From Otariodibacter sp. (GTDB lineage: Bacteria > Pseudomonadota > Gammaproteobacteria > Enterobacterales > Pasteurellaceae): a stretch of 64,000 nt of DNA. This document shows, piece after piece, positions 1-64,000 of this stretch. The position numbers and the translations under genes were made by a program. The notes beneath the pieces were generated by a model that was not told the DNA's origin, did not search any database, and saw only the letters and a program-made list of their open reading frames with translations. Numbering within the stretch: the first letter of the stretch is position 1; each line of letters begins with the position of its first letter. Where the stretch lies: the NCBI RefSeq assembly GCF_029256985.1, contig NZ_JARIDQ010000041.1, positions 1 through 64,000 on the forward strand. The letters run 5' to 3'.

Positions 1-40
1 CTGATAGTTTGTTAAAGAGCAAAAAATAACGACGCACTGT
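1..40 (-). promoter_or_regulatory. rRNA operon leader with boxA antitermination element
   Basis: Read on the minus strand, TGCTCTTTAAC (21-11) matches the boxA element bound by NusB/S10 in rRNA leaders. It lies downstream of a strong promoter, and transcription leaves the window at base 1. The 16S gene itself is not in the window. murI directly upstream is the same arrangement as murI-rrnB in E. coli. Confidence 0.8.
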
Positions 41-82
41 ATTTCTAACTTATTCACAACAGCGCGTCGTTGTGTGGTGCGT

Positions 83-140
83 ATTATAGAGAAAAATTAC
101 ATCATGACAAGTACTTTTTGTAAAAAAATTTCGTTTTTGT
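83..140 (-). promoter_or_regulatory. rRNA operon promoter
   Basis: The minus strand has a -35 TTGTCA (110-105), a 16-base spacer and a perfect -10 TATAAT (88-83). The -35 is preceded by an A/T-rich stretch (111-140) that looks like an UP element. It points towards the boxA leader at the left edge, as expected of a strong rrn promoter. Confidence 0.75.
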
Positions 141-223
141 GTTAAATGTCTCAAATTTGCTCACCAAGATGGAAAACAAAACAAAATATAGTTATAAAAC
201 AATCTATTTATCTCTATATCTAA

Positions 224-1021
224 CTATATATTCAATACAGTCAAATTATCAAACTGCCAATTTTTCATAACTTCTTTTCTTTGTTCAAAATCTATGGTTT
301 GTTTTGTACAAAATGCTTGATTCTTTTTATCTCTATTTTCATTATTTTGTTTTGAGCCATTGATAAGAAGTGCTAATACTCGTTTTGCAATTCCGTTTCC
401 CGGATCAATAAAATATTTTACATGAGGAAGTAATTGCTTTAATTCTTCCTTCACTAAAGGGAAATGTGTGCATCCTAAAATAACCGTATCCAGCACTTCG
501 TCATCTTGCCACTCTGAAATAATTTTTTGTAAACGTTGCATATCGACAAAACCTGTTTGTTGCTTTTCTTCTACTAACTCAACTAAGTCTGTCGTGCCAA
601 TTTTTTCAATTTGATGATGACTAGCATAAGTTTGAATAAGATCGGATACGTATTGACGATTTACAGTTCCCTTTGTTGCTAATAAACCTATCTTACCTGT
701 TTGAGAAATTTCCGCAGCGGGTTTAATAGCAGGAACAGTACCTACTATAGGAATGGAAAATTTCTCCCGTAATCGAGGTAAAACAACAGTACTTGCTGTA
801 TTGCACGCTACCACTACCATATCAAGCGGTTGGATCTGTGTAATCTTTTGCACAATTAATTCTGCCCGATCAATTAGAAAATTCTCTGTTTTTTCAGAAT
901 AGGGAAAATAAGCATTATCAAAGCAATATAAGTAATGGGCATTAGGTAAGCTTTGTCGAATGGCATCATAGATGGTCAAGCCTCCCATGCCTGAATCATA
1001 TATAAGAATAGTTGGTTTCAT
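224..1021 (-). CDS. murI: glutamate racemase
   Basis: Cytoplasmic cofactor-independent racemase that makes D-glutamate for peptidoglycan. The 265 residues start with the Asp/Glu racemase motif DSGMGG. The two catalytic cysteines are in VVACNTAS (C73) and ILGCTHFPL (C184, followed by H186), so the active site is intact. It probably forms an operon with ubiC, 44 bases upstream. The rRNA promoter lies about 85 bases beyond its stop, the same neighbourhood as murI-rrnB in E. coli. Confidence 0.95.
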   Translation of the reverse strand: MKPTILIYDSGMGGLTIYDAIRQSLPNAHYLYCFDNAYFPYSEKTENFLIDRAELIVQKITQIQPLDMVVVACNTASTVVLPRLREKFSIPIVGTVPAIKPAAEISQTGKIGLLATKGTVNRQYVSDLIQTYASHHQIEKIGTTDLVELVEEKQQTGFVDMQRLQKIISEWQDDEVLDTVILGCTHFPLVKEELKQLLPHVKYFIDPGNGIAKRVLALLINGSKQNNENRDKKNQAFCTKQTIDFEQRKEVMKNWQFDNLTVLNI

Positions 1022-1065
1022 ATTATCAATTGCAATAAGTTTTATTTGGCATGCTACTCTTTTCG

Positions 1066-1575
1066 TTAAGTAGGTTCAAATGGAAATTCAGCTAAGAAGA
1101 GTTCGCAAATTTCTAGAGGATAGTCTTTTAATAATAATAATGATCGTCTAGCGTATAGCTCTGTCTTTGAATCAAACGCCCACTCTAAATTTTGGCGAAT
1201 TGGTTCTTGAGGAAATAACCATAACCCAATTGGGGTTTCTCCCAAGTTAGGGATAACTTGTGCCACATTGTCAATTGTTGCTTGAGGAAAAATAGTTTGG
1301 GCAAAAATCCATGGCGTGCTATCCCCTTTTAATAAAATCTCTCTGACCCAAGCGGTCTGTTCCTCTGGATATTTTGCAAAATTCTTTGACAAACTAACCG
1401 CTTGCCAATCTTCTTGAGTAATTTCAACAGAGATATTTGAACTTACCATCTGTAATTTTTGTGTCAATGATGCTGAATAGAAGAGCCAATCAGCTATATT
1501 AGATGGCACATCATTTTGATTTGTTTGCCAATCAGCATTTTTAAAAATATCACGGTATAAAGTCAGTTTGTTCAT
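1066..1575 (-). CDS. ubiC: chorismate--pyruvate lyase
   Basis: Converts chorismate to 4-hydroxybenzoate and pyruvate, the first committed step of ubiquinone synthesis. The 169 residues show the UbiC pattern: WVREILL in the middle, a TPIGLWLF segment, the conserved ARRSLLLL (RRS) strand and a terminal ELFLAEFP. Length equals that of the E. coli enzyme within a few residues. It is followed by murI on the same strand. A ubiA prenyltransferase gene is not adjacent, unlike in E. coli. Confidence 0.88.
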   Translation of the reverse strand: MNKLTLYRDIFKNADWQTNQNDVPSNIADWLFYSASLTQKLQMVSSNISVEITQEDWQAVSLSKNFAKYPEEQTAWVREILLKGDSTPWIFAQTIFPQATIDNVAQVIPNLGETPIGLWLFPQEPIRQNLEWAFDSKTELYARRSLLLLKDYPLEICELFLAEFPFEPT

Positions 1576-1731
1576 TTTTTATGAATAAATAACAACAAAC
1601 TTTCTACTAGCTTGTTGGAATTATTATTAAGAAGAATATAGGTTTTCATTGTAATTGAAAATCTATCTCAATGTTACCTCTAAAAATTAGGAAAAGAATA
1701 TTATGTTTAATTAACCACTTTTTGACTACCA

Positions 1732-1751
1732 TCACAATATTGAGATTGTGA
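1732..1751. promoter_or_regulatory. palindromic operator candidate upstream of the symporter operon
   Basis: A perfect inverted repeat, TCACAAT-6-ATTGTGA, overlaps the proposed -35 of the symporter operon. The half-site order is opposite to CRP (TGTGA-6-TCACA), so this is more likely a repressor operator. No regulator gene is adjacent. Confidence 0.4.
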
Positions 1752-1773
1752 GTAATTGAAAAAATGATACAAT
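1746..1773 (+). promoter_or_regulatory. candidate promoter of the symporter-flavoprotein operon
   Basis: TTGTGA (1746-1751), a 16-base spacer and TACAAT (1768-1773) lie in the 309-base gap between ubiC and the symporter. The rest of that gap is very A/T rich with no other recognisable element. Confidence 0.4.
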
Positions 1774-1884
1774 TTATGGAGCAAAAACATCTAAATGATT
1801 TAAAAAAAAGAAATTACATTTCATTAATCGAATGAAAATAAACCTTTCATTCTTAATTTTAACATAATCAAATCGGAGAATCTT

Positions 1885-3408
1885 ATGGCGTGGCATTGGA
1901 GTAACTGGGTTGTTTTAGCTGGGTATTTCTTATTCATTGTCGGTATAGGTGTATATTTTTCAAATAAAAATAACTCCTCTGAAGACTACTTTACTGCCAG
2001 TGGAAGAATACCATCTTGGGTAACAGCATGTAGTATATATGCAACAGCATTATCATCACTTTCTTTCATTGCGATCCCTGCTTCCGTCTTTCATAACGGA
2101 GCAATATTAGGGATGGCTCCTTTAGGTATTATCCTTATGGTAATTTGGGCTGCCTATGTATTTGTGCCATTTTTTAGAAAAATACAAGTGACTACAGCTT
2201 ATGAGTACTTAGGTAAACGTTTTGATAATAATTTTAGATGGATAGGAAGTCTCTCTTTTATCATATTTCATCTAATTAGAATGGCTGTAGTATTATATCT
2301 TCCTACTTTAGCATTAAAAGAAGCACTACCAGACTTAAATCCAACCTTATTATTAGTTATCGTTGCTTTCTTATGTGTCGTTTATACCTCAATGGGAGGA
2401 ATTGAAGCGGTAGTTTGGTCAGATGCAATGCAAACTATAGTCTTACTATTTGGTGCTCTTTTAATCATTGCTATTGGGTATTTCTCAGTACCGGAGGGCA
2501 TATTACATGGCTTTAATGTTTTATCAGAAAACCATAAAACTATTCCCGAAGATGCTTGGGAAATATCTTTAAGTGGAATGACATTCTTTGGTATATTGAT
2601 TGGAGGATTCTTAAATTCCATTTACTCTTATGTTGGATCACAAGATATCGTACAAAGATATAACACAACAAAAAATGAAAAAGAAGCTAAGAAAAGCTTA
2701 CTCATTAACATACCATTATTATGTATGAGTATTTTCATTTTCTGCGGAATGGGAACGGCGCTATACCTATTCTTTAACGGTAGTGCAACACTTCCTGAAA
2801 ATATAGATGGCAATGCTATCCTACCTTATTTTGTTGTCAATTATGTTCCTAGCGGAGTTTCTGGAATTATACTTGCGGCAATATTCGCCGCAGCGCAATC
2901 AACTGTATCATCAAGTTTGAACTCATTATCAACTTGTGTAACATCAGACATAATTGCCCCACTTAAAAAACAAATCACTGACAAAGAAAAACTTAGAATA
3001 GCTAAGCTCACAAGTTGGATTGCGGGTATTTTAAGTACTATTTTAGCTGTTCAATTTTTAAATACTGGACAAGGGGATATGTTCTTATATTTCCAAGCAA
3101 TAACAGGGCTTCTAGGCGGACCAATCGCTGGACTATTCCTGATTGGAATCTTCTTTAAAAAGATTGATCATAGAGCAGCATGGGTTGGCTTTATCGTCTC
3201 AGTTATTATTGCTGTGTACTTAGGTGATCCCGCTTCTATTTTATCTAATTTGATTCCGGGATATGAAAAACCTCAAGTATTCGAGATTTTAATCTCTGGT
3301 ATTATCATTGCTGGTTGTGTTATTCCTGCTTGGATCGCTTCATTTGTATTTGGCGAACCTAAGAAAGAACAAGTGGAAAATCTTACTTATTTCACAATAA
3401 CCAAATAA
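1885..3408 (+). CDS. sodium:solute symporter (SSS family), substrate unknown
   Basis: Inner-membrane secondary transporter of the SSS/SLC5 family, likely Na+-coupled. The 507 residues are almost wholly hydrophobic helices, about 13 predicted by eye. The first helix is followed by the family signature SSEDYFTASGRIPSW, and the middle has TALSSLSFIAIP and AAQSTVSSSLNSLST, typical of the sodium-site helices. The start is supported by GGAG 8 bases upstream. The next gene, a flavoprotein, starts 31 bases after the stop, so the two are probably co-transcribed and share a substrate. Many AGA and ATA codons set it apart from the housekeeping neighbours and suggest later acquisition. Substrate cannot be inferred from sequence alone. 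Confidence 0.85.
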   Translation: MAWHWSNWVVLAGYFLFIVGIGVYFSNKNNSSEDYFTASGRIPSWVTACSIYATALSSLSFIAIPASVFHNGAILGMAPLGIILMVIWAAYVFVPFFRKIQVTTAYEYLGKRFDNNFRWIGSLSFIIFHLIRMAVVLYLPTLALKEALPDLNPTLLLVIVAFLCVVYTSMGGIEAVVWSDAMQTIVLLFGALLIIAIGYFSVPEGILHGFNVLSENHKTIPEDAWEISLSGMTFFGILIGGFLNSIYSYVGSQDIVQRYNTTKNEKEAKKSLLINIPLLCMSIFIFCGMGTALYLFFNGSATLPENIDGNAILPYFVVNYVPSGVSGIILAAIFAAAQSTVSSSLNSLSTCVTSDIIAPLKKQITDKEKLRIAKLTSWIAGILSTILAVQFLNTGQGDMFLYFQAITGLLGGPIAGLFLIGIFFKKIDHRAAWVGFIVSVIIAVYLGDPASILSNLIPGYEKPQVFEILISGIIIAGCVIPAWIASFVFGEPKKEQVENLTYFTITK

Positions 3409-3439
3409 ATGCTGATTTTTCAAAAATATAGGGAAGAAA

Positions 3440-5083
3440 ATGGAATTAACAATAGTTCAGAAAGATGCTGTTGATATTTTAGTAGTCGGCAGTGGAATAG
3501 CTGGATTAATCGCTACAGATCAAGCGGTCAGATTAGGATACAAAGTTTGCTTAACGACTACTGGCAAAATCTGTGGGGGAGCCAGTTTCTTCCCTATAAA
3601 AGGCACACTAGGAATACAAGTAACATCTAGAGAAGTCGCTGATAAAGAGAGATATAGAGAAGATATTTCCAATATGGGAGACCGTATGGAAAATCCCGAA
3701 CTGATAAAGACTTATATAAATGAAATACGAAATAATATTAATCTATTAAAAAATATTGGTTTTAACCCTTGGTTACGAAAAGATAATAGACCTGCTTGTT
3801 TTGCAAAATATGCTCGAGATATTTATTTAATTAATAATTGGAAACAAGCAAAAGAACAATGTACAGAGCAGTTATCAGCGTATAAAAATTTAACACTTTT
3901 AGAAGAAAGTTCGCTGATAAGAATAGTAAAAAACAAAGACTGTGTTGTTGGTGCTATCTTTAAGATAAGAGATAAATATACGTTCATTCAAGCTAAAGCG
4001 ATCATTTTAGCAACAGGTGGTGTTGCTGGAAATTATAAAAATAGCTTATATCCAACAACTGTGACAGGAATGGGACATATTGTGGCTCTAGATGCGGGAG
4101 CACAAGCCCAAAATATGGAATTTATACAATTTATCCCCGCATTTTTATCCCCTAAATACAATGTACTCTTTGGCGAACATACTCTTAAATATTGTGCTGG
4201 AATGTTTTCTTTAAATAAACAATTAGTCATCCCAGGAGTACAAGATAAAGATTGGAAAGCTTTATGGTTAGAAAGAAGTAGTTATGCCCCTTTTAGTTTT
4301 GATTTTGAAAGCCATAAAATAGACTTACAGATAAATTCTGAAGGAGTAAAACTAAAATTCAACAAAGAGCTTTATGACGATAAAGAAGAATTTTATGAGG
4401 TCTATTTGAACTGGCTTAAAAATGAAATGGGAATAGATCTCTTAAAAGATGATGTTGTCATTACTCATTTTGCCCATAGTTGCAATGGTGGGATAAAAAT
4501 TGGAACAAGTGGCGAAACTGGAGTTGCTGGCTTGTATGCAATAGGTGAATTATCCTCAGCGATAGAAGGTGCTAACAGATTAGGTGGAAATTCTGTAGGG
4601 GGTGCATTAGTTTTTGGGAAAAGAGCTGTTGAACATATTCAGAAATATATAAAAGGCTTAAAGAATAATGATATAAATTTTGAAAAAATCGTAGCTGAAT
4701 TTTATTCTTGGGTTGATGAGTTATTAAAAGCAGATGGTCAAAATAAACTATCTAGCTCTGAATTAGTTCAAACAATAAAGAAAATTGCTAATAATTCAAT
4801 GGGGATAGAAAGAGATAAAGAAACGCTTACTCAAGCACTCAAGGATATTGAAAATCTCAGAAAGAATTACAGTATAAAAGATAATCTCAATGAAAAAGGT
4901 ATAGAAACCTATTTGAGAATTGAAACTGTAAAATTATTATTAATCAGTATGCTAACAAGAAATGAAAGTAGAGGTGCTCATTACAGAAGGGATTTTCCTT
5001 ATACTTCCGATCAACCATATAAAATCATATTAGCAAGACGAGATAATCAAACAATAGCCCAAAAAGAGTATGTTTTGAATTAA
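3440..5083 (+). CDS. FAD-dependent oxidoreductase of the fumarate reductase/L-aspartate oxidase superfamily
   Basis: Soluble flavoprotein of 547 residues. An N-terminal Rossmann motif (VVGSGIAGL, about residue 16) binds FAD. ATGGVAGNY sits in the middle, and the C-terminal half has GLYAIGELSSAIEGANRLGGNS, the second FAD motif of FrdA/SdhA/NadB. A helical tail ends in ESRGAHYRRDFP, typical of the superfamily C-terminal domain. I see no signal peptide, no haem motif and no histidine where FrdA attaches FAD covalently, so FAD is probably non-covalent. It is not a standard NadB, FrdA or SdhA. Gene order suggests it reduces or oxidises whatever the upstream symporter imports. Codon use is rich in AGA/ATA. 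An uptake-sequence core lies near its start. Confidence 0.8.
   Translation: MELTIVQKDAVDILVVGSGIAGLIATDQAVRLGYKVCLTTTGKICGGASFFPIKGTLGIQVTSREVADKERYREDISNMGDRMENPELIKTYINEIRNNINLLKNIGFNPWLRKDNRPACFAKYARDIYLINNWKQAKEQCTEQLSAYKNLTLLEESSLIRIVKNKDCVVGAIFKIRDKYTFIQAKAIILATGGVAGNYKNSLYPTTVTGMGHIVALDAGAQAQNMEFIQFIPAFLSPKYNVLFGEHTLKYCAGMFSLNKQLVIPGVQDKDWKALWLERSSYAPFSFDFESHKIDLQINSEGVKLKFNKELYDDKEEFYEVYLNWLKNEMGIDLLKDDVVITHFAHSCNGGIKIGTSGETGVAGLYAIGELSSAIEGANRLGGNSVGGALVFGKRAVEHIQKYIKGLKNNDINFEKIVAEFYSWVDELLKADGQNKLSSSELVQTIKKIANNSMGIERDKETLTQALKDIENLRKNYSIKDNLNEKGIETYLRIETVKLLLISMLTRNESRGAHYRRDFPYTSDQPYKIILARRDNQTIAQKEYVLN
3521..3529 (+). repeat. DNA uptake sequence core inside the flavoprotein gene
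   Basis: CAAGCGGTC followed by AGATTAGG resembles the extended Apl-type uptake sequence. It lies in frame in codons 28-30 of the flavoprotein gene. Confidence 0.7.
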
Positions 5084-5098
5084 ACCAACCTAACAATA

Positions 5099-5130
5099 CT
5101 TGATGAGCCAGTATATATCAAGCATTTTTA
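5099..5130 (+). terminator. weak terminator candidate after the flavoprotein gene
   Basis: CTTGAT and ATCAAG form a 6-base-pair stem around a 12-base loop, followed by CATTTTTATT. It lies between convergent genes (flavoprotein and recG). The stem is short and A/T rich, so support is modest. Confidence 0.35.
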
Positions 5131-5137
5131 TTAATTA

Positions 5138-7219
5138 TTACGCATTACTATACTCTGCATTATCACTAATCCAGCGATAAATAAGCTGTTCTGCTATATC
5201 TGGATATTTAGCTATTAACTGCTTTGCGTAAGATTGGACTAATGGGATCATTTTGCGATCACGCATTAAATTAGCAATTTTTAACTCCGCCATTCCTGTC
5301 TGTTTTGTCCCCAGAATTTCTCCCATCCCTCGAATTTGAAGATCCTTTTCTGCAATATAAAAGCCATCTTGACTATCACGTAATACTTGCAAACGCTTTG
5401 ATGAAATTTTACCAAGTGGGGGCTTATACATTAATACACAGTGTGATGCCGTTGCGCCTCGTCCGACTCGTCCTCGTAATTGGTGTAACTGTGCTAGCCC
5501 TAATCGTTCTGAATTCTCGATAATCATTAAACTTGCATTAGGTACATCAACCCCGACCTCAATAACTGTCGTTGCTACAAGCAGATCAATATTCCCTTGT
5601 TTAAACTCCGCCATAATCGCTTGTTTTTCTTGTGCTTTCATTCTTCCATGCACTAAGCCAATCCGTAAATCTGACAAGGCTCGTTGTAAATCTTCAGCTA
5701 TGGCTTCTGCGGCTTGGGCTTCCAATACTTCAGATTCATCAATTAAAGTACAAACCCAATAAGCTTGACGATGTTCATTTTTACAGGCTCGATACACTCG
5801 CTGCACAATTTCATCTCGACGTTCTTCCGAAATAGCGACTGTCGTAATCGGTGTTCGACCTGGTGGTAATTCATCAATAATAGACGTATCTAAATCGGCA
5901 TAAACCGTCATTGCCAATGTTCTTGGAATCGGTGTAGCCGTCATAATGAGCTGATGAGGGTAAATATCCTCTTTTACCCCTTTTTCTCGTAAACTTAAAC
6001 GTTGATGAACACCAAAGCGATGCTGTTCATCAATAATAACTAAAGCAAGCTGATTAAACTCAACTTGATCTTGGAACAAGGCATGCGTCCCAATTATCAT
6101 CTGCACTTGCCCTGTTTGAATAGCTTCTAACTGTGCTTGTCTAGCCTTGCCTTTAACTTTGCCCGCAAGCCAACCTACCTCGACTCCAAAAGGTTTTAAC
6201 CAATTGGCAAAATTATTAGCGTGTTGTTCCGCCAAAATTTCTGTCGGAGCCATTAATGCCACTTGTTTACCATTATCAATCGCTAATAATGCAGCCAATG
6301 CCGCCACTAATGTTTTTCCTGAACCAACATCGCCCTGCACTAATCGCATCATTGGAAAAGGTTTTGCTAAATCTTGTTCAATCTCTTGAGCAACTCGCCA
6401 TTGTGCATTGGTCGGTTTAAAAGGTAGCGTGGATAAAAAGCGTTGCTTTAAATCAGTTTGATATCTCAATGGTTCAGCGTGATGTTGTTGAACCCCTTTT
6501 CTTACCTTCTGCATTGCTAGATTGTGAGCCAATAGTTCTTCAAAAATGAGTCGTTTTTGTGCAGGATGTTCACCATTTTCTAATTGCTCAATACTGGTAT
6601 CTGGTGTTGGACGATGCAGAAATTGTAAGGCTTCTTTCAAGCTATATTTATGAGGATTGAATTCATCGGGCAGAAGTTCTGGTACCTGTACTTTGGACAG
6701 CACTCCTAATGCCTGATCAGTTAATTTTCTCAAAGAGGCTTGTTTCAGTCCTTCGGTAGTCGAATAAATAGGAGTTAAGGTTTCTGCCAATACAAGCGGT
6801 TGGTTCCCTCGAATAATTTGATATTCTGGATGATGAATTTCTGCCATGTAGCGACCACGTTTTATTTCACCAAAGGCTTTAACTCTTGCTCCTATCACTA
6901 AGCTATTTTTCATCCCTGCGTTAAAGTTAAAAAACTTAAGCATGATTTTGCTTGTACCGTCAGACAAGGTGGTAGAAAGAATTGGGCGTTTACCGAATTG
7001 TACTTCCGTAACTAATACCGTGCCTTCGATCGTTGCATAGGATTCTGGACGAAGATCGATAATAGGCGTGATCCTTGTACGATCTTCATACCGCATTGGT
7101 AAATGAAATAAAAGATCTTGTACGTTATTGATCCCGATTCGACCCAATCGTTCTGAAATAGCTGCACCGACACCTGATAAAGCCGTTAATGGAATACCGT
7201 CTAATAGTTGTGAATTCAT
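5138..7219 (-). CDS. recG: ATP-dependent DNA helicase RecG
   Basis: Branch-migration helicase that remodels stalled replication forks and Holliday junctions. The 693 residues match the usual length. An N-terminal wedge/OB domain (about residues 1-150, with DLLFHLPMRYEDRT) precedes two RecA-like domains carrying Walker A GDVGSGKT, the DEQH box in DEQHRFG, motif III TATPIPRT and motif VI QLRGRVGRG. It follows spoT on the same strand after a strong terminator, so it may need its own promoter in the 117-base gap. Confidence 0.97.
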   Translation of the reverse strand: MNSQLLDGIPLTALSGVGAAISERLGRIGINNVQDLLFHLPMRYEDRTRITPIIDLRPESYATIEGTVLVTEVQFGKRPILSTTLSDGTSKIMLKFFNFNAGMKNSLVIGARVKAFGEIKRGRYMAEIHHPEYQIIRGNQPLVLAETLTPIYSTTEGLKQASLRKLTDQALGVLSKVQVPELLPDEFNPHKYSLKEALQFLHRPTPDTSIEQLENGEHPAQKRLIFEELLAHNLAMQKVRKGVQQHHAEPLRYQTDLKQRFLSTLPFKPTNAQWRVAQEIEQDLAKPFPMMRLVQGDVGSGKTLVAALAALLAIDNGKQVALMAPTEILAEQHANNFANWLKPFGVEVGWLAGKVKGKARQAQLEAIQTGQVQMIIGTHALFQDQVEFNQLALVIIDEQHRFGVHQRLSLREKGVKEDIYPHQLIMTATPIPRTLAMTVYADLDTSIIDELPPGRTPITTVAISEERRDEIVQRVYRACKNEHRQAYWVCTLIDESEVLEAQAAEAIAEDLQRALSDLRIGLVHGRMKAQEKQAIMAEFKQGNIDLLVATTVIEVGVDVPNASLMIIENSERLGLAQLHQLRGRVGRGATASHCVLMYKPPLGKISSKRLQVLRDSQDGFYIAEKDLQIRGMGEILGTKQTGMAELKIANLMRDRKMIPLVQSYAKQLIAKYPDIAEQLIYRWISDNAEYSNA

Positions 7220-7279
7220 AATAGTAAACTTTTCTAAGCAACTGACCGCTTCTTAACTGTATAAAAATACAATTGTATA

Positions 7280-7310
7280 GAAGAAAAAAGGGTGCCGCAA
7301 TGACACCCTT
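7280..7310 (-). terminator. rho-independent terminator of the rpoZ-spoT unit
   Basis: On the minus strand AAGGGTG, a 9-base loop, CACCCTT and then TTTTCTTC form a stem-loop with a U tract, just after the spoT stop. Confidence 0.8.
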
Positions 7311-7336
7311 ATGTTTAATCGACTTATCGCAAAAAA

Positions 7337-9445
7337 TTAACCGGATCTTACCGCTTGTACGACTCCATTAATATGGGATAATTTATGTAGAATTGATTCT
7401 AAGTGTGCTTTATCAACCACACTAATCACGAGTTTGAGTTGATAGATTCCTCCAGCTAAACGAGAACCATTAATATTTAAAATATTACTATTCATTTTTG
7501 CTAATGCATTAGCAATATCAACTAACGCAGCTTGTTGGTTCAACGTATCTATATAAATTGCAGATTCAAATTCAACCGCTTTTTCTTTGGTAATTTCCCA
7601 ATTTACTGCCATATAATCACGCTTATCATTCAAATGATCTTTAACATTACGACAAGTAATATTATGAATAATTAGCCCTTTACCTGAGCTAATATGCGCA
7701 ATAATTTCATCACCTGGTACAGGTAAACAACACTGAGCAAAACTGATTAAGCTACTTTCAATCCCTTTAATAGCTAGAGATTGGTTATTTTCTGGATTTC
7801 CATCTGTATCAATTTCTAGTTTCTCACCTGATAAACGTTGAGCAACAATCCCACTTACTTGATTACCTAATCCAATTTCAGCCAATAGGTCATCAAAAGT
7901 TTCTAGTTTTAATTCCTTTAATACTGATTGCTGAATAACAGGATCAATATGTGAAAAATCAGTAGCATTTAAGGAAAGCAATAATTGACGTTTTCCTAAT
8001 GAAATAGCTGCATCTCGTTTTTGATTTTTCAAAGTATTGCGAATACTTGAACGAGCTTTTGCAGTAACTACAAAATTTAGCCATAATGCATTTAAACGCA
8101 CAGAATCTGCCATTTGTATTTCTACCGTTTGCCCAGATTGTAATGGCTCTGAAAGAGGATAAGGTTGATGATCGACAATTGCACCGATACATCTATCGCC
8201 AATATCTGTATGTAATGCGTAAGCAAAATCAACAGGTGTCGCTTTAGCTGGTAACTGAATAATACGACCTTTTGGTGTAAAAACATAAATATCACTAGAA
8301 AATAAGTCTGATTTTACATTTTCGATAAATTCAACTGAATTACCTGCACTTTGTTGCATTTCAAGGATACTTTTTAACCATTTTTGAATACGAACTTGTA
8401 CACTTGTACTAACATAATCTTGATAACGCCAATGTGCAGCAACCCCTAATTTTGCCATTTCATCCATTTCTTCAGTTCGAATAAGTACATCAATAGGTGC
8501 ACCTTTGTATCCGATCATTGAAGTATGTAATGATTGATAACCATTTGTTTTCGGTACAGCTATATAATCTTTTACTTGTCCTGGACGAGGTTTATATAAT
8601 GAGTGCATTAAACCTAAAGTTCGATAACAATTATCAATATTCTCCACTACAACCCTAAATGAATAAACATCAAGAATGGAATTAAAATACTGATCTTTCT
8701 CTCGCATCTTCTGATAAAGGTAGAAAAGTGGACGCTCCTTACCATAAATACGAGAGCTAATACCTACTTCATCTAAGCGACCTTTCATATCTGCCGTTAT
8801 ACGCTGAATTAGTGGTTGTAAATGACCCCGTGCAGCTGCAACTGCACGTTTGATCACTTTATAGCGGTAAGGATACATTGCTTCAAAGCAAAGATCTTCT
8901 AACTCTGATTTTAGCGACTCCATCCCTAAACGATGGGCTAATGGGGTATAAATTTCTAAAGTTTCTTTCGCAATACGTAAACGTTTATCTGGTCGTAATG
9001 CGCCTAATGTACGCATGTTATGTGTGCGATCCGCCAATTTAATCAACACCACACGAACATCTTTAGTCATCGCCAAAATCATTTTACGAAAATTTTCAAC
9101 TTGAGCCTCTTGGCGAGTTCTAAATTTAAGCTTATCTAATTTTGACACTCCCTGAACAATTTCTGCTACACTGGTACCAAATTCTTCGGCCAATTGTTCT
9201 TCTGTATAAGGGGTATCTTCAATTACATCATGCAATAATGCAGCCATCACTGCTTCATGATCTAATTTCATATTCGCAATAATACTTGCTACAGCAACAG
9301 GATGTGTGATATAGGGTTCACCACTAGAACGGTATTGCCCCTGATGGCCATCTTTGGCTACCTCAAAAGCTCGTCTTACCAGCTCAATTTTGTCTGGCGG
9401 TAAATATTCTTTAATAATGGCATGAAGACTTTCAAAAAGATGCAC
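7337..9445 (-). CDS. spoT: bifunctional (p)ppGpp synthetase/hydrolase SpoT
   Basis: Makes and degrades the stringent-response alarmone. Domains in order: HD hydrolase (HPVAVASI, LLHDVIEDT, about residues 40-140), RelA/SpoT synthetase (DYIAVPKTNGYQSLHTS, about 300), TGS (VFTPKGRIIQLP, about 390) and C-terminal ACT. The track begins at a GTG at 9457. I prefer the GTG at 9445, which has GGGG just upstream and gives MHLFESL, matching MYLFESL of E. coli SpoT and its 702-residue length. It lies 109 bases after rpoZ. An uptake-sequence core overlaps its 3-prime end. Confidence 0.95.
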   Translation of the reverse strand: MHLFESLHAIIKEYLPPDKIELVRRAFEVAKDGHQGQYRSSGEPYITHPVAVASIIANMKLDHEAVMAALLHDVIEDTPYTEEQLAEEFGTSVAEIVQGVSKLDKLKFRTRQEAQVENFRKMILAMTKDVRVVLIKLADRTHNMRTLGALRPDKRLRIAKETLEIYTPLAHRLGMESLKSELEDLCFEAMYPYRYKVIKRAVAAARGHLQPLIQRITADMKGRLDEVGISSRIYGKERPLFYLYQKMREKDQYFNSILDVYSFRVVVENIDNCYRTLGLMHSLYKPRPGQVKDYIAVPKTNGYQSLHTSMIGYKGAPIDVLIRTEEMDEMAKLGVAAHWRYQDYVSTSVQVRIQKWLKSILEMQQSAGNSVEFIENVKSDLFSSDIYVFTPKGRIIQLPAKATPVDFAYALHTDIGDRCIGAIVDHQPYPLSEPLQSGQTVEIQMADSVRLNALWLNFVVTAKARSSIRNTLKNQKRDAAISLGKRQLLLSLNATDFSHIDPVIQQSVLKELKLETFDDLLAEIGLGNQVSGIVAQRLSGEKLEIDTDGNPENNQSLAIKGIESSLISFAQCCLPVPGDEIIAHISSGKGLIIHNITCRNVKDHLNDKRDYMAVNWEITKEKAVEFESAIYIDTLNQQAALVDIANALAKMNSNILNINGSRLAGGIYQLKLVISVVDKAHLESILHKLSHINGVVQAVRSG

Positions 9446-9520
9446 ACTATACCCCACTTAAAATGACCTAAATTTAGATACAAAAATGGACAATATAAAA
9501 TGCAAAATAAGTCAATGATC

Positions 9521-9534
9521 TGACCGCTTGCAAA
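9521..9534 (-). repeat. DNA uptake sequence between rpoZ and spoT
   Basis: On the minus strand TTTGCAAGCGGTCA contains the AAGCGGTC core with good flanks. It is one of the best single copies in the window. Confidence 0.75.
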
Positions 9535-9554
9535 TTAAATTGTCCAAATAAAAA

Positions 9555-9836
9555 TTAAGAGTTTGCTTGAACATCTGCAAGAAAAGAGATTGCTTCACGC
9601 TCAGCAACTTCTTGATGGAAAGCATCAATACTTTCTTGCTGATCTAATACTTTATTATCGATAAGACCTTCTTCAATTTCACGTAAAGCAATCACAGTTG
9701 GTTTATCATCTTCTTCTGGTACTAATGCTTCACGAGTGTGAAGTTGTAATTGTCTTGCACGACGTGCTGCTGTTAAAATCAAATCAAAACGGTTACCAAT
9801 TTTTTCTACAGCATCTTGAACTGTTACACGAGCCAT
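9555..9836 (-). CDS. rpoZ: RNA polymerase omega subunit
   Basis: Small RNA polymerase subunit that helps assemble beta-prime and forms part of a ppGpp site. The 93 residues begin [19 protein letters not shown] and continue [10 protein letters not shown], the conserved omega core. It is first in a probable rpoZ-spoT operon. The gmk gene that precedes rpoZ in E. coli is absent; a 229-base spacer leads instead to a divergent gene. Confidence 0.96.
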
Positions 9837-10065
9837 TATTTACTCCACTTTATAAATTTTTAATTTCTAAAAGGGTGTAGATTATACAGATATTAATGCG
9901 ATCTTACAATAAACTCAGCGCGACTCTTGGCAAATAGATATCTTAAGACGATCTGAATTAATTGAAATTAAAATGATCTACTTACTATAATCATTATTAT
10001 TTTTATTGTACGTTTAACTTAAAATAGTATTATCTCGTATTCAATGTGCTAGGAAGGAATTTGTA

Positions 10066-11292
10066 ATGAAAAGAAAAATATTAGCAATTCTGATAAGTTT
10101 TTATGTTTCGATAGCTTATTCTGCCGTTAAAAACCCGACTGTTAATATTGTGGATGAACACTTTAATGCTAAAGTATTAATTGATGATCTACATAGCCCT
10201 ACTAATATGGTTTGGGGATATGATGGGAATATTTGGTTAATTGAAAAGCAAAGTAATCAATTATCCACAGTTAATCCAGAAACTGGCGAGCGTAGCTTTA
10301 TTTATACTCCACCATTAATTTCTACAGAAGCCAAACGACCAATACTACTCAGTTTTGTATTCCATCCTGATTTTTTGAAAAATAAACAGTCTGATTATTT
10401 ATATCTCTATCAAAGCTACAATGAAATAAATGAAGATCAAGGTGTAAATCAAACATGGGGTAAGATTTCACGTTTAACCTATGATAATTCAACCAAGCAA
10501 TTCATTAATGAAATCACACTACTCGATAAAATTCCATCAAATGTAGATCGTCCAAGTGGAATATTACGCTTTGGCTCGGATCAAAAACTTTATCTAGCAT
10601 TAGATGATAACAATGAGCCAAATCAACAATGCGAAAAGACTATGGCACAAAAGATCCCATCAGTTAATGATATTGTGACACAAGATTTCAGTGCTTATCA
10701 GGGGAAAGTATTACGTATCAACACTGATGGCACAATTCCCGAAGACAATCCAAGAATAGCAAATATAAAAAGCCATATTTTCGCTTATGGTTTTCACTTC
10801 CCTAAAGATATGATTTTTAGCGGAGATCACTTCTTTAGTGTCGATCAAGGAACTAAAATTAGTGATGAACTGAATATTATTGAAGCAGGGAAAAACTATG
10901 GCTGGCCAAATCTATTAGGCAATGCTGAAAATACAAATTGTGATGCAGGACTGATACTTGAAAATATGCCAAAACAAACACAACTTCCTATTAAAACTTT
11001 TTCAGATACTATTGAGCCAAGTGGATTAGCTTACTATCCGAAAAATGGAACTATCCCATTCCTACAAAATTCGATCCTGATTACTGGATATAAGACAGGT
11101 ACTTTATATCAAATACCTCTTAACGAAGAGGTGAATCAAGCTAATGGAAATACCATAGCTTATGTTTATTCTAACAACCACTACCAATCTGTGTTAATTA
11201 GCCCTGATGGTAAAAATATCTATATCGCAACTGATAATACCAAAAATTCAGATAATCTTGGGGCAATTATTACTTTTACTCAAAAACCTTAA
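10066..11292 (+). CDS. secreted glucose/sorbosone dehydrogenase-like beta-propeller, PQQ-site residues altered
   Basis: A 408-residue protein with an N-terminal signal peptide (cleavage likely after AYSA), so periplasmic or secreted. It can be aligned along its length with the soluble PQQ glucose dehydrogenase of Acinetobacter as I remember it: FHPDF, YQGKVLRINTDGTIPEDNP, NYGWP, SPDGKNIY. At key positions it differs. The catalytic His is Arg (D161-R162-P), the Arg-Asn pair contacting PQQ is His-Phe (244-245), the two C-terminal Arg are His372 and Gln374, and Gln76 is Arg91. Only Lys343 and Asp161 seem kept. It may therefore not bind PQQ. It stands alone between divergent rpoZ and convergent asnA. 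Start has AAGGA upstream. Confidence 0.75.
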   Translation: MKRKILAILISFYVSIAYSAVKNPTVNIVDEHFNAKVLIDDLHSPTNMVWGYDGNIWLIEKQSNQLSTVNPETGERSFIYTPPLISTEAKRPILLSFVFHPDFLKNKQSDYLYLYQSYNEINEDQGVNQTWGKISRLTYDNSTKQFINEITLLDKIPSNVDRPSGILRFGSDQKLYLALDDNNEPNQQCEKTMAQKIPSVNDIVTQDFSAYQGKVLRINTDGTIPEDNPRIANIKSHIFAYGFHFPKDMIFSGDHFFSVDQGTKISDELNIIEAGKNYGWPNLLGNAENTNCDAGLILENMPKQTQLPIKTFSDTIEPSGLAYYPKNGTIPFLQNSILITGYKTGTLYQIPLNEEVNQANGNTIAYVYSNNHYQSVLISPDGKNIYIATDNTKNSDNLGAIITFTQKP

Positions 11293-11296
11293 AGCA

Positions 11297-11340
11297 AAGC
11301 GGTAAGATCATTGCAAAATTTTGCAAGAATCTTACCGCTT
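11297..11340. terminator. inverted uptake-sequence pair acting as bidirectional terminator
   Basis: AAGCGGTAAGAT and ATCTTACCGCTT make a 12-base-pair stem, and the loop holds a second perfect palindrome, TTGCAAAATTTTGCAA. It lies between the convergent propeller gene and asnA. Both arms carry the uptake core AAGCGGT. Confidence 0.7.
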
Positions 11341-11367
11341 GAAACTAAACGATCTTACAACTGACTA

Positions 11368-12360
11368 TTATAAAATATTTTCATATTGTTCTAACATCGC
11401 TTTCGGCCATACGCTAGATTGTACTTCACCAATATGGCGTTTACGTAACAAGAACATTGCCATACGAGATTGGCCTATGCCACCACCAATAGACAATGGT
11501 AAACGACCTGCCAATAAATCTTTATGCCAATCCATTTCTAAGCGAGATTCATCACCTGTTAATGAAACTTGTAAACGTAGTGCTTTTTCATCAACACGGA
11601 TACCCATTGATGATAATTCAAATGCTGTACCTAATTGTTCATTCCAAACTAAGATATCACCGTTTAAACCTTTATAACCTTTTTCAGATTCTGTTGTCCA
11701 GTCATCATAGTCTGGTGCACGTCCATCATGTGCTTTACCATCTGATAGCTCGCCACCAATACCAATTAAAAATACTGCACCATATTCTTTACAAATTGCA
11801 TTTTCACGTTGTTTACTTGTCATATCTGGATAGCGTTTTACTAAATCTTCGCTGTGAACAAAAGTAATTTGTTTTGGTAACACAGAAGGAATATCAAAAC
11901 GAGCTTCAACCGCTAATTCAGTTAGACGAATCGCACGATAAATAGATCTTACAGTTTCTTTTAAATATTCGAAATCTCGACGACCTTCTGGAATCACTTT
12001 TTCCCAGTCCCATTGATCCACATAAACTGAATGGGTTGGATCTAATGAATCTTCATCTGGGCGTAACGCTTTCATGTGTACAAACAAGCCCTCGCCCTCT
12101 TTGAAGTTGAAACGAGATAATGTATGACGTTTCCATTTTGCAAGAGAATGAACTACTTCATAGGTTGCATCTGGAATTTGTTTAACATGAACTTGAACTG
12201 CTTTTTCCACACCAGAAAGGTTATCTTGCATCCCATTACCTACTTCACTCAAGATTGGCCCTTGTACTTCAATAATATCTAACTGTTCTATCAAGTTTTG
12301 AGTAAACGTATTCTTAACAAAGCTAATTTCTTGTTGTTGTAAAATAAATGATTTTTTCAT
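11368..12360 (-). CDS. asnA: aspartate--ammonia ligase (asparagine synthetase A)
   Basis: Makes asparagine from aspartate, ammonia and ATP in the cytoplasm; related to class II aminoacyl-tRNA synthetases. The 330 residues have [12 protein letters not shown] near residue 40, DQWDWEKV in the centre, and a C-terminal [19 protein letters not shown]-site motif. Length matches the E. coli enzyme. It is divergent from asnC, which in E. coli encodes its activator, across a 170-base A/T-rich gap with inverted repeats. Confidence 0.97.
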
Positions 12361-12460
12361 AAAAAATACCTTAAATAATTGTTTAATTCATTAAAAGTTA
12401 AATATAATTTAAATCATTTGGGAGAAAATTCAATAGATTATTAAATAAAAAGCATTTATG

Positions 12461-12505
12461 ATAGATAATATATAAAAATATCTATTTATATTAAATATTA
12501 TCTAT
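12461..12505. promoter_or_regulatory. inverted repeat in the asnA-asnC intergenic region, candidate AsnC operator
   Basis: ATAGATAATAT (12461-12471) and ATATTATCTAT (12495-12505) are perfect 11-base inverted arms 23 bases apart, with a further ATATCTAT copy between them. The position between divergent asnA and asnC suggests AsnC binding. The high A/T content raises the chance background. Confidence 0.45.
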
Positions 12506-12530
12506 TTTTTAATATTATTTGGAGGGTAAT

Positions 12531-13004
12531 TTGCAGACTAATCACCAATTACGATTACAAATCGACCAACTCGATCAACAGATTTTGCGTGTATTAACTA
12601 GAGATGCTCGAACATCTTATGCAGAAATGGCTAAGAGATTTAATGTTAGTCCTGGAACAATACATGTCCGTGTCGAAAAAATGCGTCAAGCTGGGATCAT
12701 AGAGGGAACAAAAATACGCATTAACGAACGCAAACTCGGATACGATGTATGTTGCTTTATTGGTATTATTTTAAAAAGTGCCAAAGATTATCAAGGAGTA
12801 ATCGCAAAACTAAGAGAATTTGATCAAGTCGTAGAAGCTTATTATACAACAGGGAACTACTCTATTTTTATCAAGGTCATGACACACACTATAGAAGAAC
12901 TTCACGAAGTACTTGCTACGAAAATTCAGCTTATTGATGAAATTCAATCAACGGAAACATTAATCTCTATGCAAAATCCTATTTTGAGAGATATCAATCC
13001 ATAA
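12531..13004 (+). CDS. asnC: Lrp/AsnC-family transcriptional regulator AsnC
   Basis: Activates asnA and responds to asparagine in E. coli. It has an N-terminal helix-turn-helix (RTSYAEMAKRFNVSPGTIHVRVEKM) and a C-terminal RAM ligand domain with AYYTTGNYSIFIKVM and EIQSTETLI. The track starts at TTG 12519, but the GGAGGG at 12521-12526 is the ribosome site. The true start is probably TTG at 12531, giving 157 residues (MQTNHQLRLQID) close to the 152 of E. coli. The rare TTG start may keep the level low. Confidence 0.92.
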   Translation: MQTNHQLRLQIDQLDQQILRVLTRDARTSYAEMAKRFNVSPGTIHVRVEKMRQAGIIEGTKIRINERKLGYDVCCFIGIILKSAKDYQGVIAKLREFDQVVEAYYTTGNYSIFIKVMTHTIEELHEVLATKIQLIDEIQSTETLISMQNPILRDINP

Positions 13005-13017
13005 GCAAACGTTTCCT

Positions 13018-13033
13018 TTTGATCTTGTTCACA
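13018..13033 (+). promoter_or_regulatory. CRP-binding site candidate upstream of udp
   Basis: TTTGA-6-TCACA matches nine of ten bases of the CRP core. Within it TGATC-4-TCACA agrees with the usual pattern. It is about 98 bases upstream of udp, which is CRP-controlled in E. coli. Confidence 0.5.
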
Positions 13034-13130
13034 AATTTATAGATTCATCAATAAAAAAGTCGCTAATTCTATGTATGGGTTGGTAGAATAGAGGTGCAAC
13101 ATATAATAATTAATATTAGAGGGATAAATT

Positions 13131-13895
13131 ATGTCAGAAGTATTTCATTTAGGTTTAACTAAAGCTATGTTAAAAGGCGCAAAAGTTGCTATCGTTCCTG
13201 GAGATCCTGCTCGTAGTGAACGTATCGCCGCAAAAATGGATAATCCAGAATTTCTTACTTCTACACGTGAATTTACATCATGGCTAGGATATCTTGATGG
13301 CCAGCCTATCGTAGTATGTTCGACTGGTATTGGTGGACCTTCTGTATCAATTTGTGTAGAAGAATTGGCTCAATTAGGCGTACGTACCTTCTTACGTATT
13401 GGTACCACAGGCGCTATCCAACCACATATTAATGTTGGTGACGTACTTGTTACAACTGGTGCCGTGCGTTTAGATGGTGCAAGCTTACATTTTGCGCCTA
13501 TGGAATATCCAGCAGTCGCAAACTTTGAAGCAACAAATGCACTATATGCATCTGCATTAGAACATGATGTAAAACCTTATGTTGGTATCACAGCTTCATC
13601 TGATACATTCTATCCAGGTCAAGAACGTTATGACACGTATTCAGGTAAAGTATATCGTCACTTCCAAGGATCATTAAAACAATGGCAAGAATTGAATGTC
13701 ATGAACTTTGAGATGGAATCAGCCACACTATTTACTATGTGCGGAGCATTGGGACTCCGTGCAGGTATGGTATCTGGTGTAATTGTGAATCGCACACAAC
13801 AAGAAATTCCTAATGAAGAGACTATTAAAGACACTGAAGAAAAAGCAATTTCAGTTGTAGTCAAGGCAGCAGGAAAACTTGCTTTAGATTACTAA
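13131..13895 (+). CDS. udp: uridine phosphorylase
   Basis: Splits uridine with phosphate into uracil and ribose-1-phosphate for nucleoside salvage. The 254 residues show the family signatures: phosphate site GDPARSERI near residue 27, [11 protein letters not shown] near 65, RIGTTGAIQ near 90, and [12 protein letters not shown] near 190, which binds ribose. Length equals E. coli Udp within one residue. It has its own terminator and a CRP-like site upstream, so it appears monocistronic. Confidence 0.96.
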
Positions 13896-13904
13896 CTAAG
13901 TAAG

Positions 13905-13946
13905 CGGACAGATTTAGTAAAAAATTTGCAATTCTGTCCGTTTTTT
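13905..13946 (+). terminator. rho-independent terminator of udp
   Basis: CGGACAGA and TCTGTCCG form an 8-base-pair stem followed directly by TTTTTTA, ten bases after the udp stop. Confidence 0.8.
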
Positions 13947-14013
13947 ATCTCTAAAAAATCAACTACTTATGTCAATTTAATTAGTCTACCCAAAATAAAA
14001 ATAAGCCTACAGC

Positions 14014-15183
14014 CTACAAACCAATTGCATATTTCAATGCTTTCTTTTTGAATGGTGTTGCTTTTTCTGCTATTACTAATGCTATATTTCTAGCCACTTT
14101 TACAGGCAATAAATCTGTTTTGAAAGCTTTATAGAAAACATCCATACCCGTTTGCATCACTAAATTATCAGGTTTACGTTTTCGTTCATACTGTTTTAGG
14201 ACTTTTTCATCTGCAAAGTTTTCGCCTTTTTTGACCGCTTGTTCAATCACTTCTAATAAGGCTTTCACATCTCTAAAGCCTAAATTTACCCCTTGCCCTG
14301 CCAAAGGATTAATTGTATGAGCAGCATCACCTACTAATACAATTCCTTGTTTTACATAGCTTTGAGCGTGTTGTCGAGTAAGAGGGAAACTTCCATGAGC
14401 TGTAACTTCAACCTGCCCCAATCGGCTTGGGAAATTATGATTAATTTCGTTAGAAAGTTGTGCGTTATCCATTTGTTTTAACTCAGCAATACGTTGTGGC
14501 GAGTCATACCATACCACACAGCCATTTTGCCCTGTTAAAGGTAAAAAGGCACGCGGACCACTTGGAAAAAATTGTTGCCATGTCGCACTTTGTTGAGGTA
14601 ATTCTGTTTTCACAACCGCTAACAAACAGTGTTGACGATATTGCCAGCTAGTTAACCCAATACCAGACCAGCTACGCACAAGAGAATTAGCCCCATCACA
14701 AGCTAATAATACTGAAGCGGAATAGCTTTGTTTATCATCAAGGGTTACTGTCCAAATACCATCTTCTCGATTTGCAGAAATTTTGTCAAAACCGACCGCT
14801 TGTTGACAGTTAGGGTAATCTTGTAGTGCTTGCCATAATCCAATTTGAATGAGGTTATTTTCCACCATATAACCTAATTTATCTAAACCAAGATCTTGTG
14901 CATGAAAAGCAGTATTAAAGCCATCAATTTCCCACGTTTCTAATCCATCGTAAGGGCATACTCGCATTGATTCAATATTCTGCCATGCTCCTAATTTCTC
15001 AAGTAAATCGACAGAAGCAGCACTAATTGCAGAAATTCTGACATCATAAGGCGCATCTGGTGAAAATGTCGGTAAAGGATTTTTTTCTAATAATACGACA
15101 TTTAAGCCTAATTTAGCTAAACCTAATGCAGAGGCTGCTCCTACCATGCCACCTCCAACAACAATAATATCTTGCTGATTCAT
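14014..15183 (-). CDS. ubiF: 2-octaprenyl-3-methyl-6-methoxy-1,4-benzoquinol hydroxylase-type FAD monooxygenase
   Basis: Aerobic ring hydroxylase of ubiquinone synthesis. The 389 residues have the FAD Rossmann motif VVGGGMVGAASALGL at the N-terminus, the family segment DVRISAISAASVDLL, and the FAD motif LVGDAAHTINPLAGQGVNLG near residue 290. Many segments (LETWE, LGYMVEN, PSGPRAFLPL, ALKYAIGL) are those of E. coli UbiF rather than UbiH or UbiI. It is a single gene between two + strand genes. Two uptake-sequence cores lie inside it. Confidence 0.9.
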   Translation of the reverse strand: MNQQDIIVVGGGMVGAASALGLAKLGLNVVLLEKNPLPTFSPDAPYDVRISAISAASVDLLEKLGAWQNIESMRVCPYDGLETWEIDGFNTAFHAQDLGLDKLGYMVENNLIQIGLWQALQDYPNCQQAVGFDKISANREDGIWTVTLDDKQSYSASVLLACDGANSLVRSWSGIGLTSWQYRQHCLLAVVKTELPQQSATWQQFFPSGPRAFLPLTGQNGCVVWYDSPQRIAELKQMDNAQLSNEINHNFPSRLGQVEVTAHGSFPLTRQHAQSYVKQGIVLVGDAAHTINPLAGQGVNLGFRDVKALLEVIEQAVKKGENFADEKVLKQYERKRKPDNLVMQTGMDVFYKAFKTDLLPVKVARNIALVIAEKATPFKKKALKYAIGL

Positions 15184-15260
15184 TATTATTCCTTTTATTC
15201 TTATTTTGGTATCAAGTGTACTACAAGCGGTTAGTTATGCCTTGATTTTTGTAAAACTTT

Positions 15261-15276
15261 TGTGAAATAGATCGAA
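15261..15276 (+). promoter_or_regulatory. CRP-S-like (Sxy-dependent) site upstream of comM
   Basis: TTTTGTGA-6-TCGAA has a good left half and a right half nearer to the TCGCA of CRP-S sites than to TCACA. It ends about 65 bases before the comM start, and a weak -10 (TATGAA) lies 18 bases downstream. comM belongs to the competence regulon in H. influenzae. Confidence 0.45.
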
Positions 15277-15340
15277 GAATCTTACTTCGCCATTATGAAA
15301 GACAGAGAGTAGTACGTACACTGTTCCAAAAGGAGAACAG

Positions 15341-16867
15341 ATGTCATTAGCCATTATCTACAGTCGAGCATCAATAGGGATCGAAGCCCCGTTGGTGACT
15401 ATTGAAGTACATATGAGCATAGGTAGCCCCGGGCTATATTTGGTTGGGTTGCCTGAAAAAAGTGTTAAAGAAGCTCAAGACAGAGTACGAAGCGCATTAC
15501 TCAATGCTAATTTTGAATACCCTGCACGGCGGATTACCATTAACCTAGCCCCTGCGGATTTACCCAAAGAGGGAGGACGATTTGATTTGCCGATAGCGAT
15601 TGGTATTCTAGCAGCATCGGGACAAATTGATTCAGATAAATTACGTCAATTTGAATTTCTTGGGGAATTATCACTGACAGGCCATTTACGAGGTGTTCAC
15701 GGTGTCATTCCTGCGGTGTTATCGGCAGTTAAAGACAAACGAGAATTAATTTTTCCGCAACAAAACACGTCAGAGGCGGCTTTAGTTTCCGATACACAAA
15801 GCTATTGTGCCAAGTCTTTATTACAAGTGGTCAATTTTCTGAATAATCGAGATCACCTACCGATTGCCCAGCAACTTCCGCAAAAAAATGAAACAATCTC
15901 ACCGCTTGTTCAACGAGATTTAACCGATATTATCGGACAACAACACGCTAAACGCACATTGATGATTGCAGCCACTGGACAACATAATCTACTTTTCCTT
16001 GGACCTCCCGGAACAGGAAAAACAATGCTTGCCAGTCGTTTGGCAGATCTACTTCCCGAAATGGAAGATAAGGAAGCTATTGAAACAGCATCCATTACCA
16101 GCTTAATGCAAAATGAATTGAACGTTCAAAACTGGAAAAAACGTCCTTTCAGAGCGCCTCATCACAGTGCCTCAATGGTTGCATTAGTGGGTGGGGGTTC
16201 GATTCCAAAACCCGGTGAAATAAGCTTAGCTAATAACGGCGTACTTTTTCTCGATGAGTTACCTGAGTTTGAGCGGAAAGTATTAGATGCATTACGACAA
16301 CCTTTAGAATCAGGCGAAATCATTATTTCTAGGGCGAATGCTAAAGTACAATTTCCCGCACGTTTTCAATTAATTGCAGCTATGAATCCTAGCCCGACAG
16401 GGCATTATCAAGGCACACATAATCGTGCCTCTCCACAGCAAGTCATGCGATATTTGAATCGACTTTCAGGGCCTTTTCTTGATCGGTTTGATCTCTCGAT
16501 TGAAGTACCATTACTGCCTAAAGGTGCGTTACAAAACAACAATGAACAACGAGGGGAAACAACAGCACAAGTTCGCCAACGTGTTGTCAAAGCAAGGGAA
16601 ATCCAGCTTAATCGTCGAGGAAAAATCAACGCACAATTAACCACTAAAGAAATTGAGCAAGACTGTAAATTAGATCAGAAAGATGCGTTATTTTTAGAAA
16701 ATGCATTATTGAAATTAGGACTTTCTGTACGAGCCTATCATCGTATTTTAAAAGTATCCCGTACCATTGCTGATTTAGCCGATTCCGCCAATATTGAGCA
16801 ACCGCATATTGCCGAAGCATTGGGCTATCGTGCAATGGATAGGTTATTACAACGATTGAATGGTTAA
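15341..16867 (+). CDS. comM: ComM/YifB-type Mg-chelatase-like AAA+ ATPase
   Basis: AAA+ protein that acts in natural transformation as a branch-migration helicase, helping incoming DNA recombine. The 508 residues begin with the ChlI-like domain (GLPEKSVKEAQDRVRSAL, about 35-55). They continue with Walker A GPPGTGKTMLASRL near 228, the insert PFRAPHHSASMVALVGGG, Walker B LFLDELPEF, and a C-terminal RAYHRILKVSRTIADL domain. AGGAG sits 5 bases before the ATG. The gene is convergent with holB, with only 7 bases between. An uptake-sequence core lies in the coding region. Confidence 0.95.
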   Translation: MSLAIIYSRASIGIEAPLVTIEVHMSIGSPGLYLVGLPEKSVKEAQDRVRSALLNANFEYPARRITINLAPADLPKEGGRFDLPIAIGILAASGQIDSDKLRQFEFLGELSLTGHLRGVHGVIPAVLSAVKDKRELIFPQQNTSEAALVSDTQSYCAKSLLQVVNFLNNRDHLPIAQQLPQKNETISPLVQRDLTDIIGQQHAKRTLMIAATGQHNLLFLGPPGTGKTMLASRLADLLPEMEDKEAIETASITSLMQNELNVQNWKKRPFRAPHHSASMVALVGGGSIPKPGEISLANNGVLFLDELPEFERKVLDALRQPLESGEIIISRANAKVQFPARFQLIAAMNPSPTGHYQGTHNRASPQQVMRYLNRLSGPFLDRFDLSIEVPLLPKGALQNNNEQRGETTAQVRQRVVKAREIQLNRRGKINAQLTTKEIEQDCKLDQKDALFLENALLKLGLSVRAYHRILKVSRTIADLADSANIEQPHIAEALGYRAMDRLLQRLNG

Positions 16868-16874
16868 GATATCG

Positions 16875-17861
16875 TTACTCAAAAACCTCTAACACAAGAC
16901 GAGTAAGCCCATTGGCTAGCATTAATTCTGCATTTACTGCATTGATTTCCAGTAAATCACGTTGGATTTGTTGGATTATATGATGTCCTTTTAGTAATCC
17001 TTGTGCCGATAATCCTTGGCTAAATAGAACAATCCCTTTAAATAGGTCTGAATTAACCCAACCTGTTGAAATATTGAGTTTAGCTTTAAGTGCGTCCGTA
17101 AAGAATGAATCAATCCATTCTAGTTGCTGCAAAATGGCAGGAATTTCTTTATCAAAGGCGCTGAGAAGTAACCACACATCTTTGTGTTTATAGAAAGTCC
17201 AAAAGGTTCTTAAAAACTCTTTTCGGGTTGATAAGCGGTCAGTTTCTAAAAAAGTTTTGCAAATTAGCGGACGATTATGACAAAGACGCAATGCGGTTTC
17301 TAATTCTTCTGCTGAAAGATTAGGGAAATGGGTTGAAAGCCATTGATAAGCAGACTGAAACTCTGGTACCTGTAATAGCCACGTTTGGCAGCGACTTTGA
17401 ATCGTTGCTAACATTGCCGACTGTAAAGGAGCTTTTAATAGGAAATAAACATTATCGTGAGGTTCTTCTAATGTTTTTAACAATGCATTAGCCGCCGATT
17501 CCGTTAATCGCTCTGCTCCTGCAATATAAATAACAGAATTTCCGCCTTGTTGCGAAAATTGTTGCAGTTGGTTGGTTAAATCACGGATCTGATCAACACT
17601 AATATCCTTTCCATCAATAGACTCAATTTGATGAAAATCAGGATGATTATTGCTTTCCCACAACAAACAACTTTTACATTGTCCACAAGGTTGATTTCCT
17701 TGTTTATTTTGGCATAACAACCAATGAGCAAAATCATAAATTAAGGTAGATGTTCCCAAACCGATATCTGTTTTGAATAATAAGGCGTGATGTCCTCGCC
17801 CGTTCAAAAAAGACTGGGTTAGATTTTGATAGATTTCATTATGCCAAGGATATAAATTCAT
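16875..17861 (-). CDS. holB: DNA polymerase III delta-prime subunit
   Basis: Part of the clamp-loader complex that opens the beta clamp. The 328 residues have a degenerate P-loop (KTDIGLGTSTL, lacking the usual GKT, as expected for delta-prime). A zinc module follows with C50, C59, C62 and C65, then the sensor region GAERLTESAANALLKTLEEP. It starts 3 bases after the tmk stop, in a mltG-tmk-holB operon as in E. coli. Confidence 0.95.
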   Translation of the reverse strand: MNLYPWHNEIYQNLTQSFLNGRGHHALLFKTDIGLGTSTLIYDFAHWLLCQNKQGNQPCGQCKSCLLWESNNHPDFHQIESIDGKDISVDQIRDLTNQLQQFSQQGGNSVIYIAGAERLTESAANALLKTLEEPHDNVYFLLKAPLQSAMLATIQSRCQTWLLQVPEFQSAYQWLSTHFPNLSAEELETALRLCHNRPLICKTFLETDRLSTRKEFLRTFWTFYKHKDVWLLLSAFDKEIPAILQQLEWIDSFFTDALKAKLNISTGWVNSDLFKGIVLFSQGLSAQGLLKGHHIIQQIQRDLLEINAVNAELMLANGLTRLVLEVFE

Positions 17862-17864
17862 ACT

Positions 17865-18494
17865 CTATACTTTTGCAAAAGAGAGAAAGTTTTCGACCGC
17901 TTGTTGTATACCTGCTGATACCTTTTCGATAGGCTGTTCAGCATTGATCACAACGGCTTTAGGATTATTGTGCGTAAGAGCTAAATAACGCTCACGAGTA
18001 CGATGGAAAAAGTCGATATGTTGTTGTTCGATCCGATCCAATGCTCCACGCCCTTTTGCTCGCTCTAATCCAATTGCAGGATCAAGGTCAAGATAAAGCG
18101 TAAAGTCAGGCTCAAAATCACCTAGGATTTTCTCACCAATATGTTCGACTAAATCGGCCAAATTTCTACCGCCACCTTGATATGCTTGGCTAGACATATT
18201 GTGTCTATCGCCAATCACCCAAGTTCCTTCAGCTAAAGCAGGTTGAATAACGGTTTCAACTAATTGAGTTCGAGCAGCGAAGATCATCAATACTTCTGCT
18301 TTATCGGTAGTATGTTCGCCATCAATACCCTCTTTCCAAAGATTGCGTAACGCCTCTGCAATTTTTGTACCACCCGGCTCTCTGGTGTTGATAAAGGAAA
18401 TGTGATTAGCAGATAACACTTCACTTATAACACGCACAGCATTACTTTTGCCCGCACCTTCTAATCCTTCAACAACAATAAATTTTCCTTTCAT
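17865..18494 (-). CDS. tmk: thymidylate kinase
   Basis: Phosphorylates dTMP to dTDP, essential for DNA synthesis. The 209 residues begin with the P-loop VEGLEGAGKSNAV. The dTMP-binding NTREPGGTKIAEALR is near residue 37, DRHNMSSQAYQGGGR is near 100, and YLDLDPAIGLERAKGRGALDRIE forms the LID region. It is the middle gene of mltG-tmk-holB; 35 bases separate it from mltG. Confidence 0.97.
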   Translation of the reverse strand: MKGKFIVVEGLEGAGKSNAVRVISEVLSANHISFINTREPGGTKIAEALRNLWKEGIDGEHTTDKAEVLMIFAARTQLVETVIQPALAEGTWVIGDRHNMSSQAYQGGGRNLADLVEHIGEKILGDFEPDFTLYLDLDPAIGLERAKGRGALDRIEQQHIDFFHRTRERYLALTHNNPKAVVINAEQPIEKVSAGIQQAVENFLSFAKV

Positions 18495-18529
18495 TTGCTC
18501 TTTTCTCGCACTTGTTCTTATAACCAGAA

Positions 18530-19558
18530 TTATTTTTTTTCTGTTCTACGTTGTCTTTCGATTTGTATCCAGTTACGCACCGCACGCTCATGTTCTGCAT
18601 TAGTTTTACTGAATTTATGCCCTCCCGTTCCGTCTGCTACAAAATAAAAATAGGGTGTAGTATCTGGTTGTGACACTGCTTGAATTGCCGCTTTACTTGG
18701 CATTGCAATTGGTGTAGGCGGTAAACCATCAATTACATAGGTATTATACGGAGTTGCTTCAAGTAAATCTTTCTTATGTATATTACCATTGTAACGATTA
18801 CCCATTCCATAAATAACTGTCGGGTCTGTTTGTAATTTCCATTTTGCACGCAAGCGGTTAATAAACACTGAAGCAACTTGTGGGCGTTCACTCGCAATCC
18901 CTGTTTCTTTCTCAACAATAGAGGCGAGAATGAGCATTTCATAAGGCGTTGTAAGCGGTAAACTCTCCGCTCTATTTTGCCACGCTTCGTCTAAGTTTTG
19001 TTGCTGTTTTTTATAGGCACGTTTAAGGATATCAATATCATCTGTGTGAGGTACATAGCTATAAGTATCTGGAGCAAACCACCCCTCAAGTTTTTGATAA
19101 GGAATACCCAATAACTTTGCGATTTCTTCTTCAGATTTCCCCGCCAAAGTTTGATTCAAATATTTAGCTTTCGCTAATTGCTCCCGCCAATTTTTGAAAT
19201 CTTTTCCTTCAATAAATTGCACATTAAGCTGAACTTCTTTTCCATCATTAAGATGTTGCAATAGCCCTTCAACTGTTTCAATTCCATCAAGTGAGTAAAC
19301 ACCTGCTTTAAAATGACTTAATTCTGGATGTAACCGAATTAAATAAGGAAGAAGTTTTGTATTTTGCGTAATCCCTTGTTCTTCAAGCAATTTCGCTAAT
19401 TTTTGACTAGATGTCCCTCTTTCAATAACTAAAAGTTGTTCTGGGTTTGCGGTAATTTTTCTATGGGCTAAAGCCTCTAACTGTTGATAGGCATATACTC
19501 CCCCACCAATAATAATAACCACAAGAAATGTGAATAAAATAAAAAATTTTTTTAGCAT
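18530..19558 (-). CDS. mltG: endolytic murein transglycosylase MltG
   Basis: Inner-membrane enzyme that cuts nascent glycan strands and sets their length. The 342 residues begin with one transmembrane anchor (about residues 5-24), followed by a LysM-like region and the YceG domain with GWFAPDTYSYVP, the catalytic LASIVEKETG segment near 215, and SVFINRLRAKWKLQTDPTVIYG. The last contains the conserved LQTDPTV. First gene of the mltG-tmk-holB unit. Confidence 0.95.
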   Translation of the reverse strand: MLKKFFILFTFLVVIIIGGGVYAYQQLEALAHRKITANPEQLLVIERGTSSQKLAKLLEEQGITQNTKLLPYLIRLHPELSHFKAGVYSLDGIETVEGLLQHLNDGKEVQLNVQFIEGKDFKNWREQLAKAKYLNQTLAGKSEEEIAKLLGIPYQKLEGWFAPDTYSYVPHTDDIDILKRAYKKQQQNLDEAWQNRAESLPLTTPYEMLILASIVEKETGIASERPQVASVFINRLRAKWKLQTDPTVIYGMGNRYNGNIHKKDLLEATPYNTYVIDGLPPTPIAMPSKAAIQAVSQPDTTPYFYFVADGTGGHKFSKTNAEHERAVRNWIQIERQRRTEKK

Positions 19559-19649
19559 AAGTAGCGATATTGTATTAATAAAATCCTGCCGAACATTACT
19601 ATAACTTTCTATGAAAATCTATGATTTATTAGTAGAGTTTATGCAGAAA

Positions 19650-19684
19650 AGAAAGAAAAAAATAAAGCTCCATAGAGCTTTATT
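19650..19684 (-). terminator. rho-independent terminator after lipA
   Basis: AATAAAGCTC and GAGCTTTATT form a 10-base-pair stem with a 4-base loop. On the minus strand it is followed by TTTTTTCTTTC. It separates the lipA cluster from mltG. Confidence 0.85.
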
Positions 19685-19693
19685 TTTGTGAAA

Positions 19694-20656
19694 TTATTTA
19701 ACTAACTGGCCACTTGCCTGAAGATCAGCATGATAAGAGGAGCGAACAAAAGGTCCACAAGCGGCGTGTTCAAAGCCCATATCATTTGCTTTTTCACGGA
19801 ACATATCAAATTCTGTTGGATGAACATAACGAGCTACTGGTAAATGGTGGCGACTTGGTTGTAAATATTGCCCTAAAGTAAGCATTGTTACACCGTTCGC
19901 TCTTAAATCACGCATCACATCTAAAATTTCTTCGTTTGTTTCGCCTAATCCAACCATAATACCAGATTTAGTTGGAATATCTGGAAATTCAGCTTTAAAT
20001 GCTTTTAGCAATTTAAGCGACCATTCATAGTTGGCACCTGGACGAATATCATGATATAAACGTGGAACGTTCTCTAAATTATGATTAAACACATCTGGTG
20101 GATTTTCTTTTAAAATTTCAATCGCTTGTTCAATACGACCTCGGAAATCTGGTACAAGGATCTCAATTTTGATTCCTGGATTGACCGCTCGAATTTCTTT
20201 TACACAAGCAGCAAAGTGAGCAGCACCACGATCAGGTAAATCATCACGATCAACAGAGGTGATTACCACATATTTTAATTTCATATCTTGGATTGTTTCT
20301 GCTAATTTTTTTGGTTCGTCTTGATCTAATGGAAGAGGCTTGCCGTGTGCAACATCACAGAAAGGACAACGGCGTGTACAAATTGCCCCCATAATCATAA
20401 ATGTTGCAGTACCATGGTTAAAGCATTCATGTAAGTTTGGGCAAGATGCCTCTTCACATACGGAATGTAATCCATGGCGACGCATACCTGTTTTGATACT
20501 TTGAACACGATCTAAATTTTTAGGTAATTTTATCTTCATCCATGATGGTTTTTTCAATAATTCTTGGTCAGGATCGATATTTTTTACGGGAATAATAGAG
20601 GTTTTTGCAGCATCACGATATTTGACACCTCTTTCCATTTTAAATGGTGTACCCAT
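19694..20656 (-). CDS. lipA: lipoyl synthase
   Basis: Radical-SAM enzyme that inserts two sulfurs into octanoyl groups on carrier domains to give lipoate. The 320 residues carry both iron-sulfur clusters: the auxiliary one at C67, C72, C78 ([12 protein letters not shown]) and the radical-SAM one at C93, C97, C100 (CTRRCPFC). The C-terminal RSSYHA holds the serine that ligates the auxiliary cluster. It is last in a long minus-strand cluster, 9 bases after lipB. Confidence 0.97.
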
Positions 20657-20665
20657 TTCGTACTC

Positions 20666-21328
20666 CTATTTGTTAATAATATGTTGCTCATTATACCCGA
20701 GAATATCGGTAAAGTAATGAACCAATTTAGGTGCAATGCTCTCACAAGTTGCTTGTTCTTGAGGAATAAAATCTGCCATTTGACACATCTCTAACCCAGC
20801 ATACCCACAAGGGTTAATATTATGGAATGGAGTTAAATCCATATTGATATTAAGCGCTAATCCATGGAAAGAACGTCCTTTACGAATTTTTAGCCCTAAA
20901 GAGCAAATTTTCTTTTTATCGACATACACGCCCGGTGCTTCCGGTTTTGGATAAGATTCAATATTGTAATCAGCAAGAGTTTTAACAACACATTGTTCTA
21001 ATGCGGTAACTAATTGACGTACACTTAATTCATTCCCATTAGCTTTATGGCGTTTAATATCGATCAGTACATACATTACCTGTTGCCCAATTCCGTGATA
21101 GGTAATTTGTCCACCTCTATCCGAGTGTACTACTGGAATATCCGTTTGATAAAGTAAATGCTCAGGTTTACCTGCTGAACCCTGTGTAAATACAGAAGGG
21201 TGTTGAACTAACCAAATCTCATCAGGCGTTGTTTCTGTTCTTGCGTCTGTAAAATCTTGCATTTTATGCCATATTTCTTGGTAATCTTGGATACCAAGTT
21301 GGCGAATGATAAGTGTTTGAGATGTCAT
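20666..21328 (-). CDS. lipB: octanoyl-[ACP]:protein N-octanoyltransferase
   Basis: Transfers octanoate from acyl carrier protein to lipoyl domains, the step before LipA. The 220 residues contain [17 protein letters not shown], the [12 protein letters not shown] segment, the catalytic lysine segment [17 protein letters not shown], and [15 protein letters not shown] with the catalytic cysteine. Length is close to E. coli LipB (213). A 7-base-pair hairpin lies between ybeD and lipB. Confidence 0.96.
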
Positions 21329-21348
21329 GTTTATTTACCACATTAGGG

Positions 21349-21370
21349 AAGGACGCATAGACACGTCCTT
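21349..21370 (-). other. stem-loop between ybeD and lipB
   Basis: AAGGACG and CGTCCTT pair around an 8-base loop. No U tract follows on the minus strand, so this is more likely an mRNA processing or attenuation element than a full terminator. Confidence 0.35.
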
Positions 21371-21394
21371 GATTAATTTGGAAATAAGAAGGGA

Positions 21395-21691
21395 TTATAA
21401 CACCATTCTTACTCCTTCAATTTTTGCCAAATTTGTATAAAGTGTTTCTACTTGTTCAATATTATCAGGTTGTAATGTAATTGATACAGAGTGATAAGAT
21501 CCTTTTCCACTTTCTTTAAGGGTTGGTGAATAATCCCCCTTAACCACTTTTTGCACCTCATTTACTACATCTTCCATTAGTCCATCTCGCTTAATACCAA
21601 CAACTTTGAAAGTAAAAGAACATGGAAAAGATAAGAGTTCTCTTAGTGATGCAGCTGGAACTTGAGATAAATTTACTGTTCTATTATTCAT
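21395..21691 (-). CDS. ybeD: YbeD/DUF493 family protein
   Basis: Small cytoplasmic protein of 98 residues with the DUF493 fold (ACT-like). PCSFTFKVVGI near the start and SYHSVSITLQPDNIEQVETLY are typical. It sits between dacA and lipB exactly as in E. coli, which suggests a role linked to lipoylation or envelope synthesis. The biochemical function is not known to me. Confidence 0.9.
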   Translation of the reverse strand: MNNRTVNLSQVPAASLRELLSFPCSFTFKVVGIKRDGLMEDVVNEVQKVVKGDYSPTLKESGKGSYHSVSITLQPDNIEQVETLYTNLAKIEGVRMVL

Positions 21692-21713
21692 ATTTTCCTC
21701 ATAAATATAACGA

Positions 21714-21743
21714 GCAGTAATTATTTTAAATAATGATTACTGC
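21714..21743 (-). terminator. stem-loop between dacA and ybeD
   Basis: GCAGTAATTATT and AATGATTACTGC form a 12-pair stem with one G-T pair and a 6-base loop. No clear U run follows on the minus strand. It may attenuate read-through from dacA into ybeD. Confidence 0.4.
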
Positions 21744-21823
21744 CCTAGTGCTTATAGCGATAAGATATGGGGATTATTTTTAAAATTACAAGTTTGTTAA
21801 TCCCATCGCAAAAGGGTAGTTAC

Positions 21824-22996
21824 TTAATTAAATAATCCTTTAACAGTCAATACAATCCAATCCCACGCTTTACCAAAAATACCTGCTTCTGCGACATCTT
21901 GCATCACTTGTAAATCAATGCTGGCAATAGGTTTATCATTTAATTGATAAATAATTTTACCGACAACTTGCCCTTTAGTTAGAGGTGCTTCAAGATTCTT
22001 CTTATATAACTCGTAACGAGCTTTTAACTCTCCAGTTTTACCTTTTGGTACAGTAATATAACTATCTTTAAGTGTACCTAAAGGAACTTTATTAGCATCT
22101 CCATAATAAATTGTTTGTTCAGAAACATTTTGACCTGCTGAAATTGGTTTTACAGTTTCAAAATTTGCAAAACCCCATTGTAAAAGTTTCTTGCTTTCTA
22201 TTTCTCTTCCTTTAAGCGTTTCAACCCCCATGACAACAGAGATAAGTCGAGTATTAGTATTATAAGCAGAAGCAACTAAGTTATAGCCTGCTTTATCGGT
22301 ATGACCTGTCTTCATACCATCTACATTCATGGTTTTATCCCAAAGTAAGCCATTACGGTTTGGTTGCTTAATTTTATTAAATGTAAAATCCTTTTCTGAA
22401 TAGATTTTGTATTCATTAGGTAAATCACGAATAATATGACTACCAATAATAGCCATATCCCTTGCTGATGAATATTGATTAGGATTATCCAAACCATGAA
22501 CTGTCTCAAAATTAGTATTTTTTAAACCGAATTGTTGTACATATTTATTCATCGTATTAATAAAAGCTTGCTGTGAACCAGAAATATATTCAGCAAGTGC
22601 AACTGAAGCATCATTACCTGATACAACAATAATACCTCGGTTAAGATCTTCAACAGATACTTGTTGGTTTAAATTAAGAAACATTTTAGATGATCCCGGA
22701 AAATTTTTACCCCATGCGCTATCAGTGATAGTAACAAGATCATTATTATTAATTTGACCTGCTTTTAACGCTGATCCAATGACATAACTCGTCATCATTT
22801 TAGTTAAACTAGCTGGGTATTGACGCTGATCTGGGTTTAAACTTGCCAACACTGCACCTGAATTATAATCCATTAAAATATAGGTTTGAGCATTAATTTG
22901 AGGAACAGCAATATCAAATGATGTTTCTGCATAACTACTCACTGAAAAAATGAGAGTTGATAAAATTGTTGATTTAATTAATTGAGTTTTAAACAT
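21824..22996 (-). CDS. dacA: D-alanyl-D-alanine carboxypeptidase (PBP5/6 type)
   Basis: Periplasmic enzyme that trims the terminal D-Ala of peptidoglycan stems. It has an N-terminal signal peptide (cleavage near SSYA), then the penicillin-binding motifs SLTK, SGN (VSGNDAS) and KTG (MKTGHTD). The C-terminal beta domain ends in an amphipathic anchor, FGKAWDWIVLTVKGLFN. The track starts at 23008, but ATG 22996 has GGGA about 7 bases upstream and gives the better signal peptide (MFKTQLIK), 390 residues. Confidence 0.94.
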   Translation of the reverse strand: MFKTQLIKSTILSTLIFSVSSYAETSFDIAVPQINAQTYILMDYNSGAVLASLNPDQRQYPASLTKMMTSYVIGSALKAGQINNNDLVTITDSAWGKNFPGSSKMFLNLNQQVSVEDLNRGIIVVSGNDASVALAEYISGSQQAFINTMNKYVQQFGLKNTNFETVHGLDNPNQYSSARDMAIIGSHIIRDLPNEYKIYSEKDFTFNKIKQPNRNGLLWDKTMNVDGMKTGHTDKAGYNLVASAYNTNTRLISVVMGVETLKGREIESKKLLQWGFANFETVKPISAGQNVSEQTIYYGDANKVPLGTLKDSYITVPKGKTGELKARYELYKKNLEAPLTKGQVVGKIIYQLNDKPIASIDLQVMQDVAEAGIFGKAWDWIVLTVKGLFN

Positions 22997-23023
22997 AACT
23001 TTTCCCATATTTATTGTAATGAT

Positions 23024-23830
23024 TTATTGAATATCAGCTTTAATTGCCAAGTAGCTACCTTTACCTTTTATTTTTAAAGGAAGTCTTTCTCTTTTAGCCA
23101 AATTCATCAAAGTATAAACGCCTTTTCCTGAAATATAACCTTGGCGATCAACCTGTAATGCCTCTATTTTCACTCGTGCTGTTCCTGTATTTAACATTCC
23201 AATCTCACGAGCAGCGGCAACAGAAAGATCGATCACTCGCCCATTACTAAATGGACCTCTATCATTAATTCTAACAATGATTTTTCTACCATTTCTTAAA
23301 TTAGTCACTAAAGCATAAGATCCTAAAGCTAGCGTTTTATGAGCTGCAGTGAACGTATTTTTATCATAAATTTCACCACTTGCCGTCTTCTTACCATGAA
23401 ATTGTGTACCGTAGTAGCTTGCAACACCTGTTTGACTAAATTGACGAGATGTCTCCTTATTAATTGTCGTATGAGTTTTCCCTTTGATAGTGTAACTGGA
23501 AATTTGGTTATTTACTTTAACATAAGTAAGTTTCTCTCCCTTAATACCATAAAGTTTTTTTGTTTCATTGCTTACTATTTTTTTAGCTTTTTTCTTTTCT
23601 TTAGTAATTTTTTTTGTATGCACGTTCTTTGAGATCTTTTTTGCTAAAGTCTTTTTTTGTGCTTTTGTATTTTTCTTAGTCTTTGTTACTTGCCTAGCCG
23701 TACTTTTTTTCTTAGTCGCTGAAACTTTTTTTGTAACTATCTGGGATGTTTTTTCTGTTTTTGCTTGAACAGAATGAACACTAAATAAAATTAACGTCGA
23801 TAATAATAGTGTAATTATTTTACGAAACAT
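23024..23830 (-). CDS. rlpA: RlpA-family septal peptidoglycan hydrolase with Lys-rich linker and no lipobox
   Basis: Double-psi beta-barrel lytic transglycosylase that in other bacteria cleaves denuded glycans at the septum. The barrel (GVASYYGTQFHGKKTASGE to VIDLSVAAAREIGML) has the catalytic-type His in FTAAHKTL and Asp in RINDRGPF. Two things are odd. The signal peptide ends in VQA with no cysteine, so it is not a lipoprotein. The roughly 75 residues after it are very rich in Lys and Thr/Ser. There is no SPOR domain, and the protein ends shortly after the barrel. Neighbours (rodA, dacA) support an envelope role. Confidence 0.88.
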   Translation of the reverse strand: MFRKIITLLLSTLILFSVHSVQAKTEKTSQIVTKKVSATKKKSTARQVTKTKKNTKAQKKTLAKKISKNVHTKKITKEKKKAKKIVSNETKKLYGIKGEKLTYVKVNNQISSYTIKGKTHTTINKETSRQFSQTGVASYYGTQFHGKKTASGEIYDKNTFTAAHKTLALGSYALVTNLRNGRKIIVRINDRGPFSNGRVIDLSVAAAREIGMLNTGTARVKIEALQVDRQGYISGKGVYTLMNLAKRERLPLKIKGKGSYLAIKADIQ

Positions 23831-23878
23831 CGTTATTTCTCCTATCTCGCTACTGAATAATACTTACAGTAGTATTGA

Positions 23879-25006
23879 TTATTTTAGTTGATTATATGGA
23901 TTATCTTTATCTTTTTGATCTCGATGAACATAAACTGACATCATTAATCCAAACGCAGCCATCAGAGTAACATATGAAGTGCCACCATAACTTACTAACG
24001 GTAATGGAACACCAACAACGGGTAAAATACCACTTACCATGCCGATATTTACGAAGACATAAACGAAGAAAAGCAAGGCTGTTCCTCCAGATATAATGCG
24101 TCCAAAAGTAGAAGTTGCTTTTGCTCCAACTGTTAAGCCTCGAGCAATAATAAATAAGTAAAGACTGAGTAAAATTAACACACCAATTAAGCCATGTTCT
24201 TCTCCCAGTACTGCAAAAATAAAATCAGTATGAGGCTCAGGTAAAAACTCTAATTGAGATTGAGTTCCTTCCATCCATCCTTTACCCTCTATACCACCGG
24301 AGCCAATCGCAATTTTTGATTGAATAATATGGTAACCTGCTCCCAAAGGATCTTTCTCAGGATCAATTAACATTAATACCCTTGTTTTTTGGTAGTCATG
24401 CATAAGGTAGAACCACATAATTGGAATAAATCCAGCTAAAAAGACCACTCCAGCTATAATAAGTTTCCAACTTAATCCTGCCAAAAATAAAACAAAGAGT
24501 CCTGCTGCACAAATTAAAATAGCCGTTCCCAAATCAGGCTGAGTCGCAACCAATAATGTAGGAAGTACAATAATTGATAATGCAACGACAGTATCCTTAA
24601 AATTAGGTGGTAGTGCTCTATTTCCTAAATAAGTGGCAACCATTAATGGTACAGATAATTTTGCGATTTCAGAAGGTTGAAAACGAATAAATCCCAAATT
24701 TAACCATCTTTGCGCCCCTTTACTGATTTCTCCAGTTACATCAACTAAAACTAATAAAAAAATACACAATATATATAGATATGGGGAAATTTTTTGATAA
24801 AAATTAGGTGGAAATAATGCCATTAATATCATTAACCCTAACCCCAAAGAAACTTGGATTAAGCGGTTTACAAACATTGATTCATTTGCACCACTTGCAC
24901 TATAAAGAACCAGTAGCCCATATCCTGTAATCGCAAGTAATCCAAGTAACAGCAATAAATCTAATGAAAATATCTTCCAACATCGAGATAAAAATGATTT
25001 ATTCAT
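23879..25006 (-). CDS. mrdB: peptidoglycan glycosyltransferase RodA
   Basis: SEDS-family polymerase of the rod (elongation) complex, an inner-membrane protein with about ten helices. Signature segments are [18 protein letters not shown] near residue 100, TQPDLGTA and the C-terminal [12 protein letters not shown] chose ATG 25006 (375 residues) over the track start because GGAG precedes it at 8 bases and RodA proteins are about 370 long. It overlaps the end of mrdA by 8 bases, so the two are translated together with their partner. Confidence 0.95.
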
Positions 25007-26954
25007 GAACTTCTCCACCATTATTCCTTGCAAGCGGTGAGTTTACTAGATTATTTTGTAAACCCTCTGTTTTTTTATCTAACGGATGTTGTAATACATA
25101 ATCAATTATCTTACGAGCAATAGGTGCCGCCATACTTGAGCCTCCCCCTGCATTTTCTAGAATAATTGATACAACAACTTGAGGTTTATCATAAGGAGCA
25201 AAAGAGGTAAACCAAGCATGATCTTGTAAACTCTTTTTTACAGAGTTTTTATCATAATTTTTACCTTTTAAACTAAATACTTGTGCTGTACCTGACTTTC
25301 CTGCTGCACGGTAAGCTGCACCTCTAAAAGCTTTTCTTGCAGTCCCATTTGGTGCATTAATTACATTGTACATTCCCGTCTTTGCAATATTCCAATACTG
25401 CAGAGGAGCTTTGATATCTTCATACAATAATGGATCTTTATATGGATGAATCTCGCTAGACATGATTTGACTCATTAAATGAGGTGTATTGACTTGCCCA
25501 TTATTAATCAAAATCGCTGTTGCTTTTGCTAATTGTAAAGGTGTAGCAATCCAATACCCTTGTCCAATTCCAATAGAAATAGTGTCACCTGGTATCCAGT
25601 CTTTTTTATAGCGACTTTTTTTCCACTCTCTTGATGGCATAACACCTGTTGATTCTTCATTAATATCAATACCTGTTTTCAGACCAAACCCGAAGCGTTT
25701 CATCCAGTAAGAAATCTTGTCAATTCCCATATCGTAAGCAACTTGATAAAAGAAAGTGTCAGATGACTCTGTAATCGCTTTGATAATATCAGTTCGACCA
25801 TGTCCACTTTTTTTCCAATCTCGGAATTTTTGTGCTGTACCAGGTAACACCCAATATCCCGGATCAAAAACAGTCGTAGCAGATGTAATCTTACCTTCCG
25901 TTAGAGCTGCTACTGTCATAAATGGTTTAATTGTTGAAGCGGGAGGATACGTCCCTTGAGTCGCTCGACTGTATAATGGACGATCTTCATTATCCAGTAA
26001 GGCTTTATAGTCTTTACTTGAAATACCATCAACAAATAAATTATTGTCATAGCTTGGGTTGGTTACCATTGCTAAAATACTGCTATCCTTTGGATCAAGC
26101 ACTACGATAGCACCTTTATGACTACCAATTAAACTTGCTACATATTGTTGAAGATCAACATCTAGTGTTAGACGTACACTACTTCCTGCAATAGCTGGCT
26201 GATCACGTAATTTTCTAATTACCTTCCCGCGATTATTAATTTCAACCTCTTCAAAACCTGTTGTACCATGTAGTTGCTCTTCATAAAATTTTTCTATACC
26301 TAATTTACCAATATCATTAGAACCTGCATAATCACCATATCTTCCTTCATTTTCCAGACGCTTTTTATCCCTATCATTGATTTTAGCCACATAGCCTAGA
26401 ATATGTGTCAAAATATTGCCATAAGGATAAGTTCGTTTAAAATATGGATGAACATCTAATCCAGGGAAACGATATTGTAGGACAGAAAATCTAGCAATCT
26501 GTTCTTCAGATAGATTGGGTTTCAATAGAACAGGCGTATAACGAGAAGATCGAAGTTTTTCTTTCTTATAATTTTCAATATCATCATCATTCAGCCCCAC
26601 TAATAATTTTAATTCATTAAAGGTATCCTCTAAATTTTCAACTTTTTCTGGCACAATATACAATCCAAAAAAAGTTATATTTTCAGCCAATACCTTTCCA
26701 TTTCTATCATAAATTAAACCCCGAGTGGGTGGGACAGGTAACAGTTTTATACGGTTTCCATTAGAACGTGTTTGGTAAGATTCATAATCTCTAACCTGTA
26801 AATTATACAAATTGGTAAGCAATACTCCTGTTAACCCCAATACTCCCAAAAAAGCAATAATGGCTCGCCTTATGAATAAATTTGCTTCGGCTCGACCATT
26901 ACGAACTTTTTCATAATTTTTTGCTGGTGTTAATTTCCCAAATTTACTAAACAT
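24999..26954 (-). CDS. mrdA: penicillin-binding protein 2 (transpeptidase)
   Basis: Transpeptidase partner of RodA in cell elongation. The 651 residues have a cytoplasmic tail, one transmembrane helix (about 30-50), and the pedestal with [16 protein letters not shown]. The transpeptidase domain carries the active-site STIK ([10 protein letters not shown]), SSDTFF and KSGTAQ. Its coding sequence overlaps mrdB. It follows rlmH by 7 bases, the same order as E. coli rsfS-rlmH-mrdA-mrdB-rlpA-dacA. Confidence 0.97.
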
Positions 26955-26961
26955 ACAAAAA

Positions 26962-27429
26962 CTATTCTCGATGATAAGGATGATTTGTTGTTAATGACCA
27001 AGCTCTATATAAGCTTTCCGCCACAACTATCCTAACAAGAGGATGAGGTAAGGTAAGTGGCGATAAAGACCAACTTTGCTCTGCTGCCACTTTACATTCA
27101 GGCGATAACCCTTCAGGTCCTCCGATTAACAAACACACATCTCGCCCATCGCTTTTCCACGCTTCAAATTGTTGTGCCAATTGTGGGGTTGTAGAGGCTT
27201 TTCCAGGAATATCAAGCGTAACAATTAACCCTCGCCCAGCGGCAGCGAGCATTGCTTTACCCTCTTGTTCCAAAATTCGTTTAATATCAGCATTTTTCCC
27301 ACGCTTACCAGAAGGAATTTCAATTAACTCTAATGGAATATCTTTAGGGAAACGACGCTGATAAGATTCAAAACCTTTGATTACCCAATCTGGCATCTTG
27401 GTTCCGACTGCGATTAGTTTGATTTTCAT
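26962..27429 (-). CDS. rlmH: 23S rRNA pseudouridine-1915 N3-methyltransferase
   Basis: SPOUT-class methyltransferase acting on helix 69 of 23S rRNA in the assembled ribosome. The 155 residues match the usual length, with [15 protein letters not shown] at the start, the SAM-binding knot [13 protein letters not shown], and the C-terminal [27 protein letters not shown]. It immediately follows rsfS. Confidence 0.97.
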
Positions 27430-27747
27430 TTATGCCCAAAGTTTCTCAAGTTGATACATTTCTCGACTTTCATTTTGTAAAATATGTACAATGGCTTGCC
27501 CAAAATCAATCACAATCCAATCAGCAACTGCTTTTCCTTCTTGAGCAAAAATATCAATACCTACTTTTTTACTTTCTTCAATTAGATTATTTGCTGTAGA
27601 AGCTACGTGACGACTTGATGTTCCTGTACAAATTATCATTGTATCGGTAATACTTGATTTTCCTTTAACATCAATTGCTTGAATATCTTGTGCTTTTAAA
27701 GCTTCTAAGGTTGAAGTTAGAAAGTCTGTGAGATTAATTTCCATCAT
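27430..27747 (-). CDS. rsfS: ribosomal silencing factor RsfS
   Basis: Binds ribosomal protein L14 and blocks subunit joining when nutrients are scarce. Family signatures are GKSSITDTMIICTGTSSRHV, the DWIVIDFGQAIVHI core and the terminal EMYQLEKLWA. The track begins at 27795 (121 residues), and AAGGGA precedes that ATG. RsfS proteins, however, normally start about 16 residues later, at the MMEINLTDF here (105 residues), and the extension has no family match I recognise. I chose the shorter form, but the start is uncertain. Confidence 0.9.
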   Translation of the reverse strand: MMEINLTDFLTSTLEALKAQDIQAIDVKGKSSITDTMIICTGTSSRHVASTANNLIEESKKVGIDIFAQEGKAVADWIVIDFGQAIVHILQNESREMYQLEKLWA

Positions 27748-27889
27748 AAATAATTTTATTTCGCTATAAATAATAAAAGGGGAAGATTGTAACATAAAAT
27801 TTCCCTTAGTTTGTTAATGAAAAAGACAAACATCGTATCCTGTAAATAACTACATATAACCTTATCTACATAAAAAACAATAAAATCAG

Positions 27890-27918
27890 TTTACATTTCA
27901 TATATAAATAGGTAAAAT
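27890..27918 (+). promoter_or_regulatory. promoter of the rplJL-rpoBC unit
   Basis: TTTACA (27890-27895), an exact 17-base spacer and TAAAAT (27913-27918). It lies about 50 bases upstream of the folded L10 leader and is the only good promoter before rplJ, which lacks rplK-rplA upstream here. Confidence 0.65.
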
Positions 27919-27969
27919 TCACTTTTGCAGATAATTTTTATTAGATTTCTGTAAATTTTGATGGTGCTT

Positions 27970-28099
27970 GCCTATCAAGCCCCGTCCAAGACCGTAGGTG
28001 AACTAATTCATTATCATTTATAATAAAATTAGTTCTTAATCTAGCAAACCTACGTAGATGGTGAACAGACAGAATACTCTGCTTCTGGACACCTTAGGC
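27970..28099 (+). ncRNA. L10 leader (autoregulatory mRNA structure)
   Basis: Nested pairings are visible: GCCTA with TAGGC (27970/28095), GTCC with GGAC (27984/28087), CGTAGGT with ACCTACG (27993/28048) and AACTAATT with AATTAGTT (28001/28027). Such a nested, kinked stem upstream of rplJ is the known target of L10-(L12)4, which represses translation of rplJL. Confidence 0.75.
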
Positions 28100-28186
28100 T
28101 CAAAAACGGTTGTGTAAAGCGGTCGCTTTTTTGAGATTTTTTGTAAATTCCACGTTTTTTGTGGAGTGTATCAGGAGCTAAAACCA

Positions 28187-28678
28187 ATGGCATTAAATCT
28201 TCAAGACAAACAAGCAATTGTTGCTGAAGTAAATGAAGCTGCTAAAGGTGCCCTTTCTGCTGTTGTTGCGGATTCCCGTGGTGTAACAGTAGATAAAATG
28301 ACTGAGTTACGTAAAACTGCTCGAGAAGCAGGCGTTTCATTGCGCGTTGTTCGTAATACTTTATTACGTCGTGCAGTTGAAGGCACTGAATATGAGTGTT
28401 TAAAAGATACGTTCACTGGTCCAACTCTTATTGCATTCTCTAACGAGCATCCAGGTGCGGCAGCACGTTTGCTTAAAGACTTTGCAAAAGCAAATAAAGA
28501 GTTTGAAATTAAAGGTGCTGCCTTTGAAGGTAAATTGCAAGATATCGAATTCTTAGCAACATTACCAACTTACGAAGAAGCAATTGCACGTTTAATGGGT
28601 ACAATGAAAGAAGCTGCGGCAGGCAAACTTGTTCGCACTCTTGCGGCATTACGCGACAAATTACAAGAAGCTGCATAA
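28187..28678 (+). CDS. rplJ: 50S ribosomal protein L10
   Basis: Forms the base of the ribosomal stalk and holds the L7/L12 dimers. The 163 residues begin [15 protein letters not shown]. The track start at GTG 28166 is too early: GGAG at 28174-28177 is the ribosome site for ATG 28187. The C-terminal helix that binds L7/L12 is present. It is the first gene of rplJ-rplL-rpoB-rpoC and is likely repressed through the L10 leader. Confidence 0.97.
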
Positions 28679-28735
28679 TTTATTTTAAAGCACTTCTTAA
28701 ATCGTTTAACTTATTTATTTTAGGAATTGATTGTT

Positions 28736-29107
28736 ATGTCATTAACTAACGAACAACTTATCGAAGCTATCGCTTCTAAATCAGTATCAGAAATCGTTGA
28801 ATTAATCGCTGCGATGGAAGAAAAATTTGGTGTTTCAGCAGCAGCTGCTGCAGTTGCAGTAGCAGCTGGTGGTGCAGCAGAAGCAGCAGAAGAAAAAACA
28901 GAATTTGATGTTGTATTAACAAATGCTGGCGGTAACAAAGTCGCTGTAATCAAAGCAGTACGTACTGCAACAGGATTAGGCTTAAAAGAAGCTAAAGACT
29001 TAGTAGAATCAGCACCTGCAACATTAAAAGAAGGTGTATCTAAAGGCGAAGCTGAAGAACTTAAGAAAGCTTTAGAAGAAGCTGGTGCGCAAGTAGAAAT
29101 CAAATAA
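28736..29107 (+). CDS. rplL: 50S ribosomal protein L7/L12
   Basis: Multi-copy stalk protein that recruits translation GTPases. The 123 residues show the N-terminal dimerisation domain ([17 protein letters not shown]), an Ala-rich hinge ([20 protein letters not shown]) and the C-terminal domain [29 protein letters not shown] lies 10 bases before ATG 28736; the TTG used by the track is upstream of it. Confidence 0.97.
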
Positions 29108-29140
29108 TTTTTGATTCACTTGTGAGTCCTTCTTTAAGGC

Positions 29141-29173
29141 AAAATGGCTGGTGGTTATTCCATCAGCCATTTT
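29141..29173 (+). terminator. attenuator hairpin between rplL and rpoB
   Basis: AAAATGGCTGGTGG and CCATCAGCCATTTT pair over 14 positions with one G-T, with a 5-base loop and a short T stretch. The equivalent E. coli site is a partial terminator that lowers rpoBC transcription relative to rplJL. Confidence 0.6.
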
Positions 29174-29225
29174 GTGCTTAAAAGAAATAGGTAGATTTTG
29201 TCGTTTTAGTCTATTCTAATTTTTA

Positions 29226-29256
29226 CACTAATCTTCTGATTTTATTAAGATTAGTG
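29226..29256 (+). other. stem-loop in the rplL-rpoB spacer, possible RNase processing site
   Basis: CACTAATCTT and AAGATTAGTG form a perfect 10-base-pair stem with an 11-base loop, no U tract. E. coli has an RNase III site in this spacer. The rest of the 313-base gap has no further clear element. Confidence 0.4.
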
Positions 29257-29420
29257 ATATATCCCCCCGAACTTACCGCTTTAAGTAGTGATTTTTGACT
29301 TATTGTTTGGTGATCGGAAAAACGACACCTCGTACACATTTATAATGCCACTTCCTGCCTGTCTTAAAGGCGGTTTGTGAAACTCAACAACCAAAAAGAA
29401 AAATCAGAGGCTATCTAAAA

Positions 29421-32400
29421 ATGGCATACTCATATTCCGAGAAAAAGCGTATTCGTAAGAGCTTTGGCAAACGCTCACAGGTTCTTAATGTACCTTATCT
29501 ATTAACAATTCAGCTTGACTCTTTTGATAAATTTATTCAAAGAGACCCTGAAGGACAACAAGGTTTAGAAGCGGCATTCCGTTCAGTTTTCCCGATTGTA
29601 AGTAACAATGGTTCAACTGAATTACAATACGTTTCCTATGAACTTGGTGAACCATCATTCGATGTTCGTGAATGTCAAATTCGTGGTACAACTTATGCTG
29701 CACCACTTCGTGTTAAATTGCGTTTAGTAACCTTCGACCGTGAAGCAGCGGCAGGTACTGTAAAAGATATTAAAGAACAAAGTGTCTATATGGGAGAAAT
29801 CCCACTGATGACTGATAACGGAACTTTCGTTATCAATGGTACAGAGCGTGTTATTGTTTCACAATTACATCGTAGTCCTGGTGTGTTCTTTGATTCAGAT
29901 AAAGGTAAAACACACGCATCAGGTAAAGTTCTTTATAATGCAAGAATTATTCCTTATCGTGGTTCTTGGTTAGATTTTGAATTCGATCCAAAAGATAATC
30001 TTTATGCGCGTATCGACCGTCGTCGTAAATTACCTGCAACTATTATTTTACGTGCATTAGGTTACACAACAGAAGAAATCTTAGATTTATTCTTCGACAA
30101 AATTCATTTTGAAGTTAAAGATAATCAATTATTGATGACCCTTGTACCAGAACGTTTACGTGGTGAAATTGCAGGGTTCGATATTGAAGCAAATGGTAAA
30201 GTTTACGTAGAAAGTGGTCGTCGTATTACTGCCCGTCATATTAGAGCATTAGAAAAAGATAATATTACCCAAATTGTTGTCCCAACAGAATATATCGTAG
30301 GCCGTGTTACTGCTAAAGACTATATTGATCTTGAAACAGGTGAGATAGTTTGCCCTGCGAATATGGAAATTTCATTAGAAATGTTGGCAAACCTTGTTAA
30401 AGCAGGCTATAACGAAATCGAAGTATTATTTACTAATGATTTAGACTACGGTCCTTATATTTCTGAAACATTACGTGTTGATCCAACTCACGATCGTTTA
30501 AGTGCGTTAGTTGAAATTTACCGTATGATGCGCCCAGGCGAACCACCAACAAAAGAGGCGGCAGAAGGCTTATTTGACAATATGTTCTTCTCAACTGACC
30601 GCTATGATCTTTCTGCGGTAGGTCGTATGAAGTTCAATCGTTCACTTGATATTCCTGAAGGCGTAGGTACAGGGATTTTAAGCAACGATGACATCGTCGG
30701 CGTAATGAAAAAATTAATTGAGATCCGTAATGGTCGTGGTGAAGTTGATGATATCGATCACTTAGGAAACCGTCGTATTCGTTCTGTAGGTGAAATGGCA
30801 GAAAACCAATTCCGTATTGGTTTAGTGCGTGTTGAACGTGCTGTTCGTGAGCGTCTTTCATTAGGTGATTTAGATGGCGTAACTCCACAAGATTTAATCA
30901 ATGCGAAACCAATTTCAGCAGCAGTGAAAGAGTTCTTTGGTTCATCACAACTTTCACAATTTATGGACCAAAATAACCCACTTTCAGAAGTTACGCACAA
31001 ACGTCGTATTTCTGCATTAGGTCCGGGTGGTTTAACTCGTGAACGTGCAGGCTTTGAGGTTCGAGATGTTCACGCAACTCACTATGGTCGTGTATGTCCA
31101 ATCGAAACACCTGAAGGTCCAAACATCGGTTTGATCAACTCACTTTCTGTGTATGCTCGTACTAATGACTACGGTTTCTTAGAAACTCCATATCGTAAAG
31201 TGGTTGATGGTCAAGTAACTGAAGAAATCGAATACTTATCAGCAATTGAAGAAGGTAACTATGTTATCGCTCAGGCTAACTCAAACTTAGATGACGATTT
31301 CCGCTTTACTGATACTTATGTAACTTGTCGTGGTGAACACGGTGAATCTGGTTTATATCGTCCAGAAGAAATTCACTATATGGACGTTTCTACACAACAA
31401 GTCGTTTCTGTTGCGGCAGCGTTGATTCCGTTCCTTGAACACGATGATGCGAACCGTGCCTTAATGGGTGCGAACATGCAACGTCAAGCAGTACCAACAC
31501 TACGTGCGGATAAACCATTAGTCGGTACAGGTATCGAAAAAGCAGTAGCACTTGACTCTGGTGTAGCGGTTGTTGCGAAACGTGGTGGTACAATTCAATA
31601 TGTGGATGCGTCACGTATCGTTGTTAAAGTCAATGAAGACGAAACTATCGCTGGTGAAGCGGGTATCGATATTTATAACTTAATTAAATACACTCGTTCA
31701 AACCAAAATACTTGTATCAACCAATTACCTTGTGTGAAATTAGGTGAACCAGTTGAACGTGGCGAAATCTTAGCAGATGGCCCTTCAACAGATTTAGGTG
31801 AATTAGCATTAGGTCAAAACATTCGTGTAGCATTCATGCCTTGGAATGGTTATAACTTCGAAGACTCAATGTTAGTATCTGAACGTGTTGTACAAGAAGA
31901 TCGTTTCACTACTATTCACATCCAAGAATTATCTTGTGTGGCTCGTGATACTAAACTTGGTGCGGAAGAAATCACAGCGGATATTCCAAACGTAGGTGAA
32001 TCAGCATTAAGTAAATTAGATGAGTCTGGTATCGTTTATATCGGTGCAGAAGTGAAAGGTGGCGACATCTTAGTAGGTAAAGTTACTCCTAAAGGTGAAA
32101 CACAATTAACTCCAGAAGAAAAATTACTTCGTGCAATCTTCGGTGAAAAAGCGTCTGATGTTAAAGATTCTTCTTTACGTGTACCAAATGGTACATCAGG
32201 TACGATTATCGACGTTCAAGTTTTCACTCGTGACGGCGTTGAAAAAGATAAACGTGCAAAAGAAATTGAAGAAATGCAACTCCGTGATGCGAAGAAAGAT
32301 CTTGTTGAAGAGTTAGAAATCTTAGAAGCAGGCTTATTCACACGTGTTCGTAACCTATTGATCGAAGGTGGTGTTGCTGAATCAACATTAGATAACTTAC

Positions 32401-33449
32401 CTCGTGAAAAATGGTTAGAACAAACTTTAGATAACGAAGCAAAACAAAATCAATTAGAGCAACTTGCTGAACAACATGAAGAGTTACGTAAAGAGTTTGA
32501 ACATAAACTAGAAGTTAAACGTAACAAGATCATCCAAGGCGATGATCTTGCACCGGGTGTATTAAAAGTTGTTAAAGTATATCTTGCAGTGAAACGTCAA
32601 ATCCAGCCGGGTGATAAAATGGCGGGACGTCACGGTAACAAAGGGGTTATCTCAAAAATCAACCCTGTTGAAGATATGCCATACGATGAAAACGGTCAGC
32701 CAGTTGAGATCGTATTGAATCCACTAGGGGTTCCATCTCGTATGAACATCGGTCAGATCTTAGAAACTCACTTAGGCTTAGCAGCTCGTGGTATCGGTGA
32801 TCAAATCAACCAGATGATCAAACAACAACAATCTATCGCTAAATTACGTGAATATATCCAAAAAGCGTATGACTTAGGCCACGGCGCTCAAAGCGTAGAT
32901 TTAAATACATTCTCTGATGAAGAAGTATTACGTTTAGCAGAAAACCTCCGTAAAGGTTTACCACTTGCTACACCTGTATTTGATGGTGCTCACGAAGATG
33001 AAATCAAAGGATTATTAGAATTAGGTGGTTTACCAACTTCTGGTCAAATTACTTTATATGATGGTCGTACAGGTGAAAAATTTGAGCGTCCAGTAACCGT
33101 TGGTTATATGTATATGCTCAAATTGAACCACTTAGTTGATGACAAAATGCACGCACGTTCAACTGGTTCTTATAGTCTTGTTACACAACAACCATTGGGT
33201 GGTAAAGCTCAATTCGGTGGTCAGCGTTTCGGTGAGATGGAGGTATGGGCATTAGAAGCATACGGTGCTGCTTATACTCTACAAGAAATGCTAACTGTGA
33301 AATCTGATGATGTGAACGGTCGTACGAAGATGTATAAAAATATCGTCGATGGTACACACTATATGGAACCGGGTATGCCAGAATCTTTCAACGTTATTAC
33401 GAAAGAAATTCGTGCATTAGGTATCGATATGGAGTTGGATGAAGCATAA
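29421..33449 (+). CDS. rpoB: DNA-directed RNA polymerase beta subunit
   Basis: Catalytic core subunit; rifampicin target. The 1342 residues equal the E. coli length. The Rif region is seen in [33 protein letters not shown], split here by family-conserved positions that look wild type (the Asp, His, Arg and Ser sites are all present). [13 protein letters not shown] holds catalytic-site lysines, and the C-terminus ends in [12 protein letters not shown]. Codon use is strongly biased towards CGT and GGT, as in highly expressed genes. rpoC follows after 147 bases. Confidence 0.99.
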
Positions 33450-33482
33450 ATACGTTAAATTCCCTCGGAATTGAAACGTATC

Positions 33483-33528
33483 GCAAGCGGTCAGATTTGC
33501 AAAATATTTTACAAAACTCACCGCTTGC
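33483..33528. repeat. inverted pair of uptake sequences between rpoB and rpoC
   Basis: GCAAGCGGT and ACCGCTTGC are perfect 9-base inverted arms about 28 bases apart. They would form a stem-loop in the rpoBC mRNA. No U tract follows, so full termination is unlikely. Confidence 0.7.
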
Positions 33529-33596
33529 AAAGCCAGATTTTCTCGTTTAGAGCCACAAGGCTTTAAGCAAACTTTAACCTCACTAGGGGCAAAAAA

Positions 33597-36500
33597 GTGA
33601 AAGACTTAGTTAAGTTTTTAAAAGCACAATCAAAATCAAATGACGATTTCGATGTAATTAAGATTGGTTTAGCATCGCCAGATAAGATCCGTTCGTGGTC
33701 TTTCGGTGAAGTGAAAAAACCAGAAACAATCAACTACCGTACATTCAAACCAGAACGTGATGGTCTTTTCTGTGCCAGAATCTTTGGACCAGTAAAAGAT
33801 TACGAATGTCTTTGCGGTAAATATAAACGCTTAAAACACCGTGGTGTTATTTGTGAAAAATGTGGTGTTGAAGTTACACAAACTAAAGTACGTCGTGAAC
33901 GTATGGGACACATTGAATTAGCTTGTCCAGTGGCACACATTTGGTTCTTAAAATCATTACCATCTCGTATCGGTTTGATTTTAGATATGCCATTACGTGA
34001 TATTGAACGTGTACTTTATTTCGAATCTTATGTTGTTATCGAACCAGGTATGACTGATCTTGAGAAAAATCAGTTATTAACCGAAGAACAATTTATGGAA
34101 GCGGAAGAGCGTTGGGGCGATGAATTTGAAGCAAAAATGGGTGCAGAAGCAATCCAAGTATTGCTCAAAGAATTAGATTTAGATCACCAATGTGAAATGT
34201 TACGTGAAGAATTACAAACAACAAATTCTGAAACTAAACGTAAAAAAATCACAAAACGCTTAAAATTACTTGAAGCATTTATGCAATCTGGTAACAAACC
34301 AGAATGGATGATCTTAACTGTATTACCAGTACTTCCACCAGATCTTCGTCCATTAGTACCACTCGATGGTGGACGTTTTGCGACTTCAGATCTAAATGAT
34401 TTATACCGTCGTGTAATCAACCGTAATAACCGTTTAAAACGTTTATTAGACTTAATTGCACCAGATATTATCGTACGTAACGAAAAACGTATGTTACAAG
34501 AATCTGTGGATGCATTATTAGATAATGGTCGTCGTGGTCGTGCAATTACAGGTTCAAACAAACGTCCATTAAAATCTTTGGCAGATATGATCAAAGGTAA
34601 ACAAGGTCGTTTCCGTCAAAACTTATTAGGTAAACGTGTTGACTATTCAGGTCGTTCTGTAATCACAGTAGGTCCATACTTACGTCTACACCAATGTGGT
34701 TTACCGAAAAAAATGGCATTGGAATTATTCCGTCCATTTATTTATTCAAAATTAGAAAACCGTGGCATTGCATCAACAATCAAAGCTGCGAAGAAAATGG
34801 TTGAGCGTGAAGATCCAATCGTATGGGATATTCTTGCTGAAGTTATTCGTGAACACCCGATTCTTCTTAACCGTGCACCAACACTTCACCGTTTGGGTAT
34901 CCAAGCGTTTGAACCATTGTTGATTGAAGGTAAAGCGATCCAGTTACACCCTCTTGTTTGTGCGGCATTTAACGCGGACTTCGATGGTGACCAAATGGCG
35001 GTTCACGTTCCATTAACTCTTGAAGCTCAGTTAGAAGCTCGTGCGTTGATGATGTCAACCAATAACGTACTTTCACCAGCAAACGGTGATCCAATTATCG
35101 TTCCATCACAAGACGTTGTTTTAGGCTTGTACTATATGACACGTGAAAAAGTGAATGCGAAAGGTGAAGGAATGTATTTCTTAGACCCACGTGAAGCTGA
35201 AAAAGCTTATCGTACTGGCCAAGCAGAATTACACGCTCGTGTTAAAGTGCGTATTACTGAATACACTAAAGATGAAAATGGTGAATTTATTGCATCAACA
35301 CATTTAGTTGATACGACAGTAGGTCGTGCAATTTTATGGATGATCGCACCTAAAGGCATGCCATTTAAATTGTTCAACCAAACGTTAGGTAAAAAAGCAA
35401 TTTCAAAATTAATCAATGAAAGCTACCGTCGTTTAGGTTTGAAAGAATCAGTTATGTTTGCTGACCAAATTATGTATACCGGTTTTGCATACGCAGCACG
35501 TTCAGGTTCTTCTGTTGGTATTGATGATATGGTTATTCCAGATCAAAAATACAGTATCATTTCAGCAGCAGAAGCTGAAGTAGCAGAAATCCAAGAGCAA
35601 TTTAACTCAGGCCTTGTAACTGCGGGTGAGCGTTATAATAAAGTGATCGATATTTGGGCTGCGGCGAATGAGCGTGTTGCTAAAGCGATGATGGAAAACC
35701 TTTCACAAGAAGAAGTAATCAACCGTGAAGGTAACCCAGAAAAACAAGCATCATTCAACAGTATCTTTATGATGGCAGACTCTGGAGCGCGTGGTTCTGC
35801 AGCACAGATTCGTCAGTTAGCAGGTATGCGTGGATTGATGGCACGTCCAGATGGCTCAATCATCGAAACACCAATTACTGCGAACTTCCGTGAAGGTCTA
35901 AACGTTCTTCAGTACTTTATTTCAACCCACGGTGCACGTAAAGGTTTGGCAGATACAGCGTTAAAAACAGCGAACTCAGGTTACTTAACTCGTCGTTTAG
36001 TTGATGTGGCACAAGACTTAGTTATCGTTGAAGATGACTGTGGTACACATGAAGGTATCGTAATGACAGCCCTTATTGAAGGTGGGGATGTTAAAGAAGC
36101 ATTACGTGATCGTGTGTTAGGTCGTGTGGTGGCAGAAGATGTGTTAAAACCAGGCACAGAAGAAGTCTTAATTCCACGTAACACACTGATTGATGAAAAA
36201 TGGTGTGACATCATTGATGCAGAATCAGTTGACCAAATCAAAGTTCGTTCAGTTGTAACTTGTAACACAGACTTTGGTGTGTGTGCGAAATGTTACGGAC
36301 GTGACCTTGCTCGTGGACACTTAATCAACCAAGGTGAAGCAGTTGGGGTTATCGCAGCACAATCTATCGGGGAACCAGGTACACAGTTAACCATGCGTAC
36401 GTTCCATATCGGTGGTGCGGCATCTGCGGCAGCCAAAGAATCAAGCGTACAAGTTAAAAATACGGGTACATTAAAACTTGCTAATGCGAAATCAGTTACC

Positions 36501-37862
36501 AATAAAGACGGTAAGATCGTATTAACTTCACGTAATACTGAATTAACTATCATTGATGCATTCGGTCGTACCAAAGAAAACTATAAAGTACCTTACGGTG
36601 CGGTATTATCGAAAGGCGACGGCGAAGAAGTGACTGCTGGTGAAGTGGTAGCTAACTGGGATCCGCATACAATGCCTATCGTTTCTGAAGTGAGTGGTTT
36701 CATTCAATTCAGTGATGTTGTTGATGGTTTAACTGTAACTCGTCAAACTGATGATCTTACTGGTTTATCATCAATCGTAGTACAAGATGTCGGTGAACGT
36801 TCAACAGCAGGTAAAGATTTACGTCCAGCATTAAAATTAGTGGATGAAAAAGGTAATGACATTTTAATCAATGACACACCAGTACAATACTTCCTACCAG
36901 GTAAAGCAATCGTAACATTAAGCGATGGTGCAGAAATCGGTATTGGGGAAGCATTAGCACGTATTCCACAAGAATCAACAGCAACTAAAGATATTACCGG
37001 GGGTCTTCCTCGTGTTGCTGACTTATTTGAAGCTCGTAAACCGAAAGAGCCAGCAATTCTTGCAGAAATTTCAGGTATCGTTTCATTTGGTAAAGAAACC
37101 AAAGGAAAACGTCGCTTGTTAATTACTCCAGAAGGAGGTGAAGCATACGAAGAAATGATTCCAAAATGGCGTCAACTCAATGTATTTGAAGGCGAAAAGG
37201 TTCAACGTGGTGATATTATTTCAGATGGTGCAGAAACACCTCATGATATCTTACGTTTACGTGGCGTACACGCAGTAACAGATTACATCGTTAATGAAGT
37301 ACAAGAAGTTTACCGCTTACAAGGGGTAAAAATTAACGATAAACATATCGAAGTTATCGTACGTCAAATGTTACGTAAAGCGATCATTACTCAAGCTTAC
37401 GATTCTGAATTCTTAGAAGGTGAACAAGTTGAAGTGGCTCGCGTGAAGATTGTGAACCGCCAACGTGAAGCTGAAGGTAAACCGTTAGTTGAATTTGAAC
37501 GTGAATTGCTCGGTATCACTAAAGCATCACTTGCAACAGAATCATTTATTTCTGCAGCATCGTTCCAAGAAACAACTCGCGTATTAACCGAAGCTGCGGT
37601 AGCAGGTAAACGTGATGAGTTACGTGGATTGAAAGAAAATGTAATCGTAGGTCGTTTAATCCCTGCGGGTACAGGTTTTGCTTACCATCAAAATCGTAAC
37701 AAGAAACGTGTGGCTCCTGAAGTAGTTGAAGCACCAGTAGATCCAGTATCTGCATTTGCAACTGCTGAAGAAATCGAAGCGGAAACACAAAATCTTGTTG
37801 CTGATGAAGCAACTCAAAGCTTAGCTGCATTATTAAATGCCGGCTTAGATGCTGATGAGTAA
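33597..37862 (+). CDS. rpoC: DNA-directed RNA polymerase beta-prime subunit
   Basis: Largest polymerase subunit, holding the catalytic magnesium. It starts at GTG (AGGGG 6 bases upstream), giving [11 protein letters not shown]. The N-terminal zinc site CLCG...CEKC is near residues 70-90. The active-site loop [12 protein letters not shown] is near 460, a second zinc site is in [13 protein letters not shown], and the trigger-loop helix is in [11 protein letters not shown]. The 1421 residues are a little longer than E. coli (1407). Strong high-expression codon bias. Confidence 0.99.
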
Positions 37863-37894
37863 TGAATAATTTCTGATATAGAAATTAGATGATA

Positions 37895-37922
37895 AAAATG
37901 GGGCTTATGCCCCATTTTTTAT
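37895..37922 (+). terminator. rho-independent terminator of the rpoBC unit
   Basis: AAATGGGGC and GCCCCATTT form a 9-base-pair stem with a 4-base loop, followed by TTTATTT. It lies about 35 bases after the rpoC stop and before the convergent tldD. Confidence 0.9.
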
Positions 37923-37947
37923 TTATAGGCTGTAATAAATTAAAAAA

Positions 37948-39393
37948 CTACCCTCTTCCACCCACGGTAATTTTATCAAGTTTTACTGTAGGTTGTCCTA
38001 CTCCAACTGGTACACTTTGTCCTTCTTTTCCACAAGTTCCAATACCGAGATCAAGTTCCATTTTTTTACCAACCATAGAGACTTGTTGCATTGCTTCAAT
38101 ACCACTACCGATTAATGTTGCACCTGTTACTGGCTTGGTTATTTTGCCTTTTTCAATCAAATAGGCTTCTGCTGTTGAGAAAACGAATTTACCAGAAGTA
38201 ATATCAACTTGTCCTCCACTAAAATGTGGTGCATATAAGCCAAAATCTACTGACTCAATCATTGCCTCAAATTCATCATTACCTTCTTGTAAGTAAGTAT
38301 TTGTCATTCTTGGCATTGGTAAGTGCGCATAAGATTCTCGACGTCCATTCCCTGTTGGAGCAACCCCCATTAAACGTGCATTGAGCTTGTCTTGCATATA
38401 GCCTTTCAAAATACCATTTTCAATTAAGGTATTTTTTTGAGAAGCCACACCTTCATCGTCCACAGTAATAGAACCACGTAAATTAGCTAAAGTGCCATCA
38501 TCAACAATAGTACAAAGTGGAGAAGTGACTTGTTGCCCAATTTTACCTGTAAACAGTGAAGATTCTTTACGATTGAAATCACCCTCTAAACCGTGACCAA
38601 CGGCTTCGTGCAGTAAAATTCCTGGCCATCCTGCACCAAGCACAATCGGCATTGTGCCTGCAGGCGCAGCCACTGCTCCTAAATTAACAAGGGCTTGGCG
38701 TACGGCTTCTTTTGCTAAATGTATTGCTCGACTATCGCCTGAGATGTGAGGTGCTAAAAACCAATCTAAACCAAATCGACCACCCGCTCCCGCACTACCA
38801 CGTTCACGTTTTCCATCTTTTTCTACTAATACAGAAATAGATAAACGAACTAACGGGCGAATATCCGCCGCTAAAGTACCATCGGTCGCACTCACTAAAA
38901 TTTCTTCGTAGATTGCTGATAAATTAGCATTAACTTGAATCACTCGTGGATCTTCCGCTCTCGCCACTTTATCGACCAAATGAAGTAACTCAACTTTTTG
39001 TTCACGGCTTAAAGTATCTAGTGGATTAACTGATGCATAACGTTGAATTGCTTTCGTTTCGACAAAAGGATGAATAGCTAATTTACCAGAATCTTGGGTA
39101 ATACTACGGGCTGCTATTGCACATTGCTCCAGTTGAGCAAGTGAAATCTGATCCGCATAAGCAAAACCTGTCTTTTCGCCTGAAACTGCACGAACACCCA
39201 CTCCACGATCGATATAAAATCCACCTTCTTTGATAATGCTATCTTCTAACGACCAACTTTCATCTTGGCTGAATTGAAAATAAAGATCAGCATAATCAAT
39301 ATTACGCATTGAAAAATGATCAAGAGTATTGGATAAATCCGATAATTGTAATCCACTTGGTAAAAGTAAACTACTTGAAACTTTATTTAACAT
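37948..39393 (-). CDS. tldD: metalloprotease TldD
   Basis: Subunit of the TldD/TldE zinc protease that trims peptides such as microcin B17 precursors and degrades CcdA in E. coli. The zinc motif [11 protein letters not shown] is near residue 260, with the conserved [17 protein letters not shown] and [18 protein letters not shown]-like segment downstream. The track start (39465, 505 residues) adds 24 residues without family similarity. ATG 39393 has AAGAGA upstream and gives 481 residues, equal to E. coli TldD. Confidence 0.95.
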
Positions 39394-39408
39394 ATTGATT
39401 CTCTTAAA

Positions 39409-39433
39409 AATAAAACTGCTCAAAAGAGCAGTT
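39409..39433 (-). terminator. terminator-like hairpin between lysA and tldD
   Basis: On the minus strand AACTGCTC-TTTT-GAGCAGTT is followed by TTATTTTT. It fits a terminator for lysA. It ends only about 20 bases before the tldD start, so it could also attenuate tldD. Confidence 0.6.
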
Positions 39434-39490
39434 ACAAGCGGTAAGATGACTCTCTTTTTTTGCAAAAAATTAGGATAAACTCACCGCTTA
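39434..39490. repeat. inverted uptake-sequence pair after lysA
   Basis: ACAAGCGGTAAG and the inverted ACCGCTTA flank a segment with its own TTTTTTGCAAAAAA palindrome. It directly follows the lysA stop. Confidence 0.6.
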
Positions 39491-39510
39491 CGATATAAAT
39501 ATAATTTTGA

Positions 39511-40767
39511 TTACGATTTGGGTAATAGTCGTTCTAATCGCCATAAATCAGAAAAATCAGCACGTACTTTAATTAAATGTACTTGGTTTCCATCCACTAA
39601 AATTTCCACTGCTTGTGGGCGAGAATTATAGGTGGAGGACATTGTCGACCCATAAGCACCCGCAGAACGTACTGCGATTAAATCGCCTTGGGCAATAGCT
39701 AATTGGCGTTGCTTACCTAAAAAATCAGAGGTTTCGCAAATAGGGCCAACTACATCATAGATATTTTCTTCCCTTACAAGCGCTCGGTTTACTTCGATAA
39801 TTTGCATATAAGCTTCGTATAAAGCAGGACGAATCATATCGTTCATCCCTGTATCGACTATGGCAAAATTACGATCTTCATTTTGTTTTAAGTATTCAAC
39901 TTTAGTGACCAAAATGCCAGCATTAGCGGTAATGGCTCGACCTGGTTCTAAAATAATTTCGAGTTGTGGATAATCCTTAAATTTATTTAGTAATGCTGAA
40001 ACATACTCGCTTGGATGAGGTGGTTGCTCTGTATGATAAGGCACACCTAATCCGCCACCTAAATCTAGGTGATGCAAAGTAATTCCATCTTGTTGCAGCT
40101 GCTCCATTAAGACTAATAGGCGATCTGTCGCATCCAAAAATGGTTGTAATTCGGTTAGCTGAGAACCTATGTGGCAATCCATTCCAACAATTTGAATGTG
40201 TGGTAACAGTTTTGCAAGCTGATAAACTTCTCTCGCTTGATTCACACTAATTCCGAATTTATTTTCTTTTAATCCCGTTGAGATATAAGGGTGAGTTTTA
40301 GCATCTACATCAGGGTTCACTCGCAATGAAATCGGGGCAGTTTTGCCAAGTTTTTCTGCAACTTGATTAATCTGTTCTAATTCAGGAATTGATTCCACAT
40401 TAAAGCAACGAATGCCCACCTCTAAAGCCCGTTCAATTTCTGTATAAGATTTTGCAACACCAGAAAATACGATTTTACTTGGTTGGCCACCTGCTACTAA
40501 CACTCGCTCAAGTTCGCCTTGTGAAACAATATCAAAGCCAGAACCTAATTGAGCCATTAGATTTAAAATAGCGATATTCGAATTCGATTTGACCGCAAAG
40601 CAAATTAAATGAGGATGATCTCCAAAAGCCTTATCAAAGGCATGCCAATGACGTTCTAATGTTGCTTTAGAATAGATATAAGCAGGGGTTCCAAATTCAG
40701 ATACGATATCCTCTACAGGCACACCCTCGACTAATAATTGCTGATTTGTATAATTAAAATAATCCAT
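39511..40767 (-). CDS. lysA: diaminopimelate decarboxylase
   Basis: PLP enzyme that converts meso-diaminopimelate to L-lysine, the last step of lysine synthesis. The 418 residues have the PLP lysine in FAVKSNSN (K60), the glycine-rich phosphate site LDLGGGLGVPY, EPGRAITANAG, and GPICETSDFLG with the cysteine that reaches the neighbouring active site. It follows lptM by 45 bases, the common enterobacterial lptM/lysA-dapF type neighbourhood. Confidence 0.97.
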   Translation of the reverse strand: MDYFNYTNQQLLVEGVPVEDIVSEFGTPAYIYSKATLERHWHAFDKAFGDHPHLICFAVKSNSNIAILNLMAQLGSGFDIVSQGELERVLVAGGQPSKIVFSGVAKSYTEIERALEVGIRCFNVESIPELEQINQVAEKLGKTAPISLRVNPDVDAKTHPYISTGLKENKFGISVNQAREVYQLAKLLPHIQIVGMDCHIGSQLTELQPFLDATDRLLVLMEQLQQDGITLHHLDLGGGLGVPYHTEQPPHPSEYVSALLNKFKDYPQLEIILEPGRAITANAGILVTKVEYLKQNEDRNFAIVDTGMNDMIRPALYEAYMQIIEVNRALVREENIYDVVGPICETSDFLGKQRQLAIAQGDLIAVRSAGAYGSTMSSTYNSRPQAVEILVDGNQVHLIKVRADFSDLWRLERLLPKS

Positions 40768-40812
40768 AATTAATCCGAGAGAAAATGCAAAAGATTAAAA
40801 AAATCTAACCGC

Positions 40813-40929
40813 TTATTGCGATTCATTTTGAGTTTCTGATGGTTGTTCTGGGAAATAAAGCGGACCTTTTACACCACAAGCAGTGAGCATAAAACTAGTT
40901 AAAATAGCCACTAAGAAAAATTTTTTCAT
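40813..40929 (-). CDS. lptM: LptM (YifL)-type small lipoprotein
   Basis: A 38-residue ORF, too short for the track. It starts MKKFFLVAILTSF, has a lipobox LTAC with Cys18, then GVKGPLYFP, the hallmark of LptM, and a short polar tail. In E. coli LptM binds the LptD-LptE translocon in the outer membrane and helps LptD fold with correct disulfides. GGAG lies 7 bases before the ATG, and a good promoter is at 40956-40984. It precedes lysA in one probable transcript. The tail is much shorter than in E. coli. Confidence 0.85.
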   Translation of the reverse strand: MKKFFLVAILTSFMLTACGVKGPLYFPEQPSETQNESQ

Positions 40930-40955
40930 ATTATCTCCAGTTTACTTTTTTAGTG

Positions 40956-40984
40956 ATTGTACAGAAGAAGATTAGAGTGAGCAA
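40956..40984 (-). promoter_or_regulatory. promoter of lptM-lysA
   Basis: The minus strand has TTGCTC (40984-40979), a 17-base spacer and TACAAT (40961-40956), 27 bases before the lptM start. Confidence 0.6.
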
Positions 40985-41026
40985 AAGAAAAGTTATATAA
41001 AAGCATACTAGATAGAATGAGAATTC

Positions 41027-41209
41027 TTATTCATCTTCTTTTTGTTTAAATTGTTGCATCAAATAACGAATCTGAGCATTATTTTTCTTGAATGATCGGC
41101 AATAAGGGCAAAATAAAGTATGAATAGTGATTGCATATCGCTGTCTCAATACCAATTTTTGTTCATTACTTAATGAAACTAATTGAGTAATTTCTTTACA
41201 TTTTTTCAT
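41027..41209 (-). CDS. small zinc-type (ZAS/zf-HC2-like) anti-sigma factor candidate
   Basis: A 60-residue cytoplasmic protein without a membrane segment. It contains C4 and the H30-x3-C34-x2-C37 pattern (HTLFCPYC) of zinc anti-sigma domains. Its ATG overlaps the sigma gene stop (TAATG), so the two are translationally coupled. H. influenzae has a similar short gene after its ECF sigma gene, from memory. Zinc anti-sigma factors often release sigma on thiol oxidation; that mode is inferred here, not shown. Confidence 0.7.
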   Translation of the reverse strand: MKKCKEITQLVSLSNEQKLVLRQRYAITIHTLFCPYCRSFKKNNAQIRYLMQQFKQKEDE

Positions 41210-41793
41210 TATTTTCCCTCAAACCAATTTTTTGATAAGCACGATTGTAATTGTAATCTTGCTCGATAAAGAATTACATGTAGATTAGATGTAGAAATGT
41301 CACATTCTTGACAAATTTCTTTACTATCCATCTCTAAGTATTCTCTCATCATAAAAATTCGTCCTTGATGAGTCGGTAATACCATTAGACAAGTTTCAAA
41401 CACAGTCCAAAATTGTTTTTTATAGACACTACTTTGAATATTTTTCCATTCGTTTGGTTCATGATAACTTAGATTCCAATGATCTTTTTCATCAAAAAAA
41501 GCATTTGTATCATCATCTTGATCTATATCTGATACGGTTATTGTACGACTTTTATAACGGATCAAATCAATAATTTTATTTTTCAAAATAGTAAAAATCC
41601 ATGTCTTAAACGCTGCACCTCCTTTAAAACTATTGATATTTTTATAAGCACTTAAAAATGCCTCTTGTACAACATCTTCAGCAAGATCAACATCTTTAAG
41701 TTGTAAAATAGCAAACTTAAGCATTTGGCTTCGAATATCTTCCAATTTTTCTGCCGAAATATTACTCAAACTATTTGTGTTTTCTGTTTGCAT
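41209..41793 (-). CDS. ECF-family RNA polymerase sigma factor
   Basis: Sigma-70 family group 4 factor of 194 residues. Region 2 is in DLAEDVVQEAFLSAYKNINSF and TWIFTILKNKIIDLIR. Region 4, with the helix-turn-helix, is in ICQECDISTSNLHVILYRARLQL. No other regions are present, as expected of ECF factors. It is co-translated with the zinc anti-sigma candidate and diverges from msrPQ across 93 bases. An ECF-like promoter faces msrP, so methionine sulfoxide repair is the likely regulon. It resembles the H. influenzae HI1459 group, from memory. Confidence 0.88.
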   Translation of the reverse strand: MQTENTNSLSNISAEKLEDIRSQMLKFAILQLKDVDLAEDVVQEAFLSAYKNINSFKGGAAFKTWIFTILKNKIIDLIRYKSRTITVSDIDQDDDTNAFFDEKDHWNLSYHEPNEWKNIQSSVYKKQFWTVFETCLMVLPTHQGRIFMMREYLEMDSKEICQECDISTSNLHVILYRARLQLQSCLSKNWFEGK

Positions 41794-41822
41794 ATATAAC
41801 TTGTCTTTTTTTAAAAAAAATC

Positions 41823-41851
41823 TGTAAGATTTTTTATATTTGGCCGTCTAA
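41823..41851 (+). promoter_or_regulatory. ECF-type promoter candidate of msrPQ
   Basis: TGTAAG (41823-41828), a 16-base spacer and CGTCTAA (41845-41851). CGTC-type -10 elements with a TGTAA/TGAAC-like -35 are typical of ECF promoters and unlike the housekeeping hexamers seen elsewhere. It ends 35 bases before the msrP ATG. Confidence 0.55.
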
Positions 41852-41886
41852 TGTAATGATAATACCCTAAAAAAAGGATAAGAACG

Positions 41887-42840
41887 ATGAGAAAATTAAC
41901 TGAAAATGATGTAACACCTGAAAATATTTTTTACCAAAGACGTAAAATTATTACAGCTCTAGGATTAGGTGCCGTATCGCTTGCTTTCCCCAAAACAACC
42001 TTTGCCACAGAAGAAAAAGTATTAGCAAATCTTAATTTTAAAAAAGATAAATCAAGTGATCTTATCCTAACTCCAGAAAATAAAGTTACTGGCTATAATA
42101 ATTTCTATGAATTTGGGGTAGAAAAAGGATCGCCTGCACAATACGCAAAAGATTTTAAGGTCGATCCTTGGCAATTAGAAATAGGAGGAGAAGTTGAAAA
42201 TCCATTTACTTTAGATTATGACCAACTTTTTACCCAATTCCCCCTTGAAGAAAGAATATATCGTTTCCGTTGTGTTGAAGCTTGGGCGATGGTTATTCCA
42301 TGGATTGGTTTCGAACTCAATAAATTAATCGCTAAAGCAAAGCCTACTAGCCGTGCAAAATATGTGGTATTTCATACCTTACACGATCCGGAACAAATGC
42401 CGGGACAGAAAAATCATTTCTTTGGTGGAGGAATTGAATACCCTTACGTTGAAGGGCTTACTATCGCAGAGGCAATGAATCCATTAACGCTTATGTCCGT
42501 AGGGCTTTATGGTAAAGCATTACCGCCACAAAATGGCGCCCCAATTCGACTTGTTGTACCGTGGAAATATGGATTTAAAAGTATTAAATCTATTGTAAAA
42601 ATTACTTTATCAGAAACTCGACCTCGTACTACTTGGGAAAAACTCGCTCCTCAAGAATATGGTTTTTATGCCAATGTGAATCCTAATGTCGATCATCCTC
42701 GTTGGTCACAAGCATCAGAACGAGTTATTGGTGCAGGTGGATTATTAAGTGTAAAACGTCAGCCGACTTTAATGTTTAATGGCTATGAACAAGAAGTTGC
42801 TCACCTTTATAAAGATTTAGATTTGAAGGTAAATTATTAA
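41887..42840 (+). CDS. msrP: protein-methionine-sulfoxide reductase, molybdopterin catalytic subunit
   Basis: Periplasmic enzyme that reduces methionine sulfoxide in proteins damaged by oxidants such as hypochlorite. The N-terminus has a twin-arginine signal ([12 protein letters not shown]18-R19) ending near TFAT. The molybdenum-ligating cysteine is C129 in [11 protein letters not shown], followed by [30 protein letters not shown] is the usual C-terminal core. 317 residues, near the usual length. Its stop overlaps the msrQ start. Confidence 0.96.
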
Positions 42841-43436
42841 TGCTGACGAAACTAAGAATATTCATCCATTTGGGTTGTATATTGCCTTTAATATGGCTCA
42901 TTAGCGTATTATGGATAGGAGATGAAACTACCTTTGGCGCAGATCCCATAAAAGAAATAGAACATTTTTTAGGTTATACCGCCATTATTATTTTTTGTAT
43001 TATGTTCCTCTTGGGGATCATACTACAAATTCTTAAAAAGAATCAGTATCAAATTTTACGAAGACCTTTAGGTCTATGGGCTTTTGCTTGGGCAGTATTG
43101 CATGTCGCCAGTTATTTATTTTTAGAACTAGGATTGGATATATCACTATTTTTTAGTGAAGTAATTAGTCGTCCTTATTTAATATTGGGTACAATCGCGT
43201 TTGCTATTCTATTTATTATGTCAGTAACTTCTTTACCTTATATTAAAAAATTACTAGCTCAATATTGGTTTAAAGTTCATCAACTTGCATATATAGCTAT
43301 TGGTGCTGCAGGTATTCATTACTATTTATCTGTTAAGGGAGTAACTTTAGCCCCAATCTTAATTGGTATAACAATTGCATTTATTGTTTTATGGAAATAT
43401 TTTGGTAATAAAATAATTTACTATAATAAAAAATAA
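42840..43436 (+). CDS. msrQ: haem-binding membrane subunit MsrQ
   Basis: Inner-membrane cytochrome b-type protein that passes electrons from the quinone pool to MsrP. The 198 residues form about six helices with conserved histidines in RIFIHLGC, AWAVLHVASY and FKVHQLAYIAIGAAGIHYY, probable haem ligands. RRPLGLWAFAW is a family motif. The ATG shares one base with the msrP stop (TAATG), so expression is coupled. Confidence 0.95.
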   Translation: MLTKLRIFIHLGCILPLIWLISVLWIGDETTFGADPIKEIEHFLGYTAIIIFCIMFLLGIILQILKKNQYQILRRPLGLWAFAWAVLHVASYLFLELGLDISLFFSEVISRPYLILGTIAFAILFIMSVTSLPYIKKLLAQYWFKVHQLAYIAIGAAGIHYYLSVKGVTLAPILIGITIAFIVLWKYFGNKIIYYNKK

Positions 43437-43458
43437 TTATTTTTAGCTATAAATTAAG

Positions 43459-43484
43459 AAAGGCTTGGAAAATTCCAAGCCTTT
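43459..43484. terminator. bidirectional terminator between msrQ and rplS
   Basis: AAAGGCTTGGAA and TTCCAAGCCTTT form a 12-base-pair perfect arm pair between the convergent genes. The U tract on either side is short. Confidence 0.7.
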
Positions 43485-43505
43485 AACATATTACCTAAAT
43501 GCAAA

Positions 43506-43856
43506 TTAATTGCCGAGACGCTCTTTAATACGTGCAGATTTACCTGAACGCTCACGTAAGTAGTAAAGTTTAGCTTTACGTACCGCACCTTTACGTTTAA
43601 CAGCAATACTGTCAATAACAGGTGAGTGAGTTTGGAATACACGCTCAACGCCTACGCCGTTTGAAACTTTACGTAAGGTAAATGCTGAGTGCAAGCCACG
43701 GTTACGAATTGCAATAACCACGCCTTCGAACGCTTGCAAACGTCTTTTACTACCTTCTACTACCCATACCTTAACTTCTAATGTGTCACCTGGACGGAAA
43801 CTTGGTATGTTCTGTTTTAACTGTTCTTGTTCAAGTTGTTTGATGATATTACTCAT
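43506..43856 (-). CDS. rplS: 50S ribosomal protein L19
   Basis: Sits at the 30S-50S interface. The 116 residues have the typical [30 protein letters not shown] start and [30 protein letters not shown] end. It is last of rpsP-rimM-trmD-rplS; trmD ends 12 bases upstream. Confidence 0.98.
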
Positions 43857-43868
43857 TTTAAAAACCTT

Positions 43869-44636
43869 CTATATCCTAGAATTAACTGATTTGTGTCGTT
43901 TTTTAACTTTTTCTAACAACACCCGTTGTTCGTCAGTCAGAGCTAGGCTATCCAATAGCTCAGGGCGTCTTAACCATGTTCTCTCAAGCGATTGTTCTAA
44001 TCGCCATTGACGAATATTCTCATGATGTCCAGACATCAGTACCGATGGTACAGGTATTCCATCTAACACTTCTGGGCGAGTATAGTGAGGACAATCTAAT
44101 AACCCTTCCGCAAAAGAATCCTCTAATGCAGAAGCTTGCTTACCTAATACTCCAGGAATAAATCTTGCAACTGCATCAATTAATGTCATTGCAGGCAATT
44201 CCCCACCCGTTAAAACATAATCCCCAATTGACCACTCCTCATCAACTTCAGATTGAATTAATCTTTCATCAATGCCTTCGTAACGTCCACATACCAAAAT
44301 CAGTTTCTGATTTGTAGCAAGTTCTTGTACGCCACCTTGATCCAATTTACGACCTTGTGGAGAAAGATAAATAACCTTTGCTTCCACACCATCTTCTTTA
44401 CAAGCGGTCAGTTTAGCTTCATGAATTGCATCACGAAGAGGCTGAACCATCATTAACATGCCTGGGCCACCACCATAAGGGCGATCATCAACTGTCTTAT
44501 GCTTATCATGAGTGAAATCTCTTGGATTCCAACATGACACTTGTAATAGATTATGCTTTACTGCTCTACCTGTAACCCCGAATTCGGTAATTGCTTTAAA
44601 CATCTCGGGGAAGAGTGAAATGATACCAATCCACAT
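43869..44636 (-). CDS. trmD: tRNA (guanine-37-N1)-methyltransferase
   Basis: Essential SPOUT methyltransferase that makes m1G37 and prevents frameshifts. The 255 residues contain [12 protein letters not shown] at the start and the trefoil-knot SAM site [13 protein letters not shown], then [17 protein letters not shown]. The target-binding [21 protein letters not shown] follows. Slightly longer than E. coli TrmD. A full uptake sequence (44400-44410) lies inside the coding region. Confidence 0.98.
44400..44410 (+). repeat. DNA uptake sequence inside trmD
   Basis: ACAAGCGGTCA followed by GTTT; a full-length core of the Apl-type sequence on the + strand, antisense to trmD. Confidence 0.75.
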
Positions 44637-44686
44637 ACTCTATTTTCTCTGAAATGCTACATCTAAAGCTAACCGCATACCTGAGG

Positions 44687-45211
44687 TTAGAAACCAGCGT
44701 CCCAATCCACTTCAATAATTTTAGTGGTGAGATCTACTCTTTTAACTACTTGTTCGTATAAGAACGGAATTAATCGTTCCTGTTTACCAAAAGCATCTTT
44801 ACTACTTGCTTGCACAACCAATACATCATTTGATCCTGTTTCCATCAATTCAGTTACTTTTCCCATATTATAGCCATCTAAAGTAACTACTTCGCACCCA
44901 ATTAAATCGTGCCAATAATAATCACCTTCTTCTAGCTCAGGAAAACAGCTTAAATCAACGCCAATTTCCATATTGGTTAATAGCTGAGCTGACTCACGGT
45001 CATCCGTTCCTACTAACTTAACAATCAAATCATTATTGTGATAACGCCAAGTTTCTAGTTTAATTTCTCGCCATTGCCCTTTTACATTCAAAAACCATGG
45101 CTGATAATCAAAAATACTTTCAGAATATTCTGTTGATGAATAAAGACGCAACCAGCCTCGGATTCCATAGGTCGATCCTAATTTTCCAACGACTTCAAAT
45201 TGCTTACTCAT
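44687..45211 (-). CDS. rimM: 16S rRNA processing protein RimM
   Basis: Assembly factor that binds S19 and helps mature the 30S head. The 174 residues have the N-terminal [19 protein letters not shown] domain and the PRC-barrel with [11 protein letters not shown] and NDVLVVQ, then [15 protein letters not shown]. It lies between rpsP and trmD, 27 bases after rpsP. Confidence 0.97.
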
Positions 45212-45238
45212 AATTATTCACCCACAATAAAATAAAGA

Positions 45239-45487
45239 TTAAGCTGCTTGACGCGCTTCTTTAACTAAGGTAGCAACACGTACTGAAAGTGAAGCACCTT
45301 TAGCAACCCACTCATCAACTTTAGAAACATCTAAACGTAAACGTTCTGCTTTACCTGTTGCAATTGGGTTGAAAAAACCGATACGCTCAATGAAGCGACC
45401 ATCACGTGGTGAACGACTATCTGCTACCACGATTTGATAAAATGGGCGTTTTTTAGCTCCGCCACGAGTTAAACGAATGGTTACCAT
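45239..45487 (-). CDS. rpsP: 30S ribosomal protein S16
   Basis: Assembly protein of the 30S body. The 82 residues show [41 protein letters not shown], the strict S16 pattern. First gene of rpsP-rimM-trmD-rplS. The ffh gene usually upstream is not here; instead a promoter at 45582-45609 and the azoR gene precede it. Confidence 0.98.
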
Positions 45488-45569
45488 AACCTTCCTCTAA
45501 TTTTGATAGTAAAAATAAAACTCTCGTTCGAGGTGAGAGTACGAAACTTGAACTCATAAAAAATAGAGA

Positions 45570-45579
45570 ACAAGCGGTC
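45570..45579 (+). repeat. DNA uptake sequence in the rpsP 5-prime region
   Basis: ACAAGCGGTC immediately next to the -10 of the rpsP promoter. Confidence 0.7.
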
Positions 45580-45581
45580 GG

Positions 45582-45609
45582 ATTATACTTATTTTAAATA
45601 AAAAAACAA
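45582..45609 (-). promoter_or_regulatory. promoter of the rpsP operon
   Basis: The minus strand has TTGTTT (45609-45604), a 16-base spacer and a perfect TATAAT (45587-45582). The -35 overlaps the azoR terminator. Confidence 0.6.
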
Positions 45610-45627
45610 GGAACATAAGTTCCTTGT
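45594..45627 (-). terminator. rho-independent terminator of azoR
   Basis: ACAAGGAAC and GTTCCTTGT form a 9-base-pair stem with a 4-base loop. On the minus strand it is followed by TTTTTTATT. Confidence 0.85.
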
Positions 45628-45657
45628 CAATATATAAAAACTATTTTCTAACAAAAA

Positions 45658-46290
<633 letters not shown>

Positions 46291-46339
46291 TTATCAAAAA
46301 AGAAATAAATAGAAATATTGTAAAAATAGTTTTTACTAT

Positions 46340-46379
46340 TAATAAATAATAAAGCCCGAAATTATTTCCGGGCTTTATT
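46340..46379 (-). terminator. terminator of the alpha operon
   Basis: AATAAAGCCCG and CGGGCTTTATT form an 11-base-pair stem with a 10-base loop, followed on the minus strand by ATTTATT. It lies 20 bases after the rplQ stop. Confidence 0.8.
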
Positions 46380-46398
46380 ACTTATTTACACTACACTA

Positions 46399-46782
46399 TT
46401 ACTCTTTAGTTGCTTCAGCATCTGCTGAGCGCTCAACTAGCTCAATATAAGCCATTGGAGCATTATCTCCTGAACGGAAACCACATTTCAAAATACGGGT
46501 ATATCCCCCAGTACGTTGAGAAAAACGTGGGCCTAATTCATTAAATAATTTAGCAACTGTATCTACGTTGCGTGTACGAGCAAAAGCTAAACGACGATTA
46601 GCTACGCTATCAACTTTTGCTAAAGTAATTAACGGCTCAACTACACGACGTAACTCTTTCGCTTTAGGCAAAGTCGTTTTGATAATCTCATGATTAACCA
46701 AAGAACTTGCCATATTACGAAACATCGCTTGGCGATGACTACTGTTACGGTTTAATTGACGTCCACTCTTACGATGGCGCAT
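46399..46782 (-). CDS. rplQ: 50S ribosomal protein L17
   Basis: Lies near the exit tunnel. The 127 residues begin [25 protein letters not shown] and contain [21 protein letters not shown]. Last gene of rpsM-rpsK-rpsD-rpoA-rplQ, 36 bases after rpoA. Confidence 0.98.
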
Positions 46783-46818
46783 AACCTTATTCCTTCTTAG
46801 AAAATCTAATACCTAAAA

Positions 46819-47808
46819 TTATTCTTCAGCAATACTTGCTGGAGGCCAATTTTCAAGGCGCATACCCAGTGATAAGCCACGAGAAGCTAAAACATCTTTA
46901 ATTTCAGTAAGTGACTTCTTACCTAAATTAGGTGTTTTTAATAATTCAACTTCTGTACGCTGTACTAAATCACCGATATAGTGAATTGTCTCTGCTTTCA
47001 AACAGTTAGCAGAACGAACTGTCAGCTCTAAATCATCGACTGGACGGAGAAGAATAGGATCAAACTCCGGTTTTTCTTCTTTTACTTCAGGCTGACGAAC
47101 ATCACGCAAATCAACGAATGCGGCAAGTTGTTCCGCTAAAATCGTTGCAGCACGACGGATGGCATCCTCTGGATCTAATGTTCCGTTGGTTTCCATATCA
47201 ATAATAAGCTTATCTAAGTCTGTACGTTGTTCGACACGAGCAGCTTCTACATTGTAAGCAATGCGATCCACTGGACTAAAACGTGCATCAACTAATAAGC
47301 GACCAATTGGACGATCATCGTCTTGTAAATGTACACGAGCAGAAGCTGGTACATATCCACGACCACGTTGCACTCGAATTCTCATACTAATCGTTGCATT
47401 TTTATCTGTCAAATGACAAATAACATGATCAGGATTCACAATTTCAACATCACCATCGTGCGTAATGTCTGCTGCAGTCACAGGGCCAATTCCAGATTTA
47501 GTTAGAGTCAAAATAATATCATCTTTATTTTGCACCTTTACCGCTAGACCTTTAAGGTTTAACAATACCTCAAGAATATCTTCTTGTACGCCTTCTTTAC
47601 TGCTGTATTCATGTAATACACCATCAATTTCTACTTCTGTAACTGCATAACCAGGCATAGACGAAAGTAAAATGCGACGAAGTGCGTTACCTAATGTGTG
47701 GCCAAAACCACGCTCTAACGGTTCTAAGGTCACTTTTGCGTGAGTAGAACTAATTTGTTCAATGTTCACTAAGTGTGGCTTTAAAAATTCTGTCACAGAA
47801 CCCTGCAT
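46819..47808 (-). CDS. rpoA: DNA-directed RNA polymerase alpha subunit
   Basis: Dimerises to start polymerase assembly; its C-terminal domain contacts activators and UP elements. The 329 residues equal E. coli. The N-terminal domain has [18 protein letters not shown]; the C-terminal domain has [23 protein letters not shown], where the arginine that binds UP-element DNA is present, then [28 protein letters not shown]. Confidence 0.99.
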
Positions 47809-47840
47809 TTTATCCTCTCTTTGCTTTTAAGCACTACTTA

Positions 47841-48461
47841 TTATTTAGAATAGAGCTCAACGATCAGATGTTCATTAATATCTGCTGATAGATCAGAACG
47901 TTCAGGCGTACGTTTAAATACACCTTCCATCTTTGTAGCATCAACTTCTAACCAAGTTGGTTTTTCACGCTGAGTCGCTAATTCTAATGATGCTTTGATA
48001 CGTGCTTGTTTTTTTGATTTCTCACGAACAGCAACTACATCATCAACAGAAACTTGGTAAGAAGGAATATTTACTACTCGACCATTTACCACGATAGATT
48101 TGTGACTAACTAACTGACGAGCTTCTGCTCTAGTTGCTGCAAATCCCATACGATAAACAACATTGTCTAAACGTCCTTCTAACAAGACTAATAAGTTCTC
48201 ACCGGTATTGCCTTTTAAACGGTTAGCTTCTTTATAGTAATTACGGAATTGACGTTCCAAAATACCATACATACGGCGAACTTTTTGTTTTTCACGAAGC
48301 TGACTACCATAATCAGACAAACGTGGTTTACGAGCACCATGTTGACCAGGTGCTGTATCAATTTTACATTTTGACTCGATCGCTCGAACGCCTGATTTAA
48401 GGAATAAATCAGTACCCTCACGACGGCTTAGCTTGAGCTTTGGACCCAAATATCTTGCCAT
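47841..48461 (-). CDS. rpsD: 30S ribosomal protein S4
   Basis: Primary 16S-binding protein and, in E. coli, translational repressor of the alpha operon. The 206 residues have [19 protein letters not shown] and an S4 RNA-binding domain ([32 protein letters not shown]). No zinc cysteines, so the C-minus form. A matching alpha leader structure lies upstream of rpsM. Confidence 0.98.
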
Positions 48462-48489
48462 TTTCTTTCTCCAATTATTCTAACGTCAA

Positions 48490-48882
<393 letters not shown>

Positions 48883-48895
48883 TTATCTACTCCGA

Positions 48896-49252
48896 TTATT
48901 TCTTGATCGGTTTGCGTGGACCCTTACGAGTACGCGCATTAGTCTTAGTACGTTGACCACGTACTGGTAAACTACGACGATGACGCAAACCACGGTAACA
49001 ACCTAGGTCTAATAGACGCTTGATACTCAAAGTTACTTCACGACGTAAATCACCTTCGACAGTAAATTTACCAACTTCTTCACGCAGTTTTTCAATCTGC
49101 TCTTCAGACAATTCTCTGATCTTTACATCTTCAGCAATACCCGCAGAAGCACAAATTGCTTGAGCACGAGTTTTACCGATACCATAAATAGCAGTTAATG
49201 CGATTACAGTGTGTTTTTGATCAGGAATGTTAATGCCTGCAATACGGGCCAC
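48896..49252 (-). CDS. rpsM: 30S ribosomal protein S13
   Basis: Head protein contacting the P-site tRNA and L5. The 118 residues have [26 protein letters not shown] and end [20 protein letters not shown]. It starts with GTG, preceded by AGGAG. E. coli rpsM also starts with GTG, and there S4 traps the ribosome on the leader pseudoknot at that codon. First gene of the alpha operon, with its own promoter. Confidence 0.98.
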
Positions 49253-49281
49253 TATGCACTCCTATTTTACTTAATGTTTAT

Positions 49282-49332
49282 TGATATACTGATCTTGAAA
49301 AGCCCGTTTCAGGATACTCAAACAGTATATCA
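49282..49332 (-). ncRNA. alpha operon leader, S4-binding structure candidate
   Basis: TGATATACTG and CAGTATATCA form a 10-base-pair outer stem, and TCTTGAAA with TTTCAGGA an inner one. It lies in the roughly 90-base leader just before the GTG of rpsM, the position of the S4 pseudoknot in E. coli. Confidence 0.6.
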
Positions 49333-49350
49333 GGACGAAATGAGCTGAGC

Positions 49351-49379
49351 AGTATAACTACTCAGCTGGTTCTTTGCAA
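49351..49379 (-). promoter_or_regulatory. promoter of the alpha operon
   Basis: The minus strand has TTGCAA (49379-49374), a 17-base spacer and TATACT (49356-49351). The near-palindrome AGCTGAG-CTCAGCT overlaps it and may end the spc transcript partly. Confidence 0.65.
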
Positions 49380-49392
49380 GAAAGAATATCAA

Positions 49393-49506
49393 TTAACCTT
49401 GACGTTGTTTATGTTTAGCATCGCTACAAATTACACGAACGACACCTTGACGCTTCACAACTTTACAGTTACGACATAATTTCTTAACTGAAGCACGAAC
49501 TTTCAT
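49393..49506 (-). CDS. rpmJ: 50S ribosomal protein L36
   Basis: A 37-residue ORF missed by the track because of its length. It reads [21 protein letters not shown] and continues to [12 protein letters not shown], with the zinc ligands CxxC, C and H of the zinc-binding L36 form. It is the last gene of the spc operon, 23 bases after secY. Confidence 0.97.
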
Positions 49507-49529
49507 TGCTTATCCTTTTTATGAAATGG

Positions 49530-50852
49530 CTATTGCCCTAAGCCTTTTAGATTGGCTTTCTTCAACACAGAATCATATTGTAAAGACATTAAATGACTCT
49601 GAACTTGTGCGATGAAATCCATAATAACTACCACTACAATCAATAGTGAAGTTCCACCTAATTGAAACGGAACCTTCCATAGAGATGTAATGATATACGG
49701 AACCAAACAAACAAAAGTAATATACAACGCACCAATTAATGTTAAACGTGTCATCACTTTATCGATATAACGAGATGTCTGTTCACCTGGTCTATAACCT
49801 GGTACAAACGCACCTGATTTCTTTAAATTATCCGCTGTATCACGTGGATTATATTGCATTCCTGTATAGAAAAATGCAAAGAAAATAACAGCTACAGCAA
49901 ACAGCACAATATACAATGGCTGACCTGGTTGCAATAATTGTGATAAATCAAATAACCATTCAAAACCTTCACTTTGCCCAAACCATTGAGTAATACTCGC
50001 TGGAAATAATATTACACTCGATGCAAAAATCGCGGGAATAACCCCAGCCATATTCACTTTCAGAGGTAAATGTGAAGATCTTGCAGGAGCCATCATTCTG
50101 CCTTGCTGACGACTAGCATAATTCACAACAATTCTTCTTTGCCCACGCTCAACAAACACAACAAAATATGTCACCGCAAAGGCTATTACTGCAATTAATA
50201 ACAAGACAAGTAAAGAAATTTCTCCTTGACGAGCTTGTTCAATAGTTTGCCCAATAACAGATGGTAAGCCTGCGACAATCCCTGCAAAGATTATGAGGGA
50301 TATACCATTTCCAATTCCTCTCTCAGTAATCTGCTCTCCAAGCCACATAAGGAACATGGTTCCAGTAACAAGACTAATTACAGAAGTCACATAGAATAGA
50401 AAACTAGGATCAGGTACCAACCCTTGAATCATATTTGGTAAGGCCAAAGAAATACCTATTGACTGAATAAAAGCCAACAGTAAAGTGGCATATCGAGTAT
50501 ATTTGCTAATTTTACGTCTTCCAGCTTCACCTTCTTTCTTCAATTCAATCAATGCTGGATGAATTGCTGTCAATAATTGCAAAATAATGGAAGCCGATAT
50601 ATAAGGCATTATACCTAACGCAAATATAGAAGCCCTACTCAAAGCACCACCGGAAAACATATTAAACATGTCAATGATGGTACCTTGTTGTTGATTTACT
50701 AGCTCGGATAATACAGAAGCATCAATACCAGGAACAGGAATGAAAGAACCGATACGAAACACTACTAAAGCACCTAGAACAAACAACAATCTAGATTTTA
50801 ATTCGCCAGTTCCTTTTTTAGTATTACCTTGAAATCCTGGTTGTTTAGCCAT
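49530..50852 (-). CDS. secY: protein translocase subunit SecY
   Basis: Channel subunit of the Sec translocon, with ten transmembrane helices in 440 residues. The N-terminal [24 protein letters not shown], the plug region [22 protein letters not shown], and the cytoplasmic loop with [20 protein letters not shown] are typical. It lies in the spc operon between rplO and rpmJ. Several helices are less A/T-biased than their neighbours, but I see nothing odd. Confidence 0.98.
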
Positions 50853-50855
50853 TTA

Positions 50856-51290
50856 TTATTCCTCGATAGAACCACCAGCAGCTTCAATTGCTACTTTTGC
50901 ACCTTTGGTTACTCGTAACCCTTTTACTACTAAAGCTTTCTCAATTTTGCCAGATAAAATAACTTTTGCTGCCAAAATATCTTTAGTAATAATGTTAGCT
51001 GCTTTAAGTGTTTCTAAAGTTACAACGTTACCCTCTACTCTCTCTAACTCATTCAAACGAACTTCTGCTGAATGTAATGATTTAAGAGAAGTAAAGCCAA
51101 ATTTTGGTAAACGACGATATAAAGGCATTTGACCACCCTCGAAACCGCGACGAACTCCGCCACCAGTACGAGATTTTTGACCTTTATGACCACGCCCACC
51201 AGTTTTACCTAAACCAGAACCAATACCACGGCCAAGACGCTTTTCACTATGCTTAGCGCCATCAGCTGGGGATAGAGAATTTAAACGCAT
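50856..51290 (-). CDS. rplO: 50S ribosomal protein L15
   Basis: Late assembly protein of the 50S. I chose ATG 51290 ([11 protein letters not shown], 144 residues, equal to E. coli) because GAGGAG lies 8 bases upstream; the track start is 5 codons earlier. The glycine-rich [22 protein letters not shown] is typical. Overlaps the same ribosome region as the rpmD end. Confidence 0.97.
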
Positions 51291-51294
51291 TCTA

Positions 51295-51474
51295 TTACTC
51301 CTCAACCTTAACCATATATGAAACCTGATTAATCATACCACGCACTGCTGGTGTATCAATCAATTCTACAGTATGGCGAATATGGCGTAGACCTAGTCCT
51401 TTTAATGTAGCTTTATGTTTCGGTAAACGAGCGATAGAACTACGAACTTGTGTTACTTTAATTGTTTTTGCCAT
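51295..51474 (-). CDS. rpmD: 50S ribosomal protein L30
   Basis: Small 59-residue protein of the 50S. ATG 51474 gives [31 protein letters not shown] as in E. coli; the track used an upstream TTG. It follows rpsE by 6 bases, with GGGG spanning the rpsE stop region as ribosome site. Confidence 0.97.
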
Positions 51475-51480
51475 ATTCAA

Positions 51481-52349
<869 letters not shown>

Positions 52350-52363
52350 AGTGTTACCTTACT

Positions 52364-52897
52364 TTACTTTTTCTTCGCTTCTTTTGTACGTACAACTTCA
52401 TCTGAATAACGTACACCTTTACCTTTATAAGGCTCTGGACGGCGATATGCACGAATATCTGCTGCAACCTGACCAATTAACTGCTTGTCTGCACTCTTAA
52501 GAACAACTTCTGTCTGAGATGGACATTCAGCAGTTACACCAGCTGGCAACGTATGTTCTATAGGGTGAGAGAAACCTAAATTTAAGGCAACAACATTACC
52601 CTTAATTTGCGCTCTATAACCAACCCCGACCAATTGCAATTTTTTAGTAAAACCTTCAGTAACACCAATAACCATTGCATTTACAAGTGCGCGAGCAGTC
52701 CCTGCTTGTGCATCTGAATTTGCTACACCAATTCTTGGTGAAAAAGTTAATGCATTATCTTCATATTTCACTTCAACTGCACGGTGAATTTCACGTAATA
52801 ATTCACCATTTTTTCCTTTAACTGTTAATAGCTGACCGTTGAGTTTAACTTCAACACCGGCAGGAACATTAACAGGTGCTTTTGCAACACGAGACAT
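52364..52897 (-). CDS. rplF: 50S ribosomal protein L6
   Basis: Binds 23S rRNA near the sarcin-ricin loop. The 177 residues have [16 protein letters not shown], the central [26 protein letters not shown] and the C-terminal [18 protein letters not shown]. Spc operon gene. Confidence 0.98.
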
Positions 52898-52913
52898 TTT
52901 TCCTACCCCTTAA

Positions 52914-53306
52914 TTACGCTACATAACATATAATTTCACCACCAAGACCAGCTTGACGAGCTGCTCGGTCGGTCATTACACCTTTTGATGTAGAAACAAC
53001 AGCAATACCTAAACCACCCATAACTTTTGGCAATTCGTCTTTACGTTTATAAATACGAAGACCAGGGCGACTCACTCTCTGAATACTTTCTACAACAGGT
53101 TTATTTTGGAAATACTTTAATGTAATTTCCAACTCAGGTTTTGAACCTTCAACAATTTTGAAGCCTTCAACATAACCTTCTTCAGCTAAAACGTTTGCAA
53201 TAGCAACTTTTAACTTAGAAGAAGGCATACTGATTGCAACTTTATTCGCTGCTTGACCATTACGAATACGGGTCAGCATATCTGCGATTGGATCTTGCAT
53301 GCTCAT
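52914..53306 (-). CDS. rpsH: 30S ribosomal protein S8
   Basis: 16S-binding protein; in E. coli it represses the spc operon by binding the rplE region of the mRNA. ATG 53306 gives [22 protein letters not shown] and 130 residues, equal to E. coli. The track start (144 residues) adds a non-homologous leader; GGGAG precedes 53306. The end [17 protein letters not shown] is invariant. Confidence 0.97.
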
Positions 53307-53341
53307 GTATTTACTCCCATGATTCCAAATTAAAAGAGGTA

Positions 53342-53647
53342 TTACCAACTTGCCTTTTTAAGCCCAGGGATTTCTCCACGCATTGCTGCTTCACGGACTT
53401 TAATACGGCTTAGGCCAAACTTACGAAGTACACCATGTGGACGACCAGTTTGGGCACAACGGTTACGCTGACGGCTAGGACTTGAATCGCGAGGTAAAGA
53501 CTGTAATTTTAATACAGCATCCCAACGCTCTTCATCCGAAGAATTAGTACTAGAAATAATTTTCTTTAATTCTTCACGCTTTTCGTAAAACTTATCAGCT
53601 AACTTTGCACGTTTTACATCACGTGCAATCATTGATTGTTTTGCCAT
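53342..53647 (-). CDS. rpsN: 30S ribosomal protein S14
   Basis: Head protein of 101 residues, the long, zinc-free form. The sequence has [20 protein letters not shown] and [41 protein letters not shown]. Only one of the four cysteines of the zinc form is kept. Spc operon gene. Confidence 0.98.
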
Positions 53648-53658
53648 GATAACCTACC

Positions 53659-54198
53659 TTATTTACGGAATGGGAAATTGAAAGCCGCTAATAAAGCTAA
53701 ACCTTCTTCATCATTTTTCGCTGTTGTAGTAATAGTAATATCTAAACCACGTACACGATCTACCTTATCGTAGTCGATTTCAGGGAAAATGATTTGTTCA
53801 CGAACACCCATACTGTAATTGCCTCGGCCATCAAAAGATTTTGTGTTCAAGCCACGAAAATCTCGAGTACGAGGAACAGCGATAGTAATCAATCTTTCAA
53901 AGAACTCCCACATGCGTTCACCACGCAGAGTTACTTTACATCCGATAGGATATCCTTGACGGATTTTAAAGCCAGCAACAGATTTGCGAGCTTTTGTAAT
54001 TAAAGGTTTTTGACCGCTAATTGCTGCTAGATCTGCTACTGCATTATCTAGTAGTTTTTTATCGGTCAATGCTTCACCCACACCCATATTAAGGGTTATC
54101 TTTTCGATTCGTGGGACTTGCATGACAGACGAGTAGTTGAATTTATTTTTCAATTCATTAACTACTTGCTCTCTGTAGTAATCATGCAGTTTCGCCAT
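53659..54198 (-). CDS. rplE: 50S ribosomal protein L5
   Basis: Binds 5S rRNA and contacts S13 across the subunit bridge. The 179 residues have [35 protein letters not shown] and [36 protein letters not shown]. In E. coli this coding region also holds the S8 regulatory site. Confidence 0.98.
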
Positions 54199-54215
54199 CG
54201 CATTACTCCAGTTAA

Positions 54216-54527
54216 TTAAATTGTTTTATCGTTAGATTTAAAGAAACGAACTTTTTTTCCATCTTCAAATCTAAAACCCACTCGGTCAGCTTTATTTGTT
54301 TCAGGGTTAAAAATAGCAACATTTGATACTTCAATTGCAGCTTCTTGTTTAACTAAACCACCTGGTTTTCCTAATGCAGGAACCGGTTTTTCATGTTTAG
54401 TAACAATATTGATGCCTTCAACAAATACCTTACCATTTGGTAACACTTTAGTTACCTTACCACGCTTACCTTTATCTTTACCGGTAAGAACAATAACTTC
54501 ATCGTTTTGACGAATTTTCGCAGCCAT
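54216..54527 (-). CDS. rplX: 50S ribosomal protein L24
   Basis: Assembly initiator of the 50S, near the exit tunnel. The 103 residues carry the KOW motif [33 protein letters not shown]. Spc operon, 10 bases after rplN. Confidence 0.98.
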
Positions 54528-54537
54528 TACATTCTCC

Positions 54538-54921
<384 letters not shown>

Positions 54922-54928
54922 TTAAATA

Positions 54929-54975
54929 AAAAAACACCCTTTCGGGACGAATCTATCCTAAAATGGACAGGTGTC
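54929..54975 (-). other. terminator-like structure in the spc leader
   Basis: The minus strand has CCC-GAAA-GGG, flanked by ACACC/GGTGT arms and followed by TGTTTTTTTA, about 20 bases before rplN. The form resembles an attenuator, but an outer arm spans the likely transcription start. Confidence 0.35.
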
Positions 54976-54977
54976 AT

Positions 54978-55006
54978 ATTATACACACCGTTCAACTAAA
55001 GGACAA
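54978..55006 (-). promoter_or_regulatory. promoter of the spc operon
   Basis: The minus strand has TTGTCC (55006-55001), a 17-base spacer and a perfect TATAAT (54983-54978), between the S10 operon terminator and rplN. Confidence 0.75.
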
Positions 55007-55041
55007 CAAAAAAAGTAAACGGTATAAAACCGTTTACTTTT
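55003..55041 (-). terminator. terminator of the S10 operon
   Basis: AAAAGTAAACGG and CCGTTTACTTTT make a 12-base-pair stem with a 7-base loop, followed on the minus strand by TTTTGTTG. It lies 16 bases after rpsQ and its U tract meets the spc -35. Confidence 0.85.
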
Positions 55042-55056
55042 CATACCAGTTACTGA

Positions 55057-55314
55057 TTAAGCAACTACTGCTTTCTCAACAACACGAACTAAAGTCCATG
55101 ATTTAGTTTTAGAGAGTGGGCGACACTCTTTAATTTCAACTACATCACCTAATTTAGCATCGTTATTTTCATCATGTACATGTAATTTTGTTGTACGACG
55201 AATAAACTTACCATAAATTGGATGTTTAACCGTACGTTCAATAGCAATAACAAATGATTTATCCATTTTATCGCTAATTACTTTACCTTGTACTTTACGA
55301 ATTTTATCAGTCAT
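55057..55314 (-). CDS. rpsQ: 30S ribosomal protein S17
   Basis: Primary binder of the 16S 5-prime domain. The 85 residues have [36 protein letters not shown] and end TLVRVVEKA. Last gene of the S10 operon, overlapping the rpmC stop by one base (TAATG). Confidence 0.98.
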
Positions 55315-55504
55315 TACTCACCCGCTTTTTCTGTTAACACAGTTTTGATTTGTGCAATACTGCGACGCACTTGTTTTAACTGATGGGTTTGTTGAAGCTG
55401 ACCGGTGGCTGCTTGCATACGCAACTTGAATTGCTCACCTAACAAGTTAACCAATTCAGCATTCAGCTCTTCAACACTTTTTGTACGTAGTTCTTGAGCT
55501 TTCA

Positions 55505-55505
<1 letters not shown>
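55314..55505 (-). CDS. rpmC: 50S ribosomal protein L29
   Basis: Small helical hairpin protein at the exit tunnel; contacts signal recognition particle. The 63 residues read [22 protein letters not shown] and end [15 protein letters not shown]. Start and stop overlap rplP and rpsQ by one base each, tight coupling within the operon. Confidence 0.98.
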
Positions 55506-55915
<410 letters not shown>

Positions 55916-55927
55916 TCAGTGATCTCC

Positions 55928-56632
55928 TTATTTACGACCTTTGCGAGCAGGCTTTTTAGGCTGTGTCGCTGGTTCTTTCTCAGATTCAATCACTGCAGCC
56001 ATTCCACCAAGAATCTCACCTTTGAAGATCCATACTTTAATACCGATTACTCCGTATGTAGTATTAGCTTCAGCAGTATTATAATCGATGTCAGCACGAA
56101 GTGTATGCAAAGGTACTCGACCTTCACGATACCATTCTGAACGTGCAATTTCTGCACCACCTAAACGACCGCTAACTTCAACTTTGATACCTTTAGCACC
56201 TAAACGCATTGCATTTTGTACCGCACGTTTCATTGCACGACGGAACATAACACGTCTTTCAAGTTGAGAAGCAATGCTATCTGCAACTAATTTTGCATCT
56301 AGCTCTGGTTTTTTCACTTCTGCGATGTTGATTTGTGCTGGAACACCTGCAATTTTAGAAACTGCATTTCTTAATTTTTCAACATCTTCGCCTTTTTTAC
56401 CGATAACGATACCAGGACGAGCAGTATGAATTGTTACACGAATACTTTTTGCTGGACGTTCAATAGTGATACGTGACACAGAAGCGTTCGCTAACTCTTT
56501 ATTTAAAAATTTACGTACTTTGAAATCACCATCTAGATTAGATGCAAAATCTTGTGTATTCGCGAACCAAGTAGAGCTCCAAGGCTTAACAATACCAAGG
56601 CGAATACCATGTGGATTTACTTTTTGACCCAT
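55928..56632 (-). CDS. rpsC: 30S ribosomal protein S3
   Basis: Part of the mRNA entry helicase. The 234 residues have [22 protein letters not shown], the KH domain [18 protein letters not shown], and a basic tail [10 protein letters not shown]10 operon, 18 bases after rplV. Confidence 0.98.
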
Positions 56633-56650
56633 TTGTTATTCTCCTACTGA

Positions 56651-56986
<336 letters not shown>

Positions 56987-56992
56987 TTACCT

Positions 56993-57268
56993 CTATCTCT
57001 TAGCTTTCTTATCTGCGGCATGACCGCGGTATGTACGAGTCGGTGCAAATTCACCTAATTTATGACCGATCATTTCATCAGAAACATAAACTGGAACATG
57101 CTGACGACCATTATGGACTGCGATGGTCAATCCGATCATTGACGGAATGATCATTGAACGACGGGACCAAGTTTTAATTGGCTTTTTATCCCCGCTTTCC
57201 ACCGCCTTCTCTACCTTCTTCAACAAGTGTAGGTCAAGGAATGGACCCTTCTTGAGAGAACGTGGCAT
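56993..57268 (-). CDS. rpsS: 30S ribosomal protein S19
   Basis: Head protein that binds S13 and RimM. The 91 residues have [47 protein letters not shown] and a [19 protein letters not shown] end. S10 operon gene. Confidence 0.98.
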
Positions 57269-57294
57269 GGCTTACCTCTTAATTAATTAAAAAT

Positions 57295-58116
57295 TTATTT
57301 ACCACGACGACGTACAATAAATTTATCTGTACGTTTGTTATGGCGAGTTTTCTTACCTTTGGTTTGAACACCCCAAGGAGTAACAGGGTGTTTACCGAAG
57401 TTACGACCTTCACCACCACCGTGTGGGTGATCTACTGGGTTCATTGCAGTACCACGAACTGTTGGACGAATACCTCTCCAACGGTTTGCACCTGCTTTAC
57501 CAAGAACGCGAAGCATATGTTCTGAATTACCTACTTCACCAATGGTAGCAGAACATTCAGCTAATACTTTACGCATTTCACCTGAGCGAAGACGTAAAGT
57601 TACATAATTACCTTCACGAGCAATAATTTGTACATATGCACCTGCAGAACGAGCGATTTGACCGCCTTTTCCTGGTTTTAATTCTACATTGTGAATTGTT
57701 GAACCTACAGGGATATTACGCATTGGTAATGAGTTACCTACTTTAATTGGAGCTGAAACACCCGCTTGAATTTGATCACCTACAGATAAACCTTTAGGAG
57801 CCAAAATATAACGACGTTCACCATCTTTATAAAGTACTAATGCAATATTAGCAGAACGGTTTGGATCATATTCTAAACGTTCAACAACAGCAGGAATATC
57901 TAATTTATTACGTTTAAAATCAATTAAACGATAATGCTGTTTATGACCACCACCGATATGACGAGTGGTAATACGACCTAAATTATTACGACCACCAGTT
58001 TTAGACTTAGAATCTAATAATGGTGCATAAGGTTTACCCTTATGTAATTCTGCGTTAACAATTTTTACTACATGACGACGACCAGCGGAGGTCGGCTTAC
58101 ATTTAACGATAGCCAT
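57295..58116 (-). CDS. rplB: 50S ribosomal protein L2
   Basis: Core protein next to the peptidyl-transferase centre. The 273 residues have [19 protein letters not shown], the conserved [22 protein letters not shown], and the [22 protein letters not shown] loop with its key histidine. S10 operon gene. Confidence 0.99.
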
Positions 58117-58135
58117 AGTTTTCTATTCCTCCGAA

Positions 58136-58441
58136 TTACTCTGTTGCACCTTCAACAAAGTCAAGTGATTGACCTTCTTGAAGAGTAACATATGCTTTTT
58201 TCCAGTCACTACGACGACCTGTTTTTGCACCACGACGTTTAGTTTTACCTTTAACAACGACAGTACGTACAGAATCAACCTTTACTTCAAAAAGCTGTTC
58301 AACTGCTTTAGCAACTTCCGCTTTATTAGAATCTAAAGCTACTTTAAAAACAATTGTATTCGCTTTTTCAGCATTATTTGTTGCTTTCTCAGAGATATGA
58401 GGTGCTTTAAGCACTTTTAGCAAACGTTCTTGTTGAATCAT
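58136..58441 (-). CDS. rplW: 50S ribosomal protein L23
   Basis: Exit-tunnel docking site for signal recognition particle and trigger factor. The 101 residues have [25 protein letters not shown] and [21 protein letters not shown]. Its ATG overlaps the rplD stop by 4 bases (ATGA). Confidence 0.98.
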
Positions 58442-59043
58442 GCTAACATCTCCTCAATTTGTTTTACTGCATCAACAGTCATAACTACTTTATCAAAAGC
58501 AATTAAACTTACTGGATCGATAGCTTGAACATCACGAACGTCTACTTTGTATAAGTTACGTGCAGCTAAGAATAGATTTTCATCTAAACTTGCAGTAATG
58601 ATGAGTGCATCTGTTAATGCCATATCTTTTAATTTTTGTACTAAAACTTTAGTTTTAGGTGCTTCGATTTCAAATTTTTCAACAACAACTAAACGATCTT
58701 GGCGAACAAGTTCAGATAGGATGCTCTTGATTGCACCACGGTACATTTTTTTGTTTACTTTTTGGCTATGATCTTGTGGTTTTGCAGCAAATGTAATACC
58801 ACCAGAACGCCAGATTGGTGATTTAACATCACCTGCACGAGCACGGCCCGTACCTTTTTGACGCCAAGGTTTTTTACCTGAACCAGACACTTCAGCACGA
58901 GTTTTTTGAGCACGAGATCCTTGACGAGCACCTGCTGCATAAGCAACAACTACTTGATGGATAAGAGCTTCATTAAACTCACGTCCGAAGGTAGTTTCAG
59001 AAACCGCTAATGCACTTTGTGCATCTCTTACGACTAATTCCAT
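58438..59043 (-). CDS. rplD: 50S ribosomal protein L4
   Basis: Tunnel protein; in E. coli free L4 represses the S10 operon by attenuation and translation. The 201 residues have [44 protein letters not shown] and the tunnel loop [14 protein letters not shown], wild type in look. A matching leader lies upstream of rpsJ. Confidence 0.98.
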
Positions 59044-59058
59044 CTCTAACTCCTAGAC

Positions 59059-59685
59059 TTATGCTTTAACTGCTGGTTTAACAATAACATCACTATTAGT
59101 TGCACCAGGTACAGAACCTTTAACTAATAATAATTTACGTTCAGCATCTACACGAACAACTTCAAGTGATTGAACAGTTACACGCTCAGCACCTAAATGT
59201 CCTGCCATTTTTTTACCTTTAAACACACGACCTGGAGTTTGGTTTTGACCAATAGAACCAAGTACACGATGTGATAAAGAGTTACCGTGAGTTGCATCTT
59301 GAGTACGGAAATTCCAGCGTTTAACACCACCAGCAAAACCTTTACCTTTTGATGTACCAGTAACATCTACTTTTTTAACATCTGTGAAGATGTCTACGTT
59401 GATTTCTTGACCTAAAGTGAATTCTTCACCTTCAGTACGAAATTCCCATAAACCGCGACCAGCTTCAACACCTGCTTTAACGAAATGACCTGCTTCAGGC
59501 TTAGTTACACGATTCGCTTTTTTCGAACCTGTTGTAACTTGAACTGCAGTATAGCCATCGTTTTCAAGAGTTTTAACCTGAGTCACACGGTTGGCTTCAA
59601 TTTCGATTACAGTAACTGGAACTGAAACGCCATCTTCATTGAAGATACGAGTCATTCCAACTTTACGACCGACTAAACCAATCAT
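59059..59685 (-). CDS. rplC: 50S ribosomal protein L3
   Basis: Starts 50S assembly and reaches the peptidyl-transferase centre. The 208 residues have [19 protein letters not shown], the loop [40 protein letters not shown], including the Gln methylated in E. coli. S10 operon, 16 bases after rpsJ. Confidence 0.98.
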
Positions 59686-59701
59686 TGTAATAACCTCTTA
59701 A

Positions 59702-60028
<327 letters not shown>

Positions 60029-60044
60029 TTAATATTTAGCTAAT

Positions 60045-60195
60045 AAAAAAACCGAACCACCACTTAAATAACTACTTTAAGGGGGCACAGTCATACCTTG
60101 TTATAGCCCTCTAATTGAGGACATTTTATGTATTACAAAATCTGTGTAATACCACCTAATAAATGATTACATTAGGCGACTATCAATTTATAGTG
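60045..60195 (-). ncRNA. S10 operon leader with L4-type attenuator
   Basis: A roughly 180-base leader on the minus strand. It has several stem-loops (GTATTAC/GTAATAC at 60130-60152, CCTAAT/ATTAGG). The last one (CTTAAA/TTTAAG with flanking C and G runs, 60057-60085) is followed by TTCGG and seven T. This is the layout of the E. coli S10 leader, where L4 and NusA cause termination in a U run. Confidence 0.55.
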
Positions 60196-60200
60196 TTCAA

Positions 60201-60229
60201 ATTCTACAAAAAATTACTGAACAAATCAA
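60201..60229 (-). promoter_or_regulatory. promoter of the S10 operon
   Basis: The minus strand has TTGATT (60229-60224), a 17-base spacer and TAGAAT (60206-60201), giving a leader of about 180 bases. Confidence 0.6.
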
Positions 60230-60338
60230 GTCATATTCAATCTATTCAATACTAAAACACAAAATACTCAATAATTTTTTATCTCCATCCCATGTCACGG
60301 TTAAATTTAAACCAAAAAAAGAATGTTTTTTATAATTT

Positions 60339-60354
60339 TTCGATATATCTCACA
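60339..60354 (+). promoter_or_regulatory. CRP-like site upstream of sxy
   Basis: TTCGA-6-TCACA has a perfect right half and a weak left half. It is about 100 bases before the sxy start. In H. influenzae sxy is CRP-controlled. The rest of the gap up to the S10 promoter is A/T rich without other clear elements. Confidence 0.35.
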
Positions 60355-60407
60355 AAAAAACTAGCGATCATTGATTGCAAATATAACTTCATAACGTAAT
60401 CATCATT

Positions 60408-60427
60408 ATCGAGGATATTTTCTCGAT
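60408..60427 (+). other. stem-loop in the sxy 5-prime leader
   Basis: ATCGAG and CTCGAT pair with an 8-base loop, 30 bases before the sxy ATG. In H. influenzae, sxy mRNA folding restrains translation; this could play a similar part, but only the stem is seen. Confidence 0.35.
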
Positions 60428-60456
60428 TAATTAACTTATAACCTGTGGGGACTCTA

Positions 60457-61098
60457 ATGACTTATATAGAAACACAAACACAAGAAATTCGCAACTTACT
60501 TCTACCCATACTTGGCCAAACTACTGCTAAAACTTATTTTTCTTACTATGGAATATTCAAAGATTACATCATGATAGGATTATATAAAGAAGGGTTATTC
60601 TATCTAAAAATTTCGGAAAAATTCTTTTCAGATTTGACCAAATATCAAGGTATCATTAGTTTATCAGATCCCAATATTAAACAATCAAATAAATATTATT
60701 TTATGCCTCAAATGATCCTGAATAATATAGAAAAGTATAGTAATTGGTTTACTGATAGCTTTGCTGACATAAAACAAGCAAAAGATATATCTTATCTCCA
60801 AAAAAGAAATAGAATCAGTTCATTACCAAATATGAATCTAAATTTAGCGAGAATACTAAAAAAGGTAAATATTATAACGAAAGAAGATTTAATTGATAAA
60901 GGAGAAATTTGTATTTTTGTTGAACTCATCAAACTTGGTCTAGATGTAGATCATATTATTTTATTCAAACTATATGGAGCAATAAATAATCAATTTATTT
61001 ATACCATGTCGACCAATATAAAAGAGCTCCTACTTAAAGATGCAAATCAAGCTTTGAATCATGCAGGGCTTCGAAAACGCTTTAATACAAATTTATGA
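60457..61098 (+). CDS. sxy: competence regulator Sxy/TfoX
   Basis: Activator that works with CRP at CRP-S sites to switch on DNA uptake genes. It has an N-terminal TfoX domain (YFSYYGIFKDYIMIGLYKEGLFYLK) and a C-terminal helix-hairpin-type domain (ISSLPNMNLNLARILKKVNI, LLLKDANQALNHAGLRKRF). ATG 60457 is preceded by GGGG at 7 bases, giving 213 residues, near the 217 of H. influenzae Sxy. The track start at GTG is inside the ribosome site. The gene is divergent from the S10 operon and has its own leader. Confidence 0.88.
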   Translation: MTYIETQTQEIRNLLLPILGQTTAKTYFSYYGIFKDYIMIGLYKEGLFYLKISEKFFSDLTKYQGIISLSDPNIKQSNKYYFMPQMILNNIEKYSNWFTDSFADIKQAKDISYLQKRNRISSLPNMNLNLARILKKVNIITKEDLIDKGEICIFVELIKLGLDVDHIILFKLYGAINNQFIYTMSTNIKELLLKDANQALNHAGLRKRFNTNL

Positions 61099-61214
61099 TC
61101 CAAATCACAAAATTTATAAAAAACATAAGGGAATCTTTTGTATATCATTTCTTTATTATTTTGTGGATGCTAACATTCGCTTGGTCATTATTTATCAAAT
61201 CTTAGGAGAAAATC

Positions 61215-62609
61215 ATGGAATTTCGTATCGAAAAAGACACGATGGGTGAAGTCAAAGTACCAGCTAATCGCTATTGGGCTGCACAAACAGAGCGATCACG
61301 TAATAATTTTAAAATTGGTCCCGAAGGTTCTATGCCTAAAGAAATTATTGAAGCATTTGGTTATCTGAAAAAAGCTGCTGCTTATGCAAACCATGATTTA
61401 GGTGTTCTTCCTGTAGAAAAACGTGATCTTATTTCGACTGCTTGTGATGAAATTTTAGCAAATAAACTTGAAGGAGAATTCCCTCTTGTTATTTGGCAAA
61501 CTGGTTCAGGTACTCAATCTAATATGAATGTGAACGAGGTGGTCGCTAACCGAGCTCATGTTTTAAATGGCGGAAAGTTAGGTGAAAAATCTATTATCCA
61601 TCCGAATGATGACGTTAATAAATCACAATCTTCTAATGACACTTATCCAACAGCAATGCATATTGCTGCATACAAGAAAGTAGTAGAACATACACTTCCA
61701 GCAGTAAAACGTTTACAAAAAACATTATCTGAAAAATCAGAAGCGTTTAAAGATGTCGTAAAAATTGGTCGTACTCATTTAATGGATGCCACTCCACTCA
61801 CTCTTGGACAAGAATTTTCTGCTTATGTTGCCCAATTATCATTTGGTATTAAAGCATTAGAAAATACTTTGCCTCATTTATCTCAATTGGCGTTAGGTGG
61901 TACTGCGGTTGGTACAGGATTAAATACCCCAAAAGGATACGATGTAAAGGTTGCAGAGTATATTGCTAAATTTACAGGTTTACCGTTTGTTACTGCACAA
62001 AATAAATTTGAAGCTTTAGCAACTCATGATGCAATTGTAGAAACTCACGGAGCATTAAAGCAATTAGCAGTTTCATTATATAAAATTGCTAGTGATATTC
62101 GATTGTTAGCCTCAGGTCCTCGCTCAGGTATTGGTGAAATTTTAATTCCTGAAAATGAGCCAGGCTCATCAATTATGCCAGGTAAAGTGAATCCAACCCA
62201 ATGTGAAGCAATGACCATGGTATGTGCACAAGTATTAGGTAATGATACAACTATCTCATTTGCAGGAACACAAGGACATTTTCAGTTAAATGTGTATAAA
62301 CCTGTTATGGCATTCAATTTCCTACAATCAGCTCAATTATTAGGAGATGTTTGTATCTCATTTGACGAACACTGTGCATCTGGCATTGAACCAAATTATC
62401 CAAGAATTAAACAACAATTAGAACAATCTTTAATGTTAGTTACTGCATTGAATACTCATATTGGATATGAAAATGCAGCTAAAATAGCTAAAACAGCACA
62501 CAAAAATGGTACAACATTAAAAGAAGAAGCTATTAACTTAGGATTGTTAACTGCAGAGCAGTTTGATGAATGGGTTAGACCAGAAGATATGGTGGGTAGC
62601 TTAAAATAA
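61215..62609 (+). CDS. fumC: class II fumarate hydratase
   Basis: Iron-free fumarase that interconverts fumarate and malate in the TCA or reductive branch. The 464 residues have [34 protein letters not shown] and the signature [16 protein letters not shown], with the catalytic serine loop. All three conserved regions are present. Ribosome site AGGAG lies 8 bases before the ATG. It has a strong terminator and seems monocistronic. Confidence 0.97.
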
Positions 62610-62633
62610 AACTAATTCATTAAATAAAAATAG

Positions 62634-62677
62634 GAAGAGTTTTATTTCTTTCAGCAGTAAATAAAACTCTTCTTATT
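62634..62677 (+). terminator. rho-independent terminator of fumC
   Basis: GAAGAGTTTTATTT and AAATAAAACTCTTC form a 14-base-pair stem with an 11-base loop, then TTATT. It lies between the convergent fumC and sfsA and may serve both. Confidence 0.8.
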
Positions 62678-62722
62678 AACTATCCAAAAGAGATCCAATA
62701 TTAAATATACTACCTATCATTT

Positions 62723-63430
62723 TTACAATAAATGCCTTAAATTCACCCCTAAAGGTATACAACCGTTAAACTCAAATTCTGCTTTATAAATTAGTATATT
62801 AACTCCTTTTCGGATAGCCTGATCTAATAACTCTGAATACACTTTATCTATATGTTCAGCTATCTTAAAACTTGTAATGCCTGAATGTAAAATTGCAAAT
62901 AAGATAACTGCTTGTTTATTTTGTTTGGGTAATAACGCAAGTTCTCTCAGATGCTTTTGCCCCCTCTCTGTTTTAGTATCTGGAAACATGCCTATGCCAT
63001 TATCTGTCAATAATGTGGTCGATTTTACCTCTACAAAACAATCATCCATTCCAGCTTGTTTCAATAAAAAGTCAATACGACTACCCTCTTCTCCATATTT
63101 CTGCTCAGGTAAAATATGTGTATATTCTGCTAACTCGCTGATCCATCTATTTTCTAATGCCTCTGCCACTAACTGATTCGCTCTTTGAGTATTCACACAA
63201 ATCAAATCACCTGAAGTCGTTTGAGTTAATTCCCAAGTATTAGGATATTTTCTTTTCGGATTATCGGAAGTAGAAAACCATACAGTATCACCTTCATTTG
63301 CACAGCCTGTCATTGCTCCTGTATTTGGGCAATGAATTGTAATCGTTTCTCCAGTAGGTAAAAGTATGTCTGCTAAAAAACGTTTATAACGACGAAGAAG
63401 TACTCCTTTAGATAAATTTGGAAGTTGCAT
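62723..63430 (-). CDS. sfsA: SfsA family DNA-binding/nuclease-like protein
   Basis: The 235 residues have the SfsA order: an OB-like N-terminal domain ([23 protein letters not shown]) and a PD-(D/E)XK-like core ([34 protein letters not shown]). E. coli SfsA was linked to maltose gene control; a nuclease function has been suggested from the fold. Single gene; YqaE-like gene upstream has its own terminator. Confidence 0.93.
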
Positions 63431-63454
63431 AGTTAAAATTCTTAATTAAGGTAA

Positions 63455-63489
63455 TAAAAAACCACCTTACGATAAGTCATAGAGGTGGT
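63455..63489 (-). terminator. rho-independent terminator of the YqaE-like gene
   Basis: On the minus strand ACCACCT, a 15-base loop, AGGTGGT and then TTTTTATT, located 20 bases after the stop. Confidence 0.85.
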
Positions 63490-63509
63490 ATAATAATATT
63501 CAAAAACAA

Positions 63510-63698
63510 CTAGTTAGCTGAGCTATTTTTGATTTTTTGATCGGTGTTATATTGAGATAAAGCGTAAACAGCCCAAATTGTTGCGGGAATCCAACCTAAT
63601 ACAGTAATTTGTAAAATCAAACAGATAATACCCGAAATTGGACGTCCAATGGTAAAAAAAGTTAACCATGGTAATAAAAAAGCAATTAATAAACGCAT
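63510..63698 (-). CDS. YqaE/Pmp3 family membrane protein
   Basis: Tiny membrane protein of 62 residues with two helices (about 3-25 and 30-50). It has FFTIGRPISGIICLILQITVLGWIPATIWAVYAL, the UPF0057 pattern in modified form. The family is linked to membrane-potential and stress responses in bacteria and yeast; function here is unknown. AGGAG lies before the ATG. Confidence 0.8.
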   Translation of the reverse strand: MRLLIAFLLPWLTFFTIGRPISGIICLILQITVLGWIPATIWAVYALSQYNTDQKIKNSSAN

Positions 63699-63870
63699 AA
63701 TACTCCTTTCTAATTAAAATCATTAACTGTATAAAACAGCACTAAATTTTTACTATTTTTTTATCTTTTTGTCAAAAGATAAAATAAAATCGAGTTATGA
63801 CAGATTACCAAGATATATTACAATCATACTGAATTAACTCATCATAATAATATCAAGGCTAACAGTAGTT

Positions 63871-64000
63871 ATGAAAAAACAGCCTATTTATCCCCTAGCG
63901 CAAGCAAAAGTATCTGATATTTTTGCTTTATCAGTTTTAAATTGGTACCGACAACACGGTCGTAAACATCTTCCTTGGCAACAAAATAAAACGTTTTATG
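63871..64000 (+). CDS. mutY: adenine DNA glycosylase MutY (5-prime part, cut by window end)
   Basis: Removes adenine mispaired with 8-oxoguanine. Only 43 codons are in the window. VLNWYRQHGRKHLPWQ matches the first helix of MutY (E. coli VLDWYDKYGRKTLPWQ). The iron-sulfur and catalytic parts lie beyond base 64000. Confidence 0.85.
   Translation, partial: MKKQPIYPLAQAKVSDIFALSVLNWYRQHGRKHLPWQQNKTFY

Follow-up and report, generated by a model that had tools for sequence, protein, structure and literature searches.

Does a protein of the PQQ glucose dehydrogenase family, in which residues for the cofactor and for catalysis have been replaced, still work as a dehydrogenase, or is it kept for another purpose? 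This question is raised by one open reading frame in the 64,000-nucleotide stretch of Otariodibacter sp. DNA analyzed here (the window). From an alignment with sGDH, the Acinetobacter soluble PQQ glucose dehydrogenase, the first-pass annotation had proposed a repurposed secreted propeller. Reference residues below follow the mature numbering of sGDH, which served as the comparison protein, and the sister species is G104, the only congener in our genome collection.

The gene, its product and the register against sGDH

The frame is uninterrupted, with an ATG start preceded by a ribosome-binding site. Its product matches Pfam GSDH at 3.4e-40 and is thus a homolog of the six-bladed GSDH propellers; the best match among PDB sequences was Acinetobacter sGDH (1c9u, 2.8e-55). 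This is the sole GSDH-type gene in the genome of 1.86 Mb, a search for a second copy having found none. The features of the locus are the following, + denoting the forward strand.

10051..10058, +, ribosome-binding site AGGAAGGA, with the same letters in G104
10066..11292, +, ORF of 408 aa (by ORF and homology) for a GSDH-fold protein, exported by its sequence, with the dehydrogenase machinery dismantled
10066..10125, +, Sec signal peptide MKRKILAILISFYVSIAYSA without a lipobox Cys, cleavage site placed by eye; the sister also has one
10336..10338, +, Arg91 at sGDH Gln76, weak evidence as most family homologs have His
10546..10551, +, Asp161-Arg162 at sGDH Asp143-His144, general base lost (alignment)
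10630..10632, +, Cys189, retained, probable disulfide with Cys292 by co-occurrence
10795..10800, +, His244-Phe245 at sGDH Arg228-Asn229, the pair contacting the PQQ quinone oxygens; His-Arg in the sister
10804..10806, +, Lys247 at sGDH Gln231 (PQQ contact), common to the sister
10852..10854, +, Thr263 at sGDH Pro248, which binds the catalytic Ca2+ through its main chain; common to the sister
10933..10977, +, pruned loop region that lacks about 11 residues between T290 and N291 and more up to residue 304; sGDH Glu309 lost
10939..10941, +, Cys292, retained, probable partner of Cys189
11005..11010, +, junction D314/T315, substrate lid of about 21 residues missing (C338-C345 pair, Tyr343, Trp346; alignment)
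11092..11094, +, Lys343 at sGDH Lys377, retained (alignment)
11179..11187, +, His372-Tyr-Gln374 at sGDH Arg406-Tyr-Arg408, the PQQ carboxylate arginines lost; common to the sister
11236..11241, +, junction N391/T392, 11-residue C-terminal loop missing (alignment)
11297..11340, no strand, terminator-like inverted repeat AAGCGGTAAGAT...ATCTTACCGCTT where the GSDH gene and asnA converge, found by eye and conserved in the sister

The same register was obtained with phmmer, MAFFT, BLASTP and hhalign, and the key sites are free of adjacent gaps and flanked on either side by kept anchors (S220-H221...G226; N405-x-Y407; D143...G147). In this register, all the proposed substitutions were borne out (Arg162, His244-Phe245, His372/Gln374 and Arg91, with Asp161 for Asp143 and Lys343 for Lys377 kept), and the family HMM alignment that had been proposed as a check, made with hhalign (E 2e-100), supports it. 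Two of the substitutions need to be qualified. Arg91 is present but has little meaning, since position 76 is His and not Gln in most homologs of the family. Arg162 is true of the window species, but G104 has His, so the loss of the general base is species-specific; the codons (CGT against CAT) differ by a single transition, and the H144R call is one base in a draft assembly of 91 contigs. Further changes had gone unlisted: Q231K, P248T, Q168E (Glu184 in the window protein), the deletion of the lid with Y343, W346, C338 and C345, which is gone in both species, and the shortened C-terminal loop. Among the residues of the PQQ clamp (R228, N229, Q231, K377, R406 and R408), K377 alone survives in the window protein, which also keeps D143, G247, E253, Y263 and T348.

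The structure prediction suggested at first pass was carried out and agreed with the proposed fold. The AlphaFold2 model has a mean pLDDT of 83.9 and a pTM of 0.85, with low pLDDT at residues 283-300 in the pruned loop region, and its top fold match was sGDH (Foldseek, 6.6e-30). Its target-normalised TM to sGDH was about 0.72 (rmsd 4.7-5.8), against 0.90 (rmsd about 2.3) for the intact ortholog of G136 modeled in the same way. Cys189 and Cys292 co-occur or are both absent across homologs, which implies a disulfide, and both are kept here although the lid pair is lost. Taken together, the retained parts (signal peptide, propeller core, E253/Y263 and the Cys189-Cys292 pair) appear to be those that an exported propeller needs, E253/Y263 being by homology a putative structural calcium site. 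By comparison with sGDH, the lost parts are what a PQQ sugar dehydrogenase needs.

Distribution of the gene and order of the losses

Homologs at E <= 0.001 were found in 34 of the 140 family genomes, from 15 of 43 genera, and the gene is absent from the other 106. Among the closest known systems are the intact TIGR03606-type homologs of the family (such as that of G136, 48% identical), which are orthologous or near-orthologous, exported and equipped with the Cys189-Cys292 pair, but unlike the window protein they retain the lid and all residues for the cofactor and for catalysis. On TIGR03606 (curated cut-off, 434.55 bits), seven of them reach 510-625 bits, whereas the window protein (302.6 bits) and its sister (318.2 bits) both fall under the cut-off. 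In searches for closer relatives, the wider contig collection gave only one short Bacteroides match and plasmids gave best matches of about 30%. We found no literature on sGDH or PQQ in Pasteurellaceae.

Apart from position 76, the whole cofactor and catalytic set is kept in 28 of 28 aligned homologs from 14 other genera, including H144, R228, N229, Q231, P248, W346, T348, K377, R406 and R408 in all of them. The only exceptions are the window genome and G104, whose GSDH proteins are 75% identical. Among 96 columns invariant in 27 orthologs, 37-38 are lost or changed in this genus; the same treatment of seven other clades gave 0-14 of 96-110. The 57 columns that the genus keeps include many Gly, Trp, Pro and core positions together with D143, E253, Y263, T348 and K377.

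Both species changed or lost 26 of the 96 columns identically, and they have R228H, Q231K, P248T, R406H, R408Q and the loop deletions in common; position N229 differs (Phe in the window species, Arg in G104). By parsimony, the replacements in the PQQ pocket and the loop deletions therefore predate the split of the two species. Since H144R is found in the window species only, the cofactor clamp went before the general base, and the loss of His144 was not the founding event.

GSDH copies that are fragmentary or bear stops were also observed in G117 (G117:C1:1475862), G123 (G123:C11:11961-12727) and G126 (G126:C11:46710-47955). In these other lineages of the family the gene itself is being lost, which is not the case in the window genus.

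Selection and genomic neighborhood

The earlier statement that the gene is under selection relied on the open frame alone. Further support now comes from a comparison of the two species and from a neutral simulation. The dN/dS between the window species and G104 was 0.140 (bootstrap 0.098-0.192), which is 1.5-6 times the value of intact ortholog pairs (0.023-0.090). Neighboring genes (RecG, SpoT, AsnA, the AsnC-type regulator and a phosphorylase) gave 0.012-0.031, and two other genes of the window, racemase-like and chorismate-lyase-like, gave 0.09-0.11. With a dS of about 1.0 and a 4-fold divergence of 0.48 (0.28-0.54 in neighbors), the DNA is not unusually old; it is dN that is high. The neighboring proteins are 95-98% identical to their G104 counterparts, against just 75% for the GSDH protein. 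When the G104 sequence was evolved neutrally, none of 300 runs was free of stops at any of three distances; the runs accumulated about 12-19 stops and their amino-acid identity fell to 0.19-0.60, compared to the 0.75 observed. A simple pseudogene was rejected on the dN/dS and the simulation.

The stem branch of the genus carries 1.08 changes per site in the GSDH protein against 0.17 in SpoT, and the branch of the relative G136 carries 0.14 against 0.07. The gene is thus constrained, though less than the enzymes are, and its stem is accelerated; a changed function would be expected to leave this pattern, which is compatible with a weakened function too.

The order recG-spoT-rpoZ-GSDH-asnA-asnC, with names assigned by ORF reading, is common to the window species and G104. 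In both, the gene is flanked by rpoZ and asnA, with spoT, recG and asnC further out; no redox partner or cofactor gene adjoins it. In G136, an intact ortholog (L036, G136:C2, 11577-12977) was observed between sodium/solute-symporter-like and rpsF-like genes. The location of the gene thus differs from genus to genus, and reading its function from its neighbors was given up because the context is uninformative.

Some observations concern the surroundings of the gene. The inverted repeat at 11297-11340 reads as a paired, uptake-signal-like terminator. The DNA-uptake signal ACAAGCGGT occurs in 10 copies in the window (for example at 6792, 7350 and 14234) where 0.3 are expected, and AAGTGCGGT is absent from the window. 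This signal is of the Actinobacillus type, which points to Pasteurellaceae as the family. In G068, G069, G070, G001, G006 and G041 (L072-L077), SpoT aligned over about residues 2-486 of the query plus a short C-terminal piece; the ORFs are 574-624 aa long against the usual 705 or so, and part of the C-terminal region, at about 480-620, is either absent or has diverged strongly.

PQQ supply, competing readings and a proposed role

It had been noted that the window contains no PQQ synthesis gene, and this absence extends to the whole genome. PqqC was used as the marker of PQQ synthesis because a PqqE search alone is uninformative. In a sample of 296 genomes of the order, no PqqC was found in the window genome or in any other genome of the family, whereas the positive control worked, with scores above the cut-off in 13 other genomes of the order. 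PqqE exceeded its cut-off in 0 of 140 family genomes, in a search that had no positive control and was subject to radical-SAM cross-hits. As no genome of the family makes PQQ by these scores, the intact orthologs must depend on an external source of PQQ, like E. coli (PMC13088180). A lack of PQQ synthesis was discarded as the cause of the loss, since the intact orthologs live in genomes that are equally PQQ-less.

We then compared the window protein with the closest known systems. The Acinetobacter calcoaceticus enzyme (GdhB; PDB 1C9U/1CQ1) shares with it the fold, about 30% identity and D143, G247, E253, Y263, T348 and K377; in contrast to sGDH, the window protein replaces H144, R228, N229, Q231, P248, R406 and R408 and is without the Y343/W346 lid, E309 and the C-terminal loop. 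The E. coli soluble aldose sugar dehydrogenase YliI/Asd (2G8S) belongs to the same superfamily and its host takes up PQQ but does not make it; unlike our proposal for the window protein, to which it is about 20% identical, it is an active PQQ enzyme. Fungal AA12 pyranose dehydrogenases (CcPDH, TrAA12) are six-bladed propellers which also depart from the cofactor contacts of sGDH, and the catalytic His varies in part of that family. An AA12 enzyme is PQQ-dependent despite missing several of these contacts (PMC4133262), so the loss of contacts alone is not sufficient proof that PQQ is not bound. However, conservation of the R228 and R406 equivalents extends from sGDH and Asd to the PQQ enzymes of fungal AA12 (PMC6881789), and AA12 shows about 94% conservation of the Arg/Asx pair, including where its catalytic His is variable (PMC6881810). 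AA12 thus keeps the pair and an R406-like Arg and uses PQQ, whereas the window protein has His-Phe (His-Arg in the sister) and His at these sites. With both arginines replaced by His in both species and the lid gone as well, PQQ-dependent catalysis is unlikely on these residues.

Three other readings were weighed against a repurposed propeller. That a register shift puts equivalent His or Arg groups in the active site was a caveat of the first-pass annotation, and the window model resembles sGDH less closely than does the model of an intact ortholog, but this explanation fails on sequence grounds and was rejected: the four aligners concur, the sites lie between kept anchors in blocks free of gaps, the register is fixed by 28 intact homologs (one of them 48% identical) and the lid is physically absent. 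We regard it as highly improbable. The protein might instead still be a catalytic oxidoreductase, holding PQQ differently, as AA12 does, or using another small redox or anionic cofactor, with the sister perhaps active. Asp143, Gly247, Thr348 and Lys377 remain in place, the pocket has not lost its basic character (R91, H244, K343 and H372, with R162 in the window species), AA12 enzymes manage without several sGDH contacts and have His at some of them, and the sister retains His144. Against this stand the loss in both species of R228 and R406, of R408, Q231 and P248 and of the whole substrate lid, the disappearance of the general base in the window species and the lack of an adjoining redox partner or cofactor gene. 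A different cofactor, which had been offered as an option at first pass, is a possible reading, but an oxidoreductase that is still catalytic seems unlikely.

A vestigial gene would account for the fast evolution on the stem and on both tips, for a dN/dS higher than in intact orthologs and for an H144R change confined to one species: PQQ would be unavailable in the niche, the function lost, and a slow decay would have left the frame intact. The family offers precedents, with 106 of 140 genomes lacking the gene and broken copies in G117, G123 and G126. Relaxed constraint fits poorly, however, with a dN/dS of 0.14, far below 1 at a synonymous distance near 1, with simulations that always gave stops and identities below that observed, and with the conservation of the ribosome-binding site, the signal peptide and the probable disulfide. 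We consider this reading doubtful.

The explanation that we favor, and hold to be probable, is an exported non-dehydrogenase propeller, a pseudoenzyme derived from a PQQ sugar dehydrogenase, repurposed under selection and most likely ligand-binding. This agrees with the original proposal in its fold, its export by sequence, its in-register replacements and its selection. The ancestor would have been a PQQ-dependent soluble glucose/sorbosone dehydrogenase, an exported six-bladed propeller. In the ancestor of the genus, the clamp (R228, Q231, R406, R408), the catalytic-calcium neighbor P248 and the substrate lid would have been replaced or deleted, while the fold, the signal peptide, one probable disulfide and the residues for structural calcium persisted. 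Purifying selection would then have maintained the gene, which suggests that the product works as a non-dehydrogenase, its old cofactor pocket or an exposed face holding, outside the cytoplasm, some other ligand or partner that is possibly anionic. The two species alike have a basic pocket, with R91, H244, K343 and H372. Between these species, which are the whole genus sample, pocket positions (about 11 of 15 identical) are no better conserved than the protein at large (75% overall), which makes a new function of the pocket conjectural.

A precedent for the sGDH fold as a binder is HHIP, a secreted propeller that binds Hedgehog and heparin and acts by binding (PMC8660895). It was matched by the window protein in both sequence and fold searches, at about 18% identity. 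HHIP differs in being an animal protein with EGF repeats and an N-terminal domain, and its other domains are absent from the window protein; the precedent concerns the fold and does not extend to the ligands. By this analogy, the window protein may bind a non-PQQ, perhaps anionic, ligand or partner. Whether a bacterial lineage has converted an exported quinoprotein sugar dehydrogenase to a protein under selection that binds or senses without a cofactor, losing the clamp before the general base in parallel to HHIP, is a proposal to which we give even weight for and against. If the pseudoenzyme reading is true, members of this genus would be mislabeled whenever automatic annotation calls the protein a PQQ dehydrogenase, and the intact orthologs, the sister with His144 and the window species without it would form a tractable natural series from quinoprotein to non-enzyme in bacteria that do not make PQQ.
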